A stretch of DNA of 64,000 bases from Mucilaginibacter gossypiicola (GTDB lineage Bacteria > Bacteroidota > Bacteroidia > Sphingobacteriales > Sphingobacteriaceae). The stretch is from NCBI RefSeq assembly GCF_900110105.1, contig NZ_FOCL01000001.1, positions 434,001 to 498,000 of the forward strand. The letters run 5' to 3'. Below the pieces are notes generated by a model, which worked only from the letters and a program-made list of their open reading frames with translations, made no database searches and was not told where the DNA came from. Positions 1-64,000 of the stretch are shown here, in pieces. Within the stretch, counting starts at the first letter, position 1. Each line of letters begins with the position of its first letter. The translations under genes and the position numbers were made by a program.

Positions 1-2397
1 CTTAGCTCAATTAATCCGGATGATATTGCATCGATAGATATATTAAAAGATGCCAGTTCTACTGCGGTATACGGTGCTCAGGCAGCTAACGGTGTTATAC
101 TCATCACCAGCCGTAAGGGTGCAAATAATAGTAAACCGCGCATTAATATCTCAACATCGTACGCTACAGAAACGCCTGCAGGCAATACTCACCCCATGGA
201 GCGTGACGAATACCTTGAGCACGTAAGAAACCTGTATTACACCAAAGCTTTTCTGGCACCTGACTATACTACGCCCGATCCGAGTTTTAACCTGGCCCTG
301 TATGTTGACCACACTCAACGTGACGCCAATAATAATTTGGTGCCGACAGATTTTAACTGGTATAAAGCCGGAACCAAAACTGGTTTTATCAATGACAATC
401 AGGTAAGCGTATCCGGCGGGGGCGAAAAAGTGAATTATCTTATATCGGCTGCGTACACCAACCAGGCCGGTTATATTATTTACGACCTTTTTAAGCGTAA
501 AAATCTGCGTACCAATCTGGAAATTCAACCAAAGAGTTGGTTAAAATTAGGGGTACAGGCGTTTGGCTCATTTGTTAATAACGATGGAGCAGAGCCCTCA
601 CTGACGGATCTGTTTCAGATGGGCCCGTTAAATACACCCTACAATGCCGACGGTAGCTTAAATCCATATCCGATGGCTACAAACCAAACCAATCCATTCT
701 TGGCATCCAACGTGAGCGATTTTGAGCGTCATAATTATCTTTTCGCCAATCTTTTCGCTCAAATTGATTTTCCATTTCTTAAGGGGTTAAGCTACAGGCT
801 CAACTTTGGCAATAACGCACGCAGCGACGAGCATTATTTTGCCAGTCAATATGGCGCGGGTTTAACAGGGTCGGCTTATAAAAACAATGAGCAGTATTAT
901 GACTATACCCTGGATAATATTTTAACTTACAACAAAAGTTTCAAAAAGCACAGCATTACCGCCACATTACTTTATGGTGCTGTTGAGCGTAAGGATGATT
1001 ATACCGGTGCGTCGGCCAACGGGTTTACGGGCCTTACCCTGGGATATAATAATTTAGGGCAGGGAACCAATGAATTTGCCACATCAAACGCATGGTCCGA
1101 ACAGCTTAATTACCAGATGGCGCGTATCAATTACGCCTATAATGGCAGGTATTTGCTAACGGCTACCGTAAGACGCGATGGTTATTCTGGGTTTGCGGCT
1201 AACAACAAATATGCTACTTTTCCATCGGCTTCTTTGGGTTGGGTATTTTCTGACGAGCCATTTGTACACCTGCCGTGGCTGGATAATGGAAAACTCCGTG
1301 CTTCATACGGCGTTAGCGGTAATCAAACTGCCCGCTATTATTCGCTCGACCAGGTCTCGACCCAAACAGCTTATGTATTTGGTGACGGCGGAACCACACA
1401 ATATGGTCAATACGTATCTACTTTGGCTAACCCGAACCTGAAATGGGAACGCACCTTTGAACTAAACTTTGGTCTTGATTTTTCATTGTTCAAAGGACGT
1501 CTTTCGGGCAGTTTAGATTATTATGACCGGCATACAAAAGACCTTTTGTTCAGTGTGCAAATACCAACAATCACCGGATTCACCGCCATTAATACCAACG
1601 TAGGCGAAATATCCAATAAGGGGGTGGAGATATCACTATCTTCAAAAAACATTGCCAGAAAGGATTTTGGCTGGAACACGACCTTTGCATTTTCAAAAAA
1701 CGTTAATAAAATAATGAGCTTGCTGGGTACCGGCGATCTGGTTTCCAGTAACCTGTTTATTGGTCAGTCCATTAATGCGGTTTACGGCTACCGTACTAAT
1801 GGCATTTATCAGGTCGGCGAAACTCCGCCATCGGGCTATTATACGGGCAACTTACGCATTGTGGATAATAACGGTGACGGAAAAATCAATACTGATGATC
1901 GCACCATATTAGGTAGCGCCGATCCAGCGTATCGTTTTAGTGTTCTTAATACTTTTACGTATAAAAATTTAAGCCTTAGTGCCTTCATTAACTCAGTTCA
2001 GGGGGGCAGCAATGGCTACCTCGGCAGCAATTCGCCTTCACAACAACTAACGGACAATTCGGTACGCTGGAACTCTATGAGCGGTATTGATTTCTGGAAC
2101 CCAGGCAATCCCAATGGCAAGTATCCAATGTATATCAACTCGCCTACAATTGCCCCAACCCAATACTTCAGCCGTAGTTTTGTAAGGTTACAGGATGTAA
2201 CCCTCTCTTACAAAATCAACAACAGTTTCACCAAGCGAATCGGCATACAAAATTTAACTGTTTTTGCCAGCGGTAAAAATCTCCATACCTGGACTAAATG
2301 GCAGGGATGGGATCCTGAAATAGCCAATGGCGGACTAACCATTAACGGCCGTCCGTTGCTAAAAACCTATTCATTCGGACTTAATCTGACGCTTTAA
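1..2397 (+). CDS. susC: SusC/RagA-family TonB-dependent outer-membrane transporter, 5' truncated
   Basis: The reading frame is open from base 1 and the first methionine is at 196, so the true start lies outside the window. The first 40 codons read as the end of the plug domain (DILKDASSTAVYGAQAANG), the hallmark of SusC-type plugs. The remainder is a long aromatic-rich 22-strand-barrel-type sequence ending in NLTL followed by the stop, typical of the terminal beta strand. SusC proteins import oligosaccharides across the outer membrane with TonB energy, under a SusD lid. The SusD gene starts 10 bases downstream. The substrate cannot be read from the sequence; the neighbouring esterase and glycosidase suggest an acetylated plant or microbial glycan. 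Confidence 0.95.
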   Translation, partial: LSSINPDDIASIDILKDASSTAVYGAQAANGVILITSRKGANNSKPRINISTSYATETPAGNTHPMERDEYLEHVRNLYYTKAFLAPDYTTPDPSFNLALYVDHTQRDANNNLVPTDFNWYKAGTKTGFINDNQVSVSGGGEKVNYLISAAYTNQAGYIIYDLFKRKNLRTNLEIQPKSWLKLGVQAFGSFVNNDGAEPSLTDLFQMGPLNTPYNADGSLNPYPMATNQTNPFLASNVSDFERHNYLFANLFAQIDFPFLKGLSYRLNFGNNARSDEHYFASQYGAGLTGSAYKNNEQYYDYTLDNILTYNKSFKKHSITATLLYGAVERKDDYTGASANGFTGLTLGYNNLGQGTNEFATSNAWSEQLNYQMARINYAYNGRYLLTATVRRDGYSGFAANNKYATFPSASLGWVFSDEPFVHLPWLDNGKLRASYGVSGNQTARYYSLDQVSTQTAYVFGDGGTTQYGQYVSTLANPNLKWERTFELNFGLDFSLFKGRLSGSLDYYDRHTKDLLFSVQIPTITGFTAINTNVGEISNKGVEISLSSKNIARKDFGWNTTFAFSKNVNKIMSLLGTGDLVSSNLFIGQSINAVYGYRTNGIYQVGETPPSGYYTGNLRIVDNNGDGKINTDDRTILGSADPAYRFSVLNTFTYKNLSLSAFINSVQGGSNGYLGSNSPSQQLTDNSVRWNSMSGIDFWNPGNPNGKYPMYINSPTIAPTQYFSRSFVRLQDVTLSYKINNSFTKRIGIQNLTVFASGKNLHTWTKWQGWDPEIANGGLTINGRPLLKTYSFGLNLTL

Positions 2398-2407
2398 TCC
2401 AACTATT

Positions 2408-4072
2408 ATGAAGAAGATATTTTATTCAACCAGTTTATTATTTATTCTCACAACCATTTTCTCGTGTAAAAAATCATTCCTGGATGAGAAACCGTTGGAT
2501 TTTCTGAGTGGCTCAAATGCCTATCAAACTTATGCCGATTTTACCATTGCAGCTAATGATATTTATCGTGTAACTCGTTTAGAGTTTTACACCCGCGATG
2601 AAAGCACCCCCTTTGATTATATGTTTGGCTGCGATATAGTTTATGACGGCCAGCCGGCAACAGCCCGGCACACACCTATGGCATCAGCTTATGCACCTAC
2701 CGGTAGTATTCCAACAGCTCATTGGTCGGCTTTTTATAAAATTATCTCTGAGGCCAATGCTATTATCAGCCGTGCGCCAAATTCAGTCATGACAGATGAC
2801 CAAAAAACACTTGTTACCGCGAAAGCAAAGTTTTTTCGGGCATTTGCTTACCGTACGTTAGCATATTTATACGGTGGGGTGCCTTTAATTACGCAGGAGG
2901 TAACGAGCGCCAAAACTGATTTTACACGGGCAACCAAAGCCGAAGTTTATGCGCAATGTATTGATGACCTTAAGTTTGCGGTTACCAATCTGCCATCGAT
3001 CAATAAAGTTTTAGACGGCGAAATTAACAGCCAGGCCGCAGGGCATTTATTGGCCGAGGTATACCTTGCTGCTGGGCAATACCAAAACGCGGTTGATGCA
3101 GCTACCAAAGTGATCACTGATGCAAATGTGCATTTGATGACCGCAAGGTTTGGCTCAAAGGCCAATGTTACTACAGGGAATGTATATTGGGACCTTTTTC
3201 AACCTAATAATCAAAACCGTACTACCGGCGGAAACTTTGAGGGGCTGTGGGTGATACAGCTTGAAACCGATGTACCAGGCGGGTCTTCAGTATCAACTGC
3301 GATGGCCGGCAACTACCTGCTTGAACGTAACGCAGGGCCTAACTTATCCCTTATTACCGGTGTAACTCCCAATCCCTTTTTATGGCCGGTTGATGATTTG
3401 ACTGGCGGCAGGGGAATTGGCTGGGCAATCTCCACTAAACATTTTAGCGATGAAATCTGGGCGAGTGACTTTGATAACGACATCCGTAATGCCAACATCA
3501 ACTTTGTCAGGAATTTTACTGCTACCAATCCTGCCTCTCCTTATTATAAAAAAGTTATCTCTACCCAGGCTCCTATAGCAGGTATTACAGTTCCTTCAAG
3601 GCAGTTTTATGCTTACGAGGCCAAATGTACTACGCCGGGTGCTCACCCTTCAAATCTCATCAGTAACTCATCTAACGGTTTGCTCAAGGCTACAGCCGGC
3701 GGCACCTACCTTGATCAATATATGTTCAGACTGGCAGAAACCTATTTTATAAGGGCCGAAGCTTACCTTAACCTTAATAACCCTACAGCTGCCGCTGCGG
3801 ATATCAACACGGTGAGGGCCCGGTCAAATGCCAAACCTGTCGATCCGTCAAATGTTAATATCGATTACATCCTGGATGAGCGGCTGCGCGAATTAGGATA
3901 TGAGGAAAAAAGGCGGCTTACCCTGATGAGGTTAGGATTGTGGTATGACAGGGTTAAACGATTTAACCCATATTACAGCGATGCCCTGCAAACATACAAT
4001 CTGTGGCCAATCCCACAATCGGAAATTGAACGTAACAATACGGGTACGCTTACGCAAAACCCAGGTTATTAA
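2408..4072 (+). CDS. susD: SusD/RagB-family glycan-binding lipoprotein
   Basis: This is a 554-residue surface lipoprotein with a type II signal peptide. A hydrophobic stretch is followed by a lipobox ending at Cys20 (TIFSCKK). SusD-family features are the N-terminal FLDEKPLDFLSGSNAY segment, the alpha-helical TPR-like middle and a C-terminal region around YFIRAEAYLNL and ILDERLRELGYEEKRR. It binds glycan at the cell surface and caps the SusC barrel. It sits 10 bases after susC and is almost certainly cotranscribed with it. A hairpin follows in the 118-base gap before the esterase gene. Confidence 0.95.
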   Translation: MKKIFYSTSLLFILTTIFSCKKSFLDEKPLDFLSGSNAYQTYADFTIAANDIYRVTRLEFYTRDESTPFDYMFGCDIVYDGQPATARHTPMASAYAPTGSIPTAHWSAFYKIISEANAIISRAPNSVMTDDQKTLVTAKAKFFRAFAYRTLAYLYGGVPLITQEVTSAKTDFTRATKAEVYAQCIDDLKFAVTNLPSINKVLDGEINSQAAGHLLAEVYLAAGQYQNAVDAATKVITDANVHLMTARFGSKANVTTGNVYWDLFQPNNQNRTTGGNFEGLWVIQLETDVPGGSSVSTAMAGNYLLERNAGPNLSLITGVTPNPFLWPVDDLTGGRGIGWAISTKHFSDEIWASDFDNDIRNANINFVRNFTATNPASPYYKKVISTQAPIAGITVPSRQFYAYEAKCTTPGAHPSNLISNSSNGLLKATAGGTYLDQYMFRLAETYFIRAEAYLNLNNPTAAAADINTVRARSNAKPVDPSNVNIDYILDERLRELGYEEKRRLTLMRLGLWYDRVKRFNPYYSDALQTYNLWPIPQSEIERNNTGTLTQNPGY

Positions 4073-4101
4073 TTAATTTACCAAGCGAAAATTTCAGAAG
4101 G

Positions 4102-4130
4102 CAGCTTGCGTGTAAATCGCACGCAGGCTG
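4102..4130 (+). terminator. Hairpin after susCD, possible terminator or attenuator
   Basis: Imperfect inverted repeat CAGC..TGCGTG / CACGCA..GCTG with a short loop, 30 bases after the susD stop. It is followed by TCTCTATTTCC, only a weak T tract. It may cause partial termination, or stabilise the susCD end of the transcript relative to the enzymes downstream. Confidence 0.45.
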
Positions 4131-4190
4131 TCTCTATTTCCTGATTTTGCAGTAACCTGGCTCGTGAAAATGTTTTAGTAAATCAATCAA

Positions 4191-4979
4191 ATGCGTGTCA
4201 ATCATCTTTTTTCGATAGCCTTGTTGGGCCTTATGTTATGGGCTCCCCGTTTAGTTTACGCCCAGGTTGCCAGGGTCGATTCTAATTTTCACATCTATTT
4301 GCTGATGGGTCAATCAAATATGGCTGGAAGAGGGCCGGTCACACAGCAATACACTGCCGAACATCATAACCGTGTTATGGTGCTAAATAAAAACCTTGAA
4401 TGGGTAATTGCACATCATCCCCTGCATTCTGAAAAACCGGCCGTTGATGGGGTAGGCCCTGGCTTATCATTTGGAATGACATTGGCAAAAAGAAGTTCAA
4501 AAATCACCATTGGCCTGGTGCCCTGCGCAATCGGTGGATCGCCTATAGAACATTGGGTTCCGGGTGCTTTTGACCCGCCTACTAAAACATATCCATGGGA
4601 CGACGCGGTGAAAAAGATTATTTATGCTATGAAAACCGGTGTTATTAAAGGTGTGGTATGGCATCAGGGAGAATCCGACAGCCGGCCTGAGCTTGCAGCC
4701 AATTATTTAAAAAACCTTGAAGCGCTCATTGAGCGTGTAAGGCAAGTAACCGGAAATGCAAACCTGCCATTTGTAGCAGGTGAACTTGGTCGGTTTTACA
4801 AGGAAAATGCAACAATAAACGCAGAATTGAAAAAACTGCCTGCGCTGGTGCCTTTTACAGGAGTTGTATCATCGGCCGGGTTAGTACATAAGGGCGATAC
4901 ACTGCATTTTGATAGTAAATCTGCCGAAAAATTGGGTAAAAGATATGCCCGCAAGATGCAGCAGGTAACTTCAAATTAA
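4191..4979 (+). CDS. Sialate O-acetylesterase-like carbohydrate esterase (SASA/DUF303 family)
   Basis: This 262-residue protein has an N-terminal signal peptide (about residues 1-24) and the SGNH-type esterase blocks of the SASA family. The nucleophile Ser42 lies in LLMGQSNMAGRG. A WHQGES block occurs mid-protein, and a C-terminal D-x-x-H pair (GDTLHFD, about residues 235-240) completes the triad. Members remove acetyl groups from sialic acid, xylan or other polysaccharides. Its position directly after susCD and before a glycosidase argues for periplasmic deacetylation of the imported oligosaccharide. Start chosen at the first ATG, which gives a complete signal peptide. Confidence 0.85.
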   Translation: MRVNHLFSIALLGLMLWAPRLVYAQVARVDSNFHIYLLMGQSNMAGRGPVTQQYTAEHHNRVMVLNKNLEWVIAHHPLHSEKPAVDGVGPGLSFGMTLAKRSSKITIGLVPCAIGGSPIEHWVPGAFDPPTKTYPWDDAVKKIIYAMKTGVIKGVVWHQGESDSRPELAANYLKNLEALIERVRQVTGNANLPFVAGELGRFYKENATINAELKKLPALVPFTGVVSSAGLVHKGDTLHFDSKSAEKLGKRYARKMQQVTSN

Positions 4980-5144
4980 AACGCTCAACCTTTTTCAGTT
5001 TGAGACAAATCGACAAAAAGTTGAACAGATTTTATAAGTGCCATTGGTTTACTTTGGTTCAAAATAAATCCAATAATAAATCGTACGGCAAATTCTTTTT
5101 ATAGCTATACAGTCAATTGTATTTGCAGTACACAGCAAACTTTT

Positions 5145-6230
5145 ATGAAATTAAAAATACTTACCTTAATTATTGCAGGGGTAACTTTAACAACCACCAC
5201 CTTTTCTCAAAGCAAAGCTATCGCCCCCGGCAAAGTATGGTCGGCCGAAAAGGCTAATGCATGGTATAAACAACAGCCCTGGCTGGTAGGTGCCGATTAT
5301 ATACCGGCAAGTGCAATAAACCAACTGGAAATGTGGCAGGCCGATACTTTTGACGCGGGCACAATAGATAAAGAACTTGGATGGGCAGAAGGTATTGGCA
5401 TGAACACCATGCGGGTGTTTTTACACAGCCTGGCCTACAAAGCCGACCCGACAGGTTTTAAATCACGGGTTAATCAATTCCTGGCCATTGCTAACAAACA
5501 CCACATCAGGCCGTTATTTGTTTTTTTTGACGATTGCTGGAATAAAGTACCCCAGATAGGCAAACAGCCCGAAAAAAAGTTAGGCATCCACAACTCAGGC
5601 TGGATGCAGGACCCCGGTGACCCTGCTTACAAAGAAACCGCAGGCTATCCGGCATTGGAAATCTACGTGAAAGACGTATTAAAAACCTTTTCGCATGATA
5701 AGCGCATCCTGCTTTGGGATCTTTATAATGAGCCGGGAAACAGTGGTAAAGTGGGTACCAGCATGCCGTTGCTTGCACAAATATTTACCTGGGCAAGGGC
5801 AGTAAATCCCGATCAGCCTGTTACAGCAGGACTTTGGAACTGGAGCGAAAAATTCAGCGAGCTTAACAGGTTTCAGTTAGCCAACTCTGATGTAATATCA
5901 TATCATTGCTATGATAGCCCCGAACAACATTTACGCACGATAGAACTGCTTAAGCTTTTTGGCAAACCTTTGGTTTGTACCGAATACATGGCCAGGCCCC
6001 GTAACAGTACGTTTATAAATACGTTGCCGATCCTGAAAAAACAAAATGTAGCGGCTATAAACTGGGGATTTGTAGATGGAAAAACCAACACTAAATATGC
6101 ATGGAGCAAACCAATGCCAGATGGTGGTGAACCCGAACTATGGTTTCACGAAATTTTTAAAGCCGACGGAAGTCCTTACAAGAAAGAAGAAACTGATTTA
6201 ATTAAAGAACTGACCGGCGTAAAACAATAA
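5145..6230 (+). CDS. Secreted clan-A glycoside hydrolase (GH5-like, cellulase/xylanase type)
   Basis: A signal peptide (about residues 1-21) is followed by a TIM-barrel glycosidase. The acid/base Glu196 is in LLWDLYNEPGNSG and the likely nucleophile Glu280 in KPLVCTEYMARP, giving the two-glutamate arrangement of clan GH-A at strands 4 and 7. WNWSEKF and INWGFVDGKTNTKYAW supply aromatic subsite residues. At 361 residues it is a single catalytic domain without a binding module. Such proteins are usually annotated as 1,4-beta-xylanase or cellulase-family hydrolases; the exact substrate cannot be told. It belongs to the same locus as the susCD pair. Confidence 0.8.
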   Translation: MKLKILTLIIAGVTLTTTTFSQSKAIAPGKVWSAEKANAWYKQQPWLVGADYIPASAINQLEMWQADTFDAGTIDKELGWAEGIGMNTMRVFLHSLAYKADPTGFKSRVNQFLAIANKHHIRPLFVFFDDCWNKVPQIGKQPEKKLGIHNSGWMQDPGDPAYKETAGYPALEIYVKDVLKTFSHDKRILLWDLYNEPGNSGKVGTSMPLLAQIFTWARAVNPDQPVTAGLWNWSEKFSELNRFQLANSDVISYHCYDSPEQHLRTIELLKLFGKPLVCTEYMARPRNSTFINTLPILKKQNVAAINWGFVDGKTNTKYAWSKPMPDGGEPELWFHEIFKADGSPYKKEETDLIKELTGVKQ

Positions 6231-6302
6231 TTAACAGGTTAACTGTACAATTTACCATTCAGTGCCCCAATAACATAAAATATAATTGCAACATTGAAAT
6301 CC

Positions 6303-7073
6303 ATGAAAAAAAACAAATTGATCATTAGTGCTTTAGCATTGCTTTTTGCAGGTACACAAGTTTATGCACAAGCCAATAATTCAGAAAAATCACAATCTAA
6401 AGTAAATACCCTTAGTGCAGCCGAGAAAAAAGAAGGATATAAGCTGCTTTGGAATGGCAAGGATGATGCAGGCTGGCGCGCCATATTTAAAGATCATTTT
6501 CCTGACAAGGGTTGGGAAATGAAAGACGGTATATTAACCGTACACGCATCCAATGGAAAAGAAGAAGGATCAGGTGGTGATATTGTTACCAATAAAGAAT
6601 ATTCGGCTTTTATATTAAAGTTTGATTTTAAACTAACCCCTGGCGCTAACAGCGGTGTAAAATATTTTGTTACCGAACAGGAAAAAACCGAAAAATCAGG
6701 CATTGGCCTTGAATACCAGGTATTGGACGATGACCTGCATCCCGATGCAAAACTGGGTAAAGATGGCGACCGTAAACTGGCATCACTGTATGACCTGATC
6801 CCTTCAAATAAGCCAGCTTCAATTATTAAACCAATTGGAGAGTGGAACAGTGGCGAGATAAGGGTTTACCCTGATAACCGCGTAGAGCATTGGCTCAATG
6901 GTGTTAAGGTAATATCGTATGTACGCGGATCGAAGGAGTTTAAAGACCTGGTAGCCATCAGCAAATACAAAATATGGAGCAATTTCGGGCAGGCACCAAA
7001 AGGGCATATCTTGTTGCAAGACCACGGGAACACGGTATCATACCGAAACATCAAAATAAAAGAGCTTAATTAA
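6303..7073 (+). CDS. DUF1080 (3-keto-disaccharide hydrolase-like) periplasmic protein
   Basis: The start is placed at ATG 6303, not an in-frame TTG nine bases upstream, because [17 protein letters not shown] begins a clean signal peptide ending near VYAQ. The rest is a concanavalin-like jelly roll of the DUF1080 family, with blocks [55 protein letters not shown] and a C-terminal YRNIKIKEL. Members characterised as 3-keto-disaccharide hydrolases cleave 3-oxo-glycosides made by oxidoreductases. The two Gfo/Idh/MocA-family proteins directly downstream could supply such an oxidation, so a 3-keto-sugar route is a reasonable inference. Confidence 0.85.
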
Positions 7074-7080
7074 GATTGTG

Positions 7081-8436
7081 ATGGATAATTCGAGAAGAGA
7101 GTTTATAAAAAAAACAGCTATTGCAGCAGCCGGTACTTACGTGGGTACGCTGGGTATGTCGGCAAAAAGCTATGCCAATATTATTGGCGCAAATGACAGG
7201 GTACGTGTAGGAGTGGTAGGCTTTTCAGATAGATTTAAAGACACGCTGTTTCCCTGCTTTTTAAACCATAACAAAGAACTGAATTTTGATATCGTTGCCT
7301 TGTCTGATTTGTGGAACTACCGTCGTGGATTAGGTACAGATCATATTAAAAACAAAATCGGGCATGATATTACCGCCTGCAGAAATAATGATGAACTGTA
7401 TGCGCTAAAGGATCTCGACGCAGTGATCATCAGCTCGCCCGATTTTGCACATGCATCACATGCTATTGAAGCTGTGGGGCATAAAAAGGACGTGTATTGC
7501 GAAAAGCCATTTGCCGAAACTATGGACGATGCCCGGGCCGCACTGAAAGCTGTGAGGGGATCAAAGCAGCTCCTGCAGATAGGTTCGCAGCGCCGCAGCG
7601 GACAAAATTACCAGGCCGCTGCCGAGTTTATTAAACAAGGCAAGTTTGGCGATATTACCATGGTTGAATTAAGCTGGAACGTGAACCAGCCGGGACGCTG
7701 GCGCAGGCCCGATCTGGTAGCTAAGTTAAAAGAAGAAGACACCGATTGGAAACGTTTCCTGCTCAACCGCCCATATGAAGCATTTAATCCAAGGATTTAT
7801 TTGGAATATCGTTTGTTTTGGCCGTACTCATCCGGAATGCCCGGCCAATGGATGAGCCACCAGATTGATACGGTACATTGGTTTACGGGCTTGCCACATC
7901 CACGCAGCGTAACCGCAAACGGCGGCATTTATCAGTGGAAAGACGGTCGCCGCAATTGGGATACTACCACCGCAGTATTTGACTACGGTCCGTTAGATGA
8001 TATGAGCAAAGGCTTCCAGGTGGTATTTACATCGCGCATGCACAACGGCGAAGAAAAGCCGGCAGAGATTTACTACTCAAACGGCGGTGAGCTAAACCTT
8101 ATCACCAATACCATATCGCCACAGGGCGGCCTAACTGCCAGGGCTGCTTCCGCCATGCATATGCAGCCTAATTTGCTGCCAGAGGTAAAGCTTGCACCGC
8201 CTTCGGCGGCGGCGGCATCGGCAAATACCGGTGCCGACATATTGAGCTCAAACCATATGCGTAACTGGCTCGAGTGCATCCGTAGCCGCAATGAGCCTAA
8301 TGCACCCGTTGAAGCAGGTTATCATCACTCTATCGCAAACATTATGACCAATGCTGCCGTACATACAGGCGGAAAAGCTATGTTTGATGAAAATAGACAA
8401 GAGGTTATTGTAAATGGTAAAGTATTTAAATATTAA
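7081..8436 (+). CDS. Tat-exported Gfo/Idh/MocA-family oxidoreductase
   Basis: A twin-arginine signal (NSRREFIKKTAIAAAG) is followed by a Rossmann domain (VRVGVVGFSDRF, less canonical than GxGxxG). Then come the family's EKPFAETMDDA motif (Lys-Pro of the active site) and QIGSQRRSGQNY. ATG 7081 was chosen over GTG 7078. Family members oxidise or reduce sugars with tightly bound NAD(P); export in folded form fits a prebound cofactor. It lies 7 bases after the DUF1080 gene, and its 3' end overlaps the ApbE gene by 23 bases, so translation is probably coupled. The substrate is unknown. Confidence 0.87.
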   Translation: MDNSRREFIKKTAIAAAGTYVGTLGMSAKSYANIIGANDRVRVGVVGFSDRFKDTLFPCFLNHNKELNFDIVALSDLWNYRRGLGTDHIKNKIGHDITACRNNDELYALKDLDAVIISSPDFAHASHAIEAVGHKKDVYCEKPFAETMDDARAALKAVRGSKQLLQIGSQRRSGQNYQAAAEFIKQGKFGDITMVELSWNVNQPGRWRRPDLVAKLKEEDTDWKRFLLNRPYEAFNPRIYLEYRLFWPYSSGMPGQWMSHQIDTVHWFTGLPHPRSVTANGGIYQWKDGRRNWDTTTAVFDYGPLDDMSKGFQVVFTSRMHNGEEKPAEIYYSNGGELNLITNTISPQGGLTARAASAMHMQPNLLPEVKLAPPSAAAASANTGADILSSNHMRNWLECIRSRNEPNAPVEAGYHHSIANIMTNAAVHTGGKAMFDENRQEVIVNGKVFKY

Positions 8437-9460
8437 GAAAGCATGGTTTGCCGCTATGGCCATAATGTGCTTTCTGATAACAGGAGAGATATCAGCTTTC
8501 GGGCAGGAACATCTTAATAAATTTCACATCGAAGGTTACGCCCAGGGAACAACTTACCAGGTTACCTATTATGCTGCCGACAGCATAATCACGCAAAAAC
8601 AAACCGATAGCTTACTGTCGCAGTTGGATCAATCTGTATCCTTATATAAGCCGGAGTCGTTAATCTGCAAATTTAACCAGTCGGCAAAAGGTATAGTCAT
8701 TGATAGCCATTTTAAGCTACTGGTAAAAAAAGCTTTAGAGATAAACCGTACTACAAGCGGCGTTGTTGATGTTACCGTAAAACCCCTGGTTGATGCCTGG
8801 GGTTTTGGCGTAAAGAAGCCGAAAAGTTTCCCGAATGATGCAGAAGTAAAAAACATACTTAAAGATGTGGGTAGTGATAAAATCTGGTTGAAAGGAAATT
8901 TTTTACATAAGAAAACGCCGGGCGTACAGATAGATCTTAACGGCATTGGCCAGGGCTATGCGGCCGATTTGCTTGGCAATTTGTGCGAACTGCACCATGT
9001 TTACAATTATGTAGCGGAAATAGGCGGCGAGCTGCGTATAAAGGGGAGTAAACCTGGTGGCGAGCAGTTTAAAATAGGTATTGAAGCTATTGACGGGAAT
9101 GATATAAACCCCGGCCCCTTACGCAGAATTATAGAACCGGGGAATGGCGCGGTAACCACATCGGGTAATTACCGTAAACATTTGGAGGCTGGCGGCAAGC
9201 AAATCTCCCATATCATGGACCCTAAAACCGGTTATCCAACCCAAAATGAGATGATCAGCGTAACTGTTTGGGCAACAGATGGTATTACAGCCGATGGTTA
9301 TGATAACGGCTTTATTGCCATGGGATTAAAAAAAACACTTCGTTTTTTGAATAATAGAACAGATATTGGGGCATACATTATTTACAAAAAGCCCGGCGGA
9401 ATGGTTGCCGATACCGTAACTTCCGGGTTTAAAAGCCATATGAAACTAAAAAATGAATAG
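8414..9460 (+). CDS. apbE: FAD:protein FMN transferase (ApbE family)
   Basis: 348 residues with an N-terminal signal peptide (KKAWFAAMAIMCFLITG, cleavage near AFGQ). ApbE blocks seen are TTYQVTYYA, DVTVKPLVDAWGFG, VQIDLNGIGQGYAAD, VTTSGNYRKH, SHIMDPKTGYPTQ and ITADGYDNGF; the last two contribute the Mg/FAD site. The enzyme transfers FMN from FAD to a Thr/Ser of exported proteins. No Na+-NQR, Rnf or FMN-bind-domain target is encoded nearby. It sits between two Tat-exported oxidoreductases and overlaps both (23 and 8 bases), suggesting one operon. The first ATG is kept because a later one would lose the basic start of the signal peptide. Confidence 0.9.
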   Translation: MVKYLNIKKAWFAAMAIMCFLITGEISAFGQEHLNKFHIEGYAQGTTYQVTYYAADSIITQKQTDSLLSQLDQSVSLYKPESLICKFNQSAKGIVIDSHFKLLVKKALEINRTTSGVVDVTVKPLVDAWGFGVKKPKSFPNDAEVKNILKDVGSDKIWLKGNFLHKKTPGVQIDLNGIGQGYAADLLGNLCELHHVYNYVAEIGGELRIKGSKPGGEQFKIGIEAIDGNDINPGPLRRIIEPGNGAVTTSGNYRKHLEAGGKQISHIMDPKTGYPTQNEMISVTVWATDGITADGYDNGFIAMGLKKTLRFLNNRTDIGAYIIYKKPGGMVADTVTSGFKSHMKLKNE

Positions 9461-10652
9461 AAGATCTTTTGTTGCAAATACCGGACTGATAGCAGGAGGG
9501 GTATTACTTAGTAATATAGGCCTTGCTAAAGTCGACGCTACAGACGTAATAAAAATTGGTGTTATTGGATGCGGAGACAGAGGAAAGGGAGTGATGCAGG
9601 TAATGAACCAATCGCCTGATAAATTTAAGATAGTTGCCATTTGCGATGTTTTGGATTTTCGCTTGTCCGAGGCACAAAAACTAAGTAAAGATAAACCTTA
9701 TAAATCCTATACTGATTACCGTCGTCTGTTAGACGATAGTTCAGTCGACGCAGTACTGGTCGCGGTGCCACTTAATATGCACTATGCAATAGCTGTAGAT
9801 ACGCTCAATGCAGGCAAGCACCTGTATCTCGAAAAAACGATGACCTTTAATATTGAACAGGCGCTGGAACTGGTAAAACTGGCAAAAAGCAAGCCAAAGC
9901 AAACAGTACAAATAGGGCACCAGTATCGTTATTCGCCGCTGTATTACAGGGTGAAAGAGATGATCAATAAGGGCTACCTGGGCAAAATAACCCAGATTGA
10001 TTGCCGTTGGGACCGCAACGGCAATTGGCGCAGGCCGGTGCCTGATCCATCCCTGGAAAGGCAAATTAACTGGCGGATGTACAAGGAATATTCAGGTGGC
10101 CTGATGGCCGAGCTGTTATCGCACCAGATTGATTTTATCAATTGGGCATTTGATACCAATCCGTCAGATTTTCAGGCAACAGGTGGTATTGATGTTTTTA
10201 AGGATGGGCGCGAAACTTACGATAACGTACAGGTTATGCTGCGATATCCTGAGCAGGGCATGATAGGTAATTTTGGTGCAACATGTGGTAATGCGCGGGA
10301 TGGATTTTTGTTTAAGATTAAAGGCACGCAGGGAACTGTATCCCTGCTAACCGATCAGGGTATGTTTTATCCCGAAAAACAATTGTTAAAGGAAAAAGGT
10401 CTGGTTGATGGCGTTACCGGGGCTACCCGGATTACCTGGAATAAAGAAGGCGGCACGCCAATTTTACCTGAGTCCACCAAAGATGGCACCTGGTATGCCC
10501 TGAATGATTTTTATGAAAAAGTACGTTCAGGCAAGTTACCGGATTCCAATATCTATACAGGGGCCCGGACAGCTATATGTGTCCATTTGGCTAATAAGGC
10601 TTTGTACAACAAAGAAATAGTTAGCTGGAAAAGCGAATATTCCAATATATAA
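9453..10652 (+). CDS. Second Tat-exported Gfo/Idh/MocA-family oxidoreductase
   Basis: 399 residues. The N-terminus NRRSFVANTGLIAGGVLLS is a short Tat-type signal, followed by a canonical Rossmann motif VIKIGVIGCGDRGKGV, EKTMTFNIEQAL in place of the usual EKP motif, and QIGHQYRYSPLYY. The EKT variation (Thr for Pro) recurs in many exported members. The start codon lies inside the end of apbE (8-base overlap), so the two are translationally coupled. It closes the locus; a perfect 16-bp-stem terminator follows 7 bases after the stop. Confidence 0.87.
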   Translation: MNRRSFVANTGLIAGGVLLSNIGLAKVDATDVIKIGVIGCGDRGKGVMQVMNQSPDKFKIVAICDVLDFRLSEAQKLSKDKPYKSYTDYRRLLDDSSVDAVLVAVPLNMHYAIAVDTLNAGKHLYLEKTMTFNIEQALELVKLAKSKPKQTVQIGHQYRYSPLYYRVKEMINKGYLGKITQIDCRWDRNGNWRRPVPDPSLERQINWRMYKEYSGGLMAELLSHQIDFINWAFDTNPSDFQATGGIDVFKDGRETYDNVQVMLRYPEQGMIGNFGATCGNARDGFLFKIKGTQGTVSLLTDQGMFYPEKQLLKEKGLVDGVTGATRITWNKEGGTPILPESTKDGTWYALNDFYEKVRSGKLPDSNIYTGARTAICVHLANKALYNKEIVSWKSEYSNI

Positions 10653-10659
10653 CGCAAGA

Positions 10660-10707
10660 AAACCGGAGTAAACACCGGGCGGCATGCCAAAGTGTTTACT
10701 CCGGTTT
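10660..10707. terminator. Strong bidirectional intrinsic terminator
   Basis: Perfect inverted repeat: arms 10660-10675 and 10692-10707 (16 bp each, left arm AAACCGGAGTAAACAC) around a 16-base loop. A-rich and T-rich edges suit both strands. It separates the + strand carbohydrate operon from the convergent - strand gene that ends at 10809. The rest of the gap (10708-10808) shows nothing else. Confidence 0.85.
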
Positions 10708-10808
10708 ATAAAGCTTTCAGGAGCATTTGAGCGAATGGAAGCCTAAATACATGCAGGCAAAAGTCGTAGCTAAAGGCTGATTTTTCAATTCTTTTACTGT
10801 GATAAAAA

Positions 10809-12590
10809 TCAGTACGTCAATAAGTTATTTAATTTATCTTCAAAGTTACTTAGCTCGTTAAGCAAATTCATATTAAAGGTTAACGCAGTTGCTGATAGGT
10901 GGAACAACTGTTTGTAATAACCGATGCCTTCATACAACTGGGCTTTGAACTTATCCAGTTGTTTCTTTTTCTTATCTGTAATATTTATTAGATGTGTTTT
11001 AACGTCGGTTTGCAGGTAATCGATATAGAGTTCAAGCTCCTTGATGAACATGTTCGGGCGTTGTACTTTCTCCAGCAGGTTCAGCTTGCCATAAATATGT
11101 TTTACCATTTCATCCAGTGTATAAAGCCTGTTAAAGTAAGCAAGGTTAGGGCCGGGGCATACAGCAACCGCGGATGCTTCTTTTGATTTCAGGATCTCAT
11201 ATTTAGTATAAGCCGATGTACATAAACCTTCGCAAAGGCAAATCTTTTCGGTAACCGAATCAACCTGCTGCCGCAATTCATCTTCGGGCAGGTTAAGCGA
11301 TTGCAATTGTTTGATCTTTAAGTTTTGATACTCTCTTGAAGCAGTACATATAGGTTGTTCAGTGAATTCGGTGTTGGTAACCAGGTATTTCTTGGTACAA
11401 GGGCTGCCGGGGCGGTTCATTTGAATACGTTTCAATCTTAATTGCTCCATGCTATTGGGCCTGAAATTATTGAACAGAATACCTAACGGCGAGGCATTGC
11501 TAACATAAAAATCGGCTATAGATGAATTAGCAAGCTGCATTAGGGTCTGTTCATCTACATTAGTGGTTTCCGGAACCAGTAAAAACGGGCTTCCCCAGCC
11601 GGTGGCATCCAGCCGGTAATGCTCCATCAAAAAGTTATTTTCTTCAGCTGTGCCTATGCCGCCCTGAACGCTCAGTCGTTGTTGAGGCACAATGGCGTTA
11701 TTAATCCCTTTTTGATTTAATGCGGCATTATATAATTCAAAAAGTTCGGCAGTCATTTCCGCTCGTTTCTGTTTAAACTCTTCCAATATCGGCCCAAGTA
11801 AAAAGCCCTCGGTGGCGAAAGCATGCCCACCACAGTTCAAGCCCGATTCAACTCTGAACTCAGATACCCATAACCCTTTTTTGGCCAAAAATTTAGCCTG
11901 TATAAATGCCGAACGAAAATCGCTTACCTTGAGGATGATCCGCTTGGGGAAATTTCCTTCCTTATCCGGTAAAAACTCATCGAAAGTCTCCAGGTAACTG
12001 TAAAGCCTGGGGTTCATCCCGGCCGATAAGATAATTGAGGAATGGAGTGAACTATTAACAAAGCCACGTAAGGCCGCTAACGCATCAGTATTTTCATCGC
12101 CAAGGTAATTACCATCAGCATCAAAATTCATCTTATCCACTTTCGACATGATATTAACGTCGATAGCGCCAACAGTCATTTTTTTGCGAAGGATATTTTG
12201 AAAAATCTGCTTCCGTTCCCCATCCGGATATTCCAGCATCAATTCATAGCCTTGTTTAAGCTGCGATGAATCAGGCAAAAGCTCAAAGTAACGCGTAATG
12301 TCAGTACCGGGCTCAAACAGCTGATTGCTCAGTTGCTCAAATTGTTGATTTACTAACTCATGAACAAGGTTAAGGTATGCTTTGATGCGGTTTGCGCGCG
12401 CATCAGGAGCCGATTTAGATATCGGAATAAATGTTTTATCACTATTTAATGTGTGATACTCCCGCATCCTTTCAATTAATTCGTCATCTACTATCGAGAT
12501 AACCGACGAGATACCGTAACGTGCTACTTTTAATGGGGTATCAACAGAATATCCTAATCCTAATACCGGGATATGAAATGTATGGCTCAT
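10809..12590 (-). CDS. Conserved protein of unknown function, TIM-barrel/flavoenzyme-like with a cysteine cluster
   Basis: 593 residues from ATG 12590; an in-frame start 105 bases upstream would add a Cys-containing extension covering the regulatory region, so the shorter form is preferred. No signal peptide or membrane segment. Blocks IPVLGLGYSVDTPLKVARYG, GLNCGGHAFATEG and LSVQGGIGTAEENNFL resemble the TIM-barrel repeats of nitronate monooxygenase/FabK-type flavoproteins, though I cannot assign it to a named family. Six cysteines follow in the C-terminal third (SPC, PIC, KICLC, GLC, AVC), suggesting an iron-sulfur or metal site. The last 100 residues are helical. It is divergent from ccoI, so a role in oxidase maturation or low-oxygen metabolism is plausible but unproven. 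Confidence 0.7.
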   Translation of the reverse strand: MSHTFHIPVLGLGYSVDTPLKVARYGISSVISIVDDELIERMREYHTLNSDKTFIPISKSAPDARANRIKAYLNLVHELVNQQFEQLSNQLFEPGTDITRYFELLPDSSQLKQGYELMLEYPDGERKQIFQNILRKKMTVGAIDVNIMSKVDKMNFDADGNYLGDENTDALAALRGFVNSSLHSSIILSAGMNPRLYSYLETFDEFLPDKEGNFPKRIILKVSDFRSAFIQAKFLAKKGLWVSEFRVESGLNCGGHAFATEGFLLGPILEEFKQKRAEMTAELFELYNAALNQKGINNAIVPQQRLSVQGGIGTAEENNFLMEHYRLDATGWGSPFLLVPETTNVDEQTLMQLANSSIADFYVSNASPLGILFNNFRPNSMEQLRLKRIQMNRPGSPCTKKYLVTNTEFTEQPICTASREYQNLKIKQLQSLNLPEDELRQQVDSVTEKICLCEGLCTSAYTKYEILKSKEASAVAVCPGPNLAYFNRLYTLDEMVKHIYGKLNLLEKVQRPNMFIKELELYIDYLQTDVKTHLINITDKKKKQLDKFKAQLYEGIGYYKQLFHLSATALTFNMNLLNELSNFEDKLNNLLTY

Positions 12591-12602
12591 GCAGATTTTT
12601 TG

Positions 12603-12634
12603 TTTTGACGGAACCTGTGTTCCTGCTGTCAAAA
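12603..12634. promoter_or_regulatory. Nested inverted repeat between the divergent unknown gene and ccoI
   Basis: Outer arms TTTTGAC (12603-12609) and GTCAAAA (12628-12634) enclose inner arms GGAAC (12610-12614) and GTTCC (12619-12623). It lies immediately upstream of the - strand gene start at 12590 and may be an operator for that gene. There is no direct evidence beyond symmetry. Confidence 0.3.
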
Positions 12635-12660
12635 CTATGGAGGGTGTTAGCTTCAAAAAC

Positions 12661-12725
12661 TGACGGATATCACATTTTGGACAATTGCTCGTCATTATTT
12701 ATCCGGCATTTATAGGGCAGTTTTG
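12661..12725 (+). promoter_or_regulatory. Candidate FNR-type promoter of ccoI
   Basis: An FNR-like box TGAC-GGAT-ATCA (12661-12672, one core mismatch to TGAT-N4-ATCA) is followed by CAGTTTTG (12718-12725), one mismatch from the Bacteroidota -7 element TAnnTTTG. Centre-to-centre distance is 55 bp, matching four other promoters in this window. The ATG of ccoI is 20 bases further on. Confidence 0.5.
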
Positions 12726-12745
12726 AAGCTGAAAGCATATACAGC

Positions 12746-15136
12746 ATGACAGGAAGCCCAACCATTGAGAAAATAAGCTGTTACCATTGCGGTGACGACT
12801 GTTTAACCGAAAATTACACACTTGAGGATAAATATTTTTGTTGCCACGGCTGCAAGAGCGTTTACCAGCTGCTGTCAGAAAGCCAGCTTTGCAATTATTA
12901 CACTTATAATGACCACCCCGGCGCTACCCGGGCACGTATAGACAGGCGTTTCGATTACCTGTCCGAACCATCCATAGTAAACCAGCTTATCGATTATACC
13001 GATGAGCATATAACCATGGTTACATTCTATATACCGCATATCCATTGCAGCTCGTGTTTGTGGCTGCTGGAAAAGCTCAATAAAATTAATCCTGCTGTAC
13101 ACTATTGCCGCGTTGATTTTTTGAAGAAACAACTGAATATCCGCTTTGACCATCACCGTTTAAGCCTGCAGCAATTGGTTGAGTTGTTATATGATATCGG
13201 CTACGAACCGCTGATCAGCTTACAGGATGTTATCAAAGAACAAAACGCTGCTACTAAAGATCACCTTGTTCAGAAAATAGCCGTTGCCGGGTTTTGTTTT
13301 GGTAACGTAATGCTGTTAAGCTTCCCCGAATACTTCGGTATATCAACGTACGAGCAATCATTCAGGCAGTTTTTTGGCTGTTTAAATGTGTTGTTCAGTT
13401 TGCCGGTTGTTTTTTACAGCGGCCGGGAATATTTTATTTCAGCATGGCAAAATCTGCGTCGTAAATCGTTAAATATCGATTTTCCGTTGGCCCTGGGCAT
13501 CGCTGTGCTTTTTGTACGTACCGTTTTTGAAGTAGCTACCCATACCGGGGCGGGTTTTGCCGATACACTTTGCGGATTGGTTTTCTTTTTATTGTTAGGC
13601 CAGTTTGTGCAAAAGAAAACCTATCATCATATCTCGTTCGAGCGTGATTACCGTTCATTTTTTCCTGTAGCTGTAAACATTATTGTTGATGAAAATGAAA
13701 AGCCCATTCCGCTTTCGGATCTGCATACCGGGTACCGGATCCTGATCCGCAATAATGAGATCATCCCGGCAGATGCCATATTATTGAAGGGGCATGCATT
13801 GATAGATTTTAGCTTTGTTACCGGCGAAGCAGTACCGGTAAACAAAACCCTGGGCGAGATCATTTATGCAGGCGGCCGCCAAACAGGTGAGGCTATTGAG
13901 CTGGAGGTGGTAAAGCCGGTATCGCAAAGCTACCTTACCCAGCTATGGAATAACGAGGCATTTAACCGTAAGCAGGATAACCGTGTACAAACCTTTAACC
14001 AAAAGGTGAGCAGGTATTTTACTGTGGTTTTATTGATCATAGCCTTTGCTTCTTTGCTGTTTTGGTTGCCAACGGATATCAACCGGGGCATAGCCGCTTT
14101 TACAGCGGTGCTGATAGTGGCTTGTCCATGTGCGCTGGCATTGAGTACGCCGTTCACGATGTCGGCGGCGTTAAGCATTTTTGACCGGAACCTTTTCTAC
14201 CTGAAAAATACCGCCGTTGTTGAACAAATGGCTGCTATTGATACCATTGTGATGGATAAAACGGGTACCATTACTACCAGCGATAATGATCATGTTCAAC
14301 TGAACGCACAATTAAGCGAAATAGACCGGGAACTGGTTTACAATGTTTGTATGCATTCTAATCACCCGCTAAGCAGGATGATCTGCAGGTACCTCGGCAG
14401 CTACAAACGTTTGCCGGTAAAAGAACTCACGGAAGCAGCAGGCCGCGGGATCACGGCTTCGGTGAACGGGTACGAGGTGTGTATCGGGAGCGAACAGCAT
14501 GTTGCAGGGTATAGTAGGGACACTTCGGCGGGTACCAAAGTTCATGTTTCGGTAGATGGTAATTACCGGGGATACTTTGCCTTTGCCCATCAATACCGCG
14601 ACGGACTGAAAAATATAAGCAGTCTGGAGCAGGACTATAAGTTATACCTTTTATCGGGCGACCAGGATCATGAACGCTTTGAGCTGATCCGTTTTTTTAA
14701 AACTCCTGATCATTTGTTTTTTAACCAGTCGCCCCAGGATAAGCTTGATTTTATTAGCAAACTGCAACAACAGGGCGCTAAGGTGATGATGATAGGCGAT
14801 GGATTGAACGATGCGGGTGCGCTTAAACAAAGTGACCTGGGCATAGCTGTTACAGATAACGTAAACAACTTCTCGCCCGGCAGCGATGCCATTATGGATG
14901 GCCGGTCGTTTGGCAGACTACCAGCATTTTTACAGTTTTCGAGAGATACGGTAAGGATCATTCATGCATCTTTTCTGATCTCCCTTACCTATAATTTTAT
15001 TGGTTTAAGTTATGCCGTTACGGGCAAGCTTTCGCCCTTATTTGCGGCTATTCTGATGCCGGTAAGTACGGTAACCATTATTTCGTTCACCAGCCTGGCC
15101 ACACATTTCGCAGCCAAAAAAAGGAAACTATCATGA
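12746..15136 (+). CDS. ccoI: Copper-translocating P1B-type ATPase for cbb3 oxidase assembly
   Basis: 796 residues. The N-terminus is the CcoI/FixI-specific zinc-finger-like region (CYHCGDDC, CCHGC), followed by a degenerate heavy-metal-associated domain with CSSC. The P-type core has TGEAVPV (actuator), the CPC metal motif in CPCALALS, DKTGTIT with the phosphorylated Asp near residue 503, HPLS, and GDGLNDAGAL (hinge). Eight membrane segments are expected. CcoI exports copper to the periplasm for insertion into CcoN. The stop overlaps the ccoS start (ATGA), and the cbb3 structural genes follow, supporting ccoI rather than a general copper-resistance ATPase. Confidence 0.95.
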   Translation: MTGSPTIEKISCYHCGDDCLTENYTLEDKYFCCHGCKSVYQLLSESQLCNYYTYNDHPGATRARIDRRFDYLSEPSIVNQLIDYTDEHITMVTFYIPHIHCSSCLWLLEKLNKINPAVHYCRVDFLKKQLNIRFDHHRLSLQQLVELLYDIGYEPLISLQDVIKEQNAATKDHLVQKIAVAGFCFGNVMLLSFPEYFGISTYEQSFRQFFGCLNVLFSLPVVFYSGREYFISAWQNLRRKSLNIDFPLALGIAVLFVRTVFEVATHTGAGFADTLCGLVFFLLLGQFVQKKTYHHISFERDYRSFFPVAVNIIVDENEKPIPLSDLHTGYRILIRNNEIIPADAILLKGHALIDFSFVTGEAVPVNKTLGEIIYAGGRQTGEAIELEVVKPVSQSYLTQLWNNEAFNRKQDNRVQTFNQKVSRYFTVVLLIIAFASLLFWLPTDINRGIAAFTAVLIVACPCALALSTPFTMSAALSIFDRNLFYLKNTAVVEQMAAIDTIVMDKTGTITTSDNDHVQLNAQLSEIDRELVYNVCMHSNHPLSRMICRYLGSYKRLPVKELTEAAGRGITASVNGYEVCIGSEQHVAGYSRDTSAGTKVHVSVDGNYRGYFAFAHQYRDGLKNISSLEQDYKLYLLSGDQDHERFELIRFFKTPDHLFFNQSPQDKLDFISKLQQQGAKVMMIGDGLNDAGALKQSDLGIAVTDNVNNFSPGSDAIMDGRSFGRLPAFLQFSRDTVRIIHASFLISLTYNFIGLSYAVTGKLSPLFAAILMPVSTVTIISFTSLATHFAAKKRKLS

Positions 15137-15294
15137 GTGTCATTTATTTTCTGATTGGGTGCAGTGTAGTACTTGCACTTATTTTCCTTATTGCTTTTTT
15201 CTGGGCACAAAGATCAGGTCAAAACGAAGATCTGTATACACCGTCTGTCCGCATCCTGTTGGATGATTCGGAGGATGCCGACCCCGAAAAGTGA
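15133..15294 (+). CDS. ccoS: cbb3 oxidase maturation protein CcoS
   Basis: This 53-residue protein starts at the ATGA overlap with the ccoI stop. It has one N-terminal transmembrane helix (MSVIYFLIGCSVVLALIFLI) followed by AFFWAQRSGQNEDLYTPS, the usual CcoS pattern (a helix, then W-x-x-x-x-GQ-x-DD/ED). CcoS is needed for cofactor insertion into cbb3 oxidase. Its coding sequence ends inside the candidate FNR box for ccoN. Confidence 0.88.
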   Translation: MSVIYFLIGCSVVLALIFLIAFFWAQRSGQNEDLYTPSVRILLDDSEDADPEK

Positions 15295-15356
15295 TATCTG
15301 TCATCTTTTACGCCAATCTCCATCATTCTGCCGCTTAAGCCAAGGCAATAGTTTTA
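15292..15356 (+). promoter_or_regulatory. Candidate FNR-type promoter of the ccoN-O operon
   Basis: The box TGAT-ATCT-GTCA (15292-15303, one core mismatch) overlaps the ccoS stop codon. A -7-like TAGTTTTA lies at 15349-15356, 55 bp away centre to centre and 20 bases before the ccoN ATG. The geometry equals that upstream of ccoI. Confidence 0.5.
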
Positions 15357-15376
15357 CACCATAATAAAAACACTTT

Positions 15377-17503
15377 ATGCAGCCCGAAAAATTTTACTAT
15401 GACAACAAGATCGTGCGGAATTTTGGCATAGCCACCGTGATCTGGGGGATAATTGGGATGACCGTGGGCCTCATCGCAGCTATACAATTGTATAGCCCGG
15501 GGATGAACATGGGCAACCAGTATACCACCTTTGGCCGCATCCGGCCGCTCCACACCAACGCCGTGATATTTGCCTTTGTGGGTAACGCCATTTTTATGGG
15601 TGTGTATTATTCATTGCAGCGCCTGCTTAAGGCCAGGATGTTCAGCGATTTGCTGAGCAGCATTCATTTTTGGGGCTGGCAGTTGATCATTGTTTCGGCG
15701 GTGATCACTTTACCGCTTGGCTTAACCACATCCCATGAATATGCAGAGCTGGAATGGCCTATCGATATTGCCATTACGATAATATGGGTGGTGTTCGGTA
15801 TCAATATGTTTGGTACCATATTTAAACGTCGGGAAAGACATTTGTATGTAGCCATCTGGTTTTACATAGCCACCTTCGTTACCATTGCGGTATTACACAT
15901 TGTAAACTCATTTGAGTTGCCGGTGTCTGCTTTTAAAAGTTATATGGTTTATGCCGGTGTACAGGATGCCCTTGTGCAATGGTGGTACGGCCATAATGCG
16001 GTTGCGTTTTTCCTTACCACGCCTTATTTGGGTATGATGTATTACTTTTTGCCCAAAATGGCTAACAGGCCAATCTATTCATACAAACTGAGTATTCTAC
16101 ACTTTTGGGCGCTGATATTCATTTATATCTGGGCTGGCCCGCACCACCTGTTATATACAACATTGCCAGGCTGGGCGCAGTCTTTAGGTATAGCATTTTC
16201 TATTATGCTGATAGCACCAAGCTGGGGAGGTATGATTAATGGTTTGCTAACACTGCGTGGCGCCTGGGACAAGGTTCGTGATGATGTTATCCTGAAGTTT
16301 ATGGTGGTTGGGCTTACCGCTTATGGTATGGCAACTTTTGAAGGACCGATGCTTTCTCTAAAACAAGTTAACGCCATTGGGCACTTTACCGACTGGATTA
16401 TTGCTCACGTACACGTTGGCGCTTTAGGTTGGAATGGTTTCTTAACCTTCGCTATACTGTACTGGCTGATACCCCGCATTTACAAAACTGAGCTTTACTC
16501 CAAAAAAATGGCTTCGTTTCACTTTTGGATAGGCACTTTGGGTATCTTGTTTTATGCGGTACCAATGTATTGGGCAGGCTTTACACAAGGCTTAATGCTT
16601 AAGGAATTTACACCCGACGGTATCCTGAAATATCCAAACTTCCTTGAAAGTACATTGCGCATTATCCCTATGCACGTAATGCGCTCTGTAGGTGGTACCT
16701 TTTACCTGCTTGGTGTAATTGTAATGGCATATAACCTGGTACGTACTGCAATGCAGGGCAAACTGGTAGCCAACGAAGCTGCACAGGCCCTGCCACTGGC
16801 TCCGCTGCCAAAAGCTGCCAAAGATGGCACCTGGCACCGTACGCTCGAGCGCAAACCTATACAGCTGATGATAGCCGCTTTGATAGTGATATTGATAGGC
16901 ACATTTGTTGAGCTGATGCCAACGCTTACCATTTCATCAAATATCCCAACTATTGCTGCTGTTAAACCTTACACACCGCTTGAGCTACAGGGGAGGGACA
17001 TTTATATAAGGGAAGGTTGCTCAAACTGCCACTCTCAAACGGTGAGGCCTTTCCGGTCTGAAACGGAGCGTTATGGTGAATATAGCAAAGCCGGCGAGTT
17101 TGTATATGACCATCCATTTTTATGGGGTTCAAAACGTACAGGCCCAGATTTGGCGCGCGAAGGAGGGAAGTATGGCAACGCCTGGCACTATAACCACCTG
17201 ATGGACCCTCGATTAATGTCGCCAGGAAGTATCATGCCAAATTACGACTGGCTTTTAACCCAAACGCTTGATACCACCACAACCATAGCTAAAATAAATG
17301 CCATGCGTAAACTTGGCGTTCCATATGCACCGGGTTATGAAAGGATAGCCAACAGCGATCTGGATAAACAGGCCAAAGAAATTGCGGCCAACCTTTATAC
17401 CGATCATATCAAAATCAAGAATGATAAAGAGGTGATAGCCATCATTGCCTATCTGCAACGCCTCGGTACCGATATTAAAGCCAACAAAACAGCCAATAAA
17501 TAA
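15377..17503 (+). CDS. ccoNO: cbb3-type cytochrome c oxidase, fused subunits I and II (CcoN-CcoO)
   Basis: 708 residues. Residues 1 to about 480 are the haem-copper catalytic subunit with about 12 membrane helices; His-rich blocks (LHTNAVIF, WWYGHNAVAFFL, GPHHLLYT, HVHVGALGWNGF) provide haem b, haem b3 and CuB ligands. After a linker and one more membrane helix comes the CcoO cytochrome c domain, with CSNCHSQTVRPF starting near residue 548 and a GSIMPNYDWL block carrying the Met ligand. The N-O fusion is usual in Bacteroidota. The enzyme reduces O2 with high affinity and pumps protons. ccoQ follows after 7 bases. Confidence 0.95.
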   Translation: MQPEKFYYDNKIVRNFGIATVIWGIIGMTVGLIAAIQLYSPGMNMGNQYTTFGRIRPLHTNAVIFAFVGNAIFMGVYYSLQRLLKARMFSDLLSSIHFWGWQLIIVSAVITLPLGLTTSHEYAELEWPIDIAITIIWVVFGINMFGTIFKRRERHLYVAIWFYIATFVTIAVLHIVNSFELPVSAFKSYMVYAGVQDALVQWWYGHNAVAFFLTTPYLGMMYYFLPKMANRPIYSYKLSILHFWALIFIYIWAGPHHLLYTTLPGWAQSLGIAFSIMLIAPSWGGMINGLLTLRGAWDKVRDDVILKFMVVGLTAYGMATFEGPMLSLKQVNAIGHFTDWIIAHVHVGALGWNGFLTFAILYWLIPRIYKTELYSKKMASFHFWIGTLGILFYAVPMYWAGFTQGLMLKEFTPDGILKYPNFLESTLRIIPMHVMRSVGGTFYLLGVIVMAYNLVRTAMQGKLVANEAAQALPLAPLPKAAKDGTWHRTLERKPIQLMIAALIVILIGTFVELMPTLTISSNIPTIAAVKPYTPLELQGRDIYIREGCSNCHSQTVRPFRSETERYGEYSKAGEFVYDHPFLWGSKRTGPDLAREGGKYGNAWHYNHLMDPRLMSPGSIMPNYDWLLTQTLDTTTTIAKINAMRKLGVPYAPGYERIANSDLDKQAKEIAANLYTDHIKIKNDKEVIAIIAYLQRLGTDIKANKTANK

Positions 17504-17510
17504 AATAGCC

Positions 17511-17702
17511 ATGTTTAAACAATTTACAGAAAGCGTTAACGGTACCCAGGTGTACCTGCTGTTTTCATTAGCCATATTCCTGGTATTTTTTATTGTAGTA
17601 TCTGTGTTGCTTATCCGCCTCAGGAAACAACATATCGACCATATGAGCGACCTGCCATTGGAAGATGGTATTGGTGAATCATTTAATCCTTATCAGCTAT
17701 GA
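17511..17702 (+). CDS. ccoQ: cbb3 oxidase small subunit CcoQ
   Basis: 63 residues from ATG 17511; an in-frame start upstream would overlap ccoN-O and is not needed. One membrane helix (VYLLFSLAIFLVFFIVVSVLLI) is followed by a short charged tail ending in LPLEDG, the pattern of CcoQ/FixQ. The stop overlaps the ccoP start (ATGA), indicating coupled translation. Confidence 0.85.
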   Translation: MFKQFTESVNGTQVYLLFSLAIFLVFFIVVSVLLIRLRKQHIDHMSDLPLEDGIGESFNPYQL

Positions 17703-18598
17703 AATACCACCGAATATTGTTTTTAATACCGTTTATATTATTGATACAGCCCGGCATGGCGGTTGCCGATAACCTGATCCCGGATGATCTGCAAAATGAG
17801 ATAGCTTACTGGATAATAATAGGTATGCTGTTGTTATTTGTTGTAGCTATGCTGGTGCTGCTCAAAACCTTTAAGGTGCTTGCAAGGGTTGTCCTCAAAT
17901 CTCAGGGTTATACTGAAGAGCAGATAGCTGCTGAAATGGCTCCTGTTAAAAAGGTTAAGAAACCAAAGGCTGAGGTTTGGAACAAGCTGCTTTCATTGAG
18001 GCCGCTTGCCGAGGAAAAAGAACTGCTTATAGCACATGATTACGATGGCATCCAGGAATTGGATAACCCGATACCTGCCTGGTTTTCATACCTATTTTAC
18101 GCCACTATCATTTTCGCCGTTGGGTACATTCTGAACTATCACGTCTTTCATTTCGGGCAATTGCAGTATGAAGAGTATAATACCGAAATGGCGCAGGCTG
18201 ACATTTCTAAGAAGGCTTATTTAAGCAAAGCTGCCAACCGCGTTGACGAGAATACCGTGAAGTTAGACGCCGAACCGGGAGTGGTAGCGGCGGGACAGGT
18301 GATATTTAAGCAAAATTGTGTGCCTTGCCATGGCGATCATGCCCAGGGAGTTGTTGGCCCTAATCTTACTGATGATTACTGGCTGCATGGCGGCAAGATT
18401 AGTGATGTATTTAAGACCATCAAATACGGCGTACAGGCTAAGGGGATGCCAACCTGGGAGAAACAATTATCGCCTAAACAAATCTCCGATGTAGCAAACT
18501 ATATCAAATCATTACACGGTACTAATCCGGCGGGAGCCAAGGAAGCCCAGGGTGAAAAAGAAACCGATGATGCCGCTAAAGCAACAAAAAAAGCGTAG
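17699..18598 (+). CDS. ccoP: cbb3 oxidase cytochrome c subunit CcoP (mono-haem form)
   Basis: 299 residues. There is an N-terminal signal-like helix, a second membrane helix (about residues 36-56), a third helix WFSYLFYATIIFAVGYIL, and then a single class I cytochrome c domain. The haem motif CVPCH is at Cys207-Cys210-His211 and KGMPTWEKQL provides the axial Met. Only one CxxCH is present, whereas the proteobacterial subunit has two. A Lys/Ala/Glu-rich tail closes the protein. It feeds electrons to CcoN-O. Confidence 0.93.
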   Translation: MKYHRILFLIPFILLIQPGMAVADNLIPDDLQNEIAYWIIIGMLLLFVVAMLVLLKTFKVLARVVLKSQGYTEEQIAAEMAPVKKVKKPKAEVWNKLLSLRPLAEEKELLIAHDYDGIQELDNPIPAWFSYLFYATIIFAVGYILNYHVFHFGQLQYEEYNTEMAQADISKKAYLSKAANRVDENTVKLDAEPGVVAAGQVIFKQNCVPCHGDHAQGVVGPNLTDDYWLHGGKISDVFKTIKYGVQAKGMPTWEKQLSPKQISDVANYIKSLHGTNPAGAKEAQGEKETDDAAKATKKA

Positions 18599-18619
18599 CA
18601 TAATATTATCATTAAAATA

Positions 18620-19993
18620 ATGGAAGGATTATTGGAGGGTAAGGAAAGCAAAAAGCGGAAATGGATGTATCCGTTGGTGCGTAAGGGCAGGTTTTATAAA
18701 TGGAGAAGCTGGCTAAGCTATTTTTATCTTATCTTCTTTTTCAGCGGACCATTTTTACGCGTCGGCGGGCAGCCATTGCTGCTACTTGATTTTATGAACC
18801 GGCATTTCGTGTTGTTTGGCCAGGTATTTTGGCCGCAGGATATTTTCCTGTTCGCGCTGGCCTCTTTGGTTTTCCTGGTTTGCATTGTGGTGTTTACCAT
18901 AGCCTTCGGGCGGATCTTTTGCGGTTGGATTTGTCCGCAAACCATTTTTATGGAGATGGTTTTCCGCAAAATCGAGATAATGATTGAGGGCGATGCCAAC
19001 AAACGAAGAAAACTGGATGCCGGGCCGTGGACTAAGGAAAAGATCAAGAAGAAAACGCTTAAACATGCTTTGTTTATACTGGTATCATTCCTTATAGCCA
19101 ATACTTTTCTGGCTTATATCGTCGGTAGCGAAAATTTGATCCGGATCATGATCGAACCAATTACGCTGCATTGGATAGGCTTTGCCAGTATCTGGGTGTT
19201 TACGCTGGTGTTTTACCTGGTTTACAGCCAGGTGCGTGAGTTGGTTTGTACAGTAATATGTCCTTACGGCAGGCTGCAAAGTGTATTGATAGATCAGCAT
19301 ACTTTAGTTGTAGCTTATGACGACGTACGCGGTGAACCCCGCGGAAAATTAAGTAAAGTAGCTGATCCATTTAATTTGAAAGGCGATTGTGTGGATTGCG
19401 GTTTGTGCGTGGCGGTTTGTCCTACAGGAATCGATATCCGTAAGGGAACACAAATAGAATGTATTAACTGCACCGCCTGCATTGACGCCTGCGACCAGGT
19501 AATGGATAAAATAGGCAAGCCCCGCAACCTGATAGGCTATTTCTCAGAAAATATGATCAGGCTTAAAGAGAAGCCAACTTTTACCGGCAGGATGATGGCT
19601 TATACTGCCGTGATCACTGTTCTGGTTGGTGTATTAAGCTATTTTATTTTTAGCCGCAGCGATATGGAGATGACGGTTATGCGAAGCGCGGGTATGCTCT
19701 ATCAGCAACAGCCCGGCGGCTATATCAGCAATATTTATAATGCCGAGATCATCAATAAAACCGATAAAAACAAGCGCATAACTATTGTGGCCGACGCCCC
19801 TTCCATCAAAATAAAATATATCCAGGCGCCTGCGATTGTTACCGGGGGCGGAACGGAAAAAATAGTGTTTTTTGTTATGCTGCCTGCATCACATATCCAT
19901 ACCGCCAAAACAAACATCCGGTTACAGTTGATGACCGACAAGCGGGTTATCCAAACAGTGAGTACCAATTTTATAGGACCAATAAACGATTAA
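18620..19993 (+). CDS. ccoG: cbb3 oxidase accessory protein CcoG (FixG), 4Fe-4S membrane protein
   Basis: 457 residues with about five membrane helices, the cysteine pairs CGWICPQ and CTVICPYGRL, and a two-cluster ferredoxin domain (CVDCGLCVAVCPTG and CINCTACIDACD). The C-terminal immunoglobulin-like IG domain begins after the last helix. CcoG is a copper-reducing factor used in cbb3 assembly. It follows ccoP after 21 bases and precedes ccoH after 4, so it lies in the same operon. Confidence 0.94.
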   Translation: MEGLLEGKESKKRKWMYPLVRKGRFYKWRSWLSYFYLIFFFSGPFLRVGGQPLLLLDFMNRHFVLFGQVFWPQDIFLFALASLVFLVCIVVFTIAFGRIFCGWICPQTIFMEMVFRKIEIMIEGDANKRRKLDAGPWTKEKIKKKTLKHALFILVSFLIANTFLAYIVGSENLIRIMIEPITLHWIGFASIWVFTLVFYLVYSQVRELVCTVICPYGRLQSVLIDQHTLVVAYDDVRGEPRGKLSKVADPFNLKGDCVDCGLCVAVCPTGIDIRKGTQIECINCTACIDACDQVMDKIGKPRNLIGYFSENMIRLKEKPTFTGRMMAYTAVITVLVGVLSYFIFSRSDMEMTVMRSAGMLYQQQPGGYISNIYNAEIINKTDKNKRITIVADAPSIKIKYIQAPAIVTGGGTEKIVFFVMLPASHIHTAKTNIRLQLMTDKRVIQTVSTNFIGPIND

Positions 19994-19997
19994 GCAA

Positions 19998-20420
19998 ATG
20001 AATTGGGGAAAAGGAATTATTGCAGGGATGGCAGCTTTTATGCTGTTTATCCTGAGCATGTGTATCTATATGTTCAACGCACCGGTTGATGATTACGATC
20101 ACCAATACTACGAAAAGGGATTGAGTTTCAACAAAGATCACGACCGTGAAGAACAGGTAAATAAAGATCATGCTGAGCCTGTAATGTTACAAAGTGACGA
20201 CCGGCTTATGATAACTTTTAGCGAACCTATAACCGGAAAGGTAAGTTTTATGCGACCTTCTGATAAGGCGTTAGACAGATCGTTTAAACTAAACAGCGGT
20301 AGCAGCAAATCGGCAGAACTTGATTTGCAAGGCGTTGCCAAAGGCCTCTGGCAATTAACGTTTGAATGGGAAAGCGGCAAAAAATCATACCTGTACCATA
20401 AGGAGGTATACATTAAATGA
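19998..20420 (+). CDS. ccoH: FixH/CcoH-family protein
   Basis: 140 residues with one N-terminal membrane anchor (about residues 5-27) and the FixH pattern, including DDYDHQYYEKGLSFNKDHDRE just outside the membrane and a beta-sandwich C-terminal domain ending LYHKEVYIK. FixH is needed for cbb3 oxidase assembly. The last four bases overlap the next gene. Confidence 0.88.
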   Translation: MNWGKGIIAGMAAFMLFILSMCIYMFNAPVDDYDHQYYEKGLSFNKDHDREEQVNKDHAEPVMLQSDDRLMITFSEPITGKVSFMRPSDKALDRSFKLNSGSSKSAELDLQGVAKGLWQLTFEWESGKKSYLYHKEVYIK

Positions 20421-21109
20421 GTAACAACGAGATTGCATTTTTTATTGGCTTGTTTGGCAGTGTGCATTGTATTGGTATGTGCGGGCCTCTGGCTTTTGCT
20501 GTCCCGGTTTCGCAAAACCGCTGGTGGCTTATTGTTGCAGATAAACTGCTTTATAATACAGGCAGGGTAATTAGTTATACCTTCTTAGGATTGCTTATCG
20601 GAATTATAGGGAAACAATTGTGGCTTTACGGTTTGCAGCAGGGGATAAGCTTGCTGAGCGGCGCGCTAATTATTATGGCCGGTCTTTCTCGTTTATTTAA
20701 ACTGCGCCGTTTATCACAAATGAAAGGCTTTCCTACTATAATATCGCCTATTAATAAACTGCTGCAATATGCATTAAAGCACAAGGCCGGGCATTTGGTT
20801 ATTGGTGTGCTAAACGGCTTTTTACCTTGTGGTTTTATTTACCTGGCACTTGTGGGGGCAGTTAACAGTCCGTCGGCTGCAGATGCCGCGGCTTACATGT
20901 TTTGGTTTGGAACAGGAACTTTTCCGCTGATGCTGGCTGCAACGGTTAGCTCGGGTTTTGTTGGCCCGGTAATAAGGCGTAGGATCAATAGGACAATGCC
21001 TTACCTGATGGTTTGTCTCGGCTTTTGGTTTATTTTGCGGGGATTGAATTTGAATATTCCTTATTTGAGCCCGGCAAAGCAATCATCTGGTATTGAGGTA
21101 TGCAAATGA
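20417..21109 (+). CDS. Sulfite exporter TauE/SafE-like (DsbD_2) membrane protein of the cco operon
   Basis: 230 residues with about six membrane helices. The first loop carries GSVHCIGMCGPLAFA, a His-Cys-x3-Cys motif typical of the DsbD_2 proteins that accompany ccoGH in Bacteroidota. A second block, GFLPCGFIYLAL, repeats a Cys-containing half, indicating the pseudo-symmetric CcdA/DsbD fold. A copper or thiol-redox role in cbb3 maturation is the likely function. It overlaps ccoH by four bases and ends the operon; only the palindromic repeat at 21159 follows. Confidence 0.82.
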   Translation: MSNNEIAFFIGLFGSVHCIGMCGPLAFAVPVSQNRWWLIVADKLLYNTGRVISYTFLGLLIGIIGKQLWLYGLQQGISLLSGALIIMAGLSRLFKLRRLSQMKGFPTIISPINKLLQYALKHKAGHLVIGVLNGFLPCGFIYLALVGAVNSPSAADAAAYMFWFGTGTFPLMLAATVSSGFVGPVIRRRINRTMPYLMVCLGFWFILRGLNLNIPYLSPAKQSSGIEVCK

Positions 21110-21158
21110 GGAATAATAAGTCTATTATTAATCTAAGGAATTATTTATACACAAAAAG

Positions 21159-21240
21159 CGTCATTGCGAGGTACGAAGCAATCCCAAACTATGCAGAGCG
21201 GCTCTGCCAATCGGGGATTGCTTCGTACCTCGCAATGACG
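21159..21240. repeat. REP-like palindromic repeat element
   Basis: Perfect 27-bp inverted arms (21159-21185 and 21214-21240, beginning CGTCATTGCGAGG) enclose a 28-base loop. The loop contains its own perfect 7-bp hairpin (21193-21199 with 21201-21207). The arms translate to the familiar spurious VIARYEAI / GIASYLAMT peptides seen wherever this family occurs. It lies between the converging ccoH-side operon and hemN and may also act as a transcript end. No other copy was noticed in the window. Confidence 0.85.
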
Positions 21241-21293
21241 TGCTGGAGATGGCAGGTCTTTAAATCACCATCAATTGTGGCTTTTTAGAGTAA

Positions 21294-22655
21294 TCATATC
21301 GCCATACTAAACAACTGCGTAGCCGGTTTATTAGCCCATAAGCGCGCATCAATAGCCATACAAATATTGCGTAAAAAGTTTTTGCCTTCAGGCGTTACCT
21401 TTAAGCCCCAGGAGTTAAGCTCTATTAATCCGTCATCGACTAAAGGTTGCAAGCGTTCAATCCCTTCAAACAGCGGTTCACAGGGTTCTGTATGATGGTT
21501 CCAGGTGGTTTGGCCTTTGCACATGATATCCTGAATATGCCTGCGAATGATCATATCATCATTGGTTAAGATATGGCCTTTAAAAACGGGTAGTTCGCCA
21601 TTTTTTACAAGCTCAAGGTATTCCTCAACCGTTTTTACGTTTTGGGCAAAAGCGTATTGTGAATCGCTGATGGATGACACTCCTAAGCCAACCAATAATT
21701 GCGTATGCTGATGCGTATAGCCCATAAAATTACGATGCAGGTTGCCGTTTTGTTCGGCTAATAGCAGCTCATCGCCGGGGAGGGCAAAATGATCCATTCC
21801 TATTTCTACATAGCCATAGTGCTTCAGTAACGAACGTCCAACTTCATATAATTTAGCTTTAAGCCTGGCATCCGGCAGGTCTTTTTCGGTAAAACGACGC
21901 TGACCTGGTTTTATCCATGGCACATGCGCGTAACTGTAAAAGGCAATCCTGTCAGGCCTCAAGTCGGCCACCTGTTGCATGGTGGCGGCCAAACCGGGTA
22001 AGCTTTGCAAGGGTAAACCATAAATCAGATCGTAATTGATTGAGGTATAACCAATGCGCCGCGCCTGGCCGGTAACAGCCTGCACCTGTTCCAAACTTTG
22101 CTGGCGGTTAATGATGAACTGAACTTTGGGGTCGAAATCCTGGATGCCGAGGCTTAGCCTCCTGAAACCAAGATCATATAAGGCCTGTAAATGATCAACC
22201 GTAGTATTGGCCGGATGCGCCTCAAAACTAAAGCCTGCATCCGGATGAATATCTGCATTAAGCAGAATAGCACTGATCAGCATTTTTAGATTTGCCGGAC
22301 TAAAAAATGTAGGAGTACCACCACCAAGATGAATCTCCCGAATAACCGGCTTCTTACCGAAAATATTTTTATACATAGCCCATTCCAGCAATAAGGCTTT
22401 AATATATGGTTCCTCAACCCGGTGATTTTTGGTGATACGTGTATTACAGCCACAGTAAGTGCAAAGGTTTTCGCAAAAAGGCAAGTGAATATATATGCTG
22501 ATACCTTCCTGCGTGTTACTTTCATTAAAGGAACGTTTTACTGTTTGAATCCATTCGCTTTTATTAAATGCGTTAGTACCCCAATAGGGCATGGTTGGGT
22601 AACTGGTATAGCGGGGCGCAGCCACATTGTATTTGGCTGTAAGTGATTGTTCCAT
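21294..22655 (-). CDS. hemN: Oxygen-independent coproporphyrinogen III oxidase
   Basis: 453 residues with the radical-SAM cluster Cys61-x3-Cys65-x2-Cys68 followed by Cys70 (PFCENLCTYCGCN), exactly the HemN form rather than the HemW form. GGGTPTF and RLSLGIQDFDPKVQ follow, plus the HemN-specific C-terminal domain (TPEGKNFLRNICM). It makes protoporphyrinogen IX without O2 and so supplies haem for the cbb3 oxidase under low oxygen. It sits 12 bases after the 2-hydroxyacid dehydrogenase and probably shares its FNR-type promoter. Confidence 0.95.
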   Translation of the reverse strand: MEQSLTAKYNVAAPRYTSYPTMPYWGTNAFNKSEWIQTVKRSFNESNTQEGISIYIHLPFCENLCTYCGCNTRITKNHRVEEPYIKALLLEWAMYKNIFGKKPVIREIHLGGGTPTFFSPANLKMLISAILLNADIHPDAGFSFEAHPANTTVDHLQALYDLGFRRLSLGIQDFDPKVQFIINRQQSLEQVQAVTGQARRIGYTSINYDLIYGLPLQSLPGLAATMQQVADLRPDRIAFYSYAHVPWIKPGQRRFTEKDLPDARLKAKLYEVGRSLLKHYGYVEIGMDHFALPGDELLLAEQNGNLHRNFMGYTHQHTQLLVGLGVSSISDSQYAFAQNVKTVEEYLELVKNGELPVFKGHILTNDDMIIRRHIQDIMCKGQTTWNHHTEPCEPLFEGIERLQPLVDDGLIELNSWGLKVTPEGKNFLRNICMAIDARLWANKPATQLFSMAI

Positions 22656-22667
22656 AAATTAAAAATC

Positions 22668-23690
22668 TCAAAGTGTTGAGTGGATGGTATTATTCCTGCA
22701 ACTATTGGCACATACACAAGCTTCGCCAGAACATTTGTTCTGCTGCCACTCATCAAGATTACGGATAGTTTGGTCTGCTATTTCCTGTAGTGCCTCCTTG
22801 GTTAAGTAAGCTTGATGTGGAGTAATCAGCACATTAGGGTAATTCAATAAACTATGCAGCAAAGGATCTTTAACAAGGTCATCTTCATGATCTTCAAAAA
22901 ATAAACCCTTTTCAAACTCATATACGTCCAGGCCCAGGTAGCCAATCTTGCCGCTTTTTAGTGCTGCTATAACATCGGTAGTGCGGATAAGCGCACCTCT
23001 TGAAGTATTGATGAGCATCACCCCGTTTTTCATGAAACTGATGGTTTCGTTTTTAATAAGGTGCCTGGTAGCGGGTATAAGTGGTAAATGAAGCGAAATA
23101 ATATCAGCAGTTGTAAGCAGTTCGGTTAAAGTAACCGATTTTATGTTTACAGCATCTGCGGGGAATACAGGATCATAAGCAATAACATTACAGCTAAGGC
23201 CATCGAATATCTTTGCCGCTGCTTTGCCTGTATTACCAAGACCTATAAGCCCCACAGTTTTACCAGAGAAGTTAAATCCCATCAACTCATCATTCCTGAA
23301 ATCGAAATGATGACTGTGTGCATCAGCCCTGATGATCTGCCGGTTTAGCGCGAATGCAAGTGCAACAGCATGCTCTGCTATAGCCTGCGGCGAATAGGAG
23401 AGGATGTTTGATACACTGATACCATATATAGCAGCGACTTGTTTATCAATATGATCTGTGCCGGTTGAACGTGTGATGATCAGTTTTACGCCAAAGCCTG
23501 CAAGCTTTTCAATTACCGGGCCCGAAACATCGTCATTGGTAAATACGATGACTGCATCCTTGCCTTCGGCAAACACGGCTGTGTCGGGACCAAGGGCGTT
23601 GGATATTAACGTAATGTCGTGCTTTTTTTGGTTGGCTTTTGCCAGGAATTCCTTTTCAAAAGGCTTGATACTATAGGCTACCGCTTTCAT
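22668..23690 (-). CDS. D-lactate dehydrogenase-like 2-hydroxyacid dehydrogenase with Cys-rich tail
   Basis: 340 residues from ATG 23690; a TTG six bases upstream is less likely. Dehydrogenase features are the NAD fold GLIGLGNTGKAAA, the catalytic Arg in NTSRGALI, a DVYEFEKGLFFED block typical of D-lactate dehydrogenase, and His in ITPHQAYLT. It interconverts pyruvate and D-lactate with NADH, a fermentative step. Unusually, the last 21 residues carry four cysteines (320, 325, 327, 331; CxxxxCxCxxxC), not part of the standard fold. First gene of an operon with hemN. Confidence 0.88.
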   Translation of the reverse strand: MKAVAYSIKPFEKEFLAKANQKKHDITLISNALGPDTAVFAEGKDAVIVFTNDDVSGPVIEKLAGFGVKLIITRSTGTDHIDKQVAAIYGISVSNILSYSPQAIAEHAVALAFALNRQIIRADAHSHHFDFRNDELMGFNFSGKTVGLIGLGNTGKAAAKIFDGLSCNVIAYDPVFPADAVNIKSVTLTELLTTADIISLHLPLIPATRHLIKNETISFMKNGVMLINTSRGALIRTTDVIAALKSGKIGYLGLDVYEFEKGLFFEDHEDDLVKDPLLHSLLNYPNVLITPHQAYLTKEALQEIADQTIRNLDEWQQNKCSGEACVCANSCRNNTIHSTL

Positions 23691-23710
23691 TTGCAATGAT
23701 TTATCAGGAG

Positions 23711-23774
23711 TAAAATTAGGTTAAAAAAGCCAGTTCCGAATGAGCCTCATCAACCCAAAAAGTGATGCTGATCA
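23711..23774 (-). promoter_or_regulatory. FNR-type promoter of the dehydrogenase-hemN operon
   Basis: A perfect-core box TGAT-GCTG-ATCA lies at 23763-23774 and, reading on the - strand, a -7-like TAATTTTA at 23718-23711. Centre distance is 54 bp; the ATG at 23690 is 20 bases downstream. The box just overlaps the stop of the regulator gene upstream. Confidence 0.6.
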
Positions 23775-24824
23775 GTTTTTCATCTTTGATAGCCTGTTGA
23801 TGTCAAGGATGGTGATTACGCTGCCCTTTTTATCTATCAGGCCCTCATCTTTAAAATCGGATAGTGTACGGCTTACTGTTTCTGTAGCCATACCTGCCAT
23901 TGCTGCAAGGTCTTCTCTTGATATTTTAAAGCTGTCAATGGTACTGGTGTATTGTTTATGGAGACGGAGCATAGCTTCGGCCATTCTTTTTCTGACAGAG
24001 TGGTAGGCCAGTTGCAACAACTGTTCCTCCTTATCCCGGATGTTGTTGGCCAGCAGCGTGATAAATTCGCGCCCAACCTCGGGGTATAAATTCAATAGCT
24101 CATCCAGTTGGTCTTTAGGAATAAGGCATAGCAGGCTATCCTCCAATGCAGTTGCAGTTTCGCTATAGGTTTCGTTAGATAGGAGCGAATGGATCCCCAG
24201 GTATTCATCGGCAGTGTAAATTCCGGTCATCAGTTCGCGACCGTCTTCGGCCATTTTTACAGTTTTTATTCGGCCCTTTATTACTAAATAAAGTCCGTTC
24301 CCTTTATCGCCTTCATAATAAATAACCTGGTTTTTCTTAAACTGGCGGCCCCGCCGTTCTTCGATGATGCGCTTTAATTCAGCCAGGCCCTTGTTTTTAG
24401 ATAGCAGCTGATTTAAATTATCGAGCGACCTGCTGTAAAAGAGCTGCTGGGCTTCCTTCTTTTTGAGCCTGCTTTCAACCGCGCTTAGCAGTTCCATATC
24501 ATCAAATGGTTTGGTAAGGTAATCATCTGCACCCATTTCCATGCCTTTGCGCAGGTCAACCCGCTCGGCTTTTGCAGTTAGAAATATAAAAGGGATAGCG
24601 GCGGTTACCGGATTTTTATTCAGCATATACAACACGCCATAGCCATCCAACTCCGGCATCATGATATCGCATAAAATAATGTCCGGAACGTTTTTCAAAG
24701 CAAGGTCAACCCCGGCGCGGCCGTTACTGGCTTCAAATACGCTGTAACCGGCAAGTTCCAGTATTTCAACTACGTTTTCGCGAATATCATTGTTGTCTTC
24801 AATTATAAGTATCTTTTTGCTCAT
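23772..24824 (-). CDS. Receiver-Crp/FNR fusion response regulator
   Basis: 350 residues. Residues 1-120 are a CheY-like receiver (acidic pocket E9-D10, phospho-acceptor Asp53 in ILCDIMMPELDG, Lys105 in LTKPFDD). After a helical linker comes a cyclic-nucleotide-type beta roll (about 155-265). A Crp-type winged helix follows, with recognition helix MATETVSRTLSDF. The E-x-x-S-R pattern there is the one FNR uses to read TTGAT half-sites. There is no N-terminal Cys cluster, so oxygen sensing is not intrinsic. Its start overlaps the kinase stop by four bases. It reads as FixJ receiver and FixK output in one protein; its likely targets are the TGAT-N4-ATCA promoters nearby. Confidence 0.92.
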   Translation of the reverse strand: MSKKILIIEDNNDIRENVVEILELAGYSVFEASNGRAGVDLALKNVPDIILCDIMMPELDGYGVLYMLNKNPVTAAIPFIFLTAKAERVDLRKGMEMGADDYLTKPFDDMELLSAVESRLKKKEAQQLFYSRSLDNLNQLLSKNKGLAELKRIIEERRGRQFKKNQVIYYEGDKGNGLYLVIKGRIKTVKMAEDGRELMTGIYTADEYLGIHSLLSNETYSETATALEDSLLCLIPKDQLDELLNLYPEVGREFITLLANNIRDKEEQLLQLAYHSVRKRMAEAMLRLHKQYTSTIDSFKISREDLAAMAGMATETVSRTLSDFKDEGLIDKKGSVITILDINRLSKMKN

Positions 24825-26008
24825 TGTTCGGGAAATGAAATGGTGAATATGGTGCCCTTATTAACGCTGCTTTTAAACGCAACACTGCCATTCATGAGGC
24901 GGGCGTAACGGGCAACAATGTGTAAACCTAAGCCGGTGCCAGGAATATTACCGGTATTGTGCGCCCTGAAGAAAGCTTCAAATAAATGCTTCTGATCTGT
25001 TTCGGGGATGCCTATGCCGTTATCTTTTATGGTGATGATACAGCCGTTTTTGCCGATCTCGGTATTAAATTCAATAAAAGTATTTTCGCCGGAGTATTTG
25101 ATGGCGTTAGCAATAAGGTTGATAATACAATTTTTGAGCAGGTTTAAATCAAGATTAACCCGGCTGTTGCTACCCGTATGCTGGTAAATGATGTTCTGAT
25201 CTTTTTTGGCTATCAGCTGCATTTCTTCAGTGATTTCCTCGGCCAGCTTTACCAGGTCAAAAGATGTTAAGGAAGGCTCAACACGACCGGCCTCCAGTTT
25301 TTCGTGCGACAGGAAATCGTTTAAGATCGTGGTAAGGTTGCCAACGGCATTTTTGATCTTATTAACGTGCTTGCTGATATTTTGACTTTGTATATGCCCT
25401 GCATATTTTTCGATGAGTGAAGCAGACAGCTGCACCGCACTTAAGGGGGTACGAAACTCATGCGAGGCCATCGAAACAAAACGACTTTTCAATTGCCCGA
25501 GCTCTTTTTCTTTTTCGAGCGATAAGCTAACCTCTTCTTTAGCTTGTTGAAGTTCAATTACGGATAGCTGCAGTGATTGGGTACGTTCCTGTACTTCTTC
25601 TTCCAAATGGGTGGCGTATTCTTTGAGCCGGCCCTCGGCTTCTTTTTCCCGGCTGATATCATGTATAAAGCCGGTGTATATTTTTCGCCCTGAATATTTT
25701 ACTTCACTTACTGCGAGGCGAAACGGGAACAGTGAGCCGTCTTTCCGCAACCCTGTAACTTCGCGACCTATGCCAATGATATGCGCGCGGCCGGTGTTCT
25801 GGTACCTGTTAATGTATTCATCATGCTGGTGCTTATCGGGTGGCGGCATCAGTACCGATATGTTTTTGCCGGTGACTTCGCCGGGGGTATATTGAAATAA
25901 CTTACATGCAGATGGGTTGATCGATTCAATCAACCCTCTTTCATCAATTGTTATAATGCCATCAATAGCATTTTCGATGATTGCATTCAGCAATGCTGCA
26001 CTTTCCAT
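24821..26008 (-). CDS. FixL-like haem-PAS oxygen-sensor histidine kinase
   Basis: 395 residues from ATG 26008. The TTG at 26041 would lie inside the predicted -7 element, so ATG is preferred. A single PAS domain (about 10-120) carries the FixL signature: His62 in KHQHDEY aligns with haem ligand His200 of Bradyrhizobium FixL. Arg68, His76 and Arg82 (HIIGIGREVTG) align with Arg206, His214 and Arg220 at identical spacing. A coiled linker, HisKA (His183 in MASHEFRTPL) and HATPase (NLIANAIKYS, DNGIGIPE, GTGLGLHIV) follow. No membrane segments, so it is cytoplasmic. In FixL, O2 binding to the haem switches the kinase off. It is the partner of the overlapping regulator. Confidence 0.9.
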   Translation of the reverse strand: MESAALLNAIIENAIDGIITIDERGLIESINPSACKLFQYTPGEVTGKNISVLMPPPDKHQHDEYINRYQNTGRAHIIGIGREVTGLRKDGSLFPFRLAVSEVKYSGRKIYTGFIHDISREKEAEGRLKEYATHLEEEVQERTQSLQLSVIELQQAKEEVSLSLEKEKELGQLKSRFVSMASHEFRTPLSAVQLSASLIEKYAGHIQSQNISKHVNKIKNAVGNLTTILNDFLSHEKLEAGRVEPSLTSFDLVKLAEEITEEMQLIAKKDQNIIYQHTGSNSRVNLDLNLLKNCIINLIANAIKYSGENTFIEFNTEIGKNGCIITIKDNGIGIPETDQKHLFEAFFRAHNTGNIPGTGLGLHIVARYARLMNGSVAFKSSVNKGTIFTISFPEQ

Positions 26009-26038
26009 ATTACCCCGTGACCGCTTTATCAGGTCAGT

Positions 26039-26103
26039 CAAATATCATCACCTGGCGGAAAGTGAGGAATAATCACATTCAGTTTAAAAAGTGATTTTGA
26101 TCA
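26039..26103 (-). promoter_or_regulatory. FNR-type promoter of the FixL-like kinase operon (autoregulation)
   Basis: A perfect-core box TGAT-TTTG-ATCA lies at 26092-26103. On the - strand GATATTTG lies at 26046-26039, one mismatch to TAnnTTTG and 55 bp away centre to centre. This would make the two-component pair positively or negatively autoregulated, and places the kinase start at ATG 26008. Confidence 0.5.
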
Positions 26104-26141
26104 TTTTTTGATTGTGTTTTTTACTTACGAGCGGGTTTACT

Positions 26142-26516
26142 TTAGACTAACTCGGCGGTAAAATGATCGAATTCTTTTTTTAATTCATTAATTGATTGCT
26201 GTTGTGACAGGCATTCCTGATTTAAAGTTCCGAACACCTGAAGCGTGTATTCAATAGTGCTTTCATCCATTATTTCCGTCGCCAGGCAAGCAAGACTTTC
26301 GCGGATCCGGTTTCTCAATCTGTCTATATCGTTTTTGCGGATAGTTAGCCGATCTTTAAAATGCACGGCCTTTTCTGAGATATCGCCATCTATGCAGTCC
26401 TCTGCTACTTCGTCCAGTTGTTCCTGGATAAGAAATAGCTCAAAATGATAAAAATCAAGCCTCCGCAGCCATTCCTGGTGAAGAGGAGTGGTTTGTTTTA
26501 TATTGATTTGTTCCAT
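26142..26516 (-). CDS. Small helical protein of unknown function
   Basis: 124 residues from ATG 26516 (an ATG at 26558 is also possible). The sequence is almost entirely charged amphipathic helix with no signal peptide, Cys motif or recognisable domain (HFKDRLTIRKNDIDRLRNRIR, LSQQQSINELKKEFDHF). It may form a helical bundle. A perfect-core FNR-type box lies about 60 bases upstream, suggesting it belongs to the low-oxygen regulon. Confidence 0.6.
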   Translation of the reverse strand: MEQINIKQTTPLHQEWLRRLDFYHFELFLIQEQLDEVAEDCIDGDISEKAVHFKDRLTIRKNDIDRLRNRIRESLACLATEIMDESTIEYTLQVFGTLNQECLSQQQSINELKKEFDHFTAELV

Positions 26517-26572
26517 GTAATAAGAGTAGCGATCAGCTTGCTTAAAAAAAATGACCATCGTCACTTTTTTAA

Positions 26573-26586
26573 TTGATTGATATCAT
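26573..26586 (-). promoter_or_regulatory. FNR-type box upstream of the small helical protein
   Basis: TTGAT-TGAT-ATCAT matches the FNR consensus TTGAT-N4-ATCAA at nine of ten positions. Unlike the other promoters here, a good -7 element at 55 bp would fall almost on the chosen ATG (TACTCTTA, 26528-26521), so the promoter geometry or the gene start is uncertain. Confidence 0.45.
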
Positions 26587-26612
26587 AAAGTTTATTATGC
26601 AGGTAGCAGAAA

Positions 26613-26635
26613 AGCCGGGGTACAATTGCCCGGCT
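26613..26635 (-). terminator. Intrinsic terminator after the OmpW-like gene
   Basis: Stem AGCCGGG/CCCGGCT with a 9-base loop. On the - strand it is followed by TTTTCTG, and it lies 35 bases past the stop at 26670. Confidence 0.7.
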
Positions 26636-26669
26636 CTTTCAAAATTGCCTTATAAGGACTGGGCGGACA

Positions 26670-27362
26670 CTACTTGATCCGGTATCCAACTCCTACACCT
26701 ACTACCCATGGCCTGATCTTAACGTCGGCGTTAATGTTTTTTAATACCGGGGCCAGCGACTGATTACCGCCCGGGGTAAGGTTAGCGGCGTTGACCGTAG
26801 CGTTGGTATTAAGGAAAAGTTTTTTGATATCGATGTTCAGGAATACCGTTTTAGTGATGTCATAATCAATACCAGCCTGCGCTGCAAAAGAGAATTTATT
26901 TTGATAATCTATCGCCTGCACAACGGGACCTTTATCGGCATTATAAAATATGGTATAATTTGCACCTGCGCCGATGTATGGTTTAAATGCTATACCTGTC
27001 GGCAAATGGTATTGCAAAGTTAAGGTTGGTGGTAACAGCCATACCTTGCCAAGGTTAACATCGGCGGAGGAGCCGCCACCTATGGCCGTAAGGTTTGAAC
27101 CCTGTGTTTTTACTTTATGTTTTGAGGTACCGAGGATCAGTTCGGCAGAGAAGTTTTTGGCAAAGAAATAGGTAATATCCAGCTCGGGTATATATGCATT
27201 ACTGATATTGATATCGCCACCTATAACACCGATTTTGGCACTTTCCTGTGGTAATATACCTACTGCCCGCAAGCGAATATCCCACTCATTTTTTTGCTGG
27301 GCAAAACTGTTTAACGCGCTAAACAGGCAGATAGTCAATACAGATAGTTTTAAAGTTTTCAT
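26670..27362 (-). CDS. OmpW-family outer-membrane protein
   Basis: 230 residues from ATG 27362; the open frame continues upstream but crosses the promoter. A signal peptide (MKTLKLSVLTICLFSALNSFAQ) precedes an eight-stranded barrel with OmpW landmarks: WDIRLRAVGILPQES, PELDITYFFAKNFSAELILGTSKH, LWLLPPTLTLQYHLP and a C-terminal VGVGYRIK. OmpW forms a small hydrophobic channel, and in several bacteria it responds to oxygen or stress through FNR. Here the best-formed promoter of the local FNR-type set lies upstream. Confidence 0.85.
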   Translation of the reverse strand: MKTLKLSVLTICLFSALNSFAQQKNEWDIRLRAVGILPQESAKIGVIGGDINISNAYIPELDITYFFAKNFSAELILGTSKHKVKTQGSNLTAIGGGSSADVNLGKVWLLPPTLTLQYHLPTGIAFKPYIGAGANYTIFYNADKGPVVQAIDYQNKFSFAAQAGIDYDITKTVFLNIDIKKLFLNTNATVNAANLTPGGNQSLAPVLKNINADVKIRPWVVGVGVGYRIK

Positions 27363-27386
27363 AATATATGGATTTGAATTATGGCT

Positions 27387-27451
27387 CAAAACTATAGGCA
27401 GTGCGTGACTGCTGCCATGATGGCAAACAGCCTGTTTGCTGATGCTTATCA
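27387..27451 (-). promoter_or_regulatory. FNR-type promoter of the OmpW-like gene
   Basis: A perfect-core box TGAT-GCTT-ATCA lies at 27440-27451, with a perfect TAnnTTTG element (TAGTTTTG, 27394-27387 on the - strand) 55 bp away centre to centre. This is the clearest example of the shared architecture. Confidence 0.65.
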
Positions 27452-27593
27452 TTGCCATAAAGGATAATAAAACGATTAGTTGCAATACCCTTATGAAACA
27501 ATGATAAAGGTTACTATCGCAAACGACCCTGGTCACATGATCATCAATAAGTTTGGCCTAACCTTACAGCGTTATTATTTATCTAACTTATTT

Positions 27594-27950
27594 ATGATCA
27601 TTTACCAACACTTTACATTTGATGCCGCCCATTTTTTACCGCATGTTCCCGAGGGCCACAAATGCCGGAACTTACATGGGCACACCTATCATCTTACCCT
27701 TTACATTGCCGGCGAAATATTAGAGCGGGAGGGCTGGATCCTGGATTTTTCTGACCTGAAGGCAATCGCCGCTCCGGTGATCGGAATGCTTGACCATGCC
27801 CTGTTAAATAGCATAGAAGGGCTTGAAAATCCGACAGCCGAGCTTTTGGCTATCTGGATCTGGCGGCAAATAAAACCCTTATTGCCCGGATTGAGAAAGA
27901 TAGAATTGAAAGAGACACCGGCATCTGGCGTAATATATGAGGGTGAATAA
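27594..27950 (+). CDS. queD: 6-pyruvoyl-tetrahydropterin synthase / QueD family enzyme
   Basis: 118 residues from ATG 27594; upstream in-frame starts would give a non-homologous extension. Zinc ligands are seen in FDAAHFL and NLHGHTYHL, the catalytic Cys in HKCRNLHGH, and DFSDLK, LDHALLN and ELKETP complete the family pattern. QueD makes 6-carboxy-tetrahydropterin on the queuosine/7-deazaguanine pathway. No other queuosine gene is nearby, so its position beside the respiration genes seems incidental. Confidence 0.87.
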   Translation: MIIYQHFTFDAAHFLPHVPEGHKCRNLHGHTYHLTLYIAGEILEREGWILDFSDLKAIAAPVIGMLDHALLNSIEGLENPTAELLAIWIWRQIKPLLPGLRKIELKETPASGVIYEGE

Positions 27951-28016
27951 ACAAAAGCCAGGTATTTAAATGTAGATCCAGGTATTAGGTTGTGATACAG
28001 GCTATATTGGGCTTAG

Positions 28017-28074
28017 GGTCACGTAGAATGGTGACCGCAGTCATTATTTTCGCCTGTAAAAACAGGCAGTTTTG
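28017..28074 (+). promoter_or_regulatory. Candidate regulatory region of the universal-stress gene
   Basis: GGTCAC (28017-28022) and GTGACC (28031-28036) form an inverted repeat. The second arm overlaps an FNR-like box TGAC-CGCA-GTCA (28032-28043, two core mismatches). A -7-like CAGTTTTG lies at 28067-28074, identical to that of ccoI, but only 33 bp from the box, so the geometry differs from the 55-bp set. Confidence 0.35.
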
Positions 28075-28100
28075 TGGTATAAAACAATCACACTCAAAAC

Positions 28101-28958
28101 ATGAAAACACTGCTTGTTGCTACCGATTTTTCAGCTAATGCAAGGCATGCTGCTGAATATGGCTATCACCTGGCCAAACACATCAAAGCTAACATCGTAC
28201 TCTGTAATGCGGTTATTGTTCCTGCCGAAATGCCTCAATCAGGCACTATAGTATGGCCAATGGATGATCTTGAACTGTTGCTGCTGGACAGTACTACCGG
28301 CCTCGAAAACTTAAAATCAGATTTAGAAATGACTAACCACCCTGACGGGTTCAAGCCCGGAATCACGCTCAAAAACGAATCGGGCATTGTAACTGATGTT
28401 GTAGAAAGTTATGTGGAAAGCCACCCGGTTGATTTGGTGGTAATGGGTACCCACGGCGACGGGATGAGCAGTTTTTTATTGGGTAACCACAGCAAAAATA
28501 TGATTGAAGCCACCACTAAACCCTTAATGCTCATCTCGCCCGAAACGCAGTTCGCACCGCTTAAAAAAATAGCATTCGCAACAGATTTTACCGATCCGAA
28601 AAATGATGTGGAGAGTTTGTTTCATTTAATACCCTTTGCTAAAACATTAGGCGCACAAATTTTACTGACCCATATTTATGATGGCGAAACAATACCCGAA
28701 GCGTTGAAGGAAACCATTGCCAACTTCATGACAGAAGTATCCAATAAAGCCAATTATCCGCATATCTATTATCGCAGCGTCCGCAACAGCCAGGTTGAGG
28801 CTGGTTTGAGCTGGCTATGTGAGCATGGACAGGTTGATCTGCTGGTAATGGTGCACAGGCCACATAGTTTCGTCCACCGGTTATTGAAAAGCAGTCATAG
28901 CGAGAAAATGGCTGGTCGCCTCAATATTCCGCTATTAGTATTTCCCGCCAAAAAGTAA
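28101..28958 (+). CDS. Tandem-domain universal stress protein
   Basis: 285 residues with two UspA folds. The first starts MKTLLVATDFSANARHAAEYG and ends with the nucleotide loop GTHGDGMSSFLLGNHSKNMI. The second starts KKIAFATDFTDPKNDVESL and lacks a full glycine loop (MVHRPHSFVHRLLKSSHSEKM). Such proteins often accumulate under oxygen limitation. An FNR-like site upstream and the alcohol dehydrogenase 31 bases downstream fit an anaerobic-response unit. Confidence 0.88.
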   Translation: MKTLLVATDFSANARHAAEYGYHLAKHIKANIVLCNAVIVPAEMPQSGTIVWPMDDLELLLLDSTTGLENLKSDLEMTNHPDGFKPGITLKNESGIVTDVVESYVESHPVDLVVMGTHGDGMSSFLLGNHSKNMIEATTKPLMLISPETQFAPLKKIAFATDFTDPKNDVESLFHLIPFAKTLGAQILLTHIYDGETIPEALKETIANFMTEVSNKANYPHIYYRSVRNSQVEAGLSWLCEHGQVDLLVMVHRPHSFVHRLLKSSHSEKMAGRLNIPLLVFPAKK

Positions 28959-28989
28959 ATCGTTCATTATCATTTATAAAAGTAAAGAT

Positions 28990-30033
28990 ATGCTGCCTAA
29001 AACAATGAAAGCCGCGGTGATCCATCAATTTGGTCAACCGCTTCAAATAGAGGAAATGCCTGTGAAAGAACCGGGCGAAAACCAAATATTGGTAAAAGTT
29101 ATTGCTTGCGGTGTATGCCACACCGATTTGCACGCTTGTGAGGGCGACTGGCCTGTAAAACCCAAAATGCCGCTGATACCCGGACACGAGGCCATTGGTT
29201 ATGTAGCCGCACTTGGCCGTAACGTAAAAAATGTTAAGGAAGGCGACATAGTAGGAGTGCCGTGGTTATACAGCGCCTGTGGATGCTGCGAATTTTGTAT
29301 AACAGGCTGGGAAACGCTTTGCGATTCGCAACAGAACGGGGGGTATAGCGTAGATGGTGGCTTTGCAGAGTATTTAATTGCGGATTCACGTTATATAGCC
29401 CATTTTCCGGCTAATACAAACTTCATGGAGATGGCGCCTATCATCTGCGCGGGTGTTACAGTTTATAAAGGCATAAAAGAAACCGAAGCCAAACCCGGCG
29501 AATGGATTGCTATTTCGGGTATTGGCGGGTTAGGGCACCTCGCTGTTCAATATGCCAGGGCTATGGGCATGCATGTAGCTGCAATTGATATAGCTAATGA
29601 CAAGCTGCAATTGGCCAGGGATTTGGGTGCCGACTTAACGGTAAATGCCCTAAAGCAGGATCCCAAAGAATTCCTTAAAAAACACACGGGAGGCATGCAT
29701 GGCGTGTTGGTTACAGCGGTTTCGCCTGTTGCTATTAAACAGGGGATCTCGGTATTGAGGAAAAAAGGTACTATCGCTTTAAACGGGTTACCTAAGGGTG
29801 ATTTTGAACTGCCGATTTTTGAATCTGTTTTAAACCGGTACACTGTTCGAGGTTCTATTGTTGGCACCAGGAAAGATATGCAGGAAGCTATTGAATTTGC
29901 ATTAGACGGTAAAGTGAAAGCCACTGTTCATGCCGCCAGTCTGGATGATATTAACCAGGTATTTGACAGAATGAAAGCAGGGGAGATAGAGGGCAGAACG
30001 GTGCTGGATATAGCCAACCCTGGGGTGAGTTGA
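28990..30033 (+). CDS. Zinc-dependent alcohol dehydrogenase (AdhP/AdhA type)
   Basis: 347 residues; ATG 29002 is an alternative start. Medium-chain dehydrogenase features are the catalytic zinc ligands in CGVCHTDLHACEGDWP and PGHEAIGYV, the structural zinc Cys set CGCCEFC plus the Cys in WETLC, and the NAD motif GIGGLGHLAVQYA. The family oxidises or reduces short primary alcohols and aldehydes. Probably cotranscribed with the universal-stress gene, so ethanol-forming fermentation at low oxygen is a fair inference. Confidence 0.9.
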   Translation: MLPKTMKAAVIHQFGQPLQIEEMPVKEPGENQILVKVIACGVCHTDLHACEGDWPVKPKMPLIPGHEAIGYVAALGRNVKNVKEGDIVGVPWLYSACGCCEFCITGWETLCDSQQNGGYSVDGGFAEYLIADSRYIAHFPANTNFMEMAPIICAGVTVYKGIKETEAKPGEWIAISGIGGLGHLAVQYARAMGMHVAAIDIANDKLQLARDLGADLTVNALKQDPKEFLKKHTGGMHGVLVTAVSPVAIKQGISVLRKKGTIALNGLPKGDFELPIFESVLNRYTVRGSIVGTRKDMQEAIEFALDGKVKATVHAASLDDINQVFDRMKAGEIEGRTVLDIANPGVS

Positions 30034-30041
30034 ATGCTCAA

Positions 30042-31451
30042 CTAACTCAAAAGTGACGCTATGGTTTTTATGGCATTGTCGATTTTATTGTTCCATAGCG
30101 GGCAATAGTTAATGCGAATACATTGGTGATAGATGTTGGAAGCTGAGAAAATATGACCGGGGCATATACCAATGCCTTTAGCCAGTGCCGCTTTTTGCAG
30201 CGCAAAAGCGTCTGTTGTTATCGGTAATTCAATCCATACGCTTAGCCCTCCCTGTGGTATGGAGAGGCGGGTTTCTTTAGGGAAATAGCCTGAAATAGTG
30301 CCTACATACTTTACCATTTGCGACTGAAGGGACAGGCGCATTTTCCTGATATGTTTGTCATATTGTCCGCTTTCCAAAAATCTGCCTATAGCATCCTGCA
30401 GCACACCGTTTGTTGAAATATTTGAGCCGAATTTTAATTTTTCGAGCTCATGATGATACTTCCCGGCAGAAACCCATCCTACTCTAAACCCGGGTGCAAG
30501 TGTTTTTGAGAAGGATGAACAATACAATACATTATCATATGTGTCGTACGCCTTTGCGGGAAGATTATTCCCGTGGTAATTTAATTCGCCTAATGCATCG
30601 TCTTCAATAAGGGGAATATTGTGTTCGCCCAATAAATTAACCAGTTCTATTTTATTGGACTGAGGCATAGCACAACCTGTTGGGTTATGACAGGTGGGCA
30701 TAAAAATGCAGACCGATATATTGTTATTGGCAATTGCCGCACGAAGATTATCTAAACGTAACCCGGTTTGCGTATCGATACCTATTTCAAGTGCTTTTAG
30801 GCCTCTTTGTTCCAGGCTTTGTAAAATCCCATGATAAGTTGGAGATTCTACGGCGACGATATCGCCCGGTTTGGCAATTGCATCAAGGCAAAGGTTAATG
30901 GCCTCCATGCAGCCGTTGGTAACAAGTATATGTTGCTGGTCAATGCTATTGGGCCATTCAAACGCGCGCCTGGCAATTTGTTTCAATAACCGGGGATGAC
31001 CGTCAACCAATGGGTATTGGTAATTTTCGTTTCTTGTCTCACTTAAAGCGGCCGTAACATACTTATTTAGCTTGATTACCGGTAAATGTTCATTAACCGG
31101 CGCCAGAATAGAAAAGTTCACGATTCCGTTTTCTTTTGCATTTTTCATCATAGCAGCGGCCATCCCGGTTATTTCAACTACCGCCGGCAAAGCCGCGTTT
31201 TGCTTTAAATGGGGCGCATTTAATGTTCTGGGCGGTACATTGACTACATAGCCCGATTTTGGTTTGGAAAAAATTAAACCTTTCGCTTCAAGTATAGCAT
31301 AAGCCTGAAAAACTGTATTTAAGCTCACTTTCAGCTCACGGCTTACCTGGCGAACCGACGGCACTTTATCGCCCGGTTGCAAATCGAGCATTTTAATGGT
31401 TTCCTCTATTTTGGATGCCACTTGCTCGTATCGAAATATCCTACCCGGCAT
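30042..31451 (-). CDS. MocR-type regulator: GntR winged helix fused to an aminotransferase-like domain
   Basis: 469 residues. The N-terminal winged helix (PGDKVPSVRQVSRELKVSLNTVFQAYAILEAKGLI) is of the GntR type. The rest is a fold-type I PLP domain with NPTG in THNPTGCAMP and the PLP lysine in SSFSKTLAPGFRVGW. MocR proteins sense PLP-reactive metabolites and usually control a divergent neighbour. Here that is the dehydrogenase starting at 31595, with the short inverted repeat at 31502-31516 between them. Confidence 0.92.
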   Translation of the reverse strand: MPGRIFRYEQVASKIEETIKMLDLQPGDKVPSVRQVSRELKVSLNTVFQAYAILEAKGLIFSKPKSGYVVNVPPRTLNAPHLKQNAALPAVVEITGMAAAMMKNAKENGIVNFSILAPVNEHLPVIKLNKYVTAALSETRNENYQYPLVDGHPRLLKQIARRAFEWPNSIDQQHILVTNGCMEAINLCLDAIAKPGDIVAVESPTYHGILQSLEQRGLKALEIGIDTQTGLRLDNLRAAIANNNISVCIFMPTCHNPTGCAMPQSNKIELVNLLGEHNIPLIEDDALGELNYHGNNLPAKAYDTYDNVLYCSSFSKTLAPGFRVGWVSAGKYHHELEKLKFGSNISTNGVLQDAIGRFLESGQYDKHIRKMRLSLQSQMVKYVGTISGYFPKETRLSIPQGGLSVWIELPITTDAFALQKAALAKGIGICPGHIFSASNIYHQCIRINYCPLWNNKIDNAIKTIASLLS

Positions 31452-31501
31452 GATTTTGATAATTAAGCATTAAAATAAATACACAAAAGACAGAAAAAAA
31501 T

Positions 31502-31516
31502 AGTTTATCACAAACT
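31502..31516. promoter_or_regulatory. Possible operator between the MocR-type gene and its divergent neighbour
   Basis: Inverted repeat AGTTT-ATCAC-AAACT in the 143-base divergent intergenic region. The symmetry is short and the assignment rests only on location. Confidence 0.25.
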
Positions 31517-31594
31517 GATCTCATTTTTTTTGTAAAATCTGAATCTGTTTTATGATTTAAATAACAAGGAAATTTGGATTATAAAAACAAGAAT

Positions 31595-32626
31595 ATGTCA
31601 AAAGAAAAATCGACGATGAAAGCATGGCAATCAAACGCTTTCGGTTTAGAAAACTTAAAATTGGTCCAGGTTGCAATTCCCTCACCAAAAACCCATGAAA
31701 TATTGATCAAAGTTGGCGCTGTGTCACTCAACTTTCGCGATAAAGCTATTATTGATGGAATTTATTCACCGGAAATGATTCCTTTTCCATTTATTCCTGT
31801 TTCGGATACTGCCGGAACTGTGGTAGCTGTTGGAACTGACGTACAGAAGTTTAAAGTAGGCGACCGGGTAATTTCCCACCTTTACTCTCATTGGATGGAC
31901 GGTAAGCCCGCTCACAATGAGCCGGAATTTTGCTTAGGGGCACCATTACCCGGAGGCCTGGCCGAGTATATGATCCTTGAAGCAGAGTCGGCGGTAGCCG
32001 CACCTGCTTCACTAACTGACGAAGAAGCCTCTACGCTTCCAATCGCAGCCCTTACCGTATGGTTTGCTCTTGTTAATCATGGCAACCTGCAACCCGGGGA
32101 AACGGTTGTATTACAGGGTGCCGGCGGGGTATCAATATTTGGAATTCAGATTGCCCACGCTTTGGGCGCCCGCGTAATTGTTACTACCAGCAGTGATGAA
32201 AAAGGCCAAAAAGCGAGGACACTTGGAGCTGATGAGATCATTAACTATGTAACAACACCCAATTGGGCTAAAGAGGTAAACAGGCTAACCAATGGCATCG
32301 GAGCCGACCATATTTTAGAAGTTGTTGGCGGCGAAGGTTTGAATGATTCGGTTGAAGCAACCAGGGTGGCCGGACAAATTACAGTTATTGGATTTCTTGC
32401 CGGACAAACCACTGCGCTGAACCTAATGCCTGTGATTTTTAAGCAAACCAAAATTCAAGGCATTGCAGTTGGCCATTTGAAAGCACTTGAAGAGATGAAC
32501 AAGGCATTTGATAAATATAATATCAAGCCGGTTATTGAAAAAGTATATCCATTTGAAGACGCAGTTGAGGCCTACCAGCACCTGGCAAAAGGTGCATTTG
32601 GTAAAATCGTGATCAAAGTTTCATAA
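31595..32626 (+). CDS. NAD(P)-dependent medium-chain alcohol dehydrogenase / quinone-reductase-like
   Basis: 343 residues from ATG 31595; a TTG upstream gives only seven extra residues. The MDR pattern is seen in VSLNFRDKAII, PFPFIPVSDTAGTVVAVG and the nucleotide motif LQGAGGVSIFGIQIA. The catalytic zinc cysteines are absent, placing it with zinc-independent quinone-reductase-like members. It is divergent from the MocR-type regulator and likely its target. A strong hairpin terminator follows. Confidence 0.85.
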   Translation: MSKEKSTMKAWQSNAFGLENLKLVQVAIPSPKTHEILIKVGAVSLNFRDKAIIDGIYSPEMIPFPFIPVSDTAGTVVAVGTDVQKFKVGDRVISHLYSHWMDGKPAHNEPEFCLGAPLPGGLAEYMILEAESAVAAPASLTDEEASTLPIAALTVWFALVNHGNLQPGETVVLQGAGGVSIFGIQIAHALGARVIVTTSSDEKGQKARTLGADEIINYVTTPNWAKEVNRLTNGIGADHILEVVGGEGLNDSVEATRVAGQITVIGFLAGQTTALNLMPVIFKQTKIQGIAVGHLKALEEMNKAFDKYNIKPVIEKVYPFEDAVEAYQHLAKGAFGKIVIKVS

Positions 32627-32693
32627 ATCGCGCGATGGATTCATGTGTTGCCCGGGAAGACAGTTGTTGTCTGCCGGGGAATGTGTAAAAATA

Positions 32694-32726
32694 AAAACCG
32701 CTGCTAATTGGATTAGGAGCGGTTTT
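32694..32726. terminator. Bidirectional intrinsic terminator
   Basis: Near-perfect palindrome: AAAACCGCT (32694-32702) and AGCGGTTTT (32718-32726) enclose CTAAT-TGG-ATTAG. It is followed by TTATTTTTA on + and preceded by an A tract, so it can end the dehydrogenase transcript and the convergent kinase transcript. A second GC-rich hairpin precedes it near 32651-32679. Confidence 0.8.
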
Positions 32727-32822
32727 TATTTTTAAAGTGCCCGGAGGTAGCGAAAGATTATATTGGATTAGTTCTTATGTTAGATAATTAATTTTTTCTC
32801 AAAATAGATCCGGTTTTCAAAA

Positions 32823-35800
32823 TTACTTTTTTTCGACAGTTATTAAGGTCCCACTGCCCGGAGATGAATTATAATGAAGCACATAATTAATTTGCTCGGC
32901 CCTGTTTTTCATACTATTTAGGCCGTAGCCATTTGATTTATTGGAGATATCAAACCCTAACCCATCATCTGATATTGAGAATAGAATCTTTTTATTAGTC
33001 CCTGGTTTGACTATGACTTTTATTGTTTGGCATTCAGCATACTTAAAGGAATTGTTTATTGCCTCTTTTGCTATTAATAAAAGGTTCCTTTTTTCCGTTT
33101 TTGATATATTGGGGTTGCCGAGCTCAGGTTCAATGTAGCATTCTAATTTTATTTGATTGGCATGGGCAATTGGGGTAGCAAACTTTTTAACTCTATCTAA
33201 TAGTTCGTTCATATCATCCCGCGAATCTTCTAAAACCCAAAGCATATCCCGCAGACCACCTGTAGTACTGGTTATCAATTTTTCGATTTCTTTTAAATAG
33301 GAGATATTTTGTTTCTTTTCGATAGCCAGGTGGGTAAATATTTTAATTGAGTTTAATGTGCTGCCTAAGTCATCATGCAGGTCATTGGCAATGTCCCTTC
33401 TTATTTGTTGCTGGATTTTAATTTGTTTAATGCGATAATGGTAAAAGGCATTTAAAATTATTACACCTAATACTACCATTGCAAGTTTAAAAAACCAAGT
33501 TTCAAACCATTTGGGTTCAATTTTTACAATGAGTGTTTTAGGATAACTCCAATAACCATCCTCATTCGCCGCCTTTAGTTCAATGGTGTAGGTATTGGGA
33601 GGAAGGCCTATAATATTTATCAGATCGCGATGGCCATTATTTATCCAGTTGGTTTCAATTTCCTTTATACGATATTTATAGGTTACCCGCTTCGGATCTT
33701 CAAAATTGATTCCGGTAAATGATATCGATATTTGCAACCAGTTATTGGGAATCGTTAACGTCTTTATGTCAAGGCTTGTATTAACAAGATTTTGACCATT
33801 GTCTAACTTTACTTCGACGTTAGCAAGGTAGAGGATGGGAGGGATTTTATTTACAAGCAACTTAGAAGGGTCTATCACTGTAAAGCCATTGATGCCTCCG
33901 GCGTAAATTTTATCATGATAAGCCGTAGCAGTTACCTCTTCGAAGCTGTTCGATTGCAATCCATTTTCAATATAGTAATTTTTGAATTTTTGCGCTTTAA
34001 TATTATAGGACGAAAGTCCGTTATTAGACGTAATTAGCAAACTTGAGTCTCTGATATTAAATATGTTATAAACTCCTTCGTTGGATAACCCGTCTTTTTG
34101 TCTGATAAGCTTCCTGACTTTCCACTTGTCATCTATTTGGATAAGCCCATTCCCATAAGATGCGATCCAATAACTGCGATTGAATTCGCACATGTCGAAA
34201 AATAAGTCAAGCTTTGGATATTTTCTTTCCGAAGCAAAATCCAGGCTTTTTGAAATAGTGAAATCAGCATTGATAACCGTTATAACCTTATCTGATAATA
34301 CCCATAAATTTCCAATCTTGTCATGATAAATATTATTAACCGTATTGGAAGCCAAAGCGGGCGATGAAGATGTGTCAATTTTCTTCACGTAGTGTCGTTT
34401 ATAGTTCCAAATTAAAATGCCATCATCGCACTCTGTACCCATTATTACCACCGAATCCCCCACAAAAACATGGCTATTGACTACATGTGCTTTATAACTT
34501 TTCAACTCTGGATAAATGCTTTCAATAGATTTAATAGTTTTTTTTTTCAGTACATGCATCCCCTGGTTTGTGGAAAGGAAAGCCATGTTGTTGCCTAAAA
34601 AGAAAATATGGTGATACAAGTGTGCCCTGTCTAACGTGGTAAAACTATTATCCCCATGATTTACCAAAGTTAATCCGCTGCTTAAACCACATAAAATGTC
34701 TTTATTAGGTAACACACATATCGAGCGCATGTGCTCAAGTTTGTTTCCTGTTTTTTCATCATAATAATATTTTGCGAAAGGACTACTAATAATTTTCATC
34801 ATCCCAATCCCTTGCTGACAACCTAACCAAATCTTGTCACCATCAAAGTAAATTGATTGCACGTAGTTGATCCATTTACTTTCTGCATCGCCGATACTTT
34901 CGTCATAAACAACATAGTTACTCAAAGCAGAATTGAATTGATATAAATGGCCATTGCCGGAAATTATTATATCATCATGCCGAATAGCTTTTATTGCATC
35001 TATTGGGCAACTATTTAATACTTTTAAATTTTTAACAGGATTATTATCAACTGTTAGTGAGTAAAATCTATCGAAATAAACCGTTCTCAAACCCTGATCA
35101 GTGGCAAACAGAATTTCATTGTTATTGACCAGCGTAAAGTCGTTTACGCGAATAGTATTGCGTCCCAAACGGTCTCCGAGGTCTTTTAACTTAATTTCCT
35201 TTATCTTTTTCAGACTGGTTCCGTTATAAATAACAATGCCATAGCGGGTATAACAAACCCAAACATTATTGAAATTATCCCGTCCAATACAATTGATTTC
35301 GGAATTTATAAAGTGGTTCTGAATCTTTTTTGGAGGGGGAATAAATTGCCATTTTTTCGTGTTTAGTATTTTTAACCCCCGAAAGGAACCTATCCATAAA
35401 TTATTTCCACAATTTGTCATGGTGATGTTCCAATCGTCGTTAGCATAATTCGGGATAGATATATTTTTAATTACATCTCCATTCGTGGTATTTATGACAT
35501 GTAATTGATCTCTGTTTGGTAAAATCCATAACGCTTTATGTATGGTATCTTCAATTATTTTACGTACATCAGGGCCCGATATCCGGTGTTTTGGTAAAGA
35601 TTGTTGGGTGTACGATAAAAAAGATTTACCGTCAAACCTGGTTAAGCAATCTTGTGAAGCTACCCAAAGAAATCCATTTTTATCTTTGATAATTTGCTGT
35701 ATATTGTAGCTTGATAATCCATCGGATTGCCCATATTTCACCAGAGACACCCTGACTTTTTGCTGCGCAATCGAATTCGTACCTAAACTAAGTAACAATA

Positions 35801-35834
35801 AAACTCTGATATGGAAAATTTTCCTGAAAATCAA
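32823..35834 (-). CDS. Propeller/Y_Y_Y sensor histidine kinase (HisKA_3 type)
   Basis: 1003 residues. After a signal peptide (about 1-23) come repeated two-component-regulator propeller blades (IIKDKNGFLWVASQDCLTRFDG and similar). A Y_Y_Y domain (about 690-760), one membrane helix (WFFKLAMVVLGVIILNAFYHY) and a NarL-type kinase follow. The phospho-acceptor is His820 in IANDLHDDLGSTL, and the ATPase contains KEAINNSFKYA and DDGLGF. The architecture resembles hybrid PUL sensors but lacks a receiver and AraC domain. The LuxR-type regulator at 38020 is its likely partner, although three other features lie between. The start codon overlaps the divergent peptidase start by 24 bases. Confidence 0.92.
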   Translation of the reverse strand: MIFRKIFHIRVLLLLSLGTNSIAQQKVRVSLVKYGQSDGLSSYNIQQIIKDKNGFLWVASQDCLTRFDGKSFLSYTQQSLPKHRISGPDVRKIIEDTIHKALWILPNRDQLHVINTTNGDVIKNISIPNYANDDWNITMTNCGNNLWIGSFRGLKILNTKKWQFIPPPKKIQNHFINSEINCIGRDNFNNVWVCYTRYGIVIYNGTSLKKIKEIKLKDLGDRLGRNTIRVNDFTLVNNNEILFATDQGLRTVYFDRFYSLTVDNNPVKNLKVLNSCPIDAIKAIRHDDIIISGNGHLYQFNSALSNYVVYDESIGDAESKWINYVQSIYFDGDKIWLGCQQGIGMMKIISSPFAKYYYDEKTGNKLEHMRSICVLPNKDILCGLSSGLTLVNHGDNSFTTLDRAHLYHHIFFLGNNMAFLSTNQGMHVLKKKTIKSIESIYPELKSYKAHVVNSHVFVGDSVVIMGTECDDGILIWNYKRHYVKKIDTSSSPALASNTVNNIYHDKIGNLWVLSDKVITVINADFTISKSLDFASERKYPKLDLFFDMCEFNRSYWIASYGNGLIQIDDKWKVRKLIRQKDGLSNEGVYNIFNIRDSSLLITSNNGLSSYNIKAQKFKNYYIENGLQSNSFEEVTATAYHDKIYAGGINGFTVIDPSKLLVNKIPPILYLANVEVKLDNGQNLVNTSLDIKTLTIPNNWLQISISFTGINFEDPKRVTYKYRIKEIETNWINNGHRDLINIIGLPPNTYTIELKAANEDGYWSYPKTLIVKIEPKWFETWFFKLAMVVLGVIILNAFYHYRIKQIKIQQQIRRDIANDLHDDLGSTLNSIKIFTHLAIEKKQNISYLKEIEKLITSTTGGLRDMLWVLEDSRDDMNELLDRVKKFATPIAHANQIKLECYIEPELGNPNISKTEKRNLLLIAKEAINNSFKYAECQTIKVIVKPGTNKKILFSISDDGLGFDISNKSNGYGLNSMKNRAEQINYVLHYNSSPGSGTLITVEKK

Positions 35835-37577
35835 TGTAATAAGTGGTTAATTGTCTTTCTAATTTATGCAGATTTTACCACAAATGAAAAGCTTTCTATG
35901 GTTGAAAGAATGAAAATTATGGTTAATAGCATGCTGGGGGATATTATCACTACACCCATCAATAATAAGCAAACCAGGATGTTTGTTATCATGAACAACA
36001 TAAAGTACACATTGGGGAATAAAGCATATAATACAACCGCATTTTTCACAATTGAGGCTAAAAAGAATGGTTTAGGCAACCGTATAAAAAACTGTGAGTT
36101 AGTGGATAATGAAGCGGATGAAAACGGAAACCTTGTTTTACAAAAAGCCGAGCAACTGGCAGATATACTACGAAAAACAAATGTTAAACCCGACGAAGAA
36201 GTTTTCCTTATTACCTGGGATCATGGTTCGGCATTTGGGATCTTCAGAAAAGAAATTCCTGTACTTAATAACAATACAGTTCGAACTGAGATTGACCGGG
36301 ATTTATTCCAATATCCATTCATTAAAATGTTTTGGAACCGGGTTAAACAAAAAGACACGCATGGTTTTTTAAAAAACAAACAAGTTGCAACTACTCATAC
36401 CACTATTCAGGTTGGCCATACTTTAATAAAGATAAGAAACAGCCCGGAAAATGAACAAAGACTTAAGTATTATTTAGAGAGTGAAAGCGGGTTTGTATAT
36501 GATGATAAAGTCAGCAGGATCAGATTTATCGGTGCAGGCGCAAATGCGGACACCGGGCATTCGTTGTTTCAACAGCAAAAAACGGCCATTTTATCTGATG
36601 GACTATTGCAAAATGAGATGGACGTTGAGCCAACGGCTGCGGAAATTTTAACAAACAGCGAGTTGGATAAATGTCTCGAGCTATGGTTATGCGGAAAAAG
36701 GGTTGGTGTTTTATTAATGAGCAACTGCTGGATGATGAATTTGCATACCATGTATACACTTAAGGATAGCGTTAAATGCCTGGTTGCTCCTCAAGGTAGC
36801 ATTGATTTACCAGGCTATAATTTAAAAGACATCCTTACAGAAATAAGCGCTTTCGCCGGTAACAAACTTGAACCTGCTGAATTAGCCAGAACATGTGTAA
36901 CAACATTAGATAATTCTTATTCAAAATCAAAAGCTGTTATGCTCGATAGATCTGAACCCGGTGTACTTAAATTATTTAAAGTGTTCGCCGTTGATTTAAG
37001 TAAAACAACCGGTAACAAAAGCATACTTGTTCAACATAAAGAGCTTCTGGAAGGGCTGATCGATTTACTAATCGATCAGCTGAAAGAGAATAGTGCAGTA
37101 GATACAGAAATGAAATATTTTCTCAAATATGTAAGATCCGTATGCTTCGACTTTACCGGCGGTTTTGTTATGATGATCGATATAGTTAACTGGATAAAAG
37201 CCATTAATTCGGCTAACCAACAATTTAACTCAGATCTGCAGAAACTAACACAAATGTTTACAAGTCAGATTGCTGCTTTTAATCAGGCTGTTTCAAAGAG
37301 TTCCATTGTTATAGAGACATCAAGCGGTTCGGATATTTACAGCCCCAATAATTTGTTTACCTCTAATACTAAAATTGATGATTTTGTAACTATTAAGTTG
37401 CCTCCCACAGGCTATAGCTTTTTTTTTCCAATACAAAATTGTAAAGAAATTATGCATCCCAGCGATTATGCCAACGTAAAAGCCAATGTATTATCCGACA
37501 AGCTATTAGAAGAGTTACCAAACTGGCGCGAGTTTCTAAAATATATCGATCCGCAAATAGATAGTATATTTATCTAA
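35811..37577 (+). CDS. Caspase-like cysteine peptidase (clostripain/C11-related)
   Basis: 588 residues, no signal peptide. The N-terminal strand KWLIVFLIYADFTTNEKL matches the first strand of C11 peptidases. The catalytic dyad is predicted as His138 in LITWDHGSAFG and Cys306 in LLMSNCWMMNLHTMY, each after a hydrophobic strand as in clan CD. The His-Cys spacing of about 168 residues is long for C11 and may hold an activation loop. The usual D-x-C is S-N-C here. The C-terminal 200 residues are unassigned. A downstream ATG would delete the first strand, so 35811 is kept despite overlapping the divergent kinase start. The region is AT-richer than regions 1 and 2. The function within the cassette is unknown. 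Confidence 0.75.
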   Translation: MENFPENQCNKWLIVFLIYADFTTNEKLSMVERMKIMVNSMLGDIITTPINNKQTRMFVIMNNIKYTLGNKAYNTTAFFTIEAKKNGLGNRIKNCELVDNEADENGNLVLQKAEQLADILRKTNVKPDEEVFLITWDHGSAFGIFRKEIPVLNNNTVRTEIDRDLFQYPFIKMFWNRVKQKDTHGFLKNKQVATTHTTIQVGHTLIKIRNSPENEQRLKYYLESESGFVYDDKVSRIRFIGAGANADTGHSLFQQQKTAILSDGLLQNEMDVEPTAAEILTNSELDKCLELWLCGKRVGVLLMSNCWMMNLHTMYTLKDSVKCLVAPQGSIDLPGYNLKDILTEISAFAGNKLEPAELARTCVTTLDNSYSKSKAVMLDRSEPGVLKLFKVFAVDLSKTTGNKSILVQHKELLEGLIDLLIDQLKENSAVDTEMKYFLKYVRSVCFDFTGGFVMMIDIVNWIKAINSANQQFNSDLQKLTQMFTSQIAAFNQAVSKSSIVIETSSGSDIYSPNNLFTSNTKIDDFVTIKLPPTGYSFFFPIQNCKEIMHPSDYANVKANVLSDKLLEELPNWREFLKYIDPQIDSIFI

Positions 37578-37580
37578 CTG

Positions 37581-37940
37581 TTAACTGCCTCCTTGTCGGC
37601 CTTTAGTTGCTTCTGTAATTAAAAAAACATCATTTCTATCAGTTCCAAGGCTAAACTGGCCTGTTGTTACATTTTCCCCAAGTGACAGCTTTTTCACTTT
37701 AGAGCCGCCACCTAAATTTAAAGAATTGGCACTATCCTTTATAAACACAGCAGTATTAATATCACTAATATCTCCCGAAGTTCTAATCGCACATGTTGCA
37801 CATTGGCTTAATACGAAGTTCAATGTAATTGCAATAGTACCGTCTGAATTAACTTTTACAATTGTTCCGTTTTCCTGGAAATCGAAGGTTGCTCCCACCT
37901 GAATGGCAAATTCGGTTGGATCTAATTTAGTCTTGGCCAT
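37581..37940 (-). CDS. Small protein of unknown function, convergent with the caspase-like peptidase
   Basis: 119 residues with no signal peptide or membrane segment. The composition suggests beta structure (Gly, Thr, Asn, Val rich), with one Cys pair in SQCATCAIRTSG and a basic-glycine end EATKGRQGGS. Its stop lies three bases from the peptidase stop, tail to tail. It precedes the LuxR-type regulator on the same strand. It could be a substrate, inhibitor or structural protein; none is shown by sequence alone. Confidence 0.6.
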   Translation of the reverse strand: MAKTKLDPTEFAIQVGATFDFQENGTIVKVNSDGTIAITLNFVLSQCATCAIRTSGDISDINTAVFIKDSANSLNLGGGSKVKKLSLGENVTTGQFSLGTDRNDVFLITEATKGRQGGS

Positions 37941-38019
37941 TGTTTTAATTTTTATTGTTTAAGGGTTAATTAATTATCATCCTGGTGTATTTACAAGGGC
38001 CGCAACGATACTTCTCTAT

Positions 38020-38658
38020 TCAAAAAACCACCAAATTCTGTCGTATAGCTTCCAATGCCATCCCGGTACGGCTTTTAACATTTAGCTTTACAAACAGCGC
38101 TTCACGATAGCCATCAATCGTTTTTTCTGAAAGAAACATTTTTGATGCTATTTCTTTGTAAGTGAAATCGCTGCATGCTAATTTTAAAAAGGCTTTTTCA
38201 CGGTCTGTAAGCGTAATTTCGTTACTGTCCTGTTTTCTTAGCAAGCGTCTGTAATGCACGCTTAATGTATCACTGTTATAATATCCTGTTTCCCGAACCT
38301 CTAACAAGGCTCTTTCAAGTTCTTTTGGATGAAGGTCTTTAAGCAAATAGGCCGAACAGCCCGCCCTTAACATTCTCAAAATAGAGTGGTCATCTTCTTT
38401 CATCGACAGTGCCACCGTTTTTATTGAAGGATAACCCGCAGCAATTTTAGCAACGGCTGTGGGGCCATCCATTACCGGCATTTGCACGTCAATTAATATG
38501 ATATCGGGCAAGGTTTTAAGTATCCCAATATCCTTTAACAGCTCCTCTCCGTTTAATGCTTCAATAACAACTTCAAAATCATTGAAGGAGCTTATTAAGT
38601 TAGATAAAGACTTCAAAAATAATTGCTGATCGTCGGCTATACCTATCGTTATTTTCAT
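38020..38658 (-). CDS. LuxR/NarL-family response regulator
   Basis: 212 residues. The receiver has an acidic pocket D9-D10, phospho-acceptor Asp57 (IILIDVQMPVMDG) and a Lys in AYLLKDLHPKEL. The LuxR-type helix-turn-helix is LTDREKAFLKLACSDFTYKEIASKMFLSEKTIDGYREALF. Such regulators pair with HisKA_3 kinases, and the only one in the window is at 32823-35834. Symmetric sites lie just upstream in the 283-base divergent region. Confidence 0.92.
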   Translation of the reverse strand: MKITIGIADDQQLFLKSLSNLISSFNDFEVVIEALNGEELLKDIGILKTLPDIILIDVQMPVMDGPTAVAKIAAGYPSIKTVALSMKEDDHSILRMLRAGCSAYLLKDLHPKELERALLEVRETGYYNSDTLSVHYRRLLRKQDSNEITLTDREKAFLKLACSDFTYKEIASKMFLSEKTIDGYREALFVKLNVKSRTGMALEAIRQNLVVF

Positions 38659-38700
38659 GGAAATATTATGTGACTTCAGATGGTATTAGGTTGTATTAAT

Positions 38701-38725
38701 GCATATTAAACATCCATTAATATGC
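38701..38725. promoter_or_regulatory. Inverted repeat upstream of the LuxR-type regulator
   Basis: Perfect 9-bp arms GCATATTAA and TTAATATGC with a 7-base spacer, 43 bases upstream of the regulator start. A candidate operator for autoregulation. Confidence 0.4.
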
Positions 38726-38828
38726 TGTTCTAATGTCCAAATATATATCCGTATTTCAAAGACGTTAGCATAGCTTTTTACTTATCTAAAAGCCAGTACA
38801 ATTATAAATACCGCAGCCTTATTTGAGT

Positions 38829-38898
38829 ACCGGAAATTTCCGGTTTCATTATCGGGATTATTCCTCTTTACCTGCATATCACTGGTCATCTAACTTTA
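38829..38898 (+). promoter_or_regulatory. Palindrome and -7 element upstream of the HELLE-protein operon
   Basis: ACCGGAAATTTCCGGT (38829-38844) is a perfect 16-bp palindrome. TAACTTTA (38891-38898) matches the -7 consensus except the last base and lies 43 bases before the ATG at 38942. The palindrome is a plausible binding site for the LuxR-type regulator. Confidence 0.45.
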
Positions 38899-38941
38899 CT
38901 TCAATAAAATTTCAATCATTAACTCTTTAATATTCAAAGCG

Positions 38942-40021
38942 ATGAGCAGCATTAAAATAGCCGTCCAAAATCAATTTATTGGACTAACAGATCAACAAGT
39001 TCAGGCAGTTGTAGATGCTTTACAGATACAGGTACACGAGCACTTTGCCCCAGCCTGGGGAATAGATGCAGAGATAACTTTTTATCCGAAAGGGGCTTTG
39101 CCGTCTGGGGCCTGGCAGCTGATCATTTTAGACAACTCAGACCAGGCCGGCGCATTAGGCTATCACGATTTAACCAGCGAAGGCTTGCCATTGGGCAAAG
39201 TATTTGCCGGTACAGATCTTAAGTTCGGCACTTCATGGTCGGTAACGGCAAGTCATGAACTGCTTGAAATGCTGGGTGACCCGGATATCAACTTAACTGT
39301 TTTTGTTGAAAATAAAGCCGGTACCGGCGTGCTGTATGCTTATGAAAATTGTGATGCCTGCGAAGATGACAGTTTTGCTTACCTGATTAACGGCATTAAA
39401 GTTTCTGACTTCGTATTTCCATCATGGTTTCAGAAATTTCATTTACCCGGTACTCAATTTGATTACGGTAAGCATATTACACAGCCTTTTGAATTATTAA
39501 AAGGTGGTTATATCGGTGTATATGATATTGAATCCGGAAGCGGCTGGCAGCAGAAATACCCGGCAGACCAAGTGCTGAAATATAGTATGCGGGCGCACAT
39601 TGGCAGTAGGAGAGAGCGAAGAAAAACACCAAAGTCGCAATGGTTAAAAAGTAGCGCTAATGTAGTTTCATCTCCAAAACTTAAATATGTACGAGCAATT
39701 ATGGGAGATGAAGGCGGTTTTAAACCAATCACATTTATAGTAAAGTTTTTTGATGGCCGAGGCGGGATTTGCTTTTTTGATTTTCAGGGAAGTATGGGTA
39801 GTGGAAGGTGCATTAATTCTGATGACGGAGATACTCAATCCTTTACCGTAAATCAGGTTTTAGGAGACCAAAGCATTGTAGTTACTGGTAATGCGCCAAA
39901 CGGAGGGAAAATTACGGTTGAAGTTCGGGATGCCCACGGAACGGTCCTGTCTTCTGCAAATGATAACACATTTGACCAAAATATTATTGATAGTTTCATT
40001 AAATCTTATACCGTTAGCTAA
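38942..40021 (+). CDS. Putative zinc metallopeptidase-like protein with HELLE motif
   Basis: 359 residues, no signal peptide. Motifs in order are HEHFAPAWG (about 32-40), the candidate zinc site TASHELLEMLGDP (His105, Glu106, Glu109, Asp113) and YAYENCDACEDDSFAYLING followed by FVFPSWF. This recurring set is known from uncharacterised bacterial proteins; the H-E-x-x-E pattern lacks the second His of classical HExxH enzymes, so peptidase activity is unproven. The C-terminal 120 residues form a separate beta-rich domain. It leads a four-gene operon with the next gene 8 bases on. Confidence 0.7.
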   Translation: MSSIKIAVQNQFIGLTDQQVQAVVDALQIQVHEHFAPAWGIDAEITFYPKGALPSGAWQLIILDNSDQAGALGYHDLTSEGLPLGKVFAGTDLKFGTSWSVTASHELLEMLGDPDINLTVFVENKAGTGVLYAYENCDACEDDSFAYLINGIKVSDFVFPSWFQKFHLPGTQFDYGKHITQPFELLKGGYIGVYDIESGSGWQQKYPADQVLKYSMRAHIGSRRERRKTPKSQWLKSSANVVSSPKLKYVRAIMGDEGGFKPITFIVKFFDGRGGICFFDFQGSMGSGRCINSDDGDTQSFTVNQVLGDQSIVVTGNAPNGGKITVEVRDAHGTVLSSANDNTFDQNIIDSFIKSYTVS

Positions 40022-40029
40022 ACCATATC

Positions 40030-41181
40030 ATGAAAAAAGTTTATCTTATAGTGATGTTGCTATTCTCAATAGCAAGTAGGGCACTCTGTCAACAAACATC
40101 GCCGGACGAAAACGATGCTATAACGAGAACAATAGCAAATACTCCTACCAAATCGAGTGTTAGTTATGAGGCTCTGACCAAATTTTTTCAATCAACCGTT
40201 ACGACATTAAATGGAGGCGGATATCAATTCAAATCAACTTTGTTTAATACATTCAATCTATTTAAAGATGGTCGCCTGGATTTATCCAATTATTACACCA
40301 GTAAAGCCGGGCGATTTGCAAGAAATTTTGAATACAGTCTGGGTATTGATAAGGGTAAAAGTGGAGGGTTTAACATATTAACAGGCGGATTTAAATATGC
40401 AATTATTAATAATCGCGATAAAAGTGAGCACAACTTCTTTAATGATTTTTTTTTGATAGATAAAAGAATTGGAAATGCAAATGCTAATGCCGAAGGCATC
40501 TATCGAGCAGAAATCGCCGAAATAAAAAAGCAGGACCCCAAAAAAGCCTCCCAAATGGAAGCCGACTTGAAAAGTTCCAATGAAAAATTTAGAACATCTC
40601 ATAATTTATCAGACTTATCAAAGCGCATACAAGATTTGAGAGATAGCCTGATAGGGTCCGCAAGAAAAGATTTACAAACGCAATATGATAAGAAAGCCAA
40701 GCAACTTGACATGAAAAGCCTGCTTACTTTAAGCGTGAATCCGGAATATAAATGGAACACTAAAACACTTGATAGCACTAATTTTGCCTTAAGATACCTT
40801 GTTGGAATAGGAAAAAAATCGGAAAAACCATGGTTTTTAGATTTGCAGTTTAACGATATCTTAAAACATGATACCATGTCAAATAAAGGGTTAGGTAGAA
40901 ACCTTATTAGAATCTATGCTGGGGGTAATAAAATTCTGGCTAACGATAAGGAGAACAATCCCTTGTTTGAAATGGAGTTTGCTTTGGAAGAAAACTGGAT
41001 AACAAATAAGGTTTTGTATACAAATGAAGAACGAAACACACTCAAGTTTGACGCAGTATTTAGTCTTCATATTACTAAAGAATTTACGCTGCCTGTTACG
41101 TTAAAATATGACCTTAAAAAACCAAACTTGTTTGGTTTTTTAACCCTTCAATGGAATCTGCAAGGTAAAACATCTAATTAA
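40030..41181 (+). CDS. Exported, probably outer-membrane barrel-like protein of unknown function
   Basis: 383 residues with a signal peptide (MKKVYLIVMLLFSIASRALCQ). N- and C-terminal parts are aromatic, alternating, strand-like sequence (GGFNILTGGFKYAIIN; FTLPVTLKYDLKKPNLFGFLTLQWNL). They flank a charged helical middle of about 100 residues (EIAEIKKQDPKKASQMEADL). Insertion of a coiled region in a barrel is inferred from composition only. Confidence 0.6.
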   Translation: MKKVYLIVMLLFSIASRALCQQTSPDENDAITRTIANTPTKSSVSYEALTKFFQSTVTTLNGGGYQFKSTLFNTFNLFKDGRLDLSNYYTSKAGRFARNFEYSLGIDKGKSGGFNILTGGFKYAIINNRDKSEHNFFNDFFLIDKRIGNANANAEGIYRAEIAEIKKQDPKKASQMEADLKSSNEKFRTSHNLSDLSKRIQDLRDSLIGSARKDLQTQYDKKAKQLDMKSLLTLSVNPEYKWNTKTLDSTNFALRYLVGIGKKSEKPWFLDLQFNDILKHDTMSNKGLGRNLIRIYAGGNKILANDKENNPLFEMEFALEENWITNKVLYTNEERNTLKFDAVFSLHITKEFTLPVTLKYDLKKPNLFGFLTLQWNLQGKTSN

Positions 41182-41199
41182 CCATCAAACCATATTATC

Positions 41200-41505
41200 A
41201 TGCCAAATGTAAAATGTATAACTCCTGATTGTCCTTGCTGGATTTCGGATCCCTGCGTCAAAACAAATGCATTATTTCAAATAAGAACCGATCTTTTAGA
41301 ACGATTAGTCCAAGCCCCTGCCGACAAACAGATATCGGCCAGTATTAATCAAGTTGACTCGCTTATTGTAAGCGAGTTGGGGATCCAGGATATCCACGCC
41401 CAACATCAGTTATTCAAAAAATCAGGCACACAAAGAACTGTGTTTCATTTATTTACCCTTGTTTGTGTGCTTAACCATAAAAATCAATACAACATAAGCT
41501 GTTAA
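41200..41505 (+). CDS. Small protein with N-terminal cysteine cluster, unknown function
   Basis: 101 residues. Four cysteines lie within the first 20 (CITPDCPCWISDPC), suggesting a metal site, and one more at each of two C-terminal positions. The rest is helical. Located 18 bases after the barrel-like gene and 4 before the membrane-protein gene, so in the same operon. Confidence 0.55.
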   Translation: MPNVKCITPDCPCWISDPCVKTNALFQIRTDLLERLVQAPADKQISASINQVDSLIVSELGIQDIHAQHQLFKKSGTQRTVFHLFTLVCVLNHKNQYNISC

Positions 41506-41509
41506 AGTT

Positions 41510-42298
41510 ATGGCAATCAATGATACGAATGTTGTTTCGGACCCTTTTTGGCTTAATATCGGGGCCGAAGAAGTTTACAACTCAGCTCCAAACAGAAAAG
41601 ATGCTATCCAAAAATTACAGGCAGCTATTGCATGGGTTTTTACTGTTTATACGGCAACAACAATGGGATCGGTAGTTTTTTCAAAAAAAGACGACTGGAA
41701 TATTTATTCATTATTGTTATTGGGATTTGCCTTTATGAGCTTAACTATGGCATACTGGCTGGCAACTATTGCTTATTTCCCCGTACCTGAATCATTTTAT
41801 GCGGCCGATCCGGAATCTGTACGGGCCGCTTTTAACAAAGCTGCAAAGCGAAATAATATTCGGTTTAAATCGGCAGTTATACTTACTTCAATTGGTGTGT
41901 TTTTTTATAGCGTTGGATTGTTGGCGCAGTTTGGGGCGCCCGCTTTTAAAAAATATTTCGCAAACACTGAAAAGTGTGCAGGCCTGAACGCCACATTGGT
42001 TAAAAGTAACAACGCTAAAATGGTTACTTTAAAAATAAGTTCAACAAAAAACTCCTGGCATCAGGTGTGGATTTTGCATGATACGGTGGCAAACAAAAAG
42101 AAAATTACTGATACTATCGCTGTTGACAATTGCTGTTTCGGAAAGGAGCATTGGTTGTTTGCCGACTCAACTGCAACCTGTATCCTCAAATTCAAAGCCC
42201 CCCAAAAGCAGCACCTATATGTAATTATTAATAGAGTGGATACCCTATTAAAAGGGAAGCTTGTACTAACTTATAAGTTAAAGTATCCTATTTATTAA
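41510..42298 (+). CDS. Three-helix membrane protein of unknown function
   Basis: 262 residues. Hydrophobic helices lie at about 38-56, 64-86 and 119-138 (the last SAVILTSIGVFFYSVGLLAQFG). They are followed by an extracytoplasmic-type domain of about 110 residues rich in strands (TLKISSTKNSWHQVWILHDTV). The last gene of the cassette; the sequence beyond is the presumed prophage edge. Confidence 0.6.
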   Translation: MAINDTNVVSDPFWLNIGAEEVYNSAPNRKDAIQKLQAAIAWVFTVYTATTMGSVVFSKKDDWNIYSLLLLGFAFMSLTMAYWLATIAYFPVPESFYAADPESVRAAFNKAAKRNNIRFKSAVILTSIGVFFYSVGLLAQFGAPAFKKYFANTEKCAGLNATLVKSNNAKMVTLKISSTKNSWHQVWILHDTVANKKKITDTIAVDNCCFGKEHWLFADSTATCILKFKAPQKQHLYVIINRVDTLLKGKLVLTYKLKYPIY

Positions 42299-42418
42299 GG
42301 CGCCAAGAAAATGTCGTTATAATTTCAAGGTGGCATTCTTAGGCCGTTTGGGCATGGTTAAATTAAAAACTTCTATGTTGTTAAACACCACCATTTATCG
42401 GAAACCAAGTCATAAAAA

Positions 42419-42443
42419 AAGTTGTCAATTTTATTGACAACTT
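42419..42443 (-). terminator. Intrinsic terminator on the minus strand
   Basis: Perfect 10-bp arms AAGTTGTCAA and TTGACAACTT around TTTTA. On the - strand the stem runs into a T tract (A tract at 42414-42420 on +). It could end the repressor-like transcript, or be the terminator of a host tRNA whose 3' end sits at 42454. Confidence 0.75.
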
Positions 42444-42453
42444 GCTTAAAAAA

Positions 42454-42468
42454 GTGACCCCGGAGAGG
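42454..42468. other. Candidate prophage left attachment core (tRNA 3'-end-like)
   Basis: GTGACCCCGGAGAGG, read on the - strand, looks like the T-stem and acceptor 3' end of a tRNA, and the tRNA-style terminator follows at 42419-42443. No tRNA body is present. This is expected if phage integration left a bare core here and the intact tRNA lies at the other end, outside the window. The right-hand copy cannot be seen. Confidence 0.35.
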
Positions 42469-42537
42469 TCAATTATGAATTGGCTTTTAACTGAAAAACA
42501 GTCAGTTATAAAAACATAGTGAAACAAAGGAGAAACA

Positions 42538-42906
42538 TTACTGAATTTTAACCCCTTCCTTATCCGTTTCAGTCTTTATTTTATCAAGCATCTTGCTTAA
42601 TTTTCTTATATCCCCTTTTAGCGACACCTGCACCGTTATTTCCTCGTTTCCATACGTACCTGCTGGCTCTCTTAGCACATGCATTGTTGGTGCCTCCTTT
42701 CCTATATATCTGAAATAATCCGATAAAAAATCAAACTTCAAAACTTCTGACACTTTCATAATTGTTTTAAGCTTAGTGTCGATAAATGCAGACGGATTAT
42801 AAAACCATCCCTGGCTAACATCTGCCTCATCGAGAAACCAGGCCAGCTTTTCTCCAGTAAGTTCAAATTTTTCTTTTAAGAGCGCCTTGAACGGGTATTC
42901 TTCCAT
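42538..42906 (-). CDS. Repressor-like phage protein
   Basis: 122 residues, the only leftward gene at the prophage edge and divergent from the early operon. That is the usual place of a lysogeny repressor. The N-terminal 65 residues (KLAWFLDEADVSQGWFYNPSAF) are helical and could form a degenerate helix-turn-helix; the C-terminal half has a strand pair, EEITVQVSLKGDIRKLSKML. The identification is mainly positional. Confidence 0.55.
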   Translation of the reverse strand: MEEYPFKALLKEKFELTGEKLAWFLDEADVSQGWFYNPSAFIDTKLKTIMKVSEVLKFDFLSDYFRYIGKEAPTMHVLREPAGTYGNEEITVQVSLKGDIRKLSKMLDKIKTETDKEGVKIQ

Positions 42907-43012
42907 TTTTTTGTAAATTTTATTTTGCTTTAAATCAGATAGTTATATAGTTTATTCCAAAAACTTATTATAAGTATTTGGAATATTACATTTTATCATA
43001 GTACATTTATAT

Positions 43013-43061
43013 CACAATTAGGGCACAAAGCCAACACAATTGTAGCACAAATTAAGCACAA
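43013..43061. repeat. Five CACAA direct repeats at exact 11-bp spacing (early control region)
   Basis: CACAA occurs at 43013, 43024, 43035, 43046 and 43057, each 11 bases from the next, in the 192-base divergent region between the repressor-like gene and the early operon. One helical turn per unit would place five protein contacts on one DNA face. The middle unit contains the palindrome ACAATTGT. Probably a multi-site operator. Confidence 0.7.
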
Positions 43062-43098
43062 AGCAACCAATTAAAAAATACCATTTAAATAGTACAAA

Positions 43099-43332
43099 AT
43101 GGCCGACGACACTAAACCGAAGATACCTACCGAATACCTCCCCGAAAACTGGCGGAAACTCGGCGCTGAAAAATTTGATTTGTCTGAGTCAACTATCGGC
43201 AAAGTTGCTTCAGGGGCGCGCAATAATGATGATGTTTTTGATTACCTGCTCGATTTAGCAGTTAAAGGAAAGCAAAAGGCTGCCGCCGCAGAGGCAAACA
43301 GGCAATCACTTTTAGAAAAATTAAACGCCTGA
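43099..43332 (+). CDS. Small early phage protein, possible helix-turn-helix
   Basis: 77 residues, first gene of the rightward early operon. AEKFDLSESTIGKVASGARNN reads as a plausible turn-containing DNA-binding unit of Cro-like size. The C-terminal tail is Ala/Lys rich. 37 bases after the last CACAA repeat. Confidence 0.5.
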   Translation: MADDTKPKIPTEYLPENWRKLGAEKFDLSESTIGKVASGARNNDDVFDYLLDLAVKGKQKAAAAEANRQSLLEKLNA

Positions 43333-43335
43333 TCC

Positions 43336-43893
43336 ATGCACACTTTACCCGCAGGACTATTCGACCAAAATGCAGAGTTTTTTGCAGATGCTGACATGAA
43401 AGCCTTTTGCCTTACCGGCGGCCGCGCTGTAAGTATTGACGAACTAAGCGGAAACATGATAGCAACCATTGAGGCAGATATGTTGCAGCACCCTGAAAAA
43501 CTTAAAGGCATTGCCAAAATGGGGATATACGGTCGCATGCCGGTGATAAACCAATACGTAGTATGTAATTACGGTGGCTTTGATCATACGCCGGATATGA
43601 TAAACGGCCAGTTACAGCAAAAGGAATACTGGCCATGCCCAAAGCGCGGAATATGCAAAATGGAGGGTATTGTTTGCGATAGTTTAAAGACCAATATCGG
43701 TGAAGTACTTACATCATCGGAGGTTAAAGTTTTAAAGCATGTTGCCATGGGGTACCTGGACAAGGAAATAGCTCATAAACTCAATATTGCCATCGGTACG
43801 GTAACCACTCATACCCGTAATATCCGCAAAAAAACAGGCTTTCAGCGCAAAGCCGATTTAACCAGGTTCGCCACTCAAAAACATTTGATATAA
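43336..43893 (+). CDS. Phage LuxR-type helix-turn-helix regulator
   Basis: 185 residues. The C-terminal 60 form a GerE/LuxR domain (LTSSEVKVLKHVAMGYLDKEIAHKLNIAIGTVTTHTRNIRKKTGF). The N-terminal part has a Cys set CPKRGICKMEGIVC that may bind metal and no receiver motif. Three bases after the preceding gene. Likely an early or middle gene activator. Confidence 0.8.
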   Translation: MHTLPAGLFDQNAEFFADADMKAFCLTGGRAVSIDELSGNMIATIEADMLQHPEKLKGIAKMGIYGRMPVINQYVVCNYGGFDHTPDMINGQLQQKEYWPCPKRGICKMEGIVCDSLKTNIGEVLTSSEVKVLKHVAMGYLDKEIAHKLNIAIGTVTTHTRNIRKKTGFQRKADLTRFATQKHLI

Positions 43894-43895
43894 CC

Positions 43896-44228
43896 ATGCA
43901 AACCCAAACCATGCAACAGCAAACAGGCACGGTGCTTACCGAGCGTGATGTAGTTAATAAGCTTCGTAGTTATGCCATTGAGCGAAAATACGCCTTAAAA
44001 GCTTATCAGTATGCTACGGGGGCGGCTGAAAAATTGGAAGCTGTTGAGCAGGTTTTGATCAAGCTGGAAATTGCCGAGTTGCAATCATCACCAAAACAAG
44101 TTATTAAAACCGTAATGACATGCGCGCTCGACCTGCATTTTATAGCGCCTCGCGCTACAAAAAAGTTGTATCAAACATGGTATGAAAAAATAGAGGCCAT
44201 TATGCAGGCCTGCCGGGATTACCTCTGA
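43896..44228 (+). CDS. Hypothetical phage protein, helical
   Basis: 110 residues, start 2 bases after the LuxR-type gene stop. All-helical composition (RSYAIERKYALKAYQYATGAAEKLEAVEQVL); no motif recognised. Same operon. Confidence 0.6.
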   Translation: MQTQTMQQQTGTVLTERDVVNKLRSYAIERKYALKAYQYATGAAEKLEAVEQVLIKLEIAELQSSPKQVIKTVMTCALDLHFIAPRATKKLYQTWYEKIEAIMQACRDYL

Positions 44229-44266
44229 TACATCAAACAATAATTTAACAATCAAACCATAAACAA

Positions 44267-44941
44267 ATGAACAAACCGCTTATCAGCTTTCACGGAAAGC
44301 AGGAAATTAAGGATGCTAAAATAGCAGACATTAAACGTCACCAGGTATTAGATAACCTGAGGCAGGGATCATATTGGGAAAATCAAAAAGGCTGTGCAGT
44401 TACCTGTACCATGTTCAGCCCCGAAGATTTCGAAAAACAGACCGTAAATACCTCGGATATACACGGAAGGTATGAAACCCAATTAGGTATCCCGCGCATA
44501 TTGGCAAGACTTGAGGATCGTTTTTTCGAGGGGATGACAGTCGAAAATTCAAAAGAGTGGCCATTGCGGTTTATAGAGGCTGTACCGGTTGGTGTTAATC
44601 TTGAAAATGTTTGGCGCAGGTTTATGGCCTGGATGCTGGCAGATAACGCCGAAGGCGTTATAAAATTTGCTAAAAATGATAAGCAAAGAAAGGCTATACA
44701 GGACGTTGCTGATGCTTTTACAAGATCAATTACCGAAACCGTTACCTATGATGAATGGGCGCAAGTAAGAAATGATGCTGCTGCTGCTGCTGCTGATGCT
44801 GCTTATGCTGCTGCTGCTGCTGATGCTGCTTATGCTGCTGATGCTGCTGCTGATGCTGATGCTGCGCGCACCAGCGCACGAAAAGCTCATTTTTTCAAAA
44901 TGAGCGAAAAACTACTCGAACTTTTAAGGGAGGCTGCATAA
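44267..44941 (+). CDS. Phage protein with Ala-rich repeat segment
   Basis: 224 residues. The N-terminal 160 form a globular domain seen in other prophages (LDNLRQGSYWENQKGCAV, GIPRILARLEDRFFEGM, WPLRFIEAVPVG); its function is unknown. Residues about 170-200 are a low-complexity Ala/Asp/Tyr tract encoded by GCT/GAT/TAT codons, followed by a helical end. The stop overlaps the next start (TAATG). Confidence 0.65.
   Translation: MNKPLISFHGKQEIKDAKIADIKRHQVLDNLRQGSYWENQKGCAVTCTMFSPEDFEKQTVNTSDIHGRYETQLGIPRILARLEDRFFEGMTVENSKEWPLRFIEAVPVGVNLENVWRRFMAWMLADNAEGVIKFAKNDKQRKAIQDVADAFTRSITETVTYDEWAQVRNDAAAAAADAAYAAAAADAAYAADAAADADAARTSARKAHFFKMSEKLLELLREAA
44777..44866 (+). repeat. GCT/GAT/TAT codon repeat inside a phage gene
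   Basis: About 30 codons almost all GCT, with GAT and TAT at intervals, including a tandem duplication of a 30-base unit ending in GATGCTGCTTAT. It stays in frame, so length changes would alter only the Ala tract. Confidence 0.85.
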
Positions 44942-45246
44942 TGCAAACCTCACTGGAACTATTCCCAAACGTGCCGGAAAACAATGATGTTTTCGGCACA
45001 CCCGAGGCGGGCGTAAAAGCCTCACTCGAAAATTACATAGCTGTTTGCGGGTTGGTTGCTTATAAAGACTTCTATATGAAGATTAAGTACGGCCAAATTG
45101 AAAACATTCCCGAATCAATTACCCGCGCTCAATATCTCGACTTAGCTAAAGAGGTTTATCAAAGCAGGGCCGGTAGGGTTGAAAGGCAAAAGAGCAAAGC
45201 CAAATACTTTGCAGTTCGTAACCGGATCAAAAAACAACAACGATGA
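44941..45246 (+). CDS. Hypothetical phage protein
   Basis: 101 residues with an acidic N-terminus and basic C-terminus (RVERQKSKAKYFAVRNRIKKQQR). No family recognised. Overlaps both neighbours by 1 and 4 bases, so it is translationally coupled. Confidence 0.6.
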   Translation: MQTSLELFPNVPENNDVFGTPEAGVKASLENYIAVCGLVAYKDFYMKIKYGQIENIPESITRAQYLDLAKEVYQSRAGRVERQKSKAKYFAVRNRIKKQQR

Positions 45247-45491
45247 ATGTATTTCTTAACGCGGCCTTTTCTGAGCTGGAACTGCTCGAAATGGAAAATC
45301 AGGATCTTGAAGATATCATTAACGATGAATCCATTCCCGAAGTGCCGAGGGCAATGGCCGGGTTAAGACTGGAGGGCAATATGATGACCATTTGCATGCT
45401 GAACTCACGCATTGATAAACACATCGAAAATATGCCTATTGATATCCTGATTAACGAAATAAATCATACATCATGCACAAACAGGCGTTAA
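45243..45491 (+). CDS. Hypothetical phage protein, acidic
   Basis: 82 residues, strongly acidic (ELLEMENQDLEDIINDESIPEV). No motif recognised. Its last 19 bases overlap the following gene in another frame. Confidence 0.55.
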   Translation: MNVFLNAAFSELELLEMENQDLEDIINDESIPEVPRAMAGLRLEGNMMTICMLNSRIDKHIENMPIDILINEINHTSCTNRR

Positions 45492-45775
45492 CCCAGGCTT
45501 ATGATATTGTATGCCCTAAATGCAAAACAAGGCAAACCGCTTTTATTAAGCTGAGTATTGGCCACATTGATATTTACCATGCCGAAACCACAGCAACCGG
45601 CGAAACAAGGTCAAACATCAGCTACCAATTGACAAAAGGCATACCGTACATACTTTGTGTTAACCGCTGGGGTTGCCAGCACCTGATTGTGGGCGACGAA
45701 CTGGATGAGGTTACCACCTTCCGGGTTACGTGCCCTTCTGATATCAGGAAACTTAAACAAGCGCAATTAATTTAA
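45473..45775 (+). CDS. Small phage zinc-ribbon-like protein
   Basis: 100 residues with a Cys pair CPKCKTRQ near residue 15 and a second pair CVNRWGC near residue 62, suggesting a zinc ribbon. Function unknown. Confidence 0.55.
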   Translation: MHKQALTQAYDIVCPKCKTRQTAFIKLSIGHIDIYHAETTATGETRSNISYQLTKGIPYILCVNRWGCQHLIVGDELDEVTTFRVTCPSDIRKLKQAQLI

Positions 45776-45791
45776 AAACCAACAAACCATT

Positions 45792-46319
45792 ATGGAAGCC
45801 ATAATTTACCTTATCAAGTACGCGGCGGTTGTATTGTCGTGTATAGCACTGGCGCTTATCTGCGCCTTCCGATCCGAAATTTACCAATGGTTAAAATCAG
45901 GCATCCAGCGCAAAAAAATAATTTACGGTTGCGAAGCGCGTGGCGACGCCCATGAGCCTTATCTAACCCGGTTTATCATTTTTTACGGCAAAAAGCTTAA
46001 AATCTACTTTCACAAATTTCACCGTAGTGACGCTGTTGACCTTCACGATCACCCCTGGAACTTTGTTAGCATAATCCTTTGGCGCGGCTATATGGAAGAG
46101 GTACCGGACGGATCGGCGCCAGGTTACCGAAAACAAAAACGCATTTGGCCCGGCATGATCATTTACAGGGCTGCACACCACGCTCACCGGGTGGTACTCT
46201 TGAACGATAAGCCAGCCTACACCCTTGTTTTTGTATCGAAATACGTGCGCCAATGGGGCTTTTTTACTTCGCGCGGATGGATGAACTACAAAAATTATTT
46301 CACAGAAAAAGGCTGTTAA
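45792..46319 (+). CDS. Phage cupin-like protein with N-terminal membrane helix
   Basis: 175 residues. A membrane helix at about 5-25 is followed by a cupin-type fold with HDHPWNFVSIILWRGYMEE and HHAHRVVLL, giving the paired His clusters of a metal-binding cupin. Similar phage cupins are uncharacterised. Confidence 0.6.
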   Translation: MEAIIYLIKYAAVVLSCIALALICAFRSEIYQWLKSGIQRKKIIYGCEARGDAHEPYLTRFIIFYGKKLKIYFHKFHRSDAVDLHDHPWNFVSIILWRGYMEEVPDGSAPGYRKQKRIWPGMIIYRAAHHAHRVVLLNDKPAYTLVFVSKYVRQWGFFTSRGWMNYKNYFTEKGC

Positions 46320-46321
46320 TC

Positions 46322-47239
46322 ATGCAAAACTCATCAATTGAATGGACAGACCACACCTTTAACCCTTGGTGGGGCTGTATGAAAGTAAGCGAAGGTTGTA
46401 AAAACTGCTACGCCGAAAAACAGGATAACAGGTACAACCATGAAAACCCGCATTGGGGGCCAAACAGCACCCGGAAAACACAATCCAAACAATATTGGCG
46501 GATGCCTTTTAAGTGGGATTTAGATGCTAAGCAGGTTGGTATAAACGCAAAGGTTTTTTGCGCGAGTATGGGCGATGTATTTGAAGATCACCCGCAATTA
46601 AATGAACTCAGGATTGATCTTTTCTACATCATTATTAACACGCCTAACCTTATATGGCAGCTATTGACCAAGCGCCCTGAAAACATTTTAAAAATGGTAC
46701 CTGATGCATGGTTGAAAAATTGGCCGGATAATGTTTGGATAGGAACAAGCGTAGAAAGCCAGCCTGTTGCGGAAGAGAGAATACCAATATTGTTGATGGT
46801 GCCGGCTAAAGTGCGTTTTTTAAGTTGCGAGCCGCTTTTAGGCCGCCTCGACCTTGCAAACATTTGTAATGGATTTAACGCTTTAACAGGCTTCGACGGA
46901 TATATAAAAAAATTTGCGTATGCCAGGGGTATTGATTGGGTTATATGTGGTGGAGAAAGCGGACATACCGAGCGACCGTTACATATTGAATCAGCCCGAC
47001 AGCTTAGAGACCAATGTGCTAAATATGGGGTGCCATTTTTCTTTAAACAATGGGGCGATTGGGTTGAATTAGATCAAATGCCACCTCATGTAAAGCGCGA
47101 CTTAGAAGACAATTACATACGCGCAAAATCAAAAGTTTTTCACGATGAGAACAACTATTACAGGTTCTATAAGCTGGGGAAAACCATGGCAGGGGCGCTG
47201 CTTGATGGAGTTACACATAAAAACTTTCCTAAAATTTAA
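46322..47239 (+). CDS. Phage Gp37/Gp68 family protein (DUF5131)
   Basis: 305 residues from ATG 46322; an upstream start would overlap the cupin gene. The defining N-terminus SSIEWTDHTFNPWWGC is followed by Cys residues in KVSEGCKNCYAE (C-x6-C-x2-C), KVFCASMGDVFEDH, LTKRPENIL and WVICGGESGHTERP. The family is widespread in phages; the Cys set and barrel-like pattern suggest a radical-SAM-like iron-sulfur protein, but the activity is not established. Confidence 0.88.
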   Translation: MQNSSIEWTDHTFNPWWGCMKVSEGCKNCYAEKQDNRYNHENPHWGPNSTRKTQSKQYWRMPFKWDLDAKQVGINAKVFCASMGDVFEDHPQLNELRIDLFYIIINTPNLIWQLLTKRPENILKMVPDAWLKNWPDNVWIGTSVESQPVAEERIPILLMVPAKVRFLSCEPLLGRLDLANICNGFNALTGFDGYIKKFAYARGIDWVICGGESGHTERPLHIESARQLRDQCAKYGVPFFFKQWGDWVELDQMPPHVKRDLEDNYIRAKSKVFHDENNYYRFYKLGKTMAGALLDGVTHKNFPKI

Positions 47240-47251
47240 TCACGTAATAAA

Positions 47252-47986
47252 ATGAAAGAATACCCTATACTATTCAGCACTGCTATGGTGCAGGCCATAC
47301 TTGCAGGAAATAAAACTGTGACAAGGCGCGAAATTAAACAGTTACCAACCGATACTTATTTACAAACACTTGTTTTGCACGCTTCAGGAAAATATACCTG
47401 GGCTCCGAACGGTAAAAACCCTATCACTGATGCCGATATCATCGAAAGGAAGCCACCATTTGGAGAAATAGGTAGTAAACTTTGGGTTCGCGAAGAGCAC
47501 TTAATAAGCGTAAACGGCAACCATATACAATGTGTTTTCAAAGACTTAGGAGCGATTATGCTTCACTTTGATGAGATACCCGCAAATACCCTAAAAAACC
47601 TTAAGAAAAGGAAAACGCTTGGCAAGTGGCAGCGGGCAAGGTTTCTACCTAAATGTTTTGCCCGAATTTGGCTTGAGATAACCGAGATTGAGGCCGAGCG
47701 CCTGCACGATATCACCGAAACCGATATTTTACGAGAAGGGGTGCGTATACCGTGTGCAGATAACAAACCAGTGTTCAAGCTGGGTATAGAAAATTCTGCC
47801 GCATCATTCCTGCCTGAGGGTTTTATGCAGAAAGACAACGGCATCATATTAACACAGGAAATGCTTTTAAAAGCCCACTGGGCAGAACTGTGGTGCAAAA
47901 TAAACGGCCGCGAAAACTACAATGCAAACCCATGGGTATGGGCTATCTTTTTTAAAGTTATATCAACCAACGGTAAACATCAATAA
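47252..47986 (+). CDS. Phage ASCH/PUA-like protein
   Basis: 244 residues. The start YPILFSTAMVQAILAGNKTVTRRE, plus GSKLWVREEH and ARIWLEITEIEAERLHDIT, match the ASCH-like proteins that commonly follow Gp37/Gp68 in phages. ASCH domains bind RNA or nucleotides. 12 bases after the preceding gene. Confidence 0.75.
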   Translation: MKEYPILFSTAMVQAILAGNKTVTRREIKQLPTDTYLQTLVLHASGKYTWAPNGKNPITDADIIERKPPFGEIGSKLWVREEHLISVNGNHIQCVFKDLGAIMLHFDEIPANTLKNLKKRKTLGKWQRARFLPKCFARIWLEITEIEAERLHDITETDILREGVRIPCADNKPVFKLGIENSAASFLPEGFMQKDNGIILTQEMLLKAHWAELWCKINGRENYNANPWVWAIFFKVISTNGKHQ

Positions 47987-47988
47987 CA

Positions 47989-48291
47989 ATGGCTACGAAA
48001 ACGTTTAAAAAATATGAAAAGAGTGGTTTAGGATTACACGACTTTCTAAAGCCTCTTGATCAAATTGATTGGGAACTCTACGAAAATATTCTTTGCGGAT
48101 GGGTTCCATCTCATTTCGATGATGGTAAGACAGGTCAAGCCGGAGAATGTCATCACTCTGAAGATGGTGTATGGTATTACGATACAGTAATGACTGTTGG
48201 TGATAAATACTATTACCTCGGCCTCATGCCATCAATGGAGCCATCTGTTTACTATACCTATCAGGCCGAGGAATTCAGAAGAAACGATTAA
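47989..48291 (+). CDS. Hypothetical phage protein
   Basis: 100 residues, aromatic and acidic, with HHSEDGVWYYDTVMTVGDKYYYLG. No family recognised. Two bases between it and each neighbour. Confidence 0.55.
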   Translation: MATKTFKKYEKSGLGLHDFLKPLDQIDWELYENILCGWVPSHFDDGKTGQAGECHHSEDGVWYYDTVMTVGDKYYYLGLMPSMEPSVYYTYQAEEFRRND

Positions 48292-48293
48292 CC

Positions 48294-48794
48294 ATGCCCT
48301 CATCATCCGCCAAATCCAATTTCGAGGCAGTTGTAAAAAGCTTGCAGGCCGATATGCAAAAGTATGCTGCGCTGCCTAACGCAACGCAGCGTATACTTAA
48401 TATCAAAGCCGATATCATTAATAAGCTGGTTGATTTTTACAACGAAGCAAATACCGAAATTGAGCATTTGCGGAACGAAAACAACGATTTTATAATCAGG
48501 TATATGAAGCTGCATACAGATACCTTAAAGCTGGTGAAGTTTACTGAACTGCACGGCATCAACCCAAACATGGTGTTTTATTACACCGAACAGGAACTAC
48601 AAACCATGATCAATGAAGGGGTTAAAATATCGCCACCAGCAATAGATTTTGAAAATGTAAAACTGTCATTCGAAAACGAGGGCTTGCAGGTTACGGCTGT
48701 AAAATCAGAAATAGCGGAACCCGAACCCGACATACACACCCTGTACGCTGCAAAATATTCATACCTGTCACAATTCTGCAAAAAACGCCAATAA
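48294..48794 (+). CDS. Hypothetical phage protein with coiled-coil
   Basis: 166 residues. A predicted coiled-coil spans about 5-70 (NKLVDFYNEANTEIEHLRNENND); the C-terminal half is acidic. Directly precedes the helicase gene and may be a replication accessory by position only. Confidence 0.55.
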   Translation: MPSSSAKSNFEAVVKSLQADMQKYAALPNATQRILNIKADIINKLVDFYNEANTEIEHLRNENNDFIIRYMKLHTDTLKLVKFTELHGINPNMVFYYTEQELQTMINEGVKISPPAIDFENVKLSFENEGLQVTAVKSEIAEPEPDIHTLYAAKYSYLSQFCKKRQ

Positions 48795-48796
48795 CC

Positions 48797-51562
48797 ATGC
48801 TCGACAAAATACAACCTATACTACTTACTAAACCGTCTATCGAGCCTGCGGCTGAGGAAACTATTGCGCCTTATGATCTGCTTAACCATGATGCTGACAG
48901 CAAGCATTGGCACCTGGTTACCAATGACGAGTTGCTGAGTGAACTTAACTCTGATGAACTGCCCAACCTGGTTAGCAATCTGCAAACAACTACTAAAGAA
49001 GTCTGCAACGTCCTGCGCGGCATCGGCACAAAAATAATATTAGTGAGCCGTGACCCTGCCGAAGATTTAGACCTATGCGATTCGCTTATTTCGCAGCGTT
49101 TTACCATCAGCATCAACACCTTTGCTTCCGAATACATCAATTATGCAAACTGGCTTATCGCCCATTATACCGACTATAAAACAGCTGAAGAAATTTCGGC
49201 AAACTTGCTCACTATCTGTGAGCATATCAGTTACTACCAAAACGCTTTTGAGCGCGAAGAAATAGCCAAACACATCGGCTCAAAATTCAAGATCCCGAAA
49301 GCAACCGTCGTAAAGGAAATAAACAATTTCATGTGCTCGCGCGAGTTGCAGACCGTACAGCACATTGATGACGGTGACAATGTGCTGCCGGCGTGGTTGA
49401 GTAATAACCCCGAGCTGAGCGATTTTTATTGGAAACAAGGCTGGGTACAGCACCTTAATGCCGGACCCGCAACAGGTATCTACTTCGCAACCGGTAACGG
49501 GCCCAAAAAGCTCACAAACTTTACGCTGATCCCGTTGGTGCACATTTACACTAAAGACGAAATGGGCAACCGCCGCCTTACCGAGCTGCACAACGGGCAT
49601 ATTAAAACAGTATTGGAACTGCCAGGCAAAGCATTTACAAGCATGGAGGTGTTTGATACCATCATCACCGGCGAGGGCGCATTTTTTACGCTCAACGGCT
49701 TTACCAAAGCGCACCTTAACCAATTAAAATCATACTTTTTAATGGAGTACCCCAAATGCTTTGAACTCAATACACTGGGATGGCAGCCCGAGGGTTTTTA
49801 CAGCTTTAGCAATATCATTTATAAAGATGGCCTGATTGACTATAACCAGTACGGCTTTGCGCAGGTTGGCGATTACAATTACCTGAGCATGAGCGCCAGC
49901 AATGTGCTGGAAGGTGTTAGGCAGGAAGATGACAATTACAAAAACGACAAATACCTGTGTTATAACAGGTCTGCGATAGGTTTTGAGGCCTGGTGTAACC
50001 TGATGGTTAAAGTGTATCCCGAGCATGGCATGACGGCCATTATTTTCACGGTGATGACCTGCTTTAGGGATATCCTGTTTAAACGAAATGGCAATTTTCC
50101 GCTGCTTTACTTTTACGGGCCTGTAGGATCGGGCAAATCAAAAATTGCCGAATCGGTTGCCGCGTTCTTTACACTCAATATGCCCATGTTCAATTTAGCT
50201 AACGGTACCGACTTTGCATTTTTCAGCCTGCTTTCCCGCTTTACTAACGTCGCCATCGGTTTAAACGAGTTCGACGAAAACACGATTAACGAAAATTGGT
50301 TTACAGCCATCAAGGGCGCGTATGACGGCGAAGGCAGGCACAAGGGCACCGGAAAGCGAAATAAAACAACGGTGCAATCTATCAACGTGGCCATCATGCT
50401 CATAGGCCAGTTTTTGAGCACCAAAGATGATAACTCGGTACTTAGCCGCACCATCCCTTGCAAAATTACGGAAGACAGTAACCGCACTGCCGAAAAGATT
50501 GCCCTGTATGATGAGCTGAAACGCCACGAAAAGGAAGGTATCAGCAGCCTGATCTGCGATGTATTGCAATACCGCGAATTTATTGCCGATCATTTTACCA
50601 TGCGGTACCTGGCGGCAAGTGCAGCACTTAAGGCCAAACTGGTAAAAGAGGGCATCAATGCTAAAAACAGGATAGTTGAAAACTACTCGGTAGCCCTCTC
50701 CGTTGCCGGGCTCATCAGCGAAAAGTTTAATCTCGGCTTTACCTACGATACCTTTTTTAACCATTGTATTAAAGAAATCAGCAAGCTGGCCAGCGTAATG
50801 AGCGAAAGTAACTCGCTTAGCCAGTTTTGGAAAACGGTTGAGTTTCTGCTCGACCAGGGCATTATTGAGGCAGGCAACCACTTCCGGGTGGAAGCTAAAC
50901 CCGAAGTACGCCTGGATGCCGGCAAGGAAGCGGGTAAAAAGATCTCGGTTACCAAAAAGTTTGACGGGCCTAAAAAACTGCTATTCCTGCGCCTGGGCAC
51001 CATACACGCGCTTTACATGAAAGAAATGCGCAGCCAAACAGGCAAAGCAGGCCAAAATGAACAAACCATAATAGCGTATATGAAAGATCAGGAAAGTTAC
51101 CTGGGCAATAACCCCGGAAGCTGGTTTAAGGATACCAACACCAGCAGCTACGTGTTTGATTACGAAATGCTGGGCGTAAACCTCGACCGAAGCCGTGATG
51201 ATGCCGCCGACACGGTTACCATCACCGGCCGCCTCAAATTTGACAGCCAGTTAGAGCATATCATCGATAAGCAAAAGTTAACATTTACCCTGATGCAGGA
51301 TGAAAGCTACACCAACGATGCCGGCGACCGGGTTAAAAACGAAGTGCTCACCAACTGCATCAGCGATTTGGTAAACATGGCGCACCAATTAAAGCGCGAC
51401 CGCGAAATAAAAGTAACCGGTATCCTGAGTGTTAGCCACAAAGGTGACCGAACCTTCAGGCGCATGAATGTTACCGCAATTGATTTTACCGAAGAAATAA
51501 ACGCCATCCCAACTGATCAGGCTTTGGTTGAGGCTGCTTTTGGAAAGGAGGATGATAAATGA
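48797..51562 (+). CDS. Phage primase/helicase-like ATPase
   Basis: 921 residues. A Walker A motif GPVGSGKSKIAE lies near residue 442. LNEFDE about 60 residues later is a possible Walker B, followed by a sensor-like LSRTIPCKIT. The N-terminal 200 residues resemble the helical part of primase-helicases but lack the CHC2 zinc and TOPRIM motifs, so primase activity is not shown. The best description is a DUF927/SF3-like replication ATPase. The largest gene of the early operon; the XRE gene starts within its stop. Confidence 0.75.
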   Translation: MLDKIQPILLTKPSIEPAAEETIAPYDLLNHDADSKHWHLVTNDELLSELNSDELPNLVSNLQTTTKEVCNVLRGIGTKIILVSRDPAEDLDLCDSLISQRFTISINTFASEYINYANWLIAHYTDYKTAEEISANLLTICEHISYYQNAFEREEIAKHIGSKFKIPKATVVKEINNFMCSRELQTVQHIDDGDNVLPAWLSNNPELSDFYWKQGWVQHLNAGPATGIYFATGNGPKKLTNFTLIPLVHIYTKDEMGNRRLTELHNGHIKTVLELPGKAFTSMEVFDTIITGEGAFFTLNGFTKAHLNQLKSYFLMEYPKCFELNTLGWQPEGFYSFSNIIYKDGLIDYNQYGFAQVGDYNYLSMSASNVLEGVRQEDDNYKNDKYLCYNRSAIGFEAWCNLMVKVYPEHGMTAIIFTVMTCFRDILFKRNGNFPLLYFYGPVGSGKSKIAESVAAFFTLNMPMFNLANGTDFAFFSLLSRFTNVAIGLNEFDENTINENWFTAIKGAYDGEGRHKGTGKRNKTTVQSINVAIMLIGQFLSTKDDNSVLSRTIPCKITEDSNRTAEKIALYDELKRHEKEGISSLICDVLQYREFIADHFTMRYLAASAALKAKLVKEGINAKNRIVENYSVALSVAGLISEKFNLGFTYDTFFNHCIKEISKLASVMSESNSLSQFWKTVEFLLDQGIIEAGNHFRVEAKPEVRLDAGKEAGKKISVTKKFDGPKKLLFLRLGTIHALYMKEMRSQTGKAGQNEQTIIAYMKDQESYLGNNPGSWFKDTNTSSYVFDYEMLGVNLDRSRDDAADTVTITGRLKFDSQLEHIIDKQKLTFTLMQDESYTNDAGDRVKNEVLTNCISDLVNMAHQLKRDREIKVTGILSVSHKGDRTFRRMNVTAIDFTEEINAIPTDQALVEAAFGKEDDK

Positions 51563-51771
51563 TGTACAACCACTTTCACAAAAACCTGAAACGCTTGCGT
51601 AAACGCCATGGGCTAACGCAGCAGGCCTTTGCCGAAAAGTTTAAAGGCATTGACAGAAACAACATATCGGCATGGGAAAACGAAGCCGAACCTGCATACT
51701 TCCGCCTTATTCAAATTGCAGAGTTTTTCGGCTTAACTACTGATCAGATTTTAAAAGAGGAAATATTGTAA
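51559..51771 (+). CDS. XRE-family helix-turn-helix regulator
   Basis: 70 residues forming a single HTH_3 domain (LKRLRKRHGLTQQAFAEKF, RNNISAWENEAEPAYFRLIQIAEFFGL). Starts at ATGATG across the helicase stop, coupled. Likely a Cro-type or switch regulator. Confidence 0.85.
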   Translation: MMYNHFHKNLKRLRKRHGLTQQAFAEKFKGIDRNNISAWENEAEPAYFRLIQIAEFFGLTTDQILKEEIL

Positions 51772-52013
51772 TGCCCTACAACCCCGCCGCCGATATCCAT
51801 CAATACACCTGGTACCTGAGCACCACAACCGGTAAACGGTACCTGTGCACCAGTGCAGGTTGGACGCTTAACCAGGCAACTAACGAGTGGGAGCCGCGCA
51901 ACATACACCTGTTGGAGTACATGACCTGCACACCCAAACCAATTGATACCGAAAAAATGATAACCATGCTGCAATCAGGCAGCCTTATAGTTGAAAAAAG
52001 CCCGATAGAATGA
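51771..52013 (+). CDS. Hypothetical phage protein
   Basis: 80 residues. The TAATG overlap with the XRE gene implies coupled translation. YTWYLSTTTGKRYLCTSAGW suggests a small beta domain. Unknown. Confidence 0.55.
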   Translation: MPYNPAADIHQYTWYLSTTTGKRYLCTSAGWTLNQATNEWEPRNIHLLEYMTCTPKPIDTEKMITMLQSGSLIVEKSPIE

Positions 52014-52261
52014 CAAAAGCAGAGTTTTTATACGGATATGAGTTTAAAGTAAGTAACATGTTCGGCGAAGTTTACGAGTACCATTCAGATACTGAATGTG
52101 TAATGACCTGTTGCAAAATTACGGGTCACGAACCTATTAACCCGGTTAGGGTAATTCATGTAGAAGATGAAGGTTTTTACGTTGATGGCGAGTTTGACGA
52201 ATCGCAGGGTAAAGATCAGGTGTTTGTCAGGTTTTCAGGTTGCAGAATTTTAACAACTTAA
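52010..52261 (+). CDS. Hypothetical phage protein
   Basis: 83 residues, starting in the ATGA overlap with the preceding stop. Acidic, beta-rich, with a CVMTCCKIT stretch. Function unknown. Confidence 0.5.
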   Translation: MTKAEFLYGYEFKVSNMFGEVYEYHSDTECVMTCCKITGHEPINPVRVIHVEDEGFYVDGEFDESQGKDQVFVRFSGCRILTT

Positions 52262-52267
52262 ATAAAT

Positions 52268-52681
52268 ATGAAAAATTACAGAGTACATTTTAAAACAGAC
52301 ACAGGCGTTGATAATTCCTTGGTTATGCAGTGGTGCAACGATGAGCAGGTTGCAAAACAACGGTTTTTAGAGGCGAGTTTGGTGCCTGAAGATCGGATAA
52401 CGCAAATCCACGTAGAACAGAATGAAACTATTACTTTTCTAACATTGAAACATTTTTGCAATGGGTTAACAGAAGAGCAATTAAAGAGCCCCGTACTTGT
52501 GCAACAGGAAGATAGCGGGATAAGGATCACTGATGCCTATCAGCTGGAAGAGGACTATTTTCAAAACGACGAAGGGATATGCCCGGTTAGTGAATTTAGC
52601 GAAGAGGATGAAGGTAGTCCATTAAGTGAGCATAAAATCATAAAAAAAGGCACGCCATATTTAGCTAACATCCCATTTTAA
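52268..52681 (+). CDS. Hypothetical phage protein, last of the early operon
   Basis: 137 residues, acidic C-terminus (EFSEEDEGSP). No recognised domain. A strong terminator lies 23 bases after the stop. Confidence 0.55.
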   Translation: MKNYRVHFKTDTGVDNSLVMQWCNDEQVAKQRFLEASLVPEDRITQIHVEQNETITFLTLKHFCNGLTEEQLKSPVLVQQEDSGIRITDAYQLEEDYFQNDEGICPVSEFSEEDEGSPLSEHKIIKKGTPYLANIPF

Positions 52682-52704
52682 CAGGTTCATCATCTCACCA
52701 CCCC

Positions 52705-52729
52705 AGCCCGGCCAAAACCGGGCTTTTTT
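52705..52729 (+). terminator. Early-operon intrinsic terminator
   Basis: Stem AGCCCGG/CCGGGCT, loop CCAAAA, then a T tract. The same sequence recurs at 59730-59753. Confidence 0.9.
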
Positions 52730-52760
52730 ATGCCAAAATGTAATAAATGTTTAAACACGT

Positions 52761-53035
52761 ACCTACAGTCCCTACATAGTTCCTACAAAAAACGCGTCCT
52801 TTTGCCTGTTTGTAGGGACGGCGTACCTTTACCGCCGAAAGGTTGTTTAAAAAGTAAAAGTGTCTTTAAAGCGTTTAAAGGCACTTTTTAAAATCGACAC
52901 AGCGAAAAAATAAAAACGCTTAGGGTTTAACAAATATTGATTTTTTTTCTCCACATAACCTAATGTGCCTTTACGCTATCAAAAACGCACTTTTTGATGT
53001 AGGAGCGTGTAGGGATGCGTGGAGCGTGTAGGGAC
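52761..53035. repeat. Cluster of seven TGTAGG-type repeats in the large noncoding region
   Basis: The stretch from 52682 to 53162 has no gene. It contains TGTAGGGAC-like units in reverse at 52761-52767, 52768-52776 and 52779-52787, and in direct orientation at 52811-52819, 52998-53006, 53008-53016 and 53027-53035. The last two lie in a 14-bp direct repeat GGAGCGTGTAGGGA (53002 and 53021, 19-bp period). The arrangement suggests a replication origin, packaging site or late-gene operator. Confidence 0.65.
52856..52888. terminator. Long hairpin inside the repeat region
   Basis: 15-bp stem (52856-52870 with 52874-52888) with one G-T pair and a GCG loop, edged by A and T tracts. It would terminate transcription in either direction and sits between the two blocks of TGTAGG repeats. 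Confidence 0.65.
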
Positions 53036-53136
53036 TGTGGAGACAAAAAACACAAAACACGTTACCCGAAAATGATTTTTCGCGCGCGCTCTCTGTTTTA
53101 CAGAAAAATATTCTGATTTTTTGGAATGTTTATCGT

Positions 53137-53144
53137 TATATTTG
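53137..53144 (+). promoter_or_regulatory. Candidate late promoter -7 element
   Basis: TATATTTG, a perfect TAnnTTTG match, 18 bases before the ATG at 53163. A clear -33 TTTG is not seen at the expected distance, so an activator may be needed. A small hairpin CAGAA/TTCTG precedes it at 53101-53115. Confidence 0.5.
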
Positions 53145-53162
53145 GTAAACAATCTTTCACAA

Positions 53163-53747
53163 ATGGCAAACCATTACCTCATCAGGATATCGGTTCATCC
53201 GTACATCCGCAAGTACTTGCTGTACCACTACGGCGAGCGGTTCTTTATTACCGACCGTGGTTTTATCCCTGCCTACATTTACAACGCCCTGCAACCCATA
53301 ACAAAAGTAAAAGCATCCGAAGTAACCAAAAAGGACAAGGTTGATTACGGCGCGTTTATAGGCGCTGTAGCCGGCGAAGGTATCGCCCGTAAAAAAGGGC
53401 TGCAGTTCAGCAGCGAAAATGTGAAGCTTTTTAACGATGTTGTTGCAGATCTGATACATGAAGAGATGTACCGCCTCATTAAGCAGCTTAACCAGGCAGG
53501 TTACCAGGTTGATGATACCATCCGCGAGTTTCAAAAAATGTATGGCTTTACTGAAGACGAGCTGCCATTTGAAAACCTTAAACGCTGGTATTACCGCGAA
53601 CGCCTGCGCCTTGATGCCCGCGCCCGTGATCAGCGCGAAGTTAAGCCGCAGTTTACGCTTAACTTTTTTCAGGAAGTTGAACAGGAGGCCATCGTTAACC
53701 CGGCTTTGCTTAATCAGATCAGTTTTTTAAGCGCATTATCGGCATGA
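53163..53747 (+). CDS. Hypothetical phage protein, first late-region gene
   Basis: 194 residues from ATG 53163; the open frame extends to a TTG over the promoter. Starts MANHYLIRISVHPYIRKYLLYHYG; the rest is helical and basic (LKRWYYRERLRLDARARDQRE). Possibly DNA-binding; function unknown. Confidence 0.65.
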   Translation: MANHYLIRISVHPYIRKYLLYHYGERFFITDRGFIPAYIYNALQPITKVKASEVTKKDKVDYGAFIGAVAGEGIARKKGLQFSSENVKLFNDVVADLIHEEMYRLIKQLNQAGYQVDDTIREFQKMYGFTEDELPFENLKRWYYRERLRLDARARDQREVKPQFTLNFFQEVEQEAIVNPALLNQISFLSALSA

Positions 53748-53935
53748 AACCCAGTAACAATAAATATGATGTTTATACCTGGGTAAAGCGGGTAGCATCA
53801 AGCGCTCAAACTGCCGAGCAAAAACAGACCGCCGCCAGGCTTATCGGTAATTTTCAAAGGCAGTTTAATCTGATCCATACCGATGGGCCCATGTATAACG
53901 AAACCAGTTTCCTTCAATTCACCATAGCACATTAA
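53744..53935 (+). CDS. Small hypothetical phage protein
   Basis: 63 residues, starting in the ATGA overlap with the preceding stop. Helical, basic. No family recognised. Confidence 0.55.
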   Translation: MKPSNNKYDVYTWVKRVASSAQTAEQKQTAARLIGNFQRQFNLIHTDGPMYNETSFLQFTIAH

Positions 53936-53947
53936 TACCTCAACCAT

Positions 53948-54391
53948 ATGGCTTTCGCAGCTGCATTTTCCGAAGATGATAATATCGGGTCGCTCAGATC
54001 CATTTCGCTTGCCATGGCCAACTGGCTTAGCGGCTTTAACCCCGTAACATTTTACACAGGGTACGATTGGGAAACTATCGATTTTTTACCCGAGCAAACC
54101 TCCATTAAGGACAACACTAAGGATAGCGTTAACGGCCCGGAATACAGTTACTCCATAGTTTTCGCCTTTAACCGTCAAAACACCGACCTCTATAACCTGT
54201 TTAAAAAATACATCGGCCAAACGGGCATTTTGCAAACTACTGATAACAACGGCTTAACCAGGATCATCGGCACGCCATCAAACCCCGTAACCATCACTCA
54301 CGATGCCGACACCGGGCAGGGTTATGCAAGCCTTAATTATTACAAGCTGAATGTAAGTTGGGTTAATTGCGAACCCGCTGTGGCTTCATAG
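53948..54391 (+). CDS. Hypothetical phage structural-type protein
   Basis: 147 residues, beta-rich with few charges (GPEYSYSIVFAFNRQNTDLYNLFKKYIG, ITHDADTGQGYASLNYYKLNVSW), the style of a head-tail or tail-tube component. The assignment is by composition and position only. A 117-base gap with a hairpin-like repeat follows. Confidence 0.55.
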   Translation: MAFAAAFSEDDNIGSLRSISLAMANWLSGFNPVTFYTGYDWETIDFLPEQTSIKDNTKDSVNGPEYSYSIVFAFNRQNTDLYNLFKKYIGQTGILQTTDNNGLTRIIGTPSNPVTITHDADTGQGYASLNYYKLNVSWVNCEPAVAS

Positions 54392-54508
54392 ATCAAAGAT
54401 TCAAGATTCAGGAAGCAATATTTTTTTCCTGTCTCTTGAATCTTATTGTCTTACCTCTCAAATAGCTGTCCTTTTTTGCCGATCTGCCGCCCGGTAGTTT
54501 TGGCTTAA

Positions 54509-55789
54509 ATGAGTTTACTTGTATCAGCATTAGCCAAAGGTTATTTCGCCATCTCAGAAGAGGGCGTACACGCCTCATTCCCGTACGCTCAGGCGGTGCT
54601 ATCCGGCAAGCTTGAACCAAAAGCCGCCGAACTCCCAAAAGATACTTTCGAGCGCGTTGTATTAGACGACGAATTTGATGACGGTTGCGAGGGCGATATC
54701 ACCATTTCGCAGGATGACGAGTACACCGGACGCATAGCTGTTATGCGTGTTACCGGTGTAATGATGCATTATGGCGGCATGTGCAGCTATGGTACCGAAG
54801 ATTACGCGGCCCGCATCAATGAATATGCTGCCGATGAAAGCATTGCCGGCCTTATCATCCTGGCCGATACACCAGGCGGGCAGGTAGATGGCATTGAAAC
54901 ACTCAGGCTTGCCGTTCAAAGCTTCCGCGCGCAGAAACCTTTACTTACCCTCGTTAATGATGGCAGCATGGCCAGCGGCGGCGTATGGGCATTTATAGGC
55001 AGTACCGAAGTATATGCAGCCAACATGCTTTGCATGCTGGGCAGCGTGGGCGTTATGGCTACGCTGCTGGATATCAGGAAGGCTTTGGAGATGAACGGTA
55101 TTGAGCAGATCATTATTCGGGCCCCTCAAAGCGTTGACAAAAACAAAGATGTTGAAGATGCCCTGAACGGTAAAAAAGCCGCGCTGCTGGCCGAACTCAA
55201 ATTTATTTGCGACCGCTTTTTAAACGTGGTTACCGACGACCGCGCCGATAAACTCACAAGCGACGAATGGAAAACCGGAAAGATGTTTTTTGCCGAAGAT
55301 GCCCAGCGCATAGGCCTGATAGACGGGATAAAAAACTACACCGAAGTAGTGGCCCGTATGCAGCAACTCATAGCACAAAATCAAGATCAAAATAAAATGT
55401 TTGGAAACAAATTACCGAAGGTAGCCGCGCTCAAAGGCGTTGAAACCATCACGGCCGAAAATCTCGAAGCCGCAAACGAAGAGATAGAAGCTTTCGGGAT
55501 AAAGGGTGTTACCCTTTGCCTTGATAGCGAAATTGAACAATTAACCGCTGTTGAAGGCCAGTTAACAACCGCCAACAACACCATTGCAGCGCATGTGAAA
55601 ACTATAGGCGAAAAAGACGCTAAGATAGCTGCGCTACAGGCAAAGGTTGATGCTAAGCCAGGATCTGAGCCGGTATCTCCTGGTGCGGAGCGCGATAATA
55701 TCCAACCTACAGCAGGTACACAAGAAGCCGAATTAACCTCTGTTGAGAAGGAACTGCGCCAAATGTACGCCATGCACAGCACTAATTAA
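54509..55789 (+). CDS. Phage S49/ClpP-like capsid maturation protease with scaffold-like tail
   Basis: 426 residues. Residues 75-270 form an S49 (SppA-type) protease: strand IAVMRVTGVMMHYGG, oxyanion-region ADTPGGQVDG, nucleophile Ser156 in DGSMASGGVW, and MLGSVGVM. Residues about 290-426 are a coiled, Glu/Ala-rich segment (VEGQLTTANNTIAAHVKTIGEKDAKIAALQ), usual for phage proteases fused to an internal scaffold. Immediately upstream of the capsid gene. Confidence 0.88.
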   Translation: MSLLVSALAKGYFAISEEGVHASFPYAQAVLSGKLEPKAAELPKDTFERVVLDDEFDDGCEGDITISQDDEYTGRIAVMRVTGVMMHYGGMCSYGTEDYAARINEYAADESIAGLIILADTPGGQVDGIETLRLAVQSFRAQKPLLTLVNDGSMASGGVWAFIGSTEVYAANMLCMLGSVGVMATLLDIRKALEMNGIEQIIIRAPQSVDKNKDVEDALNGKKAALLAELKFICDRFLNVVTDDRADKLTSDEWKTGKMFFAEDAQRIGLIDGIKNYTEVVARMQQLIAQNQDQNKMFGNKLPKVAALKGVETITAENLEAANEEIEAFGIKGVTLCLDSEIEQLTAVEGQLTTANNTIAAHVKTIGEKDAKIAALQAKVDAKPGSEPVSPGAERDNIQPTAGTQEAELTSVEKELRQMYAMHSTN

Positions 55790-55841
55790 ATAAACTGAGT
55801 TTTCTCAGCTTTTAAAAAAATTATTACTAAACTCCAATAAA

Positions 55842-57086
55842 ATGAAAAAATCACAATCGGTTTTAGGGTTAATTGTTAGCCTTATGATCATAGCACTTAT
55901 GTCATTAATCGGTGCTCATTATACCGGCGTGCCTGTTTTTGGCATGTTCGCTGCTTTGGTTATACTGGGCAGCGTACAACGGCCCACAGGCGTTGCATTT
56001 GATACCATATCGCCCGATACTACGTTAATAGCAAACTTCTTTGGAAAGGTAAGAAACCAGCTATTCAGCAAGTTTTACAACATGCTCGATATAGCTAATG
56101 ATATTACCCTGGTGCCAAACGTTAAAAATAGGATGGTGTTAACCAAACTGCTTATCCGCAATGGCTTTGAGCCTTATAGTGGTACATTTCAGCCTAAAGG
56201 AGATGATATCGGATATCAGCCTCAATATTTGGATGTTGACCAATGGCAGCGCGATTTAATCATCGATCCGCGTAAATATCGCACTACCTATCTTAGCGAT
56301 TTCAGGCCATCAGGCGAAAACACACTTAACAACGTAATCCCTTTTCAGCAGTATACTTATGACAAAGTGCTGCAATCGCTTGCTGCCGACATAAACGATA
56401 AAACTGCATTTTTTGGCGTTGGATCGGCCGCTTTTGCTGCATTTAATGCTGGTACGGCTTATAGTGTTGGGGCCAAGATCAAATTTACAGTTGGTCAGAA
56501 AACGCAGTATTTTACCGCAGTTGCCTCAACTTCTGCCGGTGAATCACCCGCTACAACACCTGCTAAATGGGTAGATTCAAACGCATTGGCTGTAACAATT
56601 GGTTTGGGTACGCGTATCAAAACGGCGCGAGATACCAGCGTTATACCCGCCGCCAACGTCGTATCAACAGGTGCTGTAACTGGAAGCAGCAATCCATACA
56701 AACAAGTAACTTCTGTTTTCAGGGCTTTACCTGATGCTGTTAAAGCTCGTGGCGCTCAAATTTACCTGGGTAATACCATCATGGAATTTTTACAGGATGA
56801 CTTTTTGAGTACCACCGCCAAATACACAGAAACTGACGCAAGCGGTAACATGTTCCTCGCCAATACTAATAAAAAAGCACAATTGGTGCCAACCACATGG
56901 CAGCGTGGCAGTAATATGATCATTGCTACACCGAAAGAAAACCTGTTGATGGGTACCGATTTGTTAAGCGATAATAACATTGTTAACGTAATACCTGATG
57001 TTTATAGCATTAAAATGGGTATGTCGGGCGTGTTGGGCTTCAACTTTCAGGATCCGGAAATACTGTGCATTAACGATCAAAATTAA
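55842..57086 (+). CDS. Major capsid protein with N-terminal hydrophobic segments
   Basis: 414 residues. Position after the protease-scaffold gene and HK97-type style (ITLVPNVKNRMVLTKLLIRNG, VRPSG-like FRPSGENTLNN, IATPKENLLMGTDL) support capsid identity. Two hydrophobic helices occupy residues about 8-45, unusual for a capsid, and may be removed by the protease. Residues about 203-246 form an insertion with Y-x2-G and P-x5-W spacing like a small carbohydrate-binding module. A terminator follows the stop. Confidence 0.75.
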   Translation: MKKSQSVLGLIVSLMIIALMSLIGAHYTGVPVFGMFAALVILGSVQRPTGVAFDTISPDTTLIANFFGKVRNQLFSKFYNMLDIANDITLVPNVKNRMVLTKLLIRNGFEPYSGTFQPKGDDIGYQPQYLDVDQWQRDLIIDPRKYRTTYLSDFRPSGENTLNNVIPFQQYTYDKVLQSLAADINDKTAFFGVGSAAFAAFNAGTAYSVGAKIKFTVGQKTQYFTAVASTSAGESPATTPAKWVDSNALAVTIGLGTRIKTARDTSVIPAANVVSTGAVTGSSNPYKQVTSVFRALPDAVKARGAQIYLGNTIMEFLQDDFLSTTAKYTETDASGNMFLANTNKKAQLVPTTWQRGSNMIIATPKENLLMGTDLLSDNNIVNVIPDVYSIKMGMSGVLGFNFQDPEILCINDQN

Positions 57087-57089
57087 CAG

Positions 57090-57112
57090 AAAGGGGGTAA
57101 AACCCCTTTTTT
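57090..57112 (+). terminator. Terminator after the capsid gene
   Basis: Stem AAAGGGG/CCCCTTT followed by TTT, 3 bases after the stop. Possibly partial, leaving downstream genes expressed at lower level than the capsid. Confidence 0.8.
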
Positions 57113-57144
57113 AACACTTTCAGTAAAGCTGTAACATTTTTAAA

Positions 57145-57468
57145 ATGAAAAAGGAAAATATCAAAACCCTCGAAGATGCGCAGGCCTATATTACGCAGGT
57201 TGAGGGTGAGCGCGATGCGGCATTATCAGCGCAAAAGCAAGCCGAAGAAATTGCCAACGACGCTATTGAAAAAGCAAGTGTGGCTATCGGCGCGGCCCCC
57301 AAGGATTTCACGACTGTAGTGAAAAACATCGGCAAGGTTGAGGTTCATTTTGGCGCTGATGGCGTTAGCAAAGATGAATTGCTTGACAACCACGAAAAAA
57401 TAACCGAATTGTTAAAAAAAGGCTCGCACGCAGTTACCCTGCTTGAAGCAAACAAGAAAGGAAAATAA
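57145..57468 (+). CDS. Hypothetical phage protein with coiled-coil
   Basis: 107 residues; a coiled-coil at about 15-45 (GERDAALSAQKQAEEIANDAIEKA) and a small C-terminal domain. Located between the capsid and tail-like genes; unknown function. Confidence 0.6.
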   Translation: MKKENIKTLEDAQAYITQVEGERDAALSAQKQAEEIANDAIEKASVAIGAAPKDFTTVVKNIGKVEVHFGADGVSKDELLDNHEKITELLKKGSHAVTLLEANKKGK

Positions 57469-57471
57469 ACC

Positions 57472-58026
57472 ATGGGAACCTATTCAGGAGTAGTATTAAC
57501 CGGCCTAAGTCATGATGACGGTGCCGAAAACGCGGCCGGCGTTGCCGAACTCGCGTACTTGTTACGCTATGGCGATATTCTAACGCTTCAGGAGGCGACC
57601 ATTGGCACCACTGCAGCCAGCATATTAACCATCAGTGCCACGCACGTGATGAAAACAGGCAAAGCGCCTATCCCTGTAGAAACCATCTACGAGAAAAGCG
57701 ATTTTGAGGCTGCAATGGAGGGCGAAGTGTATAGCCATATGTTTAACCCTAAGGTTACCATATTTATGGCCCAGCCAACTATTGATAATGTTGGCGGTTT
57801 CAGCTCGCTTAAAAATTCAAGATTGGTGCTATTGATGCGCAGGCCTGGCGATACCACAAACTTTTACCAGGTTGGCAGCAAGTTTTTACCTGCCAAAATA
57901 ATGACCGGTTCGGTTAAGTTTGGTAAGGGCCCAACAGGCGAACCAGGTGTTACATTTACCATTGAGGCGCACAATCCGCAGCCGTTCTTTTACTATACCG
58001 GCACACTGCCCGTAACTGGCGCATAA
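57472..58026 (+). CDS. Tail-tube-like phage structural protein
   Basis: 184 residues, beta-rich with few motifs (FEAAMEGEVYSHMFNPKVTIFM, SVKFGKGPTGEPGVTFTIEAHNP). Length, composition and position after the capsid suit a tail-tube or head-completion protein, but no family signature is certain. Confidence 0.5.
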   Translation: MGTYSGVVLTGLSHDDGAENAAGVAELAYLLRYGDILTLQEATIGTTAASILTISATHVMKTGKAPIPVETIYEKSDFEAAMEGEVYSHMFNPKVTIFMAQPTIDNVGGFSSLKNSRLVLLMRRPGDTTNFYQVGSKFLPAKIMTGSVKFGKGPTGEPGVTFTIEAHNPQPFFYYTGTLPVTGA

Positions 58027-58029
58027 ACC

Positions 58030-58251
58030 ATGGCAAAGCAAGGTAAAAACGATTCAGGGGTGCAAGGCGCCGCCGATCAGCCCGAAAACGAGCACCTTAA
58101 CCCCGCGCTGGAGGGTAAATTCAAAGTGGTAGGCACACACTGCCCCATTGTATTGAATACCAGCATCGGTGATATTGACTTCAGGACATTAACCGAAGAG
58201 CAAGCCGAAAAACTGGTAACCGATGGCCTGCCATGGCTGCAAAAAGTGTAA
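58030..58251 (+). CDS. Small hypothetical phage protein
   Basis: 73 residues, three bases after the tail-like gene. C-terminal DIDFRTLTEEQAEKLVTDG resembles small proteins often found next to tail genes. Terminator 41 bases on. Confidence 0.55.
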   Translation: MAKQGKNDSGVQGAADQPENEHLNPALEGKFKVVGTHCPIVLNTSIGDIDFRTLTEEQAEKLVTDGLPWLQKV

Positions 58252-58291
58252 TAGTTTTCTTTGTTTATAATTAGATTGTTAATTAGGGGAG

Positions 58292-58316
58292 ACCCGGCGC
58301 GAGGCCGGGTTTTTTG
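58292..58316 (+). terminator. Intrinsic terminator before the moron-like cassette
   Basis: Stem ACCCGGC/GCCGGGT with a 5-base loop and a long T tract. Confidence 0.85.
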
Positions 58317-58359
58317 TTTTTGTGAGATTTTGTGTAGGTTTAGGGAAATAAACCTGATC

Positions 58360-58581
58360 ATGAGATTTAGCCTTATCTTTTTTTGCCTGCTGATTTCCTT
58401 TTTTACCGATGGGCAAACCCGAAAGAAGCATTGGCCGGTGTGTCGTGGGGCTATTCACTGCCACGCTTGTAAAAACTGCAAATATTGTAAGCATTGCGCT
58501 AAAAACGGCGGTAGCTGCGGTGTCTGTAACAGACCTCTGAAGGACGTTAATGACCGGGATTCAAGCATATTTAATAAATAA
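58360..58581 (+). CDS. Small secreted Cys-rich protein
   Basis: 73 residues from ATG 58360. A signal peptide (MRFSLIFFCLLISFFTDG) is followed by a dense Cys/His block (HCHACKNCKYCKHC, then SCGVC), nine Cys in the mature part. Suggests a metal-binding or disulfide-rich extracytoplasmic protein. It lies 2 bases before the lipoprotein gene within a cassette bounded by terminators. Confidence 0.65.
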   Translation: MRFSLIFFCLLISFFTDGQTRKKHWPVCRGAIHCHACKNCKYCKHCAKNGGSCGVCNRPLKDVNDRDSSIFNK

Positions 58582-58583
58582 AC

Positions 58584-58994
58584 ATGAAAAAAATTTACAT
58601 TTTGGTTTCAGCAGCTTTGACTTTAATGTTTTCTTGTCAAAAACAGTCGATACCGATAAAGCATAAGCTTTTGTACGTTGATTCTACCACTGTTAAGATT
58701 ATTTTAACAGACGATTTACCTGGATATTTTAATGAGGTGGTTTTGTTTGAAGATTTAAAAATTGTTAAAAACATACCGGGATGGGCCGACTTAAAAAAAG
58801 GTGATACTGTTTTTATAAAGTATAATTTTAAGCAGAAAACACCATACTCGTTTATAGTAAGCAAGTTAGGGCGCGATGATAGTTTTTCTATGGATAATGA
58901 TTTTTGGCTTGACTTTAAGGGAGATAGTATAATTCACAATCCACCTTTTATCAAATATCAGCAAGATACTACTCACAAAAGTGTAACCTATTAA
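58584..58994 (+). CDS. Prophage-encoded lipoprotein
   Basis: 136 residues with a type II signal ending at Cys18 (ALTLMFSCQKQ). The mature part is beta-rich. AT-rich compared with the structural genes on both sides, a sign of separate origin. Candidate lysogenic-conversion or superinfection-exclusion protein; unproven. Confidence 0.65.
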   Translation: MKKIYILVSAALTLMFSCQKQSIPIKHKLLYVDSTTVKIILTDDLPGYFNEVVLFEDLKIVKNIPGWADLKKGDTVFIKYNFKQKTPYSFIVSKLGRDDSFSMDNDFWLDFKGDSIIHNPPFIKYQQDTTHKSVTY

Positions 58995-59017
58995 TATCCC
59001 ACTTTTATAGTATTGCG

Positions 59018-59042
59018 TAGCCGGCATAGCCCGGCTATTTTT
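59018..59042 (+). terminator. Terminator after the lipoprotein gene
   Basis: Stem TAGCCGG/CCGGCTA followed by TTTTTG. Confidence 0.8.
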
Positions 59043-59080
59043 GTTCTTGTTAATATCAATAATGTTTCGCACGTTTGTAA

Positions 59081-59226
59081 TGCGAATCACGTTGGAGAAA
59101 TCCAGCAAAACATTTTATTAACAATATACCCAGGCAAGCAGTTGCAAGTGCTGTACTTTTCCGGTCTCCGGCGTGGTTCGCAGTGACCTGGGCTATAATT
59201 AGTTTTTTTGAATTATGCGAACCACG
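59081..59226. promoter_or_regulatory. TGCGAACCACG repeats around the next start codon
   Basis: CGTGGTTCGCA (59172-59182) and TGCGAACCACG (59216-59226) form a perfect 11-bp inverted repeat whose right arm overlaps the ATG at 59215. A one-mismatch direct copy lies at 59081-59091. It could be an operator or an RNA hairpin masking the start. Confidence 0.45.
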
Positions 59227-59457
59227 AAAAAACAAACACAGGAAGAAATAGCAACAGATTTGCTATGGAACGAAGTAATGAGGTTCAGGCAGATGGCCGA
59301 TCCCTTACTAACCATTGATTACATAACCGAGCTGATGGTGGAGCACCAAAAGCGCGACGGCTATTTTAGCCCCGATGAGTGGCAAAACTTTTATAACCTC
59401 ATCCGCCTGCTAACGCAGATAGCCAAAATGAATGATAATTTGAAAATTGTTGCGTAG
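59215..59457 (+). CDS. Small hypothetical phage protein
   Basis: 80 residues, helical (LLWNEVMRFRQMADPLLTIDYITEL). No family recognised. Start overlaps the inverted repeat described above. Confidence 0.55.
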   Translation: MRTTKKQTQEEIATDLLWNEVMRFRQMADPLLTIDYITELMVEHQKRDGYFSPDEWQNFYNLIRLLTQIAKMNDNLKIVA

Positions 59458-59484
59458 GTTTAACCTTTATTTAAAACTTATTTT

Positions 59485-59703
59485 ATGGCTATATTACCGA
59501 ATGGTGTTACTGTTACTTTGAAAGTAACCGAAATTGAAAACACGGAAGAGTACAGCATTACAGATAGATTTTTAGAGGATGATGGAATTCAGTGCCGATG
59601 GTATGTTGTTAATAAAAAAGGGGAAATACTTAATAATAACGCGATGTTTTATAGTGATGCAAAATTGCTTTGCGAATTAGCTAACTATAAACATACGCAT
59701 TAA
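59485..59703 (+). CDS. Small hypothetical phage protein
   Basis: 72 residues, beta-rich and acidic. No motif recognised. A terminator follows 26 bases after the stop. Confidence 0.5.
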   Translation: MAILPNGVTVTLKVTEIENTEEYSITDRFLEDDGIQCRWYVVNKKGEILNNNAMFYSDAKLLCELANYKHTH

Positions 59704-59729
59704 TTAATTCATGCATCAACTAACTATCA

Positions 59730-59753
59730 AGCCCGGCCAAAACCGGGCTTTTT
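59730..59753 (+). terminator. Terminator identical to the early-operon terminator
   Basis: Stem AGCCCGG/CCGGGCT with loop CCAAAA and T tract, the same 24 bases as at 52705. Confidence 0.88.
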
Positions 59754-59800
59754 CTTTCCCTGTCCTTTTTTACAGCGCATAAATAAGGGTGTTTTGTACC

Positions 59801-60433
59801 ATGCAGGCAATAGCCAACTGGTTACAAAACGGCACTTATGATGATGGTGTGCGGCTTTATGAGCAGCACGGCAGCAATGCGTTTTTAAAGCAAAAATTTA
59901 AACTCGGAGGCGCTAACGCCTATAATGTTACTAAGCTGCGCGAGGAACTGGTTAGGTTAGCTGAAAGCGTAACGCCGAAAGCCGAAAGCCAGCCATTACC
60001 CACCACTGAGCCGGTTAAAAAACCATCCGCGCAACCGAAGCCTGAGCAGGCTAAAAAGTACCTTCAGCTTACTAATAAAAAACAAAAGCTGTACCAATTG
60101 CTGGGCATGCTCATGGAGCAAAAGCATTACCTGCCCGAGGGCGAGGAACTTCGGCAGTGCGCTGCAAAAATCCTCACGACTCATCAACAAATTACCGAAA
60201 CATGGGCCGCTATTGATTATTACCAGGAGCACCAATGCTTCCCGGATGATGAGGTAAAACCCAAAGAAACCCTCGAACCAAAAAAGGAAATGCAATTGCT
60301 CAGGCAAACCATCAGCAAGGCGAAAGCGCGCTTGGCTTCGCCATCATGCCGTAACCGCGAGCAAACACAGCAATTACTCACCAACAGCCAAACCCGCCTT
60401 GCCGAACTGGTTGCCAATAAGCGGAAGAAATGA
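59801..60433 (+). CDS. Hypothetical phage protein, first of the packaging operon
   Basis: 210 residues from ATG 59801 (GTG 59789 possible). N-terminal ANWLQNGTYDDGVRLYEQHG is a recurring phage motif; the C-terminal half is coiled and basic. The last four bases overlap the next gene. Confidence 0.6.
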   Translation: MQAIANWLQNGTYDDGVRLYEQHGSNAFLKQKFKLGGANAYNVTKLREELVRLAESVTPKAESQPLPTTEPVKKPSAQPKPEQAKKYLQLTNKKQKLYQLLGMLMEQKHYLPEGEELRQCAAKILTTHQQITETWAAIDYYQEHQCFPDDEVKPKETLEPKKEMQLLRQTISKAKARLASPSCRNREQTQQLLTNSQTRLAELVANKRKK

Positions 60434-61086
60434 GTTTGGGCAAGATGATCAAATCGAGCGATGTGAAGGGCGATACACCTTATGATATCATCCTGCGCGC
60501 CTGGCTGGATCATAAAACCGCCGACTTACCTGCGCAGCTTGCCGGGATGCTCATCCGCTGGCAAAAGGTTGATGTGCTCATCAGGCAGGGGGAGATAGTT
60601 TCGGCCGCCGATGCTGATGGAACTATTAAGCAGGTGCGCAAACGGTTCAACTTTAGCGGCCTGGTTGAATGGATCAGGCAGGAATACCGTGTATCTGCCC
60701 GTACTGCTTATGAAGATATCCGCAATGCCAAACGCTTCTTTTTAAGCTGTGAAGGTCGCGAAGATGTAGAGTACTCACGCGGCGTGATGATCGAATGGGG
60801 CGAAAACATGATGCATAGCGCATTTGAGGCGGGTGATTTTGATGCGGCAAGTAAGTTTTTTAAAGAGCTGAACAAAATTAAAGGTCTGCACGAACAGCGT
60901 GTAGATGTGCCCGATTATAGCGAGTTTGTGCCTCCGACATTTACCATTGTCGCCGATCCGACGGAATTGGGCTTCGAAAAGATTGATAACCCGGATGAGG
61001 TAGTTGCCCGGATACTTAACGAAAAGCGGGCCGGGTTCATTGATTCGGAAGCCGAAGACGCGGAGGTCATGCCCGATGGTGAGTGA
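60430..61086 (+). CDS. Possible small terminase subunit or packaging protein
   Basis: 218 residues. A central helix-turn-helix-like part (VSARTAYEDIRNAKRFFLS) and position directly before the terminase large gene, which starts inside its last codons, suggest the DNA-recognition terminase subunit. No firm family match. Confidence 0.55.
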   Translation: MSLGKMIKSSDVKGDTPYDIILRAWLDHKTADLPAQLAGMLIRWQKVDVLIRQGEIVSAADADGTIKQVRKRFNFSGLVEWIRQEYRVSARTAYEDIRNAKRFFLSCEGREDVEYSRGVMIEWGENMMHSAFEAGDFDAASKFFKELNKIKGLHEQRVDVPDYSEFVPPTFTIVADPTELGFEKIDNPDEVVARILNEKRAGFIDSEAEDAEVMPDGE

Positions 61087-62713
61087 AGCGCGTAAAATAT
61101 GGCTCAACAAACCGCAGCGCATTGCCGATTTGGTTGATGCGCATGAACATTACCATGTTTGGGCCCGTGGTACAGGCAAAACTGAGGGCCCAATTGCCAG
61201 GCGATCAATAAAAAGCCAAAACGCAATGCCCAAAGGCGCTACCGGCATGGTATCAGCAACGTACATGCAAGCGCTCACCCGTACCTTGCCTCCGCTTGAA
61301 AAGGCATGGCAGCAGTACGGGTACATGCCGGGCGTTCATTACTGGGCTTTCCAGTTTCCGCCTAAAAACCTGAAGATCCCACGCGCAATTTATCACCCTC
61401 GATCACCCGAGCACAGCATTTTTTGGTGGAACGGCCATGTACGCCATTTAATGAGCCTCGACAGGCCGGGCCTTGCCAATGGTAAAACCGTAGATGCTAT
61501 TGATGGAGACGAAGCCCGCTTCCTTAACTACACGCGCTACCTGGATGACATTGCGCCAACCAACCGCGGTAACCGGGAAATATTCGGCCATTTGGCCTGC
61601 CATCACCAGGTAACCTTTTGTACGGATATGCCTGCCGATCAGTCGGGCAAGTGGATACTCGATAAGGAAAAGGAAATGAACAGATCTGCCATAACGCAGA
61701 TCATTAACATACAGCTGGCGTACAATAATTTGGAGTTGGAGTTCGGCCATCCGCGAACATCACAACCTCGCCGCCAATACCTCGCCCGCAAAATGCGTGA
61801 TTATGCTACGGTATTGAATGAGCTGCGAAAAGGAACTGTATTTTACAGCGAAGCTACCAGCCTGGATAATATCGAGGTGCTGGGTGAAGAGCAATTCCGT
61901 CAATGGAAACGCGAAATGAAACCCGCCGTTTACGAAAGGGCAATCCTTAATAAGCGCATCATTCAGGTAGAAAAAGGCTTTTATCCTCAGCTCGACCTCG
62001 ATCGCCACACCTACGATGCCTATGATTATGGATTTATCGATAACAACATCATCCTAACCAGGCAGCCTGACTTTGCCCCGGACAGCCGTTTCGATGCCGA
62101 TGTAAACAAGACTAAGCCGCTTGATATAGCCTTTGATTGTAACGGTTACTTCAACTGTTGCACCATCGGGCAGGAACATACTAAAGAGTATCGTGTGCTT
62201 AATGCGTTCTACGTTAAGGATGAGGAGCGGTTAGAGGAACTATGTCAAAAGGTTATTGCATACTACCGTTTCCACCCAACCAAAGTACTTAACCTGTATT
62301 ATGATCACACCTTTGTTGGTACCGATAGCAGCCGGGTATTCAGCTATGCCGATATGATTAACCGTGCATTCACCGCTAAAGGATGGAAAGTAAACATGTT
62401 ATACATCGGCCAACAGCCTAAGCATGATACCAGGTACCGCATGTGGGGAGCTGTGCTTAAGGAAGATGATAGGCGCGTGGTAAGGGTGCGCTTCAACAAA
62501 AGCAACTGTGCTCAACTGCTCATCGCGCTTCAGCGTGCGGCAGTGCGCCAGGGTAACAAGGGCTTCGAAAAAGATAAGCGTGATGAAAGCAGGATACACA
62601 CCGTGCCTCCTGAAGAGGCTACACACTTCACAGATGCCTTTGATACGCTGTACATAGGTAAGTTTAAGCACCAGGTAGGCTACTCAATGCCCGTCACAGA
62701 CCTGCTGATGTAG
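61076..62713 (+). CDS. Phage terminase large subunit
   Basis: 545 residues from ATG 61076. An atypical Walker A HVWARGTGKTEG near residue 30 and a Walker-B-type VDAIDGDEARFL near 140 form the ATPase. The nuclease half has acidic strands DIAFDCNGYF and LNLYYDHTFVG, with a late DAFDTLYIG. The arrangement is that of terminase packaging motors; the C-terminal part is RNase-H-like. Confidence 0.82.
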   Translation: MVSEARKIWLNKPQRIADLVDAHEHYHVWARGTGKTEGPIARRSIKSQNAMPKGATGMVSATYMQALTRTLPPLEKAWQQYGYMPGVHYWAFQFPPKNLKIPRAIYHPRSPEHSIFWWNGHVRHLMSLDRPGLANGKTVDAIDGDEARFLNYTRYLDDIAPTNRGNREIFGHLACHHQVTFCTDMPADQSGKWILDKEKEMNRSAITQIINIQLAYNNLELEFGHPRTSQPRRQYLARKMRDYATVLNELRKGTVFYSEATSLDNIEVLGEEQFRQWKREMKPAVYERAILNKRIIQVEKGFYPQLDLDRHTYDAYDYGFIDNNIILTRQPDFAPDSRFDADVNKTKPLDIAFDCNGYFNCCTIGQEHTKEYRVLNAFYVKDEERLEELCQKVIAYYRFHPTKVLNLYYDHTFVGTDSSRVFSYADMINRAFTAKGWKVNMLYIGQQPKHDTRYRMWGAVLKEDDRRVVRVRFNKSNCAQLLIALQRAAVRQGNKGFEKDKRDESRIHTVPPEEATHFTDAFDTLYIGKFKHQVGYSMPVTDLLM

Positions 62714-62923
62714 GAGCGGGGATGATATCGCATTTTTTTAGCATTTTCTTTCCATCGAGGGATAGTGTGTGCCGTGCTCAATCGCGCGAAAATGTAACTC
62801 AAAAAAGCCTTTTTACTTGCTAAGTCAAACGCAGTCAAAAAATTACATCAAAAATCACTGCAATTAACTGTGTTGCTTTTCGCTGTCCTTTATTTCCGTG
62901 TATACAATAAGAACTTTTGTACT

Positions 62924-63223
62924 ATGGAATTAATTCGGGTACAGGAAATGCTTGCTGTTATGGATTTGAAAGGCGAAGACGGCCTGCCAATCCCCTGTAA
63001 CTTCCGTTTCATCGACTGCAACCTGAAGAAAGGTACTGGCGGAAAACGTATCACGGTTAAAAACGTGGTTATCGTTGGCGGCGTTAGTAGCGACAGTACT
63101 CAGCGCAACCCTAACCACTTCCAAAACTACACTCGTAATTTCCGATCAATCTATAATAACGAGATCCGCAAGTTTCACCCCTTGCTGGTTGAAGAGTTCA
63201 ACAATATGAGGGTAGTATTATAA
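62924..63223 (+). CDS. Small hypothetical phage protein before the portal gene
   Basis: 99 residues from ATG 62924, preceded by a 210-base gap with no evident gene or strong hairpin. Basic, with GGKRITVKNVVIVGG and NPNHFQNYTRNFR. Stop overlaps the portal-like start (TAATG). Unknown function. Confidence 0.6.
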   Translation: MELIRVQEMLAVMDLKGEDGLPIPCNFRFIDCNLKKGTGGKRITVKNVVIVGGVSSDSTQRNPNHFQNYTRNFRSIYNNEIRKFHPLLVEEFNNMRVVL

Positions 63224-64000
63224 TGGCCAACAGAACAGAAATACTATTCAGCGAAGAAGTTGCCTATTTGCCATCGGTAGGCGCGGCGGTTTATACTGGC
63301 TCAACCGCTCGGGTTGGAAAGCGGACACCGTCATCAAATACTCCGGCTGTTGCTGCCACCTCGCCGCAAATATTCAGCCTGCTTAATGTTCAGGATGTAG
63401 CATACTGGGGGGATAACAACATGTTCCCACAGGACATCATTGCCCTTGCCGAGAAAAGTACCGAACTCCCTGCGCTGCTCGACTGGAAAGCACGTGCCGC
63501 CCAGGGTGCTTTGGTGCTGCCATATGAGAGGGTATATAACGCGGAAACAAAGGCATGGGATGAACAGCCCATCACCGACCCCGATATCATGGCGTTTTTC
63601 CTTTCGGAAAACCTCAAACGCTATTACCGGGAAGCCTATACAGATTTTTACTGGTTTTGGAATATCTTTCCCGACCTCATCAAAAATGAAGAGGGCGATA
63701 AAATTGTTTACATCGGTACCCACGATGCCAGTTGGTGCCGTTGGTACAAATCAGACGCGAACGGGATCATCAATAAAATGGCTTTGGCCTCAACCTGGGG
63801 CAATGGCATCTACGATAAAAATGGGCCTTACGGTATGGAGTTACCTGTTGTAAATATTTACGACTGGAACCTGATCGAAAACCTGCAAAATAACAAGGCT
63901 GTTAAGCGCTTCGTGTATCCCGTTTCATACCCATCACCAGGCAAAGCATATTACCAGCTTGCGCCATGGGATGGCATCCGTACTTCGGGGTGGCTTGCGC
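63223..64000 (+). CDS. Portal-like protein, truncated by the window end
   Basis: The frame from ATG 63223 is open to the last base (259 complete codons). The sequence is aromatic, with YWGDNNMFPQDIIALAEKS, LLDWKARAAQGA and YRNIF-like stretches typical of portal/connector N-termini. Position after the terminase supports portal. The rest lies outside the window. Confidence 0.6.
   Translation, partial: MANRTEILFSEEVAYLPSVGAAVYTGSTARVGKRTPSSNTPAVAATSPQIFSLLNVQDVAYWGDNNMFPQDIIALAEKSTELPALLDWKARAAQGALVLPYERVYNAETKAWDEQPITDPDIMAFFLSENLKRYYREAYTDFYWFWNIFPDLIKNEEGDKIVYIGTHDASWCRWYKSDANGIINKMALASTWGNGIYDKNGPYGMELPVVNIYDWNLIENLQNNKAVKRFVYPVSYPSPGKAYYQLAPWDGIRTSGWLA

What the first reader, a model, noticed from the sequence alone, without database searches (positions are those of the whole stretch)
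32823..42298. Unrecognised cassette: sensor kinase, caspase-like peptidase, LuxR regulator, HELLE protein and envelope proteins
Seen: a propeller kinase, a C11-type peptidase with predicted His138/Cys306, a small tail-to-tail protein, a NarL-type regulator, then a four-gene operon with a HELLE zinc motif, an exported barrel-like protein, a Cys-rich protein and a three-helix membrane protein. The region is AT-richer than regions 1 and 2 and adjoins a prophage. Inference: a signal-controlled proteolysis system at the envelope, possibly stress or defence related. I know no described system with this gene set.
Basis: partly seen in the sequence, partly recalled or inferred. Interest (0 to 1): 0.75.

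Follow-up and report, generated by a model that had tools for sequence, protein, structure and literature searches.

The report
Two-component-controlled cassette with swappable peptidases
A Mucilaginibacter-type bacterium carries a mobile-looking gene cassette in which a sensor pair and a caspase-type protease stay constant while the neighbouring operon carries a different, unrelated peptidase in different relatives; it looks like an undescribed envelope stress or conflict system, but no function has been shown.

Summary
The cassette is real. Kinase, C11-type peptidase, small tail-to-tail protein and NarL-type regulator recur together in three other Mucilaginibacter genomes (regulator flipped in one) and in a MAG fragment, so they are not independent insertions. 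The HELLE gene is not part of that constant core. In its slot, relatives carry an M36 fungalysin (L004) or a caspase-like protein (L010); a fourth (L011) has no peptidase. A related kinase/regulator operon carries a CHAP hydrolase. A 16-bp palindrome (ACCGGAAATTTCCGGT) lies before the operon in the window, in L004 (twice, once with one mismatch) and in the MAG. It occurs once in the 8.2-Mb genome and, in 150 genus genomes, otherwise only inside two unrelated ORFs. Different effectors thus share one control element.

HELLE proteins form a phage- and plasmid-borne family absent from Pfam, with a metzincin-like predicted fold but a non-canonical HExxE motif; protease activity is unproven. The prophage is a separate insertion: its attL (42453-42467) lies just beyond the cassette.

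Best reading: a two-component-gated cassette with exchangeable peptidases, probably for envelope stress or conflict. The architecture is well supported; defence is only inferred.

The parts
32823..35834 (-). Sensor kinase: Reg_prop propeller, Y_Y_Y, one membrane segment, HisKA_3, HATPase_c (1003 aa, TTG start). The start overlaps the C11 start head-to-head by 24 bp; the overlap is kept in L004 and L010 (24 bp) and L011 (about 35 bp, from start codons chosen by eye)
35811..37577 (+). C11 (clostripain-family) peptidase, 588 aa, dyad His138/Cys306
37581..37940 (-). Small fast-evolving protein (119 aa), tail-to-tail with C11, KGRxG near the C terminus in four of five copies; possible inhibitor or substrate of C11 (inferred)
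38020..38658 (-). NarL/LuxR-type response regulator, 212 aa
38829..38844 (.). Operator-like perfect palindrome ACCGGAAATTTCCGGT, 97 bp before the HELLE start, in a conserved promoter block of about 90 bp
38942..40021 (+). HELLE protein: residues 1 to about 250 metzincin-like HELLE domain, about 250-359 beta-sandwich-like domain that is a separate gene in L004 and L012
40030..41181 (+). Exported protein, 383 aa, signal peptide, many beta strands (outer-membrane barrel suspected; model of low confidence)
41200..41505 (+). Cys-rich protein, 101 aa, 74% identical to the L004 copy
41510..42298 (+). Membrane protein with two or three N-terminal helices, 262 aa; L004 has a YLATT/pYEATS protein in the same operon
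42453..42467 (.). attL of the neighbouring prophage (15-bp copy of the tRNA-Lys 3' end); right limit for the cassette

Best explanation
A two-component-gated, modular cassette. Shown: a constant control core (propeller kinase, C11 peptidase, small protein, NarL-type regulator) sits beside a divergent operon whose enzyme differs between relatives (HELLE, M36 fungalysin, caspase-like protein), while the promoter block with a rare palindrome, the exported protein and the Cys-rich protein persist between the window and L004. Inferred: a cue outside the cytoplasm seen by the propeller activates the kinase; the phosphorylated regulator switches on the operon; the enzyme cleaves protein targets, acting with the membrane and exported proteins at the envelope. 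C11 and the small protein act as a pair (protease with inhibitor or substrate) that sets the threshold or processes a cassette protein. Exchangeable hydrolases, faster divergence of the C11/small pair and mobile contexts make a conflict role (abortive defence or antagonism) somewhat likelier than housekeeping.
For: Core conserved in L004, L010, L011 and partly in L005. Different enzymes in the operon: M36 with intact HEYGH plus Glu; caspase-like protein with TGH and DCC; CHAP in the related operon L093. Shared promoter block and palindrome before different effectors, once in the own genome and nowhere else intergenic in 150 genus genomes. Window against L004: kinase 81% and regulator 81% identical, but C11 51% and small protein 35%, with similar fourfold-site identity for kinase, regulator and C11 (0.46, 0.42, 0.39). 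Mobile contexts: prophage at a tRNA-Lys site beside it, transposases around L004, conjugation-like genes beside L010. The L004 membrane protein is YLATT plus pYEATS; two other YLATT genes of the genus follow a P-loop NTPase-like gene. The exported family occurs in 21 of 150 genus genomes and lies near kinase/regulator genes in 12 of 18 loci.
Against: No phenotype, expression or activity data. Only four full loci and one fragment; the swap rests on three of them and L011 has no peptidase. The caspase-like match is just below Pfam's cut-off (20.4 against 21.4 bits). HELLE, M36 and the caspase-like protein show no signal peptide, so an envelope site of action is not obvious. L010's regulator has a very similar HTH but its promoter lacks the palindrome, so the protein that binds it is unknown. 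No known defence model matches. Faster C11 evolution may be relaxed constraint. How often kinase/regulator genes lie near random genes of this genus was not measured.
Confidence: 0.45

Rival explanations
1. Ordinary adaptive two-component system: the propeller kinase senses an extracellular polymer or envelope stress, and the operon makes enzymes and an outer-membrane protein for nutrient use or repair, with no conflict role.
For: Reg_prop/Y_Y_Y sensors are common nutrient sensors in Bacteroidota (general knowledge); the exported family is widespread in the genus beside kinase/regulator pairs; L011 lies among chromosomal housekeeping-like genes.
Against: No SusC/SusD or glycosidase genes; the enzymes lack signal peptides; unrelated enzymes are exchanged under one promoter element; C11 and the small protein diverge fast.
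Confidence: 0.35
2. Two joined units: a conserved kinase/C11/small/regulator unit, and beside it a phage- or plasmid-derived operon (HELLE) that was captured by chance and is not functionally tied to the core.
For: HELLE homologues are frequent on viral contigs and plasmids and absent from the other C11 genomes; G+C of HELLE is 42.0% against about 35% for its neighbours; the operon ends beside a prophage, and a similar operon without the core lies on a viral-type contig.
Against: The same promoter block precedes HELLE here, M36 and the beta-protein operon in L004, and the L005 MAG operon; exported and Cys-rich proteins are shared with L004; the attL lies outside the operon.
Confidence: 0.15
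3. Prophage cargo (moron): the operon belongs to the neighbouring prophage, as the IMG/VR record that begins just before HELLE suggests.
For: IMG/VR record IMGVR_UViG_2651870109_000001 starts 160 bp before the HELLE gene.
Against: attL and attR with tRNA-Lys place the prophage at 42453 to about 81728, outside the operon; repressor-side and integrase ends fit; the L004 counterpart is flanked by transposases, not by phage structural genes.
Confidence: 0.05

Closest known systems
Predicted prokaryotic immune systems with pYEATS domains and histidine-kinase signalling (Burroughs and Aravind, J Bacteriol 2020; recalled from memory, paper not held)
   Same: Histidine-kinase control, exchangeable effectors, YLATT/pYEATS membrane protein in the L004 copy
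   Different: Constant C11 peptidase with a small partner, HELLE enzyme, exported barrel-like protein; no pYEATS match in the window copy
NTP-dependent conflict systems of multicellular bacteria (PMC7159879)
   Same: Caspase-like and other peptidases as exchangeable effectors
   Different: No MoxR AAA+ or vWA component here; [quoted passage not shown]
C11 peptidases: clostripain and PmC11 (PMC4850288, PMC4357240)
   Same: Pfam C11 match and His/Cys dyad
   Different: About 120 more residues between His and Cys than in PmC11; residue Cys-2 is Ser, Cys, Tyr or Met instead of the S1-pocket Asp, so Arg/Lys preference is not predicted by that residue
Metzincin metallopeptidases (archaemetzincin, ADAMTS, MMP)
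   Same: Predicted fold of HELLE residues 1-177, best Z 7.8
   Different: HExxE instead of HExxHxxGxxH/D; activity unknown
Uncharacterised phage protein A0A6J5KQ96 (uncultured Caudovirales phage)
   Same: Best viral structural match of HELLE, E 9e-9, TM 0.73 over the target
   Different: Stand-alone 197-aa phage protein, no beta domain

Membership tests
Peptidase family C11 | Pfam Peptidase_C11 above the curated cut-off | tested here: met
   36.5 bits against 25.8; L004 33.7, L011 49.7
Peptidase family C11 | Conserved His/Cys dyad | tested here: met
   TWDHGS and xNC in the four full-length homologues
Arg/Lys-specific C11 type (PmC11-like) | Asp at Cys-2 in the S1 pocket | tested here: not met
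   S, C, Y or M at that place; Asp in PmC11 (Asp177, PMC4850288) and in the clostripain-related PDB sequences
Metzincins | HExxHxxGxxH/D zinc motif | tested here: not met
   HExxE in all 29 aligned homologues
Metzincins | Metzincin fold | tested here: inconclusive
   Top 50 VIA-align rows are all metzincin-type catalytic domains, best Z 7.8, below the tool's confident range; Foldseek without a clear match
Two-component system | Kinase with H-box and ATPase domain beside a receiver-HTH regulator | tested here: met
Hybrid two-component regulators of polysaccharide loci | Sensor, kinase, receiver and AraC-type HTH in one protein | tested here: not met
   Separate NarL-type regulator, no receiver or AraC domain in the kinase
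vWA/MoxR conflict systems | MoxR AAA+ and vWA genes | tested here: not met
   Neither domain found in the cassette proteins
Anti-phage systems in PADLOC 2.0.0 | Match to a PADLOC model | tested here: not met
   No meaningful match for the eight genes; weak 'caspase' match in L010 only
YLATT/pYEATS systems | YLATT and pYEATS domains | tested here: inconclusive
   Above cut-off in L004, not detected in the window copy
Plant EXORDIUM/PHI-1 family PF04674 (motif similarity recalled from memory) | Pfam Phi_1 match | tested here: inconclusive
   No match in scans of 10 HELLE proteins; the genome search rang nowhere, controls included

The most novel reading that the evidence does not exclude
An undescribed class of bacterial conflict system in which a propeller two-component pair, a C11 protease and its fast-evolving partner form a fixed trigger for an operon with plug-in peptide hydrolases (HELLE, fungalysin, caspase-like protein, possibly CHAP) that act at the envelope.
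Probability: 0.3. Interest if true: 0.75.

Novelty: new variant of a known kind. Interest (0 to 1): 0.55.

Why it matters
If the operon proves toxic or protective, this would be an example of bacterial proteolytic immunity or antagonism gated by an ordinary two-component pair instead of an NTPase or nucleotide messenger, with effectors exchanged behind one promoter element. It also points to a widespread phage and plasmid protein family (HELLE) with a metzincin-like predicted fold and an altered metal motif that Pfam does not describe, and gives the C11 family a possible regulatory role inside the cell.

Tried and rejected
(1) C11 cleaving the small protein at its KGRxG motif: attractive because clostripain-type enzymes cut after Arg, but residue Cys-2 of this C11 is not Asp and L011 lacks the motif; kept only as a possibility. 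(2) HELLE as part of the prophage: rejected by att sites. (3) C11 on plasmids or viral contigs: none found. (4) HELLE in cultured phages: no tblastn match, although viral contigs hold it. (5) Structure of the exported protein: AlphaFold model too poor (mean pLDDT 40), so no fold search; its strands fit an outer-membrane barrel only loosely. (7) The palindrome as proven regulator site: not claimed, because L010 lacks it; a TATCC-containing block before the regulator gene is conserved in all four aligned loci and is an alternative site. (8) Foldseek alone gave no clear PDB match for HELLE; only the realignment pointed to metzincins. (9) Papers: no held text describes pYEATS/YLATT systems. (10) A tRNA call inside the L011 kinase gene is taken as a false positive.

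Full report
1. What is there. The window lies in an 8.2-Mb Mucilaginibacter-like genome. The eight ORFs of the finding are present. Pfam identifies the propeller kinase, the C11 peptidase and the NarL-type regulator; the other five proteins match no family meaningfully in Pfam, NCBIfam, PADLOC or PHROGs. The cassette is 36.6% G+C against 43.5% to its left. Kinase and C11 start head-to-head with 24 bp of overlap, an arrangement kept in the relatives. C11 and the small protein are tail-to-tail, 3 bp apart here and overlapping by a few bases in L004 and L010.

2. It is one unit. The core kinase, C11, small protein and regulator is found again in M. psychrotolerans (L004, the same cassette as in G062), in G014 (L010), in G026 (L011, regulator flipped and proteins more distant) and, broken by Ns, in a MAG (L005). 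In samples of 200 relatives, 400 genomes of the order and 395 of the phylum no other clear copy appeared; two weak matches elsewhere are ordinary C11 similarity. The cassette is therefore rare.

3. The enzyme slot is exchanged. Next to the regulator lies a divergent operon. In the window it encodes HELLE. In L004 it encodes an M36 fungalysin-type peptidase with an intact HEYGH motif, then a separate small beta protein (the counterpart of HELLE's C-terminal domain), an exported homologue, a YLATT/pYEATS membrane protein and a Cys-rich protein 74% identical to the window's. In L010 it encodes a membrane protein, a caspase-like protein (Pfam C14 just under the cut-off, motifs TGH and DCC) and two exported proteins. 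In L011 no peptidase is present. G008 carries a like operon without enzyme or core.

4. One control element for different enzymes. The perfect palindrome ACCGGAAATTTCCGGT lies 97 bp before the HELLE start. The same site precedes the M36 gene in L004; a copy with one mismatch precedes the beta-protein operon of L004 at the same distance as in the window; the MAG has it too. It occurs once in the 8.2-Mb genome with up to one mismatch. In 150 genus genomes exact matches occur only at these cassettes and in two unrelated coding regions. L010, whose regulator is 73% identical, lacks it, so which protein binds is not shown.

5. A wider relative. Homologues of the exported protein occur in 21 of 150 genus genomes. 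Of 18 loci read, 12 have kinase/regulator genes nearby, seven of them with a further conserved membrane protein, usually divergent from the operon; one such operon encodes a CHAP hydrolase. The background rate of such neighbourhoods was not measured.

6. HELLE. The domain of about 240 residues has homologues on plasmids of Caballeronia (59% identical), Streptomyces, Rhizobium and Paraburkholderia and in 38 viral contigs, one of them the prophage record of this very genome. Pfam has no family for it; PHROGs barely match. H105, E106, E109, P114, E135 and D138 are invariant, D113 nearly so. AlphaFold models residues 1 to about 200 with high confidence. The best structural matches are all metzincin-type domains, Z up to 7.8, but the second zinc histidine is replaced by Glu. 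I regard it as metzincin-like with unproven activity.

7. The prophage is separate. A 15-bp repeat at 42453-42467 and about 39 kb further on, at the 3' end of tRNA-Lys(CTT), with an integrase between them, marks the prophage ends. Before the phage entered, the operon's end lay about 155 bp from the tRNA gene. The IMG/VR record, which begins just before HELLE, overextends the prophage.

8. Rates. Between window and L004 the kinase and regulator are 81% identical, the Cys-rich protein 74%, C11 51%, small protein 35%, exported protein 29%. Fourfold-site identity is alike for kinase, regulator and C11 (0.46, 0.42, 0.39), so they probably diverged together and C11 changes faster at the protein level. 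Fast change of C11 and its tail-to-tail neighbour suits a protease with inhibitor or substrate under changing pressure, or relaxed constraint.

9. Mechanism. Shown: gene content, conserved core, differing enzymes, shared promoter element, att sites. Inferred: signal to kinase to regulator to operon; the enzyme as effector; C11 and small protein as a threshold or processing step; conflict role. Confidence 0.45 for the whole, about 0.85 for 'one modular two-component cassette'.

10. Known kinds. The idea of regulated effectors with exchangeable peptidases is known from conflict systems (PMC7159879). Histidine-kinase and pYEATS versions were, from memory, predicted by Burroughs and Aravind in 2020; that paper could not be read here. 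I found no described system with this gene set, hence 'new variant of a known kind'.

Noticed in passing
window 42453 to contig position of attR (window coordinate about 81728): Prophage with att sites in tRNA-Lys(CTT), integrase at the far end, head maturation protease at 54509-55789; the IMG/VR record of it overextends into the cassette.
   Followed up: yes
L027-L064 (viral contigs), L019-L026 (plasmids): HELLE proteins are a widespread phage and plasmid family without a Pfam entry, many with a C-terminal GSRRERR-like basic tail; in L034-L037 the gene lies in a phage with a major head protein gene nearby.
   Followed up: partly
L023:7908-10367: Rhizobium sp. Pop5 plasmid protein in which the HELLE domain shares a chain with a phospholipase D-like domain, near an S8 peptidase gene.
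   Followed up: no
L050:5887-7002: A HELLE protein followed in frame by repeats of the type RRGYQVDPFGTPWQTDP that look like a precursor-peptide repeat.
   Followed up: no
L020:9562-10732: On a Streptomyces plasmid the HELLE gene lies about 1 kb from an ATP-grasp RiPP pair (tgmA and an MvdC/MvdD-type protein).
   Followed up: no
L112:4502-6956 and L113:4474-6953: Two-gene units of a P-loop NTPase-like protein followed by a YLATT membrane protein, possibly defence systems of their own.
   Followed up: no
L090, L091, L093, L095, L098, L101, L103: Recurrent Mucilaginibacter cassettes: small protein, 216-aa membrane protein, kinase and regulator divergent from a beta protein plus exported-protein operon; three (L093, L101, L103) hold ACCGTA...TACGGT arms 39 bp long overall, L098 a 16-bp form.
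   Followed up: partly
window 46253-47239: Prophage gene resembling the phage Gp37/Gp68 radical-SAM-like type (by eye only).
   Followed up: no
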